Positions 1-35,398 of a stretch of 35,398 bases of DNA are shown in pieces. The notes under the pieces were generated by a model. That model was not told the origin of the DNA. It ran no database searches and saw only the letters and a program-made list of their open reading frames with translations. The stretch spans positions 1-35,398 of the forward strand of contig VBOT01000038.1 in assembly GCA_005893225.1 (NCBI GenBank). The letters are read 5' to 3'. Both the position numbers and the translations under genes were made by a program. Each line of letters begins with the position of its first letter. Within the stretch, counting starts at the first letter, position 1. This stretch comes from Candidatus Eiseniibacteriota bacterium (GTDB lineage Bacteria; Eisenbacteria; RBG-16-71-46).

Positions 1-2011
1 CTGTTGCGGTAGCCCGCCATGTTGGCCACGAACTGCCAGGGATCGGACGGTCCGGTGCGGTACTCGATCCGCACCAGCCCCATGTTCTGCGAATCCCAGG
101 TGACGTGCTGGACCGAGCCCGCGGGCCAGACCTCCCCGCCTACGGGAGCCGAAAGGATGAGCTGCTGCGTGTTGTCGGTGGTGATGCAGTAGCTCACGCG
201 CAGCTTGTAGATGCCCCCCGATTGCTCGGCCAGCATCATGCCGCGGTCGCGGGCGTAGAGGGCGTAGTTCGAGCCGGACAGGGGGAAGAAGATGAAGGTG
301 GTGCCGCCATCGAGCGACAGGTAGGTGTTGCCGCCGCTGTAAAGACCAACGATCACGCAGTTCGGGTCGTCCCTCGCGATGTCCACCCCCCAGGAGGAAT
401 TGAGGTTCAGGTCGCTGGGCCAGGTGACCCCGTAGTCCGTGCTCAAGCAGGTCGAGTTCCTGAGCCGCGCGCACGCCATCCCCGGGATCTCCGAGGCGCC
501 GACCGGGCGGGTCGCCTGCAACGTGAAGGTCTGGCCGTAATCGGTTGAGCGGAAATACTGTCCCTGACCCGACCCGGTCACGCCGTCGCCCACCAGCACG
601 ATGTTGGAGCTGTCGGGAACGACCACGATGTTGCACGGGCTCCGGAACGCGGTGTCGGCCATCCAGGCGTTCCAGGTCTTGCCGAAGTCGGTCGAGCGGT
701 AGAGCACCGCGCTGTCGCCGCCGAATAAGAGCGTGTCCGGGTGGTCGGGGTCCATCGCCACCGGGACCCCGTACTCTCCGAAGGGCAGCGTGAGGTAAGT
801 GGTCCAGGTCAGGCCGCCGTCCTCCGTCCGGACGATGTGGTCCGGGTCGATTCCCGAGGCGGCCGCCACCATGACGTTCGAGTCCTTGGGCGACACGATG
901 AACGCGTTGACCTTGGTGGTTCCGGGGATCGGGTTGCCGAACGAGAGCCAGTCCTCCCCGTCGTTGCGGCTCCGGTTGAGAGTGTTCCCGAGCGCGGCGT
1001 AGATGGTGCTCGCGTAGCTGCCGTTGATGCTGATGGTGTTGCCGCGCACCGAGCCGGCGAACGGGAGCCTCGGGTCCCAGCTCCTCGAGATCGTGGCTGC
1101 CGAGGGAATTCTCCAGAACCCGCCATCGTCGGTGGTGAACATGACGACCCGGTTCTTGTTGCTACACACCCACCCGTTGCTGCCGAGGAAGAAGAGGTCC
1201 GAGATCTGGGCCTGCATCGAGTGCTGGAGGAAGCCCCAGGTGGTCCCGCCGTCGGTGCTGCGGCGGATGAACCCCCCGCCCCCGCCCAGGAAGACGGTCG
1301 ATGGGGACTCCAGCCACACCGTCTTGACGTCGGCGTGCGTCTCGCCCAGCCGCAGGTTCACCGGGCTCCAGTTGGTCCCTCCGTCGAGGCTCCTCACCGC
1401 CGCCCCCCGGTCGCCGACGGCCCAGAGCGTGGAGCCGCTGATGTCGATCGCGTTCAGGTCATTGACGGCGCCGGTCGCGACCGGTGTCCACGACGCGCCA
1501 CCGTTCGTGGTCTTGAGCACCGTGCCCGCGTTGCCCACCGCCCACCCGGTGTTGTCGCTCGTGAAGCGGACCGCGTTGAGCTGCGCCGCCGTTCCCGAGG
1601 TCTGCGGCGTCCAGGAGCCTCCTCCGTCGGTGGTCTTGAGGATCTGGCCGGCCGCACCCACGACGTAACCCACCAGGTCGCTCGGCATTTCGACCCCGCG
1701 CAGGCTCGGCGCGCCGCCGACCACGGTCAGGGCCCAGTTGGCCCCGCTGTCCAGGCTGTGCCAGATCTTGCGACGGCGTTGAAGTTCCGCACCGCCACGC
1801 CCCAGAGCGTCTTGTTGCCGAGGGTGCGGTCGGTGTAGCCCAGGCCCCCGTCGAAGCTGCGGTAGACGACGCCACCGTCACCCACCGCCCAGATATCGAT
1901 TCCGTCGCGGGTGTACAGCGCCTTGAAGCCCTGCGCCTGGGCCAGGCCGGCGCCCTGGATCAAGAGGGCAAGGATGAGCGCGGGCAAGCGGACGGCAAGG
2001 CGGGCTCTCAT
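1..2011 (-). CDS. Secreted YCF48/BNR (sialidase-like beta-propeller) repeat protein, 3' end cut by the window edge, frame broken near 1770
   Basis: Signal peptide MRARLAVRLPALILALLIQGAGLAQAQG; repeats such as YVVGAAGQILKTTDGGGSWTPQ, WAVGNAGTVLKTTNGGASWTPV and WAVGDRGAAVRSLDGGTNWSPV read by hand on the minus strand. The second frame stays open to base 1 and ends in an APVGGEVWPAGSVQHVTWDSQNMGLVRIEYRTG domain. Confidence 0.8.
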
Positions 2012-2048
2012 GCGGTTCCTCCTCGATCACACCTGAGATGAAGAAGCT

Positions 2049-4105
2049 TCAGTCTTCCGGCAGCCGCGCGATCGTCTCGATCTCCGCGAGCCCGACGGCC
2101 ACATGATGACGCACGGTACCGGTGGCGCGCGTCGGGCGGATCGAGACGGCGTCCACCTTCACGCCCTGGCAGTAAATGGGTGTGCCCGAGGGGGCAAGTT
2201 CGCGACGCAGCACGTCACGTCGCACTTCGCGGCCGTCCCGGAAGAAGGCCACCTCACATTCCTGCACCCGGAGTTCCGTGCCTTCGGCTGAATGGGGAGG
2301 AATAGCGTAAATCACGAGGGTGTCGACTTCAATGGGCGATCTCCATGCCAGCCGGACCTCCTCGTTCCGGGCGGATCGGGCCACCCACGCCACCCGCTCC
2401 AGGGGCCCCAGGGTGCGGCGGTCGACCACCGCCCTGGGTCCGGCGTCGCCCTCGGCCACGCTCGAGGCCACGACCTCGGCCGAGGGCGAGGCGTTGAATC
2501 GCGAACCCTCGAAGGCGCTGCGCGCGACCGGGATGACCGAGTGCCCGATGTGGCACCCGACGCACTTGGTGCCGGTCCCGAAGCGCCCCGAGTTGAAGCC
2601 GGGCACGTGGGCCGGGCCGCTCGCCGCTGCTCGAACATCGGGGCGTCGGCCGGAAGCTCGGTCTCGTGCACCGCCCCGTCCCGGTCGACCGGCGCCTCCC
2701 GCAGCAGCACGACCGTGTCTCCCGCCGTCGAGCCGGGGCGGGACAGCGTCGCGTAGAAGCGGATCCTGAGCCCCTGGCCGAGCGGCGGGGCGTCGGGAAT
2801 CGGAGCGTTCAAGGGGGCGTTGGCGAACACGTTCAGGCAGTCGAAGCGGAAGGTGTTGATGCTGTCCCGGAGCTGCCGCTCGTCGGCGACCGGCAGGGCG
2901 TGCGGCAGGTCCGGCATCGTGGGCGGGATGACGGGAGGCCGCCGCCGCGGAACGAGCGGCGCGGGGTCCAGCTCGAGCGTGCCCGGCAGATCGACGAGGC
3001 GGGCCGGCCGGGAGGCACCCGGCTCGAGGAGGTAGAGGCCGTAGTCGCCCGAGCCCTTGGGATCGTGGGGGTCGTACGCGAACACCACGCGCCCATCGCC
3101 CAGCGCCGCCGGAGAGCAGGCGGAGCCGCCGCGCGCGCCGCCGGCCCAGTGGACCGGCTCGCCGAAGCCACCGCGGAACGCCACGATCGAGAGCGGTCCC
3201 ACCGGCGGCAGCAGCGAGCCGCGCTCGGCGCCGACGCCGACCAGGGTCCCGTCCGCCATCACTAGCGGCTGGTACGCCATCGTCTCCGGCCGGACGCGCG
3301 GGTTTCCGCCAGCGAGCTGGGTGCGGTCGCCGTCGGGATGGATCGAGACCGCCTGCCAGAGGTCGACCCGCTCCGAGGGCACCGCGCGCGAGGAATCGGT
3401 GGTGATCCCTGAGGCCGCGAGCTCGCTCGGGAGGTAGCGGTTGAACCACCAGCGCGTGTAGACGATGCGCCCGCTCGCGGGATCCACCGTGGGCTCCTCG
3501 GCGCCGTTCCGCTCGGACGTGATGCGCTTGAGATTTCCTCCGTCCGGGTCGACCACGAACAGGTTCGTGACCGGGCCTCCCCCCCGCTCCGCCACCTGCG
3601 GATAGCGCGTGCTCGCGAAGCACACGCGGCCGTCGGGCAGCCAGCAGGGATCCAGATCGTCGTAACGGGAGAAGCGCGCGGCATCGTCGCCGAGGGACGC
3701 GAGGTCGAGAGCCCGATCCGAGCGGGTGACCGCGGCGAGCCCTCTCCCGTCGGCGCCCACGGCGAAGATCCTCCACCCGCTGTCGGGCGAGAACGTGGCG
3801 GCGAACACGATGCGCCTGCCGTCCCAGGAGACGCAGGGATCGCTGACATCGAAGAACGGAGCCCGGGCGAGCAGGGGCCGCACCTGTCCGCGGGCGGTGC
3901 GCACCATGAGCCGCCCGCCGGTCACGATCGCCCGATACGCGGGTCCGAGCCCCGGCACGCCCTGCGGCAGGCCCGGGGGAAGCGGGTGCCTCGAGACGAA
4001 GACGAGCGGCGGCAGGGCGCGGGGTTTCGGCGCCGGCGCCGCGGCTGCCGCCACGCCGAGGAGCAGGACGCCGCCGAACCGGCCCAGTTTGAGATGTGCC
4101 GCCAT
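2049..4105 (-). CDS. PD40/TolB-like repeat protein with C-terminal CxxCH motif (HzsA-related type), frame broken near 2620
   Basis: N-terminal frame: MAAHLKLGRFGGVLLLG...DPCVSWDGRRIVFAATF...DPCWLPDGRVCFASTRYPQ. C-terminal frame: GPAHVPGFNSGRFGTGTKCVGCHIGHSVIP. The two join between overlapping ORFs 2312..4198 and 2049..3776. Confidence 0.75.
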
Positions 4106-4166
4106 CCTCCGACCCTGGAAGCGCGCGGCGCGTGGATCGGGCGCCGCGCGCCCCCTGCCCTGCCCT

Positions 4167-4226
4167 AGCCCGGATTGTTCATGAGCCCGCTGCTGCAAAG
4201 ACGACGCGGGGTCATGACAACGGGCT
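4167..4226. repeat. Short (60 bp) foldback element, same termini as 15120..15303
   Basis: AGCCCGGATTGTTCATGAGCCCGCTGCTGCAAAGACGACGCGGGGTCATGACAACGGGCT; its ends are imperfect inverted repeats and both arms match the arms of the 184-bp element. Confidence 0.75.
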
Positions 4227-4234
4227 TGGTCCCG

Positions 4235-6422
4235 CTACTTGACCATCAGCACCGGTCTCGCCACGGTCATTCCGCCGGACTGGAGGCGACAGAAGTACAT
4301 CCCACCCGGAAGCCCCGCACCATTCCAGGCCCTCTGGTGGAGGCCCGCCACCTGGCGAGAGGCCTCGAGCGTGGCCACCCGGCGCCCCGTGATGTCGAAC
4401 ACCCCGAGCAGCACCTCACCGTCCTCGGGCAGCGAGTACTCCAGCAGGGCGACCCCGTTCGCCATCGCGCCCGCGCGAAGCTCGAGCCCCGCCGACCCTG
4501 CCATCTCCGAGCCCGGCCGCGCTCCCCCGCACCGCCCGAGCGAGTTCACGACCAGCGCGTCCTTGACGCAGCGGTGGCGCGGCCGCCCATCGTGGGGCAC
4601 GCACACCTCGACCGTGCCGTCCGAGGACCCTCCGTGCCCGTCGGTGGCGGTGAACGCGATGGTGTAGACGCGCCCGTTTCCTCCCCCCGAGCGCTCCGCG
4701 CGCACCCACACCTTGCCCCCCTCGATCGCGGCGTCCGGGCACGTGTCGCCGTCGCCCTGGCCGTTCACCGGCTCGTCCTGCGTCACGCCGGTGACGGTGA
4801 TCGTGACCGGGTCGCCGTCCGGGTCCTGCACTCCCGAGATCCCGACCGGAACGAGCTTGTGGTTGGGAGGCCAGAGATCCGCGACCGAGGCCCTGGCGCC
4901 GCTCCCGTCCGGGCCATGATTCGACAATGCGAACGTCGCGACGATCTGCTTGTTCGAGTCCATCACGATGGTGGCGGGATTGGCGGAGCCGCTCGCGCTT
5001 CCGCTCCAGCCCGCGAAGTTGTTCCCGGGGTCCGGGACCGCGGTGAGCCGCACCGAGGAGCCGGCCTCGTAGGCGGGCAGATCGGGTTCCTTCGTCACCC
5101 TTCCGGCTCCCTCCACGCTCACCTCGAGAGTGTAGGTCGGGAACCACTCGCGGACGGCGGTGTTCAGCGAGGAGCGCCTCCGGCCGGTATCGTCCATGAA
5201 CGACGCCCGCACCGAGTCGGTGCCGGCGGTGGCTCCCACGTAGCTGAACGTGGCCCGGCCGTCCGGGTCGGTCACGGCGCTTCCGGTGAGGCCGGCATCC
5301 GGGCCGCTCACCACCGCGAAGTCTACTGTCGTGCCGGCGAGGGGGGCCCCGGAAACGTCGAGGAGGGTCCCGGTGACGACCTGGCTCGCCCCGATGGCAG
5401 CGCGCGCGAACGAGGGAGAGAGGGTGAGATCTCCGATCCCCGCGAGCCCGCTGGCCACCAGCGCGCCGAAGAAGATGTTGTCGTCGCTCGGCACCATGTG
5501 CACCTGGACCAGGTGGTCGCCGTCCTGAACGAAGGGCCTGAGGTCGGGGCCTGAGGTCGTAGAGCTCGTCGTCGTACCTGAAGTCGGTCGGTGCGGCCGC
5601 GGGATCGGCGGGGTTGGCGTCGCTGTCGCCGACGCCGCCGGCGGTGACGAGCGCGCCGGTCGCTCCCTGGCCGTCGTCCTCACCGCCGGCGGAGGAGGTC
5701 ATGCGCCGGCTATCCACGTCGATTTGGGTCACCTGCCCGGTGCCCCCGCCGGCCTGGAAGCTGTTGGAGATGCCGAGCGAGAGGTCGAGGAGATAATCGG
5801 GGTCGGCGGGCCGGGCGGGATCGACCAGGCTGAAGCCGAGGTCCTGGCCGCGCGGATCCTGCACCCCGAAGAGGATCAGGACGGTGCGGTCGCGCGCGAG
5901 GCTCGGGTCGTCGAACACCACCGCCAGGACCGAGCCGTCGATCGAGCCGCTCTTCGCCTCTCCCACCGTCAGGTTCACGAGCCCCGCCGGAGCGGCATCG
6001 ACGATCGGAGCCACGATGCCCGTGACGTCCGCGAGGAAGCTGCGGAGGCCGAAGATGCATGTACAGGCCGCGTTCTGGCTCCACAGGACCTTGTTGGAGT
6101 TGAGGGTGACGCCGCCGTTCGGGATCACGAAGCCGCCGAAGCTCGCCGAGGCGAGAAATGCGGCTCGGACCCTCGCACCCGCCGGCTTGCTCACCTGGAT
6201 CGTCCCGCTCGCGGCCGTGGTGCCGAGGGCGTCGACCGAGAGGCTCACCCGGCCCGATGCGCGATAGACCGGCGCCAGGTAAGGAGCGCCGGCGGTGAAG
6301 TCGCCGCCGGGCCACTGATCGGGTGCCGTGCCCGGGACCTTGACGGACGGAGGTGCCACTCCCGCCAGGGCCTGGAACGCGCAGACACTCAGGATGCAGA
6401 CCAACGCGAAGATGCGTTTCAT
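4235..6422 (-). CDS. Secreted multidomain protein with InlB-like repeat and FlgD-like C-terminal domain, frame broken at 5534-5559
   Basis: Signal MKRIFALVCILSVCAFQALAG; YTLEVSVEGAGRVTKEPDLPAYEAGSSVRLTAVPDPGNNFAGWSG; C-terminus LLGVFDITGRRVATLEASRQVAGLHQRAWNGAGLPGGMYFCRLQSGG. Removing one 13-bp unit restores a single frame. Confidence 0.8.
5534..5559. repeat. Exact 13-bp tandem duplication (gggcctgaggtcg x2) inside a CDS
   Basis: Read directly at 5534-5546 and 5547-5559; deleting one unit gives YDELYDLRPFVQDGDHL on the minus strand. Confidence 0.9.
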
Positions 6423-6921
6423 TGACGACCTCGAAGTTGGAGGGGGGTCCGCGGTCCGGATCCGAGGTTTCGACGGCCACGGCTCGGGCCATCCGGCTTC
6501 CGGCGGTCGGAAGGGACGGCGCACGCCTGCGGGCGCTTCATGGGTCTTGCGGAGTGTGGCAGGACACCCCTCCTTGGTCATACCTGCCGCGTGGCAGGCT
6601 AGCACCGGTATCGGTGTTCGCTCAAGGATTGACCTCAAAAATCTCGGAGAATCTCAAAGAATCTCGCGGTGTCGACCAGGCTTTAAGCAAGCCGGGTTTG
6701 CAGTCTCGTGGATGAAGGAGGGAATGCCCCAATCGCCCCGTGCCCGGCGCACGGACAGGGCACCGCGCTCGACGCGCCGCGTCGGCAGCGGCCGGCTCGA
6801 TGGGGTGGCGTCGCACGCGGGGAAGCTTACCGCGTCGGGCCGACGTCGCCCGACCGCTGCGGAAAGACGGCGGGCGGCGGGCCGGAGCGACACTCTCGAG
6901 CCTCCGACGTCCTGCAGCAGC

Positions 6922-7944
6922 CTAGGAGCCGCCGTTGTAGCGGGCGAGAGCCAGCTCGACGATCTGCGCGATCAGATCGCTGAAGGAACGTCCGGACTGC
7001 TTCGCCGCCAGGGCCAACTCGGCGCTCGGGAGCAGGTAGGGATTGGGATTCACCTCCAGCACGTGGAGCGTGCCGTCGCTGGCGAGCCGGAAATCGATGC
7101 GGCCGTAGTCGCGGAGCTGCAGCGACTGGAAGGCCTGGACGGCCTTCTCACGAATCTTCGTGACCAGCTCCTCGTCGAGATCCTTGGGGAAGAACGGCCA
7201 GGTCTTCTGGTAGGCCTCGGTCTCCTCCTCCCACTTGACCTCGCTCCCGGCGATCTTGGGTGTGCCCTCGGGCAGCTTCGAGAGATCCAGCTCCACGACC
7301 GGCAGGGGCTCGGGCTTGTCGTTGCCGAGCACTCCCACGTACAGCTCGCGTCCCTCGATGTACTCCTCGATCAGCGCCGGGGAATCGAACTGGGCGTGGA
7401 TGTAGTCGAGGCGCTCCATGAGCTCCTTGATCGATCCGCACACGGCGCCGAAGTGGATCCCGATCGAGCCGTCCTCGCGAGCCGGCTTGACGATCACCGG
7501 GAACTGGATGTCGTGCGCGTGCTCGGTTCGCCCGCGGTAGACGGTGGCGAAGTACGGCGTGTGGATGCCGTGAAAGGCGAAGATCTTCTTCGCCAGCGCC
7601 TTGTCCTGGGCCAGGTAGAGACCGTGGGAGCCGGCACCGGTGAACTTGCGCCCGAGCAGCTCCAGGTAGGCGGCCACGTTGCTGTCGAGGGTGTCGTTGC
7701 CCCCGAACGACTCCACCAGGTTGAAGATGAGATCGGTCTCGGTCTGGGCCAGCTCGATCAGGCTTTGCACCGTGCCGTCGAGCCTCAGGAAGATGGGGTT
7801 GTGGCCGGCCTTCTTGAGCGACTCGTAGACTTCCTGGACGTCCTCGTCCGGCGCCTTGCGCTTGGGCCGCGCTCCCTCCCCGGCCCGCTCCTCGTCCTCG
7901 TCCCACCAGAAGTCGTAGAGAACGCCAATCCGGAGCTTGGGCAT
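6922..7944 (-). CDS. ATP-grasp protein, D-Ala-D-Ala ligase-like
   Basis: MPKLRIGVLYDFWWDEDEE...DLIFNLVESFGGNDTLDSNVAAYLELLGRKFTGAG...FPVIVKPAREDGSIGIHFGAV...ALIEEYIEGRELYVGVLGN...DYGRIDFRLASDGTLHVLEVNPNPYL, the ATP-grasp motif order. Confidence 0.88.
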   Translation of the reverse strand: MPKLRIGVLYDFWWDEDEERAGEGARPKRKAPDEDVQEVYESLKKAGHNPIFLRLDGTVQSLIELAQTETDLIFNLVESFGGNDTLDSNVAAYLELLGRKFTGAGSHGLYLAQDKALAKKIFAFHGIHTPYFATVYRGRTEHAHDIQFPVIVKPAREDGSIGIHFGAVCGSIKELMERLDYIHAQFDSPALIEEYIEGRELYVGVLGNDKPEPLPVVELDLSKLPEGTPKIAGSEVKWEEETEAYQKTWPFFPKDLDEELVTKIREKAVQAFQSLQLRDYGRIDFRLASDGTLHVLEVNPNPYLLPSAELALAAKQSGRSFSDLIAQIVELALARYNGGS

Positions 7945-7993
7945 GAACCTCCCGATGTGCCGCGTCGGGACCCCGTCCTCGAGGTCGCCGCTC

Positions 7994-9007
7994 TCAGTTC
8001 AAGATGAACCTGCCGCGCGTCAAGTAATTCATGGCCAGCGTGGTGCCATAGGCCGTGAGCTCGACCAGGTAGGCCGGCTCCCTGCCGGCCTGCGCGAAGA
8101 GGTTGAGCTCCCTGCACGTCCGGATCATGCGTTCGACCAGCGCGCGCACGGTGGCCCGCTTGACGCCCGTCCAGTAGGTGATCTTGTCGGTGAGCATCGC
8201 GCGGTGCTCCTCGAGAAACTCCCACGCCGGCCGGACCGCCTTGCGCTTCCCGCCCTGGGGGAAGAAGAAGTCGGCCAGGTCGCTCTCGAGCGCGACGTTG
8301 ATGGCCGCACCGTTCTGGCGCATCACGCGCCGGTAGAACTGCTCGACGGTCACCTGCATGTCCTCGACCGTCACGTCGAAGTCTCCGGTCGAGACCACCG
8401 GCTCCTGGTCCCGCAACTGCCGCGCCATGCGGTCAACATAGCGCAGTTTGCGAGACGCCGGCCATCCTTTGTAGCGCTGCCGCCACCCCGAGCGCGGCGT
8501 CAACCACACCGCGAACGTTTCGGCGAAGTCTTCGTCGGGATGCTTCTGCGCGTACCACCCCGCGATGTGACGCACGAACTTGCGGCTGAACGGCACCGGG
8601 CGATAGAAGTCGCGGTAACGGCGGTTGTAGGGCCCGAACAGGCGCCGCCATTCCGGCGTGGTGAACAGGCGGTACGCGTAGTTGAAGGCGTGCCCCGCCT
8701 CGTGCCTCAGGTACATCATGATCTCGCGCTCGTCCTCGAGATCGTTCATGGCGCGCTCGAGCCGCGCGAGCTTGGGGTCGGCGAGGTAGAACGGGATGCC
8801 GATCACCGGCTGGCCGTCCGGGCAGCCCCACTCGTCGGTGAGGTAGCACACCGGACGGAAGCGCTTGAGGCCCTTGCGCTCGAGCTCGCGATGGAGCTGG
8901 TGGACGAAACGCTCGACCGGGGAGCCTTCGAGCCTGAGTCCGAGCTGACTGATGCGCTTGCCGAGGAGCTCCCGGACATCGGACGGGGTCTTCTCGAAGC
9001 CGGACAT
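7994..9007 (-). CDS. Putative zinc metallopeptidase (HEAGH, gluzincin-like)
   Basis: REIMMYLRHEAGHAFNYAYRLF followed by HPDEDFAETFAVWLTP (candidate third ligand Glu). Ends 49 bp upstream of the ATP-grasp start, same strand. Confidence 0.75.
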   Translation of the reverse strand: MSGFEKTPSDVRELLGKRISQLGLRLEGSPVERFVHQLHRELERKGLKRFRPVCYLTDEWGCPDGQPVIGIPFYLADPKLARLERAMNDLEDEREIMMYLRHEAGHAFNYAYRLFTTPEWRRLFGPYNRRYRDFYRPVPFSRKFVRHIAGWYAQKHPDEDFAETFAVWLTPRSGWRQRYKGWPASRKLRYVDRMARQLRDQEPVVSTGDFDVTVEDMQVTVEQFYRRVMRQNGAAINVALESDLADFFFPQGGKRKAVRPAWEFLEEHRAMLTDKITYWTGVKRATVRALVERMIRTCRELNLFAQAGREPAYLVELTAYGTTLAMNYLTRGRFILN

Positions 9008-9234
9008 GGCGCGCGGATGCTAGCCGCCGGGCGCGCCGGGCTCAAGCCACCTCGCGTTTCAGGTCAAGCTCTGGCAAAAAGACCCTTGGGGCGCGTGCGT
9101 TTGCTCCGCCCGATCATCGAATGCGTGACCCACCCGCCGGAATACTGGTAATTTCTGGCTGAACCTCGCCATCGCGCCCGGCACCTTCCGGACTGGGTGC
9201 TTGGACGCACCTCCATATCCAACAGGAGCTAGTC

Positions 9235-9879
9235 ATGAAGCGAATCACCGTCGTCCTTGGCATCGCCGCGCTCGCGGCCTTGCTCCCCCTCACCCGCGCG
9301 CTTGCCGAGACCACGCTCTACAAGATCGATCCCAATCATTCGGTGGTGGGCTTCAGCATCCGGCACCTGTTCTCCAAGGTGCCGGGCCGCTTCAACGACT
9401 TCGAGGGGACGATCCAGTTCGACGACAAGAACATGGCAGCGTCCTCGGTGGAGACCACCATCAAGACCGCGAGCATCTTCACGAACCAGGAGAAGCGGGA
9501 CACCCATCTGAGAAGCGCTGACTTCTTCGCCGCGGATTCGTTCCCCACCATCACCTTCAAGAGCACCAAGGTGACCCCGGGCGAGAACAACAAGTTCCAG
9601 ATCGAGGGCGACCTCACGATCCGAGGCAGGACCAAGCGAGTCGTGCTCGATGCCGAGCTCCTGGGTCTCGGGGCGACCCCGATGGGAACGCGCGCGGGCT
9701 TCGAGGCGAGCACCACCGTCAACCGGAAGGACTTCGGAGTGCTGTGGAACAAGACGCTCGATCAGGGAGGCACCTTGCTCGGCGACGACGTGGTGATCAA
9801 TCTCGGGGTCGAGGCGGTGAAGCCCGAGCCCAAGGGCCAAGGGAGCGCGCCCCCGCCGCCGAGCGCCGGGAAGAAGTAG
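9235..9879 (+). CDS. YceI family periplasmic protein
   Basis: Signal peptide, then LYKIDPNHSVVGFSIRHLFSKVPGRFNDFEGTIQFDDKN...HLRSADFFAADSFPTITFKSTKV...DLTIRGRTKRVVLDAEL. Confidence 0.95.
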   Translation: MKRITVVLGIAALAALLPLTRALAETTLYKIDPNHSVVGFSIRHLFSKVPGRFNDFEGTIQFDDKNMAASSVETTIKTASIFTNQEKRDTHLRSADFFAADSFPTITFKSTKVTPGENNKFQIEGDLTIRGRTKRVVLDAELLGLGATPMGTRAGFEASTTVNRKDFGVLWNKTLDQGGTLLGDDVVINLGVEAVKPEPKGQGSAPPPPSAGKK

Positions 9880-9922
9880 CGGGCGGCTTGGGAAGCCCCC
9901 GGGGGCAGGAGCTTGCCGCGAC

Positions 9923-10540
9923 TCAGTGTGAGGTGGTGGTGTCCACCGCCGAGGAATCGGGCGCCGGATTCGGCATGGCCTGGTCGGGGTGCGCCGCCAC
10001 CCACGAGTCGATCATCGACTTGAGGCCGTCCCTCTGCTCGGTGGCGTTGAGTCGCTCGAGCCAGGCGAGCTGCTCGCGGGCCTTGTCCACCTTGCCGAGC
10101 TCGACGAGCGCCTCGCCGAGGTACTCGCGCGCCGGGGCGTAATCGGGCTTCAGTCCCAGGCAGCGATCGTAGGCGGCCAGGGACTTGTCGTAGTCGCTCA
10201 GCTTGCGGGCGCAGAAGCCGACCAGGTTCCAGGCCTCGTAGTAGGTCGAGTCCAGCTCGACGGCCCGCTCGCCGCGCTCCCGCGACTTCTTGAAGCGCTT
10301 GTCGGCGTTCTTCTTCTTGCCCGCGGCCAGGTCCTTCTTGGCCTTGTCCACGTCGTTGTAGGCGTCGCCGTAGATCCGCTCGGCCTCCTGGCGCGTCGTC
10401 GGAGCCTCGGCCGAGGTCCCGGGTTCCGGGTTGCCGCTCGGCTGCGGCGGCTCCTTGGGGCCACCGCCCATGGAGCAGAGCGCCTGGCCGGCGGCGACGG
10501 AGCCGATCAGCAGAATCGCGACCACGAGGTGCTTTCGCAT
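9923..10540 (-). CDS. Secreted TPR-like protein
   Basis: MRKHLVVAILLIGSVAAGQALC signal; AVELDSTYYEAWNLVGFCARKLSDYDKSLAAYDRCLGLKPDYAPAREYLGEALVELGKVDKAREQLAWL. Confidence 0.85.
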   Translation of the reverse strand: MRKHLVVAILLIGSVAAGQALCSMGGGPKEPPQPSGNPEPGTSAEAPTTRQEAERIYGDAYNDVDKAKKDLAAGKKKNADKRFKKSRERGERAVELDSTYYEAWNLVGFCARKLSDYDKSLAAYDRCLGLKPDYAPAREYLGEALVELGKVDKAREQLAWLERLNATEQRDGLKSMIDSWVAAHPDQAMPNPAPDSSAVDTTTSH

Positions 10541-10629
10541 GGTTCTCCTTTGCGGGGGAGTTATGGAAGGCGCGGCCGGTGGGCTCGAAAGTCGGCTCAG
10601 CATGCCTGGCGGAGAAGTCAGCCGCAAGC

Positions 10630-12669
10630 CTACACGCCGAACAGCTCCGCCTCCCAGACCAGACCGAGCTCGCTCGGCGGGGCCATGTAGCCGAGCAGGG
10701 CCGAGCTCGCGACCACCGCCGGGCTCGCGAGGTAGCCTTCACCGCCCACACCCATCCGGTTCTGCCAGTTGCGGTTGAAGCTCGTGATCGCGCGCTCTCC
10801 GGCCGACAGGGCGTCGGGACCCTGGCCGAAGCACGGACCGCACCACGACTGGCGAATCTCGCCGCCGACCGAGCGGAACACCTCGGCGATCGACTCGCCG
10901 CCGAGCCGCGGGTCCGGGTTCTCGATCTGCAGCTTCACTCCCCCAGAGCCCGGGAAGATCACGAACGGCTTGGCGGCGCGCCGGAAGCCCAGCGCTCGCG
11001 CCGCGTGGAGGACGAGCGCCGCCTGCAGCAGGTCATCGTAGCCGCCGTTCGTGCACGAGCCGATCAGCGCCTTGTCGAACGTGAGGCGCTCGCGCGCCAC
11101 CTCCTCGGCCGGGAACGCATTCCCGGGGCTGAAGGGCTTGGCGATCATCGGCGCCACCTCGTCCAGCGCCAGGGTCTCGTCGATCTCGTAGACCGCTTCG
11201 CTGCCGGGATGCACCCGGGGATACGGCAGCTCGCCGAACCCCCTCGCGCGATACCAATCGAGCGTGATCTCGTCGGGAGCGAAGATGCCGTTCATGGCCT
11301 CGCCCTCGGCCATCATGTTGGCGATGGTGTTGCGGAAGGCGATCGGGAGCTGGCGGTTCGCGTCCACCAGCTCGACCGACATGCCCTGCGACTGCCGCGG
11401 GCCCCAGCGCCTGAGCAGCGCGAGCACGATGTCCTTGCCGCTCACCCACGGCTGGAGCTCGCCGGAGAAGACCACGCGCCGCTGGCGAGCGACCGTGAGG
11501 TAGACGTACCCGGTCGCCCAGCCGAAGCCCAGGGTGGTGGAGCCGACTCCGATGCCGACCGCGCCGTAGGCGCCGTAGGCGCGGCTGTGGGAATCGGCGC
11601 CGGGGATCACTTGCCCGGGCAGCACCAGACCCTGCTCGGGGAAGTAGAAGTGGAAGATCCCGTCGCCGGGCGTGGCGTAGTAGGGCTTCCCGATGCCGTG
11701 GAGGCGCGCGAACTCGCGCCCGATCGAGGTCTGGCGTTCGTCGGCCTCCTTGCCGGTGAAGACGAAATGGTCGTTGGCGATCGCGGCCTGCCGCGGATAG
11801 AGAGCGTCGCCGCCGGTGATCTGGTTGAAGGTGTGGATCGCGAACGGAGCGGTACCGTCGGAGGCCGGCAGCAGGTCGGCGTAGACGCGCAGGGTCGCGC
11901 CCGGACGCACCTCGGCATCCTTGTCGACGCGATGCGCCCAGAGGATCTGCTCGGTGGTCGTGAGGCGCCGCGCGCTGTCGGGATCGGGCCACTGGATCCG
12001 CGGGGCGCGCTCGACCGACTCGCGGAGCTCCCTCCGGCCGGCGGCGAAGATCCCGCCGGAGCGGCGGATCTCCTCCTCCTTCGGCGCGAGGGGAACCGGA
12101 TCGTAGGTGGCGCCGCGGGTCTCGTTGGCGAGCCGGCGCGAGGTCGGATCGAAGCTGAAGACGTCGCCGTCACGGGCCTCGGCCACCGCCTCCGGGCACT
12201 GCAGCACGTGGAGCCCGAGGTTGTAGGCGTTGCGGCGGAAGATGTCGCCCACGTGGTTTCCGGCCACCACCACCAGCTCTAGCCCCGCCTCCTCGGCCAC
12301 GCCCTTCAACCCCGCGGGGCTCATTTCGCGCGAGGAGCCGATCGCGAAACGGTCGCCGGCGATCAGGAAGGTCTCGCCGCGGTGCACGCGCTCCCGGAAG
12401 TCGGGCATGAGGTAACGGAACGCGCCCGCCTTCCAGCGCTCGTCGAGGGTGTCGAGGCTCTCCGAGACGCAGTCGGACGCGGGCGTGATCTGGTCGGTGT
12501 CGATGGCGTCGAGCATCCGCCCCGGAGCCTTGGGGTCCCAGAGGATCAGGGCGCGGCCGCGCACCAGGCGCGGGACGCCCTGGCCGAGGGTGGCGTCGGA
12601 TGGACGCGGGCCCGGCAGGGAGTCCGCCGTCCTTCCGGGCTTGAGGCGGGCGGGCTGGATCGTGTGCAT
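10630..12669 (-). CDS. Aconitase superfamily protein, swivel domain N-terminal to the Fe-S catalytic domains
   Basis: N-terminal LeuD/swivel-like GDRFAIGSSREMSPAGLKGVAEEAGLELVVVAGNHVGDIFRRNAYNLGL; C-terminal catalytic GADSHSRAYGAYGAVGIGVGSTTLGFGWATG, ALIGSCTNGGYDDL, WCGPCFGQGPDALS. An alternative start lies at 12699. Confidence 0.88.
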   Translation of the reverse strand: MHTIQPARLKPGRTADSLPGPRPSDATLGQGVPRLVRGRALILWDPKAPGRMLDAIDTDQITPASDCVSESLDTLDERWKAGAFRYLMPDFRERVHRGETFLIAGDRFAIGSSREMSPAGLKGVAEEAGLELVVVAGNHVGDIFRRNAYNLGLHVLQCPEAVAEARDGDVFSFDPTSRRLANETRGATYDPVPLAPKEEEIRRSGGIFAAGRRELRESVERAPRIQWPDPDSARRLTTTEQILWAHRVDKDAEVRPGATLRVYADLLPASDGTAPFAIHTFNQITGGDALYPRQAAIANDHFVFTGKEADERQTSIGREFARLHGIGKPYYATPGDGIFHFYFPEQGLVLPGQVIPGADSHSRAYGAYGAVGIGVGSTTLGFGWATGYVYLTVARQRRVVFSGELQPWVSGKDIVLALLRRWGPRQSQGMSVELVDANRQLPIAFRNTIANMMAEGEAMNGIFAPDEITLDWYRARGFGELPYPRVHPGSEAVYEIDETLALDEVAPMIAKPFSPGNAFPAEEVARERLTFDKALIGSCTNGGYDDLLQAALVLHAARALGFRRAAKPFVIFPGSGGVKLQIENPDPRLGGESIAEVFRSVGGEIRQSWCGPCFGQGPDALSAGERAITSFNRNWQNRMGVGGEGYLASPAVVASSALLGYMAPPSELGLVWEAELFGV

Positions 12670-12854
12670 GCGCTGGGGAGCTCCGGGAAAAGGCGCCATC
12701 GCCGCCCTCGCGCGGCGCGACGTCGCTCGCGATCGTTCACGTGAGAGGCGTCACGAGGTCGGTGGGAACCGCTGGTATGCTACTTCGCATTTCGGAGCCG
12801 TGGCAATGCGGGCGCGGAGCGGCTCCCGAGCAAGGCTCACACGCGGGAGGGGCG

Positions 12855-13502
12855 ATGATCTCGAAGTCCGGCGCCTCGGGCGGGCTCACCACGCACCGCA
12901 TCGAGGCATTCAGTGACGGCGTGTTCGCGATCGTGATGACGCTGCTGGTGTTCGAGCTCAGGGTGCCGGCCCTCGGGGACCGCGCCTCCGACCTCGCGCT
13001 GCTCGACGCCTTGATGCACATGTGGCCCAAGCTCCTGAGCTTCGCGCTGGGCTTCGTGATCGTCGGGATCTTCTGGGTCGCGCACCACAACCTCTTCCAC
13101 CTCATCAAGCGTTCGGACCGGGTGTTCCTGTGGCTCAACAACCTGTTCCTCATGTGCGTGGCGTTCGTCCCGTTCCCGACCGCCCTGATGGGGGAATACG
13201 TCAGGATCCCGATCGCGGTGGTCCCCTATGGACTCACCCTGATCGCGGCGGGGCTCACGCTGGAGATCCTGTGGCGTTACGCGACCCACCGCCGGCGCCT
13301 CGTGGACCCCGAGCTCGAAGCGGAGGTCGTGAGCCTCGTCGGGAGGCGGATCCTCGTGGCCCCGGTGGTCTACGCGCTCGCCGTCGCCGCCTCGATCGTG
13401 AGCGTCAAGATCACCCTGGCCGCCTACGCGCTGGTCCCGATCTACTACATCCTCCCGGGGCGCGTCGATCGTCACCTCGCTTCCCGCGCGCATCCGCGCT
13501 GA
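12855..13502 (+). CDS. TMEM175 (DUF1211) family membrane protein
   Basis: [26 protein letters not shown] (FSDG motif), six hydrophobic segments. Confidence 0.88.
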
Positions 13503-13611
13503 CTGGCTGTCCGGCAAGTCGAAGGAGGTCCGGGAGCCGACTGCGGCCGGATCGCGGGCCTCCGGCTTTTCCCGCATCCGGCGGCCCTCCGCTTCATCTG
13601 ATCCAAAACTC

Positions 13612-14647
13612 ATGGACCCCAGCCTGCGCCTCACCTCGGCCGAAGCGCCGGAAAGCGCCTCCCCTGCTGCCCCACCCGAGCACGCCCCCGAGGGCGACCC
13701 GGAGCCGCTCGACGCCTACTCGCGCTCGGTGATCGCGGCCGTCGAGGCCGTGAGCCCCTCGGTCGTCAACATCGAGGTCCAGCCTCGAAACGGACGAGCC
13801 GCCGGCCAAGGCAGGCGCGGGGGATCGGGGGGAACCGGCTCGGGGTTCGTGTTCACGCCCGACGGGCTGATCCTCACCAACAGCCACGTGGTCCACGACG
13901 CCGGGCGGATCGACGTCGCTCTGGGAGACGGGACGCGTCTGGTCGCGGACCTGGTGGGCGACGATCCCGACACCGACCTGGCGGTGGTCCGCGTGAGTGC
14001 GTCGGGCCTTCAGCCGGTGCGTCTCGGTGACTCGAGCCGGCTGAGGCCCGGCCAGCTCGTGGTGGCGATCGGGAATCCGTTCGGATTCCAGACCACCGTG
14101 ACCGCCGGCGTGGTGAGCGCGCTCGGCAGGTCGCTGCGCTCGCGCTCAGGCCACCTGATGGACAACATCATCCAGACCGACGCCGCGCTCAATCCCGGGA
14201 ACTCGGGCGGCCCGCTCGCCACCTCGGCCGGCGAGGTGATCGGCGTCAACACCGCCGTGATCCTTCCCGCCCAGGGCCTCTCCGATCGACACGGCGCGAT
14301 TCGTGGCCGCGCACCTGATCCGCGACGGGCGCATCCGCCGCGGCTACCTCGGGATCGGCGGGCAGAACGTCCCGCTGTCCCGGCGGACCGCGCGCGTCAG
14401 CGGGCTGCCGGTCCCGAGCGGCGTGCTGGTGCTCACGGTCGAGCCCGGGAGCCCGGCGGAGAAGGCCGGCGTCCGGGTGCGGGACGTGATCGTCGAGTTC
14501 GACCACCATCCGGTCGGGACCGTCGATGATCTCCACCGGCTGCTCACGGAGCGCCAGATCGGCGTTCCGGCCGCCCTCACCGTGCTGCGGCCCACCGGGC
14601 GAAACGAGCTCGAGGTGGTGCCGCGGGAGTCTCCGCCCCGCGGCTAG
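13612..14647 (+). CDS. HtrA/DegP-like trypsin-PDZ serine protease, frame broken near 14282
   Basis: [78 protein letters not shown]...[23 protein letters not shown] in the +1 frame (ORF 14303..14647). Confidence 0.85.
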
Positions 14648-14691
14648 CTAGTGTTCCGGCGCGCAGCTCGCGCGGTCCGTGGTGGTGCGGC

Positions 14692-14709
14692 AGCGGCAGG
14701 GTTGCCGCT
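14692..14709 (+). terminator. Candidate hairpin between convergent genes
   Basis: AGCGGCA-gggt-TGCCGCT perfect 7-bp stem followed by ATTT; weak T tract. Confidence 0.35.
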
Positions 14710-15067
14710 ATTTCGCTCCCGCCATCTGCATCCCCTTCAGCAGGGTCATGACGTGGCTCTTCATGACCGAGTCCTGGACCGCGAGGCCGAGGATCCCGTC
14801 CACCATGGTGCTATTCCTGGCCATGTTCGCCATCATGGCCTGGGTTGCCTCGCCGTTGGACATGAGCTTGTCCAGGAGCAGGGAGCGCGTGCTGTCACTG
14901 GCCATCAGCTTGTCGATCATCGGACCCGCCAGGCTCATGTTCGAGGAGATGGTGTCCATCACCTTGGCCTGCGTGTCGGGATTGGTGGTGACCATCTTGC
15001 CGATGTCGCCTGCGCATCCGACCGTCAGTCCCACCACGAGCACCGCTGCCGCCATCATGCGCTTCAT
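14708..15067 (-). CDS. Methionine-rich small lipoprotein of unknown function
   Basis: MKRMMAAAVLVVGLTVGCAGD signal with a lipobox-like Cys; 17 Met in 119 aa. Confidence 0.75.
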   Translation of the reverse strand: MKRMMAAAVLVVGLTVGCAGDIGKMVTTNPDTQAKVMDTISSNMSLAGPMIDKLMASDSTRSLLLDKLMSNGEATQAMMANMARNSTMVDGILGLAVQDSVMKSHVMTLLKGMQMAGAK

Positions 15068-15119
15068 GGATTTCCTCCTCTACGAGTCCCGAATCGGATA
15101 TTCGCTCGCCCGGCGTCCA

Positions 15120-15303
15120 AGCCCGGGTTATTCATGGCCCCGCGTCGCGAAAGGACCAGATGGACGCTGGATGCAAGGAGCACGGCACGCCCGCGACGCA
15201 GGCGTGGTTCAACACCACGTCGAGGAGCGGGCGTGCCGCGCGACGACGCAGACAGCGTTTCAGATGGTCCTTGCAGCAGCGGGCTCATGGAATGATCCGG
15301 GCT
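15120..15303. repeat. Long (184 bp) foldback / MITE-like element
   Basis: Ends AGCCCGGGTTATTCATGGCCCCGC and GCGGGCTCATGGAATGATCCGGGCT are inverted; AAGGACCA/TGGTCCTT pair; perfect 12-bp inner inverted repeat CGGCACGCCCGC (15183-15194) / GCGGGCGTGCCG (15227-15238); apical hairpin CGTGGT-tcaac-ACCACG (15203-15219). Confidence 0.85.
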
Positions 15304-16708
15304 AGGTCCCCGGGGGCCGGCGCGCGTGCCAGTCGGAACGCTGCTGGTAGGCGTCACCGAGCGCGACCATCTCGCCCTCGGAGAACGCCTTGCCCATCAG
15401 CGACAGCGACGTCGGAAGGCCGTTCTCGCCGAAGCCGTTGGGCACGGCGAGGGCCGGGAGACCGCACAGGTTCCCGGCCGCGATGAGCGCCGGGCCACCG
15501 CCGATCCCCGGATAGGCGTCGTCGAAGTTCTTGTCGGCGGGATAGGCCACGCTCGCCCGCGTCGGCGCCACCACCAGGTCGTACTTCTCGAACAGGTCGG
15601 CGAGCGCCCGCTTCATCGGCGCCCTCAGGCGCATCGCCTGCAGGTAGTCCACCGCCGGGATCAAGGTGCCGGCGTAGCCGCCGTGCCGGTCCTTGGGGCA
15701 CTTGAGCTCCTTCACGCGCCCCGACTCGATCAGGTCGAGGAAGGCCGAGGCGCCCTCGGCGCCCACGATCGCCGAGACCGCGGGTCCCCACGGGAAGTCC
15801 GGCCACTCGACGTCGCGCTTCACGTCGGCGAGCTCGCCCAGGATCCCGAGCGAGCGCTCGAAGTTCTCCCGCACCTCCGGCTGCACCTTCTCGGTCACGC
15901 CCTTCGGCACCGCGAGCCGCGGGCGCCTGGCGAGCGGCGCCGGCCCGTCGTAGGCGAAGCCGCGCTCGAGGCTGCTCGGGTCGTCGGGATCGAGGCCGGC
16001 CATCGATGCCAGCACCAGCCCGCAGTCGTCCGCCGTGCGTCCCATGGGTCCCAGCTTGTCGAGCGTCCAGCACAGCGCCATGGCACCATGTCGGCTCACC
16101 AGACCGTAGGTGGGACGCAGCCCGGTTACGCCGCAGAACGCCGCGGGGGTCAGGATCGAGCCCGAGGTCTCGGAGCCGATCGCGAACGGAACCAGGCCGG
16201 CGGCCACGGCGGCGCCCGGCCCGCTCGAGGAGCCGCCGCTCCAGAACCGCGTGTTCCACGGCGAGAGCCCGGGGCCGGTGAAGGACGCGTCCGCGTGGTT
16301 GTAGCCCATGCCCCCGGCGAGCTCGACCATGGCGAGCTTTGCCACCAGGATGGCGCCCGCCTCGCGCAGGCGCTCGACCACGGTCGCGTCGTAGTCGAAC
16401 ACCTGATGCCGATAGGGCGCCGCTCCCCAAGTCGTGGGAACACCGCGGGAGGCGAGCAGGTCCTTCGCGCCGTAGGGGATTCCGTGCAGCGGCCCGCGGT
16501 ACTTGCCGGAGCGGATCTCCTGCTCCGCCGCCCGCGCCTCGCGCAGCGCTGGAGCGCGCATCAGGCTCACGACCGCGTGATAGCGGCCGCCGAGCCTCTC
16601 CAGGCGATCGAGGCAAGCGCCGGTGAGCTCCACCGGCGAGAGCCGCCGGTCGCGGATGCGAGCGCCGAGCTCGCGCACCGGAAGGAAGAACGTGTCGGGA
16701 TCGAGCAT
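15302..16708 (-). CDS. Amidase signature family hydrolase
   Basis: HGIPYGAKDLLASRGVPTTWGA (Lys), WSGGSSSGPGAAVAAGLVPFAIGSETSGSILTPAAFCGVTGLRPTYG (cis-Ser/Ser motif); no signal peptide evident. Confidence 0.93.
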   Translation of the reverse strand: MLDPDTFFLPVRELGARIRDRRLSPVELTGACLDRLERLGGRYHAVVSLMRAPALREARAAEQEIRSGKYRGPLHGIPYGAKDLLASRGVPTTWGAAPYRHQVFDYDATVVERLREAGAILVAKLAMVELAGGMGYNHADASFTGPGLSPWNTRFWSGGSSSGPGAAVAAGLVPFAIGSETSGSILTPAAFCGVTGLRPTYGLVSRHGAMALCWTLDKLGPMGRTADDCGLVLASMAGLDPDDPSSLERGFAYDGPAPLARRPRLAVPKGVTEKVQPEVRENFERSLGILGELADVKRDVEWPDFPWGPAVSAIVGAEGASAFLDLIESGRVKELKCPKDRHGGYAGTLIPAVDYLQAMRLRAPMKRALADLFEKYDLVVAPTRASVAYPADKNFDDAYPGIGGGPALIAAGNLCGLPALAVPNGFGENGLPTSLSLMGKAFSEGEMVALGDAYQQRSDWHARRPPGT

Positions 16709-17083
16709 TCAGGCCTGGAAGGTGAAGTCGGGCTCGTCGTGATTCGCGAGCTTGGCCTCGCGAAGCTTCTTCCCCCCGGTCACGCGGTTGTCGATCTCAC
16801 GCGTCACGGCCTCGAGCTGCTCGGGCGTCAGATGCGCGCCGTAGCGCTTGGCCACGACCTGGGCGAGCGTGCGGGCCTCGTCGGAGATCTCGGGGGGCTT
16901 GGTTCCTTGGGCCCCGGCGCTGTCGCTCGCGGCCGGCTCCGGCGCACCCGGGCGGCCCGAACCCGGCGGCACCTGCGCGAACGCTAGCACCGGCGGGCTC
17001 AGCGCCGAGGACATCCCGACCAGGCCGAGCAGCTTGAGGAAGCGTCGTCGTTCGCTGAGGCGTGTCTCACGATCGTCCGGCAT
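16709..17083 (-). CDS. Small Tat-signal protein, immediately upstream of the amidase
   Basis: SERRRFLKLLGLVGMSSALSPPVLAFAQ twin-arginine signal; C-terminus REAKLANHDEPDFTFQA. Stop codon TGA directly abuts the amidase ATG. Confidence 0.8.
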   Translation of the reverse strand: MPDDRETRLSERRRFLKLLGLVGMSSALSPPVLAFAQVPPGSGRPGAPEPAASDSAGAQGTKPPEISDEARTLAQVVAKRYGAHLTPEQLEAVTREIDNRVTGGKKLREAKLANHDEPDFTFQA

Positions 17084-17185
17084 GTCTCCCCCTGGGACTG
17101 AACGACCGGGGAAGCTACTCCACCCCACACCGGTGGGCAACGCGATGTCCACGGATTCCGTCACGAGGTAGAGTGTGCGCTCGTC

Positions 17186-17947
17186 ATGGGGATCGTCCAG
17201 GTTTCTTCGTCCGCCGGCGTGGCCCGCGTGGTGCTCGACCGGCCGCCGCTCAACGTCATCGACCTCGAGGGAGCGCGGGAGCTGGCCGGCGCGCTCGAGA
17301 GCCTGAGGAGCCGGCCGGATCTGTCGGCGGTGGTGCTCGCGGCGCGTGGAAGGGCTTTCTCGGCCGGGGTCGACGTTCGCGACCACCTGCCGGACCGGGG
17401 CGCGGCGATGCTCCGCGAGTTCCACCGCGCGTGCCGGCTGCTGCTCGACATCGAGGCGCCGGTCGTGGCCGCGGTCCAGGGCGCGGCGCTCGGCGGCGGC
17501 TGCGAGCTCACGCTGATCTGCGATCTGGTGTGGGCGTCGGATCGCGCCAGCTTCGGACAGCCGGAGATCAAGCTCGGCGTCTTCCCGCCGGTCGCGGTCG
17601 TGGCCTTGCCCCTCATCGTTTCTCCGCGCCTGGCGAGCGAGATGCTCCTCACCGGGCGAGTTCTCACCGCCGCCGAGGCGGAGAGCGCCGGGCTCGTCAA
17701 CCGCGTGGTGGATTCCGAGTCGTTCGACTCCGCGCTGGACGAGTTGCTCGATTCGCTCCGGGCCCTGAGCCCCGCCTCACTCAGGCTGACGAAGCGCGCC
17801 ATGCGCCTCGGCCGCCCGCTCCCGGCCGCCGGCGAGATCGAGGCCGCCGAGCGCTTCTACGTCCAGGAGTTGATGGAAACGCCGGACGCGATCGAGGGAC
17901 TCAAGGCGTTCCTGGAGAAGCGCACGCCGGCGTGGCAGCGCACCTGA
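17186..17947 (+). CDS. Enoyl-CoA hydratase/isomerase (crotonase) family
   Basis: RGRAFSAGVDVRDH, VQGAALGGGCELTLICDLVWASDRASFGQPEIKLGVFPPVAV; both crotonase catalytic Glu positions appear present. Confidence 0.92.
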   Translation: MGIVQVSSSAGVARVVLDRPPLNVIDLEGARELAGALESLRSRPDLSAVVLAARGRAFSAGVDVRDHLPDRGAAMLREFHRACRLLLDIEAPVVAAVQGAALGGGCELTLICDLVWASDRASFGQPEIKLGVFPPVAVVALPLIVSPRLASEMLLTGRVLTAAEAESAGLVNRVVDSESFDSALDELLDSLRALSPASLRLTKRAMRLGRPLPAAGEIEAAERFYVQELMETPDAIEGLKAFLEKRTPAWQRT

Positions 17948-18065
17948 GCCCCGTTCCAGACCGCCGGAGCGCTTGCAGTTGCGGCCCCGGCCGGCGCGCA
18001 GGGCCGCGCGCAAGTTCTCGAAGGTCGCCCGATCGCCTATCTTCAGGGTCGAGGGGAGGACTCCC

Positions 18066-19418
18066 ATGACTCAAAGGAAGCGGCTCGCGATTCTGGTCGG
18101 CGGCGGCCCCGCCCCCGGCATCAACAGCGTCATCGGAGCGGCGACGATCCGGGCGGCGCTCGAGGGCGTCGAGGTGCTGGGCATCGAGAACGGCTTCGAG
18201 TGGATCATGCAAGGCAACCTCGACCACGTGAGGCCGCTCACCATCGAGAATGTGAGCCGTATCCACTTCCGCGGCGGCTCCTTCATCGGGATCTCCCGCG
18301 CCAACCCTACCGACCTTCCCGAGCACCTCGAGAACGCGGTCACGTCGCTCGTGCGCCTCAACGTCTCGGACCTGATCACCATCGGCGGCGACGACACCGC
18401 CTACTCGGCGGTGAAGCTGGAGGAGAGGGGCGCCGGCCGCATTCGCGTCGTGCACGTGCCCAAGTCGATCGACAACGACCTGGACCTGCCGCCGCACGCG
18501 GACACCTTTGGCTTCCAGACGGCGCGGCACCTGGGCGTGGAGATCGTCAAGAACCTGATGGTCGATGCGAAGACCACCTCGCGCTGGTACTACGTGATCT
18601 CGATGGGTCGCAAGGCCGGGCACCTGGCGCTCGGCATCGGCAAGGCGGCGGGCGCCACCATCACGTTGATCCCCGAGGAGTTCCGCCAGCGGCCGATCCG
18701 GCTGCGCACCCTGGTCGACACCCTGGTGGCCTCGGTCATCAAGCGGCTCAACGACGGCCGGCGCGACGGCGTGGCCGTGATCGCCGAGGGCCTGGCGCTG
18801 GGGCTCGAACCGAAGGATCTGGCGCACGTCGAGGAGGCCGAGCGCGACGCCCACGGCAACGTGCGCATCGCCGAGATCAACATCGGCGAGATCCTGAAGC
18901 ACGCGGTCCTGGAGCGACTCAGGGAGCTCGACCTCAGCACCACGATCGTGGCCAAGAACATCGGCTACGAGCTGAGGTGCGCCGATCCGATCCCCTACGA
19001 CATGGAATACACCCGCGACCTCGGCTATTGCGCCGCCAAGTGCCTGCTCGGCGGCGGCAACGCGGTGATGATCTCGATGCTGGCCGGGCAGTTCGAGGCC
19101 ATCCCGTTCGACCGGCTGCTCGACCCGCAGACCGGGCGCGCAAAAGTGCGCATGGTGGACATCCACTCAACCCGCTACAGCATCGCGCGCCGCTACATGA
19201 TCCGGATCCGGCGCGACGACTTCGACGACCCCCGCGAGCTGGCCAAGTTCGCGGCCACGGCCGGGCTGTCGGTTCAGGAATTCCGCGCCCAGTTCGAGTA
19301 CCTGATCGAGAACGAGCCGCCGCCGCTCGAGTTGCGCGAGCCGGAGCCTCACGAGTACGAGCTGGTGAGCGAACTCGGGGCCGATCCCGAGCGCGGGACC
19401 GATTTGCCGAGACATTGA
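18066..19418 (+). CDS. 6-phosphofructokinase family, likely PPi-dependent type
   Basis: ILVGGGPAPGINSVIGAAT, LITIGGDDTAYSA (GGDD rather than GGDG), HVPKSIDNDLDLP, SMGRKAGHLALG; upstream GAGGGGAGGA RBS. Confidence 0.9.
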   Translation: MTQRKRLAILVGGGPAPGINSVIGAATIRAALEGVEVLGIENGFEWIMQGNLDHVRPLTIENVSRIHFRGGSFIGISRANPTDLPEHLENAVTSLVRLNVSDLITIGGDDTAYSAVKLEERGAGRIRVVHVPKSIDNDLDLPPHADTFGFQTARHLGVEIVKNLMVDAKTTSRWYYVISMGRKAGHLALGIGKAAGATITLIPEEFRQRPIRLRTLVDTLVASVIKRLNDGRRDGVAVIAEGLALGLEPKDLAHVEEAERDAHGNVRIAEINIGEILKHAVLERLRELDLSTTIVAKNIGYELRCADPIPYDMEYTRDLGYCAAKCLLGGGNAVMISMLAGQFEAIPFDRLLDPQTGRAKVRMVDIHSTRYSIARRYMIRIRRDDFDDPRELAKFAATAGLSVQEFRAQFEYLIENEPPPLELREPEPHEYELVSELGADPERGTDLPRH

Positions 19419-19605
19419 GCGAGCCCCGCCGGGGCCGGGCTGTACGTGCGATTCAACTTGACCACCACCCGAAACCCGGTGGTCGGCGCCTCGCCGACGC
19501 TCATGCAACCGCTCGTCGGCGTGCCCAGGATGCCCGCGCGGCAAGCGGGACGGTCTCCGCCGCGAAATACCTCATGACGCTCCGCGCCGCGCGCTCTGAG
19601 GAGAT

Positions 19606-19636
19606 TTGAGAGCGCCGAAAAGGCCCCCACTATAAT
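19606..19636 (+). promoter_or_regulatory. Candidate sigma-70-like promoter
   Basis: TTGAGA (19606-19611), 19-bp spacer, perfect TATAAT (19631-19636), in an otherwise GC-rich region upstream of the HNH remnant. Confidence 0.45.
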
Positions 19637-19673
19637 AGGCGAGTCGTAGGCAACTGCCCCGCGGTGCGCCCCC

Positions 19674-20390
19674 GTGAAGGGACAGTTCGTGTCCAGATAC
19701 TCGCTATCGCACGTCAGCGATCCCGATCTCGTGCGCGGCTTGGCTTCCGCTGTCGGCCAGGATCGAAGCGCCACCGCCGTGGTACTGGCACACCTTGCCG
19801 AATTCGATGCGCGGCGGCTCTACGTGCCGGCGGCGTTCCCCTCGACGTACCTGTACTGCCTGCACGAGCTGCACCTCTCGGAAGACGCGGCCTACAAGCG
19901 CATCCAGGCGGCGCGTGCGGCACGGCAATTCCCGGCCATCTTCGAGGCCATGGCCGAAGGCCGCCTGCACCTCAGGGGCGTGAACCTCTTGGCCCCCTAC
20001 CTGACTCCCGAAAACGCAGACGCGCTCCTCCAAGCCGCAGCCAACAAGACAACGCGCGAGATCGAGCAGCTCTTGGCGGAGCGATTCCCGCGCTCGGAAA
20101 CCCTGGCCCTAGTGCAGGCCATCCCTCGTCACCGCCCTTGCCCGAGGACCAGCGTCCGCCGGTGCCCCTTCAGACGTGCGCGTCGGACGGCGTCGGAGTA
20201 ACGAGGGGAGTTGCGCCGGAGCAAGTACCCCTCGCTCCGCGATCGAACACGACGCCGGTCGCGCCCGAGCGCTTCCTGGTGCAGTTCACCTTCGGGAAGA
20301 CCGAGCATGACGACCTTCAGTTGCCCGAGCGCTCAAGGCGCTGATCTCCCAGCAGGAGAAGCGCAAGCTCGGGGCCACGAGTGGGCCGCG
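19674..20390 (+). pseudogene. Degenerate HNH-endonuclease-type gene lacking the HNH domain
   Basis: AFPSTYLYCLHELHLSEDAAYKRIQAARAARQFPAIFEAMAEGRLHLRGVNLLAPYLTPENADALLQAAANKTTREIEQLLAERFPR in one frame; APERFLVQFTFGKTEHDDLQ in another (ORF 19664..20344); then ALISQQEKRKLGAT in a third. No HNH motif found downstream. Confidence 0.7.
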
Positions 20391-20587
20391 CTGCGTTTCT
20401 TGGCTCCCCCGGCCCACCGCTGGAGCCCCGCCGCGAACGGCAATTTGCAATCGGCGCACCCTTCTCCGTGAAGGGACGCCGCCGACGCGCCGAAAACAGA
20501 GGGGACCAGGACCGCAGGGGAATAGCCTTCCGGAGCGGAGTTTTGACCCCCGGGCCGGAGGCTGCCGCTTGAGCAAGAGGAGGTTAC

Positions 20588-21760
20588 GTGGAGCGAAAGT
20601 CACTATCCGGCCGCACGATCCGGGTGAGCGCGACCATTGCCCTGGCGCTGGCGCTGGGTCATGCCAGCGCGCGGGCCGAGGACGAACCCCCTCCGGTGGG
20701 CGTCCCCGTGCTTGGCCCCAGGACGGCGGCTCCGCCCTCCGCTCGCTTCACGGAGGTCCAGACGTCGCGCTTCACCTTCCATGGATTCTCCGACGTCACG
20801 ATGACCGGATCGCGCATCCGGCCGGATGGCGAAGCGGCCCATGACCAGGGCGCGTTCTCGCTCGGGAAGCTCGACCTGTACGCCTCCTCCACCCTCTCGC
20901 CGAACCTGTTCTTCATGGGCGAAGGCATGCTCAAGCTCGACGCCGGCGGGGACACGCGCGTGGACCTGGAGCAGATCTACGTCAGGTACTCCTGGTCGGA
21001 CCAGCTTCAGCTCGCGGCCGGCCGCACCTACACCGCGCTCGGCTACTGGAACGAGAACTATCAGCACGGGGCCTTCCTCCAGCCCACGGTGGAGCGGCCG
21101 GAGGCGCTCAAGTTCGAGGACGACGGCGGCATCCTGCCGGTTCATTCCGTCGGCCTGGAGCTGAGCGGCGAGACCCATCCGGACCAGTGGAGCCTGAGGC
21201 TCGTCGGCAACGTCGCCAACGGACGGGGCCCGCGCCGCGACCAGGTGCAAGGCACGACCGACGCCAACAATTTCAAGGCGTTCGGAGCCAAGCTGACCGC
21301 CAGCACCGGGGGCCCGCAGCGGGTGGACCTGGGCCCCATGTTCTACCGGGACCGCATCCCCGCTGACCCGGCCGTGCCGGAGCGCATGGGTGAGATCGAC
21401 GAGCAGATCACGGGCGGACACTTCCACTACGGCGATCAGAGCGTCCAGGCCGTGGCGGAGCTCTACGTCATGCGCCACGAGGACCTGGCCAGCGGAGCGG
21501 CTTACAAGCACAAGATCACCCATGCGGTCCTCACCTGGAAGACGGCGCACAACGCCAGCCCCTACCTGGCATGGGAGCGCACCGACCTCCAGCCCGGAGA
21601 TCCTTATTTCGGACCCGACGACCTCAGCCTGACCCGCAGCACCTCGGGCATGCGCTGGGACGTCAGCTCCAACAACGTGGTCAAGCTCGAGTATCGCCAT
21701 GACCACCGGCCCACCGAGGATCGCGATGCCGTCCTGGTCCAGACCGCATTCACCTTCTGA
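20588..21760 (+). CDS. Outer-membrane beta-barrel/porin-like protein
   Basis: GTG start with GAGGAGG RBS, signal peptide, alternating strands, [51 protein letters not shown]-terminal aromatic VLVQTAFTF. Confidence 0.75.
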
Positions 21761-21782
21761 GTCCGGTGCGCGGGGGGGCGAG

Positions 21783-24700
21783 ATGCTCGCCCGCGTAGCC
21801 GTGCCGCTGCTGGCGGTCGTCGTGCTGGCGTCCGGCGTCGCGACCTGGCTCTCGATCTCGGCCGGCCGCCGCTCGCTCGAGAAGCAGGTGACGGAGGATC
21901 TCCGCGCGGCGGCCCGCTCTGCCCGCGCCGAGGTCGACCGCTACCTGGAAGCGCGGAGCGGCGAACTCCAGATGCTCGCGAGCCTCGAGACCCTGAACGA
22001 CGTCCAGGTAGGCGATCCCCAGGGGCGCATCCAGGACGCTCTCCTGCGTCACGATCGCGCTTTCAGCGGAGCCTACCTCGAGCTGGCGGTGCTGAACGCG
22101 GACGACGTCATCGTCGCCTCGACCCGGCCGGCGCGCATCGGGCAGCCGCTCGATCCCGGCGTTCTCGACCTCGGTGAGGCCGCCGGGAGCGAGCGGCGCA
22201 GCCGCAGCGTGGTCACGCCACCGGGCGTGGAGGGCAGCGCGCTGGCCATGATCGAGCCGATCCGCTCGACCCTGGGCGACGAGACTCTCGGCTGGGTCGT
22301 GGGCCTCGTCGACTGGCGGCGCGTGGAGTCCCTCGTGCGGGCGACTCCGGTGGCAAGCGGCGCCCAGAACGGCACGAGGTTCATCTGCGTGGCCGACGGG
22401 GCCGGGCGCATCCTCGCCGGGCCCCGGGACGCGTCGGGTCTCATGCCCGCCGTGGCGGCGGTCCTGCGCCGCTCGAGCGGGACGCACGTGTGGCGGGAGC
22501 GCCTTGGGGAAGCAGGAAATCATCTGATCGCGGTCGACGTCGGAGGGCTGGCCTCGGCGGGATCGCCACCGGCCTGGCGGTTCGCCGTCTTCCGCGAGGC
22601 CCGCACCGCCTTCGGCGTCGCGCGCCCGTTCACCTACGGCGTGCTGGCGGTCGCGCTGCTCGGATTGCTGCTCGCAGCGGCGAGCGCCTGGGTCGTCGCC
22701 CGCGGCCTCTCCGGCCGGATCAATGCCATGGCGCAAGAGGTCGCCCAGGCCCGCACTCGGCTCGAGGAGGCGGTGGCGGAGCGCACGCGGGAGATCGAGA
22801 GCAAGAACGAGCTGCTGGCGGAGACCGCGCGGCGTGCCGAAGGAGCCACGCGGGCCAAGAGCGAGTTCCTCGCCAACGTGAGCCACGAGATCCGCACGCC
22901 GATGAACGGCATCATCGGAATGACCGAGCTGGCCCTCGGGACCGATCTCACTCGCGAGCAGCGCGAGTACCTGGAGACCGTGAGCTCGTCGGCCGAGACG
23001 CTGCTCGCCCTGATGAACGAGGTGCTCGACTTCTCGAAGATCGAGGCCGGCAAGCTCGAGCTCGAGTCGATTCCGTACAGCCTGCGCGACGTCCTTTCCG
23101 AAGGCCTCAAGCCGCTCGCCCACCGCGCGCACCAGAAGGGCCTCGAGCTCGCCTGCCAGATCCCGCTCGAGGTGCCTGACGCGGTGGTCGGCGACCCCAT
23201 GCGGCTGCGCCAGATCGGCGTCCACCTGGTGGAGAACGCGATCAAGTTCACCGACCGCGGCGAGATCCTGGTGCGAGTCGACGTGGAGTCCCGGGGCGAA
23301 GCCGACGCGGTGCTCCATTTCCAGGTCAGCGACACCGGAGTGGGCATCCCCGCCGACCAGCAGGAGCACATCTTCGAGTCCTTCCGGCAGGCCGACGGCT
23401 CGACCACCCGGCGATTCGGAGGCGCCGGCCTGGGCCTGACCATCTGCTCGCGGCTGGTGGAGCTGATGGTCGGTCGCCTCTGGGTGGAGAGCGAGGCGGG
23501 CAAGGGCAGCACGTTCCACTTCACCGCCCGCGTGCAGCTCCAGGGTGAGGAGCCGGCCGGCGCGGAGTGGCAGAAGCCCGAAGCGCTGGAGGGGCTCCAG
23601 GCTCTGGTGGTGGACGACAACGCCACCAACCGACGCATCCTGTGCGATCTCCTGCGCGCGTGGCGCATGATGCCCGTCGCAGTCCCCGACGGCCCGGCGG
23701 CGCTCGCGGCCTTGCGCCACATCGCCGAGGAAGGCGGCCGCCTGGACCTGGCGCTGCTCGACGTGCAGATGCCCGGGATGGACGGCTTCGAGCTGGTGCA
23801 GGCGATCCGCGAGGACCCCCGCTACTCGTCGCTGCCGCTGGTCGTGATCAGCTCGTCGGCCCAGGCCGCCGACCGGGAGCGCAGCGAGGATCTGGGCGTG
23901 GCGCGCTACCTCACCAAGCCGGTGATGCCGCGCGCCCTCCTCGGCGCATTGCGCGAGATCCTGCTCGGGCCCGGGGGGCCGGCCTTCCGCGGCGCGCCCG
24001 CGGCCGGCGAGGTCCCGAGCGAGCGGCAAGGCCGATCGCTGAGAGTCCTGCTCGCCGAGGACAATCCCGTGAACCGCGCCGTGGCGCAGCGGCTGCTCGA
24101 GAGGCACGGCCACAAGGTGGTCGCGGTGGGCGACGGCCGCGCCGCGCTCGCGTCACTCGACGTGGAGCGCTTCGATCTCGTCCTGATGGACATCCAGATG
24201 CCCGAGATGGACGGTCTCGAGGCCACGCGGGCCCTGCGCGACCGCGAGCGCACGAGCGGCCGGCACCTCCCGGTGATCGCGCTCACCGCGCGCGCGATGG
24301 CCGGCGACCGCGAGAAGTGCCTGGAAGCCGGGATGGACACCTACCTCTCGAAACCGATCCGGGCCGAGGATCTCCTCGAAGCCCTCACGCAAGTCGTGCC
24401 CGACGCCGCCCATCTCGCCCCGCCGGCGGCTCCGTCGCGACCCGCGGAGGATGGCCCCCAGGAAGAGGCGCCGAGATCCGCTCCCAAGACCGCGACCGAG
24501 GCTCCGGCGATGGATCGCGAGCTCGCGCTCGAATTCACCGGGGGAAGCCCCGAGCTGCTGGCCGACGTGGCGCAGATCTTCTTCGAGGAGACCCCGGCGC
24601 GGCTCGAGGAGATCCGCGTGGGTTTGGCCGAGGACGACGAGATCCTGGTGGCGGCGGCCGCCCATCGGCTCAAGGGCTCGCTCGGGACGCTCGGGGCGAA

Positions 24701-24851
24701 GTTCGCCTCCCAGCTCGCGGGCGAGATGGAGAGACTCGGCCGCGACGCCGAGCTCCGCCAGGCCGGCTTGATCTTCCCCGCGCTCGAGCTCGAGACCGCG
24801 CGCCTCGCGCTCGAGCTGGCCGACATGGTGAGCTGCATCAGGGCGGCGTGA
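21783..24851 (+). CDS. Hybrid sensor histidine kinase: periplasmic sensor, HisKA-HATPase, REC-REC, HPt
   Basis: [24 protein letters not shown] (H-box), [37 protein letters not shown], receivers [15 protein letters not shown] and [16 protein letters not shown], HPt [17 protein letters not shown]. Confidence 0.95.
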
Positions 24852-24872
24852 CGCGCGGAGCCGCGAGGGCGC

Positions 24873-27583
<2,711 letters not shown>

Positions 27584-27970
27584 GGGGCGTCCTTTCCGGA
27601 TGCGAGGGCGCACAGGGCCCTCGGGCTAGAACGCGGGGACTCACAGGGTCCCCGAGGAACGGGTGGAGTATACACCCCGCGGGTGATGAACGGGGCGCGT
27701 GAGCGAGCAATGCCTGGGTCGCCCTTTCCAGGAGCTTTCATGCCTCTTTCCTGAGCCCGGCCCACGATCTGCCAGCAAACGGCTCGATCCGGGCCCGTGG
27801 GTAAGCGCATCCAACGGACATGATCCGCGGCGGCAAGTCCGGCAGCCTTCTCCCTTTCTTCAAACCCTTGCGGCGCGGCGCAGCCGTGGGCGCGAGCGTG
27901 CGCTTCTGAGCCGCCGGCGGCTCGCCCGCCGATCGCATGCGTCACTCACCCGGCGGGCGCAGACCGCGCC

Positions 27971-29755
27971 CTACTTCCCGCCCGACTCCTCCGCCACCCA
28001 CGCCTCCACTTGCTCCCGCAGCAGGGGCAGGGCCACCGCGCCGTTCTCGAGCACCGCGTCGTGGAACTTCTTGATGTCGAAGCGCCGGCCGAGCTTCTGC
28101 TTGGCCTCCTCGCGCAGGCGAAGGATCTCGAGCTGCCCGCACTTGTAGGCCAGCGCCTGCGCCGGCCACGTGATGTAGCGGTCGACTTCGTTCGCGATGT
28201 TGTTCTCGGCCAGCACGGTGTTGTCGACCATGTAATCGATCGCCTGCTTGCGGCTCCAGCCCATCGAGTGGATCCCGGTGTCGACCACAAGGCGGCACGC
28301 GCGCCACGCGTCGTAGGACAGCATCCCGATCTGGTCGAGGTCCCCCGAGTAAAGGCCCATCTCGTCGGCGAGCCGCTCTGAATAGAGCCCCCACCCCTCG
28401 ACGAAGGCGGTGACGCCCTGGTGCTTCCGAAACTCGGGCACCCCGGTGAGCTCCTGCGCGATCGCGATCTGCAGGTGGTGCCCGGGGATCGACTCGTGGA
28501 ACGCCAGCGCCTCGGCCTCGTAGCGCGGCCGCGTGGTGGGCTGATAGGTGTTGATCATGTAGTAGCCGGGTCGCGAGCCGTCGGCGGCGGGGTTGCGGTA
28601 GTACGCGATGGTCGAGTTGGGCGCCTCGTGCATTCCCATCACCTTGACCTCGCAGCCGGCCTTCGGGAGTAATCCAAAGTAGCGCGGGATCGCCGCGCGG
28701 GCCCGCGCCAGCGCCTGACGCGCCTTGGCCTCGACCTCGGCCGCGTTCTTGAAGTGCATCGCCGGGTCGCTCCTGAGCTTCTTCTGGATGCGCGCGACGT
28801 CGCCGGTGCCGAGCACCTTCTTGCCGAGGGCGCTCAGCTCCTTGCGGATGCGCGCCACCTCGGCCAGGCCGAGCCGGTGAAGGTCCTCCGGGCTCCGGTC
28901 GAGCGAGGTCTCGACGCGGATCAACTTGCGATAGGAGTCCGCGCCGCCTTGGAGCGCCACCAGGCCCGCCCGGTCCTGGGGCCGCGCGTGAGGCGCGATC
29001 TCGGTGCGCAGGAAGTCCTGGTAACGCTTCATCGCCGGCTTCACCACCACGCGCTCGGTGGAGATCAGCTCCTTCCGGAACCACTCGCGCTGCGAGGCAG
29101 TCCAGTCCTTGTGGAGCTTCTCGAGCGGCTGAGCGAGCGGCCACTCCTCGACCGGCTTCCCGTTCAGCGCCTGGAGCTCGTCCAGGGCCTTGCTGAGCGG
29201 CTGCACGCTCACGGTCCGCCCCTTCTTGAGCCCCGAGCGCAGGTTCGCGATCTCGACGTCCATGTAACGCCCCATGGCCTTGCATCGCGCCACGTAGTTC
29301 TGCGCGTCCTTGAACGTGGCGATGGTCGTGATATCCGGCAGGTTCATGAAGTCCACCTGCGGGCCGTCGAGCGGATCCACGCGCCAGTCCTCGAAGTGAC
29401 ACGACGCCACCGCGAGTTGATCCTGGACGTCCTCGATCAGCGCCGAGCGCGTGAGCCGGTCGGCCGGGTCGAGGCGCTTCTCGTCGATCGGGCGCGCGCG
29501 CCCCAGAACCCACTGGAGCCGTCGCTCTTCGGCCGCGATCCCGGCGGGGGTGTTGTCCTCGAGCCGGTCGTCATATCGTCGATCGCCGATGGACGTCGCC
29601 ATGGTCGGGTGCGCCTTGAGCTGCCCTTCCCAGTAGACGTTCGCGAGCCGGGCCAGGTCCTGGGACGGCGAGCCCGGGGCGGGACGAGGAAGGGCGAGCG
29701 TCAGGACGGCGGCGAGCATCAGGACCATCGGTTCGAGGCGGCGGGTCTGGGGCAT
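27971..29755 (-). CDS. DUF885 family secreted protein (putative metallopeptidase)
   Basis: Signal MPQTRRLEPMVLMLAAVLTLALPRPAPG; MINTYQPTTRPRYEAEALAFHESIPGHHLQIAIAQELTG, EGWGLYSERLADEMGLY. Confidence 0.9.
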   Translation of the reverse strand: MPQTRRLEPMVLMLAAVLTLALPRPAPGSPSQDLARLANVYWEGQLKAHPTMATSIGDRRYDDRLEDNTPAGIAAEERRLQWVLGRARPIDEKRLDPADRLTRSALIEDVQDQLAVASCHFEDWRVDPLDGPQVDFMNLPDITTIATFKDAQNYVARCKAMGRYMDVEIANLRSGLKKGRTVSVQPLSKALDELQALNGKPVEEWPLAQPLEKLHKDWTASQREWFRKELISTERVVVKPAMKRYQDFLRTEIAPHARPQDRAGLVALQGGADSYRKLIRVETSLDRSPEDLHRLGLAEVARIRKELSALGKKVLGTGDVARIQKKLRSDPAMHFKNAAEVEAKARQALARARAAIPRYFGLLPKAGCEVKVMGMHEAPNSTIAYYRNPAADGSRPGYYMINTYQPTTRPRYEAEALAFHESIPGHHLQIAIAQELTGVPEFRKHQGVTAFVEGWGLYSERLADEMGLYSGDLDQIGMLSYDAWRACRLVVDTGIHSMGWSRKQAIDYMVDNTVLAENNIANEVDRYITWPAQALAYKCGQLEILRLREEAKQKLGRRFDIKKFHDAVLENGAVALPLLREQVEAWVAEESGGK

Positions 29756-29850
29756 GGCGGCGCTCCCTGGGTCAGGAGTGGATGCGGTGCCGGGGGGACG
29801 GCAACTTTCGAAGGAGTCGGGTCCCACGCGGCGGATGGGTCGGGTCGGTT

Positions 29851-30633
29851 TCAATCGATTCGGCCTGGAACGGCGGGGCCGGCGCCGCGCCGCCGGCTGC
29901 GAGCCACGGCGGCCGAGCCGCCGAGAAGGATCGCCGCAAAAGTGAACCACTGGATCGCGTAGCTCACGTGCATGAACTCGTCGAGGGGCCGGGGCGGCCT
30001 CCGGAGCGGCTTCTCCGGGACGCCGTGGCCGGGAAGCTCGCGCAGCACCACCGGCGCCAGCGCGTACGGAAAGCGAGGGGCCAGCGAATCGAGGTCGAGC
30101 CAGCGCGCCGAGAGAAGCTGGACCGAATCGCCCGACATCGCGCGCAGGGACGGGCCGCCGGCGCCTCGCCGCAGCGGATCGGCCAGGCCGGTGACCTCGC
30201 GCTCGCCCGGCTCGGGATAGTCTCGAGGGCGGGCGGTCGCGGCGTCTGGGGCATAGAGCCACCCCCTATCGACCAGCACGGCGTGCGTGCCGTTGCCGAG
30301 GAGCAACGGAGTCACCACGTCCACGCCCGGCGCGCCGTCGTGCGCCCGGCCCGCGAGCAGGATCTGCCTGCGCTCGTCGAACCGGCCGCGCATCTCGAGC
30401 TTCCGGCCGCGCAGCGAATCGACGGGTGCCGAGATCTCATCGAGGGGGATCGGCCGCCCGGCCAGCTCACTGCGCAATCCCGTGTTGAGAGCCTGCTTCT
30501 CGTGCAGGCGCGAGATCTGCCAGAAGCCGAGGCGAACGCACAGGGCGGCGACGGCCACGACCAGAACCGGCCAGAGGAGCGAGCTGGGTCTCACGGGCGG
30601 GGGAGCGGTCGCCTTGCCGCCGGCAGGGAGCAC
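29851..30633 (-). CDS. SURF1 family protein
   Basis: LCVRLGFWQISRLHEKQALN, RGRKLEMRGRFDERRQILLAGRAHDGAPGVDVVTPLLL, VLVDRGWLYAPDA, C-terminal YAIQWFTFAAILLGG. Confidence 0.9.
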   Translation of the reverse strand: MLPAGGKATAPPPVRPSSLLWPVLVVAVAALCVRLGFWQISRLHEKQALNTGLRSELAGRPIPLDEISAPVDSLRGRKLEMRGRFDERRQILLAGRAHDGAPGVDVVTPLLLGNGTHAVLVDRGWLYAPDAATARPRDYPEPGEREVTGLADPLRRGAGGPSLRAMSGDSVQLLSARWLDLDSLAPRFPYALAPVVLRELPGHGVPEKPLRRPPRPLDEFMHVSYAIQWFTFAAILLGGSAAVARSRRRGAGPAVPGRID

Positions 30634-30646
30634 ACGCTGCCCGCCG

Positions 30647-30889
30647 TCACGGAGACGCCGGCTTCGGCTGGGGCTCCGGAAGGTCGAAGGCGACGATCAC
30701 CGACTCGAAGCCGCAGGTCTTGTGAGTACTGTCGCAGAACGGCTTGTTGCTGGAGTGCCCACATCTACAGAGCGACACCCGGGGACGGCCGCCGAGGCCG
30801 AAGGGCCGGCCTTCCTGATCGACGATCTCGAAGTCGCCCTCGACTCGGATGGAGCCGTTGCTCATTACGGTGATTCGGGTTGCCGCCAT
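30647..30889 (-). CDS. CDGSH-type iron-sulfur domain protein
   Basis: PRVSLCRCGHSSNKPFCDSTHKTCGF; C-x-C...C-x3-H with S in place of the usual G. Confidence 0.9.
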   Translation of the reverse strand: MAATRITVMSNGSIRVEGDFEIVDQEGRPFGLGGRPRVSLCRCGHSSNKPFCDSTHKTCGFESVIVAFDLPEPQPKPASP

Positions 30890-31195
30890 GGATCCTCCGG
30901 TTGCGGCCGGGCGCCGCCCGCGTCTCGGCCCAGCGCCGGGCGGGCGGGATCGGTTCCGGAATCTAGCAAGAGTCCGGGCGGGGTGCGACTTCGCCCGCGG
31001 TCCCGGGGCCGCCCGGAGATCGCTCCGGGGGTGGTGCTTCCCTCCGGCGTGGTCCGGGGACAGATTGCGGGCCGGCCTGAAACCTCCCCGGGGGAGGTCG
31101 CGTAGTGTACCCTGCACGAGCCTGCCGAATCGCCGCGCTCTTCCCGAATCGGGAGCGGCCGCGGCGCTCGTCTGGCCGGAAAGGAGCGTCTCTCG

Positions 31196-31504
31196 ATGCT
31201 GGAGCTGGTCGTCCTGGGAGTGCTGGGCATGGCGGTGTTGCTCGTCTTCGGTGTGCTCGCAGCGGTGGCCGCGTTCGTGTGGTGGATCGTGGTCCTGCCG
31301 TTCAAGCTGCTGGGGCTCGTGTTCCGCGGCGCGGCGGTGCTCCTGGCGCTTCCCTTTCTCCTCATCGCCGGCTTCATCGGGTTGCTGGTCTTCGGCGCCG
31401 GCGTGCTGGCCTTCATGATGCCGGCCCTGCCCCTGGTGCTCTTGATCCTCGGAGTCGTCTGGCTGGTGAGGCGGCGGTCGCGGAGCACGGCGCACGCGAT
31501 GTGA
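31196..31504 (+). CDS. Small hydrophobic membrane protein, unknown function
   Basis: 102 aa, almost wholly hydrophobic, VLGMAVLLVFGVLAAVAAFVWWIVVLPFKLLGLVF..., Arg-rich C-terminus. Confidence 0.65.
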   Translation: MLELVVLGVLGMAVLLVFGVLAAVAAFVWWIVVLPFKLLGLVFRGAAVLLALPFLLIAGFIGLLVFGAGVLAFMMPALPLVLLILGVVWLVRRRSRSTAHAM

Positions 31505-31607
31505 GGGATCCTTCCACGCCGATGGGCGGAAGAGCCTGAACAAGAACATCGCCCCCGCCCGGGCCTGATGCCGCCCCGGCCACGTCTCGCCGCCCGGAGT
31601 GAAAGAG

Positions 31608-32999
31608 CTACGCCACGGCGGGCTTGATGTTCTGATTCAACCGGAAGAGATTCTCAGGGTCGTACTTCGCCTTGATGCTCTGGAGCCTGGCGTACTTGGC
31701 AGCGCCGTACGTGGTGCGCAGCGCGGACTCGTCCAGTTCGTCGGACAGGTTGACGTAGGCTCCCTTCGCGTACGGCTCGAGCGCGCTCCATGAGTCCCGG
31801 ACCCACTGCACGCGGCCGGGCTTCTCCGCGGCCTCGTCCCAGATACCGATGAAGAGGGTCTGGAAGGCCGCCGAGCGTCCGCCGAAGGCGGTCTCGTCCT
31901 CGGGCACGCGGCTCACCGCCCCGCCCATCTGCACCATGAAGAACTGCGAGCGCCCCGCCGGCATCTTGGCGGTGCTCGAATGAATCCTCTGCGTCACGGC
32001 GTCGTCGAGATCGTGGATGTAGTGGGCCTTGAAGTAGGTCTGGGTCCCGTGCGGCAGCGCGGGGTCGAACATGCTCTGGAGCATCAGGTAGGGCATCGGC
32101 CCGATGACGTCGAAGAGCGGCGGTCCGAACGCCCGGATGGGCTTCATCGTCTCTTCGGCCACCGCCACGCTCGTGCCGGCCACGACGACCGCATAGCCCG
32201 GCTTGAGTCGCACCTCGGCGGGCACGAAGTCGAACGGAGGCGCGTGGAGGTACACGAGCAGGGTCGTGACCTCGTCGGGGCACTTCGCGCACAGTTCCCG
32301 GTACCGCCTAATCAGCTCCGGGCCCTTCTCCGCCGCCCAGAACGCGAGGCCGCCGAGCACGATGGGACCGACCGGGGCGAGCTTGAGCTCGAACTCGGTG
32401 GCGATACCGAAGTTCCCTCCCCCGCCCCGGATCGCCCAGAACAGGTCCGGATTCTCGGTCGCGCTCGCCCGCAGCACCTGGCCGTCGGCCGTCACGACCT
32501 GGGCGGAGAGCAGGTTGTCGATGGTGAGCCCGAGCTTCCGCATCAGGTGGCCGATCCCGCCGCCGAGCGTCAGGCCGGCGACGCCGGTGTGGGTCACGTG
32601 GCCGCCGGTGACCGCGAGCCCGTGGGGCTGCGTCGCCGCGTCCACGTCGGACCAGATCGCCCCGCCCTGGACCACGGCGCGCCGCGCCGCCGCGTCCACC
32701 GTGACCTTGTTCATGTCCCGAAGGTCGAGCATCAGCGCCCCGTCGGCGACCGAGTGTCCGGGCAGGCTGTGGCCGCCCGCGCGAACCGCGATCGAGATCC
32801 CCCGCGCGCGGGCGCAGGCCACCGCCGCCTTCACGTCCTCCACGCCCGCGCACCGCACGATGATGGCGGGCCGGCGGTCGATGTCGCCGTTCCAGATCTT
32901 GCGGGCCTCGTCGTAGCCGGAGTCCCCGCGGAGGAGGACCTGGCCGCGCATACGCTGCTTCAGCTCACCTGCGACAGACTCCGATTCACGCGTAGCCAT
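31608..32999 (-). CDS. FAD-binding oxidoreductase, berberine-bridge-enzyme-like (BBE domain)
   Basis: ISIAVRAGGHSLPGHSVADGALMLDLRDM, GLTLGGGIGHLMRKLGLTIDNLLSAQVVTADG, C-terminal YARLQSIKAKYDPENLFRLNQNI. Confidence 0.93.
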   Translation of the reverse strand: MATRESESVAGELKQRMRGQVLLRGDSGYDEARKIWNGDIDRRPAIIVRCAGVEDVKAAVACARARGISIAVRAGGHSLPGHSVADGALMLDLRDMNKVTVDAAARRAVVQGGAIWSDVDAATQPHGLAVTGGHVTHTGVAGLTLGGGIGHLMRKLGLTIDNLLSAQVVTADGQVLRASATENPDLFWAIRGGGGNFGIATEFELKLAPVGPIVLGGLAFWAAEKGPELIRRYRELCAKCPDEVTTLLVYLHAPPFDFVPAEVRLKPGYAVVVAGTSVAVAEETMKPIRAFGPPLFDVIGPMPYLMLQSMFDPALPHGTQTYFKAHYIHDLDDAVTQRIHSSTAKMPAGRSQFFMVQMGGAVSRVPEDETAFGGRSAAFQTLFIGIWDEAAEKPGRVQWVRDSWSALEPYAKGAYVNLSDELDESALRTTYGAAKYARLQSIKAKYDPENLFRLNQNIKPAVA

Positions 33000-33129
33000 G
33001 AGCGTTCTCCTTGTGTCCGAGGTGAAGAGGCGCGGGATGATAGCACGGGTCTTCACGGACGCGATCGGAACCACTATCTTCTCGGCGCGCAAGTCCGCAC
33101 CGAGACACCACCTCGGTCGTTCCGGAACC

Positions 33130-34320
33130 ATGACCACGTTCCTCGAAGAGCCGATCGCAGCCGCGCCTTCATCGACGGCGCTCCGCGCGCGCGTGCCCGG
33201 GTACCTGGCCGCCACGGCGCTGGCGTCAACCAGCGTGATCGTGGGGCTTCTCTGGGACATCTCCTGGCATCGCACCATCGGGCGCGACCGGTTCCTCACC
33301 CCGGCGCACCTGGCGATCTACCTGGGGGGCCTCGTGGGAGGCCTGGCCTCCGGAGCGCGGGTGCTCAAGACCACCTTCGCCGGATGCCCCGAGGAGCGCG
33401 CCGCGAGCGTCGGCTTCTGGGGCTTGCGCGGGCCGCTCGGCGCCTGGCTCTGCATCTGGGGGAGCTTCGCGATGCTGACCTCGGCGCCGTTCGACAACTG
33501 GTGGCACAACGCCTACGGGCTCGACGTCGAGATCCTAAGCCCGCCGCACACGGTCCTGGGACTCGGGATGATCGCGATCGAGATGGGCGCGATGCTGCTC
33601 GTGCTCGCGCATCAGAACCGCGCCGGTGGGGCTTCCTCGGCTCTCGGATGGCTCTACGTCTACTGCGCCGGCATCGCGCTCCTCATGGCGGCCACGATCG
33701 CGTGGGAGTACACGGGGTTCCCGAACATGATGCACAGCGCACTGTTCTACAAGGTGAGCGCGGCAGCGTTCCCGCTCTTCATGATCGGACCGGCGCGGGC
33801 CGCCGCGATACGCTCGCCGGTCACGGCGATCGCGGCGGTCTACACCGGTCTCACGCTCGCGATGATGTGGATCCTCCAGCTCTTTCCCGCCACGCCTCTG
33901 CTCGGCCCGATCTACAACCCGGTGGGCCACATGCAGCCGCCCACCTTCCCGCTCCTCCTGGTCGTTCCGGCGGTGGCGCTCGACCTGCTCCTCGAGCGTC
34001 TCGGCGGCCGGAGCAAGTGGCGGCTCGCTGCTGCGCTTGGCGTCACGTTCGTGCTCTCGCTGCTCGTGGTGCAGTGGTTCTTCGCCGAGTTCCTGCTCTC
34101 CCCCGCGGCGCGAAATTTCGTCTTCGCCGCGGATCACTGGAACTACGGCTCGCGTCTCGGCCCGTGGCGCTACGAGTACTGGAATCTCGACCGGGACGGC
34201 GCGGGCCGCTGGAGCGGTGCGCGCTTCGCGCTCGGCATCGTCTGGGCCATGGCCGTCGCCACCGTGACCTCGAGGGTCGGCCTCGGCTGGGGCGCATGGA
34301 TGGCCAGGGTCAGACGATGA
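33130..34320 (+). CDS. Polytopic membrane protein with duplicated WH...PxH motif, unknown function
   Basis: Many hydrophobic segments; WDISWHRTIGRDRFLTPAHLAIYLGG and FDNWWHNAYGLDVEILSPPHTVLGLG. Confidence 0.8.
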   Translation: MTTFLEEPIAAAPSSTALRARVPGYLAATALASTSVIVGLLWDISWHRTIGRDRFLTPAHLAIYLGGLVGGLASGARVLKTTFAGCPEERAASVGFWGLRGPLGAWLCIWGSFAMLTSAPFDNWWHNAYGLDVEILSPPHTVLGLGMIAIEMGAMLLVLAHQNRAGGASSALGWLYVYCAGIALLMAATIAWEYTGFPNMMHSALFYKVSAAAFPLFMIGPARAAAIRSPVTAIAAVYTGLTLAMMWILQLFPATPLLGPIYNPVGHMQPPTFPLLLVVPAVALDLLLERLGGRSKWRLAAALGVTFVLSLLVVQWFFAEFLLSPAARNFVFAADHWNYGSRLGPWRYEYWNLDRDGAGRWSGARFALGIVWAMAVATVTSRVGLGWGAWMARVRR

Positions 34321-35398
34321 CCGCAGCGCCGGCCGGGATCGGGAGGCGCAAGGCCACCGCAACGGCCCTCGGCTTGGCGCTGGCGATCGGCTCCTGGTGG
34401 GGAACCTCCCGTGCGCACGTCGGCAGCCCCGACACGTGGTTCGAGGGCCCCGCCGGCCGCTACCCGGTGCGCGTTGTGGTGCGCGCGCCCGGGGTCGTGC
34501 CCGGCCTCGCCGAGATCGACGTCAGGGTGCTCGCGGGACGTCCCACCCGCGTCGCCGTCCAGCCGTTCATCTGGAACGGCGGCGCCGACGCGGCGCCGCC
34601 ACCCGAGAACGCGCTCCCGGTGCGGGGCGACCCCCGGCTCTTCGACGCCCACCTGTGGTTCATGGTCGCGAGCTCCTACGCCGTGCACGTGACCGTGTCC
34701 GGCGACCGCGGCGCCGGCAAGGCGATCGTGCCGGTGCAGGTGGTCGCCACACGGCGGTTGCCCATGAGCCCCGCGCTGGGCGGGTTGCTCGCGGCCCTCG
34801 GACTCTTCCTGCTCGCGGGGTTGCTCACCTTCCTGGGCGCCGCGGCCGGCGAGGGGGTTCTTCCGCCGGGCGAGCCGATCGACGCGAGTCACCGCCGCCT
34901 CGCCCGCGTGGTCGTGACCGTCTCGGCCGCGATCCTCGCCCTGGCACTCGCCGGCGGGCGGCAGTGGTGGAACGCCGTCGACCGCGCCTACCGGCAGAAC
35001 CTCAACCGGCCGCTCCACGCCGCCGCCACGCTGCTCGCGCGCGCGCCCGCACCCGTGCTCGGCATCGCCATCGACGACCCCGAATGGATGGGGCGCCGGT
35101 GGACGCCCCTGATTCCCGATCACGGAAAGCTCATGCACCTGTTCCTGATCCGCGAGCCGGGGCTCGACGCAATGGCCCACCTGCATCCCCTGATGCGCGA
35201 CTCGAGCCACTTCGAGTCTCCGTTGCCGCTACTCCCGGCCGGGCACTATCGGGTCTACGCCGACGTCGTTCACGAGAGCGGCTTCGCCCGTACGCTCGTC
35301 GCCTCGCTGGATCTCAGGCCCGGCGGCGGAGCGGCCACCCCATCCGAGGCCAGCGGGGACACCCCGGGGGCCGACCCCGACGACTCGTGGTACGTGGG
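34317..35398 (+). CDS. Exported YtkA/FixH-like protein, 3' end cut by the window edge
   Basis: Not in the ORF track because no stop lies before the edge; translated by hand: MTAAPAGIGRRKATATALGLALAIGSWWGTSRAHVGSPDTWFEGPAGRYPVRVVVRAPGVVPGLAEIDVRV...LIPDHGKLMHLFLIREPGLDAMAHLHPLMRDSSHFESPLPLLPAGHYRVYADVVHESGFARTL. Start overlaps the previous stop (ATGA). Confidence 0.82.
   Translation, partial: MTAAPAGIGRRKATATALGLALAIGSWWGTSRAHVGSPDTWFEGPAGRYPVRVVVRAPGVVPGLAEIDVRVLAGRPTRVAVQPFIWNGGADAAPPPENALPVRGDPRLFDAHLWFMVASSYAVHVTVSGDRGAGKAIVPVQVVATRRLPMSPALGGLLAALGLFLLAGLLTFLGAAAGEGVLPPGEPIDASHRRLARVVVTVSAAILALALAGGRQWWNAVDRAYRQNLNRPLHAAATLLARAPAPVLGIAIDDPEWMGRRWTPLIPDHGKLMHLFLIREPGLDAMAHLHPLMRDSSHFESPLPLLPAGHYRVYADVVHESGFARTLVASLDLRPGGGAATPSEASGDTPGADPDDSWYV

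Follow-up and report, generated by a model that had tools for sequence, protein, structure and literature searches.

pMMO and AMO are the enzymes that drive the methane and nitrogen cycles. The CuC site of PmoC carries a carboxylate. In subunit C of pMMO the ligands of CuC are Asp156, His160 and His173, with Arg165 nearby as a member of the water network at the pMMO site, and those of CuD are Asn227, His231 and His245 (PMC12576850). CuD, a neutral Asn/His/His copper, is held to be the methane-oxidizing site, and Phe177, Phe240 and Phe248 line the active site around it (PMC11194816). The gene described here appears to encode a distant and divergent protein of the superfamily to which subunit C of pMMO and AMO belongs.

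The window, the whole stretch of DNA that was analysed, comprises 35,398 nucleotides from Candidatus Eiseniibacteriota. As an initial annotation had proposed, positions 33130..34320 on the + strand (ATG at 33130, stop codon at 34318-34320) encode a 396-aa polytopic membrane protein, P0001. Upstream on the - strand lie genes for SURF1, a cytochrome oxidase assembly protein (29851-30633), a CDGSH iron-sulfur protein (30647-30979), and a BBE-type FAD oxidoreductase (31608-32999). A confident AlphaFold2 model of P0001 (mean pLDDT 92.5, pTM 0.91) predicts helices at residues 24-49, 58-84, 103-129, 138-164, 170-195, 204-224, 230-249, 278-291, 296-322, and 363-391. The first of two similar motifs is found where helix 24-49 ends and helix 58-84 begins, and the second at the end of helix 103-129 and the start of helix 138-164; the motifs are two helices apart and therefore fall on one membrane face of the model. 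Loops that carry arginine (223-228, 289-298, and 393-396) are on the opposite face, which suggests that the two sites face the periplasm. Comparison of the model with viral structures by Foldseek returned noise, and relatives of P0001 were not found in viral contigs.

The first motif, at 33256..33309 on the + strand (residues 43-60), reads D43-I-S-W46-H47-x3-G51-R52-D53-x4-P58-A-H60, or D43-x3-H47-x4-R52-x7-H60 in terms of its CuC-like residues. The second, at 33493..33549 on the + strand (residues 122-140), reads D122-N-W-W125-H126-x3-G130-L-D132-x5-P138-P-H140, and its CuD-like set, with Asp for Asn, is D122-x3-H126-x13-H140. Ligand spacing is D-x3-H-x12-H at site 1 and D-x3-H-x13-H at site 2. 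Both copies conform to the internal duplication drawn in the initial annotation (D-x2-W-H-x3-G-x-D-x4/5-P-x-H, with one gap between the copies), and alignment of site 1 with site 2 gave E 0.006, with 1 of 60 column-shuffled controls equally good. The second motif of actinobacterial relatives is D-x2-WH-x3-G(R/Q)D-x5-PPH, which is more like motif 1 than is the case in P0001 and thereby strengthens the duplication reading.

At least 153 relatives of P0001 were retrieved from 84,980 genomes, and 80 were kept for analysis. The six Asp and His ligands (D43, H47, H60, D122, H126, and H140) are invariant in 81 aligned homologues, and conservation is likewise 100% at W42, W46, G51, R52, and D53 in site 1 and at W125, G130, D132, and P139 in site 2. 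Because the search patterns contained peptides from both motifs, the set was split by retrieving peptide as a check for retrieval bias: site 2 was intact in 37/37 sequences retrieved through the site 1 peptide only, and site 1 was kept in the 32 retrieved through the site 2 peptide only. Among ORFs of the related loci, 81 of 3374 combined both spacings with a Trp before the first His; 74 of these fit a crude family pattern, and most of the remainder were ORFs located where the family members themselves lie. The invariance of both motif copies, on which the initial annotation had staked its proposal of a pseudo-symmetric metal site, is thus borne out, and the model places both on the same side of the membrane. 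Three further histidines that it had singled out as conserved-looking are to be dropped from that proposal: H202 is His in 75% of homologues and Arg otherwise, H267 is His in 70% and H336 in 11%, and for this reason all three are placed outside any site.

In PmoC the CuC ligands are arranged as D156-x3-H160-x12-H173, with Arg165 five residues past the first His; P0001 has the same spacing, R52 occupies the Arg165 position, and each of these residues is invariant in the family. An Arg-Asp pair and TP-x-H around CuC, the order of the two sites, and their location in the membrane are further likenesses to PmoC and AmoC. The CuD ligands, N227-x3-H231-x13-H245, have the spacing of site 2, but the ligand set itself is not kept, as Asp122 replaces the Asn in 81/81 sequences. 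The Asp-to-Asp distance between sites is 79 in P0001 and 70-71 in the actinobacterial relatives, and the corresponding distance in PmoC is 71.

As a single sequence, P0001 matched no entry of Pfam, NCBIfam or the PDB, nor did it match the Pfam AmoC HMM (PF04896). The earlier remark that no named family was recognized holds as far as Pfam and NCBIfam models are concerned, but the spacings, the AmoC HMM, and profile comparisons point to a distant relative of PmoC/AmoC. Relatives of P0001 score 19.8-23.1 bits against the AmoC HMM, and no scored member reaches the gathering score of 26.7 bits. When 399 genomes belonging to one class were searched with this HMM, it picked out 6 loci in 5 genomes, all below threshold (per-genome E between 7e-5 and 9e-4), and 6/6 were P0001-family loci, each with a recognizable P0002-like gene alongside. 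In a scan of single members 13/49 relatives matched AmoC (best E 5e-5), and no other family recurred comparably. The best match of the family profile among all PDB chains was AmoC (9cl6_C, E 5.8e-4; runner-up E 1.6). Alignment of the N-terminal half of the family with 57 PmoC sequences in hhalign gave E 9.5e-6 with both sites in register and a score of 42.8; none of 100 column-shuffled controls scored above 24.0, and the reversed control scored 15.5. Given that the AmoC HMM, the PDB profile search, and hhalign all point to PmoC/AmoC, the relationship is more than a coincidence of motifs, and shared ancestry of P0001 with PmoC is very probable. A structural comparison of the P0001 model with AmoC (9leg_C) in Foldseek gave probability 0.41, E 2.0, and rmsd 5.1 over 133 columns.

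The two sites contribute to this similarity in different measure. Site 1 compared with the CuC region alone scored 39.5 against a null maximum of 14.9, and an 18-residue block is alike even at non-ligand residues (DISWHRTIGRDTFWTPAH in the P0001-family consensus, DGTWHQTVIRDTDFTPSH in PmoC); site 1 can be considered a CuC homologue on statistically solid grounds. Site 2 compared with the CuD region alone was no more similar than chance in the profile comparison with shuffled controls, and the presumed equivalence of site 2 with CuD therefore rests on spacing and register.

P0001 can nonetheless be ruled out as PmoC proper: it lies below the family cut-off, has Asp for Asn at site 2, lacks the Phe pocket, and is not part of an xmoCAB operon. 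The positions of Phe177, Phe240, and Phe248 are occupied by Y64/Q64, I135/V135, and L143 in the P0001 family. In place of xmoC, xmoA, and xmoB together, the loci have a two-gene unit, the conserved genes being P0001 and P0002 only. The N-terminal helices of PmoC are absent from P0001, which instead has about 230 additional C-terminal residues, and its hosts differ from the known methane and ammonia oxidizers that carry PmoC or AmoC.

The top PDB match of the P0001 model in Foldseek was AmoA of AMO (9cl6_B, probability 0.99), with a TM-score of 0.47 on AmoA, a weak E of 0.15, and a matched part that was not localized within P0001; the C-terminal half may thus be AmoA-like. Profile comparison of that half with PmoA in hhalign was marginal (1/100 shuffles equally good), the best local match, GLxxGxWMxR, is at odds with a colinear alignment, and a search for PF02461, the PmoA/AmoA family, across one order of genomes gave no match.

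P0002 begins within the end of P0001 by a 4-bp overlap (ATGA), and its first 360 aa are encoded at 34317..35396 on the + strand. This part contains a signal peptide, an N-terminal His, Ig-like domains, and two membrane helices. A run of N, a scaffold gap at 15397-15501 of the extended locus (L084) that starts just past the window end (35396 onward), breaks the gene, whose coding sequence continues from about L084 15507, where a third domain with His (HAVVTRVDGSVFAHLHP) is encoded. A P0002-type gene adjoins P0001 in 79/80 loci, which hold no third conserved gene; neighbors common to some of them are lineage-specific. In 40 P0002 relatives a His immediately follows the predicted signal peptide, and four more (259, 264, 278, and 280 in the numbering of the L013 homologue) are invariant in the arrangement H-x4-H...H-x-H.

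The L013 model, with a beta domain, two membrane helices, and more beta domains, has the layout of PmoB, and PmoB and AmoB share with P0002 the predicted N-terminal His after signal cleavage. P0002 differs from them in that its domains look Ig-like and profile similarity is lacking (score 20.8 against PmoB, with 6/100 shuffles equally good and 22.2 for the reversed control). PmoB was not among the best 50 Foldseek matches of the L013 model, which were generic Ig folds, and P0002 was rejected as PmoB on the negative outcome of both comparisons. P0002 relatives do show weak Pfam matches to YtkA (8/40) and CopC (4/40, best E 0.012), too few and too weak for CopC membership, and a weak PDB match to a copper resistance protein (E 0.019). 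An Ig-like domain of copper-binding type that either adjoins a membrane protein or is joined to it in one chain is an arrangement that the P0001 relatives have in common with CopC/CopD and YtkA/FixH-type systems, from which they differ in that CopD is absent among the Pfam matches listed.

Several relatives on actinobacterial plasmids (L117, L118, L213, L214, and L215, from Mycolicibacterium, Leifsonia, and Streptomyces) are single genes in which a C-terminal Ig-like domain, FixH/YtkA-like by a weak Pfam match, is fused to the membrane protein. All keep every ligand and are annotated as hypothetical proteins. MYCCH_RS27980 of Mycolicibacterium chubuense NBB4 is one single-gene relative of this actinobacterial type. 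Most sit amid copper-resistance genes, namely copper P-type ATPases, CsoR-type and CopY-type regulators, multicopper oxidase, and cupredoxin. The Leifsonia locus has two heavy-metal P-type ATPases with an adjoining metal-sensitive regulator and a multicopper oxidase, that of S. mirabilis a cupredoxin and a P-type ATPase, and that of Streptomyces F2 a multicopper oxidase, a cupredoxin, and cytochrome c maturation genes; two mycobacterial plasmids offer a weaker context, with a heavy-metal domain, a CopY-type regulator, and YHS. Among the 80 loci of the main family, including that of P0001 itself, no such gene was found nearby apart from one cupredoxin-like ORF (L026). On a Rubrobacter marinus plasmid (L119 4900-6022) a relative in which the two motifs are present (..TWHATIGRESFWIPPH, DNLWHEMYGLDVTIWSPPH) is partly unannotated and apparently broken across reading frames.

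It is moderately likely that P0001 and P0002 together form a membrane complex with two copper sites that shares its ancestry with the copper membrane monooxygenases (CuMMOs) and is probably redox-active. Each P0001 site would most likely bind one copper ion at the periplasmic end of one of two helix hairpins, and copper is the likely metal at both. P0001 would work with membrane-anchored P0002, probably as a complex, and the N-terminal His and H-x4-H...H-x-H of the periplasmic Ig-like domains of P0002 would probably bind or pass copper. The pair is more easily seen as a copper redox or O2-using membrane enzyme than as a passive copper channel, because R52-D53 beside site 1, the equivalent of Arg165-Asp of PmoC, is invariant; catalysis of this kind has a near-even chance of being correct and is slightly preferred over copper handling. 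As both sites have Asp and the phenylalanines are replaced, it is unlikely that methane-type chemistry would be preserved as such.

Copper handling is a serious, if somewhat less probable, explanation. P0001 would then import, export or store copper by means of two sites at its surface, without catalysis, and P0002 would supply the metal through its copper-binding Ig-like domains, on the pattern of CopC and CopD. The copper-gene context of most actinobacterial relatives, together with their fused FixH/YtkA-like domain, argues for such a role, and the weak YtkA, CopC, and copper resistance protein matches of P0002 relatives agree with it, as does a carboxylate at both P0001 sites where catalytic CuD has none. 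Yet CopD was not matched, the main family is almost without neighboring copper genes, and an invariant Arg-Asp would be unusual for a conduit, the equivalent Arg being part of the water network in pMMO (PMC12576850).

A more ambitious form of the enzyme reading, in which P0001 is a natural fusion of the CuMMO membrane core (a CuC/CuD module followed by an AmoA-like half, in the operon order C-A) and P0002 replaces subunit B to give a minimal two-gene copper oxygenase of soil and sediment bacteria, is unlikely; if true, it would supply an outgroup for rooting pMMO and AMO. That P0001 is instead a membrane enzyme of another metal, for example Fe or Zn, whose motifs came to resemble CuC and CuD by convergence, seems decidedly improbable: D/H/H triads do bind Fe and Zn as well, and site 2 taken alone is not significantly similar to CuD, but convergence would hardly reproduce the non-ligand residues of the 18-residue block, shuffled controls never came near the observed score, and the actinobacterial relatives have a copper-gene context. 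A metal-free motif conserved for structure only is barely credible with six perfectly conserved Asp and His residues at the spacing of known copper sites.

The two-site copper complex of CuMMO ancestry, if correct, bears on the origin of these enzymes. An earlier study of pMMO and AMO history took archaeal AMO itself as outgroup (PMC6215863), and the P0001 family, a distant relative with the copper-site pair and Asp at both sites, could serve in that capacity for pMMO and AMO. Its readable internal duplication hints at a single D-WH-GRD-PxH hairpin whose duplication gave rise to both CuC and CuD, and the family may provide a simpler system for testing the requirements of each site. No description of this putative copper-protein family, which is unnamed in Pfam and NCBIfam, was found in the literature searched; subscription journals and preprints were outside that scope, and novelty is therefore relative to this literature, Pfam, NCBIfam, and the plasmid annotations.

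The family occurs in genomes labelled Gemmatimonadota, Acidobacteriota, Verrucomicrobiota, Binatota, and Eisenbacteria, and in its fused form in Actinomycetota; in sampled Acidobacteriota it is present in about 4% of genomes (8/199). A genome labelled Betaproteobacteria (G061, L080) groups with an Acidobacteriota class. A search run without a positive control found no AmoC-family gene in the genome of P0001 itself, and one was present in 1/6 genomes that hold P0001 relatives. In a Binataceae genome with a P0001 relative (G060; L085, at the end of contig 14), a true AmoC-family fragment adjoins a gene for a secreted protein whose C-terminal part is SCO-like. One further family copy (L207, G159:C1:1381455-1382615) contains a single in-frame TAG and may be a recent pseudogene.

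Follow-up and report, generated by a model that had tools for sequence, protein, structure and literature searches.

Two overlapping genes at the end of the window

The stretch of DNA analysed here, called the window below, spans bases 1-35,398 of a contig that is 49,887 bases long. At its end lie two genes on the forward strand, designated A and B. Gene A encodes an integral membrane protein, and the start codon of gene B (ATG at 34317) overlaps the stop codon of A (TGA, 34318-34320) as ATGA, just as the initial annotation of this DNA had read it. In the assembly, B is interrupted at the window edge by a 104-N scaffold gap (contig 35399-35502). Past this gap, beyond the sequence available to that annotation, the contig resumes B with a second HLHP domain (MPAHAVVTRVDGSVFAHLHP) and a TGA stop codon at contig 35922-35924. 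The features of the two genes are as follows.

33130..34320, + strand: gene A, integral membrane protein of 396 aa with about 9-10 helices, of which the N-terminal four form the half that carries the PmoC/AmoC-like copper motifs
33256..33309, + strand: motif 1 of A, D43-x3-H47-x5-D53-x6-H60 (DISWHRTIGRDRFLTPAH); CuC ligand spacing of PmoC, invariant in 83/83 aligned relatives
33493..33549, + strand: motif 2 of A, D122-x3-H126-x5-D132-x7-H140 (DNWWHNAYGLDVEILSPPH); CuD ligand spacing of PmoC
33625..34317, + strand: C-terminal half of A (roughly residues 166-396), with additional TM helices and a weak, unproved likeness to AmoA
34317..34320, + strand: ATGA overlap of the B start and the A stop
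34317..35398, on to contig 35924, + strand: gene B; signal peptide, His-1 beta domain, two TM helices and two HxHP beta domains
34317..34415, + strand: predicted signal peptide of B, cleavage between SRA and H; position kept in 80/80 relatives
34416..34418, + strand: codon of the predicted mature residue 1 of B, a His invariant in the alignment
34416..34754, + strand: N-terminal periplasmic beta domain of B; invariant H1, W and M, without a second conserved His
34767..34994, + strand: two TM helices of B, limits approximate (AF2 model of the relative L042, and alignment)
35052..35318, + strand: first HxHP beta domain of B (PDHGKLMHLFL...AHLHP), with four conserved His
35370..35397, + strand: conserved DPDD linker of B, preceding the second HxHP domain, which is located past the gap

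Several other genes in the window were identified by eye. A SURF1-like ORF (a cytochrome-oxidase assembly factor; 29851-30633, - strand) lies 2.5 kb from A, and this neighbour is not kept near the A/B pair in relatives. An aconitase-like gene occupies two frames (26318-27613 and 24873-26400, both on the - strand), apparently owing to a frameshift in either the assembly or the genome, and a second 3-isopropylmalate/aconitase-like ORF is found at 10630-12699. An HtrA-like protease (13612-14529 and 14303-14647, + strand) shows an apparent frameshift near 14290, with its PDZ part in the other frame.

Conservation of the pair and of the N-terminal histidine

When 85,462 species genomes were scanned with the A alignment, at least 548 relatives came up, and the best 80 were analysed. 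These 80 come from at least six phyla: Gemmatimonadota, Acidobacteriota, Verrucomicrobiota, Planctomycetota, Bacteroidota and Eisenbacteria. A search for related loci with protein B alone found nothing. The annotated records of the family that we inspected carry "hypothetical protein" or no annotation, and the open-access literature on PmoC-like and remote CuMMO families contained no description of the pair.

B lies directly downstream of A in 78 of the 80 loci; of the other two, L033 stops at a contig edge and L069 has A without B. The distance from the A stop to the His codon is short (median 61 nt, range 48-262), so the start and stop codons are usually close or overlapping. Distances among the A proteins and among the B proteins co-vary (r=0.89), a value reached by 0 of 500 permutations, and both the pair and the His are retained in a same-family relative (59% for B) as well as in one from another phylum (36%). 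The proposal that the genes form a coupled two-protein periplasm/membrane module is thereby upheld. The same annotation had looked to co-occurrence with cox/SCO/FixH genes, and here it fared badly: no third gene is conserved around the pair across the 80 loci. The commonest neighbour occurs in 11 loci (in L053 it is a penicillin amidase) and looks to be shared by lineage only. The neighbourhood therefore implies neither cox/SCO genes nor a catabolic pathway. One locus, from a Mongoliibacter MAG (L076:5049-9182), has a tandem A-B-A arrangement, in which the pair is followed by another A.

The N-terminus of B (MTAAPAGIGRRKATATALGLALAIGSWWGTSRA, followed by HVGSPDTWFEG) has a basic n-region, a hydrophobic stretch and S-R-A at positions -3 to -1. 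Across 80 aligned B proteins the segment ahead of His-1 is hydrophobic and signal-peptide-like, the residue at -1 is A in 53, G in 16, S in 10 and P in one, and every one of the 80 has His as its predicted mature residue 1. Judging from the position after the signal peptide, B would be cleaved before His-1, and the N-terminal His that had been proposed is borne out by position, with the cleavage itself predicted. It had been likened to the "histidine brace" of CopC and LPMO proteins. A histidine brace needs a second His; His-1 is the only conserved one in the N-terminal domain (the first 113 residues), since no other column among residues 2-113 has His in 15% or more of the sequences. A CopC/LPMO-type brace within that domain is thus not supported.

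Seven further conserved His are found in the two C-terminal domains of B, with an H...HxHP pattern in each. The C-terminal His/Met segment singled out previously (DHGKLMHLFLIREPGLDAMAHLHP) is present in B, and its four His are kept in 62-63 of 63 sequences; the YtkA/FixH identity assigned to it did not hold. The B family gives sub-threshold YtkA and CopC matches (family-wide best YtkA 1.5e-4, in 12/63 members). When ten members were scanned singly, YtkA matched one of them, L018, at residues 14-92 (E=0.0067, below the cut-off), which belong to the N-terminal domain; the C-terminal domains gave no match. B is thus like CopC/YtkA-like domains in its N-terminal His (CopC), its beta-rich domain and weak HMM matches, and unlike them in having no second His and matches below the cut-offs.

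The AF2 model of the mature B relative L042 has a pLDDT of 94.4. A Foldseek search with the whole of B returned nothing more specific than Ig/FN3 multi-domain proteins such as complement C3/C5, and none of the 50 matches listed is an AMO chain. The N-terminal domain matched "copper resistance protein" weakly (9ll2, E 0.0056). Taken as sequence evidence, the conserved residues support the metal-binding character ascribed to the module.

PmoC/AmoC-like motifs in gene A

The initial annotation missed both PmoC/AmoC copper-ligand motifs in A, and these change the interpretation of the module. The PmoC ligands are D156/H160/H173 for CuC and N227/H231/H245 for CuD (PMC12576850). In A, D43, H47, D53 and H60 together with D122, H126, D132 and H140 are kept in 83/83 aligned relatives, and the motif spacings, 4/13 and 4/14, are identical to those of the CuC and CuD ligands. 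The CuC ligand set D-x3-H-x12-H is present as the invariant D43, H47 and H60. At the CuD position H126 and H140 are invariant and correctly spaced, but Asn is replaced by Asp. The double motif [ND]x3Hx12H...[ND]x3Hx13H was found in all A open frames (87/87, some of them counted twice), in 7/7 annotated AmoC proteins and in 4/4 actinobacterial relatives, but in only one ORF of a background of 8387. The motifs are separated by 53-55 residues in AmoC, 52-53 in the actinobacterial relatives and 60-64 in A. Beyond the ligands, motif 1 of A has W, R-D and usually T-P in common with AmoC proteins encoded on plasmids, and motif 2 an acidic residue and P.

Single A and B proteins gave no real family match in Pfam or NCBIfam, and single-sequence searches of the PDB with A or B gave no match. 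With a profile of A against all of the PDB, the sole significant match was AMO subunit C (E=0.0017), on motif 1. Among Pfam families AmoC matches the most members (7/61, best E 0.014, below the cut-off), and an AmoC scan of 19 whole genomes matched the A gene only (residues 43-65, E 0.89, below the cut-off). A direct hhalign comparison of A with AmoC gave P=1.1e-5, with an alignment that runs through both motifs; its score was 47.0, whereas 100 column shuffles did not exceed 25.9 and the reversed profile scored 14.5. Shuffles of 20-column blocks that preserve motif 1 can reach an equal score, which indicates that the sequence signal shared by A and AmoC is local, mainly in the motifs, and counts against a CuMMO reading. 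A BFVD search with A gave nothing meaningful, and an AmoC peptide search in phages gave chance matches only.

The AF2 model of A has a pLDDT of 93.5. Foldseek ranked an AMO chain, chain B, first with this model (probability 0.99, but E=0.2). This chain is not subunit C, and we take it to be AmoA, a candidate by chain length alone. The C-terminal half of A aligned with AmoA weakly and collinearly in hhalign (P=0.0042, which is not significant) and, used alone, had no sequence match in the PDB. A C-A-B order would fit a C-A fusion followed by B; the AmoA likeness is too weak to claim such a fusion. PmoA (PF02461) had no match in this genome. Comparison of B with PmoB by hhalign was negative (P 0.054), and the PF04744 (PmoB/AmoB) search gave no match, but none in the controls either.

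In four actinobacterial relatives the PmoC-like membrane part and a periplasmic domain are joined in one chain. These fusions are plasmid-borne and annotated as hypothetical (L097:3914-5359, L099:3986-5455, L100:3986-5413, L101:3992-5482). In all four, A-x-A closes the helix that leads into the periplasmic domain and is followed directly by an invariant HDPGQG; a signal-peptidase-like site before the His thus appears to survive, and the fusions may be cleaved there too. An independent profile built from these proteins matched only AMO subunit C in the PDB, in three structures (E 0.016, 0.12 and 0.16). The L101 (Leifsonia) fusion adjoins a metal-sensitive regulator, heavy-metal P-type ATPases and YHS genes, L099 (Mycolicibacterium) lies near a BlaI/MecI/CopY-type regulator and CcdA, and L100 near ResB/CcsB. 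Genome G129, from another phylum, encodes three proteins with PmoC-like motifs, solitary or divergent; its copies at L107:4735-6303 and L108:4400-5563 (523 aa and 388 aa) have no obvious B partner. Such copies in a further phylum indicate that the PmoC-like core is a broader superfamily.

Possible functions of the pair

The known copper membrane monooxygenases (CuMMOs) are assembled from three core subunits, and the organisms that have them oxidise methane, ammonia or short alkanes. A resembles their PmoC/AmoC/HmoC subunit (PF04896) in the two CuC/CuD-spaced motifs, the W, R-D and P residues and a similar inter-motif distance. It differs in having 396 aa and about 10 helices, where PmoC/AmoC/HmoC has 5-6, and Asp for the CuD Asn; it falls below the Pfam cut-off and occurs mostly in phyla other than those of known methane and ammonia oxidisers. 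B shares with PmoB/AmoB the order of its parts (PMC12576850): a signal peptide, an N-terminal His, a beta domain, two TM helices and a C-terminal beta part, encoded directly downstream. Unlike PmoB, it has two C-terminal domains and no sequence similarity, and where the CuB site combines the N-terminal His with HxH, the HxH of B is confined to the C-terminal domains, away from His-1. The relation of B to PmoB is thus one of resemblance, not membership. Gene order and architecture together recall pmoC-(A)-B.

We therefore think it probable that A and B make up one membrane-bound copper complex, a distant relative of the CuMMOs (pMMO/AMO). A would supply a four-helix core whose two copper sites correspond to CuC and CuD in subunit C, and B a periplasmic part anchored by two helices, its mature N-terminus a His as in PmoB. 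The two three-His (H, HxH) domains of B could hold or hand over copper. Such a complex would most likely use copper in redox or oxygen chemistry on a small substrate, although the oxidation chemistry and the substrate are guesses. Against this reading we count the Asp for Asn at CuD, the sub-cut-off AmoC matches, the Foldseek E of 0.2 with a top-ranked AMO chain other than C, the lack of a detected PmoA or PmoB homologue and of AMO chains among the 50 Foldseek matches listed for B, the absence of a second His in the B N-terminal domain, the copper-handling neighbours of an actinobacterial relative, and the absence from the 80 loci of any metabolic neighbour that would name a substrate.

The strongest alternative, a serious rival even though we regard it as rather unlikely, is that the pair serves copper acquisition, storage or insertion. 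A would then move or hold copper by its PmoC-like sites and B catch periplasmic copper via His-1 and the HxH domains; CuMMO ancestry might be shared, with no substrate oxidised. The metal- and copper-type, CcdA and ResB/CcsB genes near the L101, L099 and L100 fusions keep this role open, and the weak matches of the B N-terminal domain to 9ll2, YtkA and CopC point the same way. A precedent is provided by the anglerases, N-terminal-His domains appended to permeases (PMC12537917). As described there, Ang-1/Ang-2, DUF4198 and DUF6702 resemble B in exposing an N-terminal His on a secreted domain, in some cases on membrane permeases; their membrane partner differs from A. However, no copper-resistance neighbour is conserved in the 80 paired-type loci, and the CuC and CuD motifs are both strictly kept, including the one proposed as the catalytic site of pMMO (PMC12576850). 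On balance the CuMMO-like complex is modestly favoured over copper trafficking.

It is improbable that the D-x3-H-x12/13-H motifs are convergent, in a membrane metal protein without CuMMO descent: the similarity is concentrated at the motifs and the fold match is weak, but two branches agree in both motifs, in the order and spacing of these, and in the non-ligand residues (W, R-D, T-P, P). A CopC/YtkA/FixH-like copper chaperone pair for cytochrome oxidase assembly, which the N-terminal His, the sub-threshold YtkA/CopC matches and the SURF1-like ORF might suggest, is very unlikely and already largely refuted, given an N-terminal domain without a second His, C-terminal domains without a YtkA match and, on which ground we rejected it, no cox/SCO/FixH linkage across the 80 loci.

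Within the preferred reading of a CuMMO-like complex, a bolder and doubtful version takes A for CuMMO subunits C and A naturally fused into one protein, and B for a subunit B that has been rebuilt. The pair would then be a minimal two-polypeptide monooxygenase with a new substrate, a deep and so far unrecognised branch of the superfamily in Gemmatimonadota, Acidobacteriota, Verrucomicrobiota, Bacteroidota, Planctomycetota and others.

The catalytic copper site of CuMMOs is still debated. More than 500 loci with the CuC and CuD motifs but only two genes would offer a tractable system for asking what these sites do, and the family occurs partly in culturable Bacteroidota (Belliella, Indibacter and Chondrinema among them). 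If the relationship is true, annotation greatly understates how widespread PmoC-like proteins are, and our findings suggest that the A/B pair represents a widespread, overlooked relative of the methane and ammonia monooxygenases.
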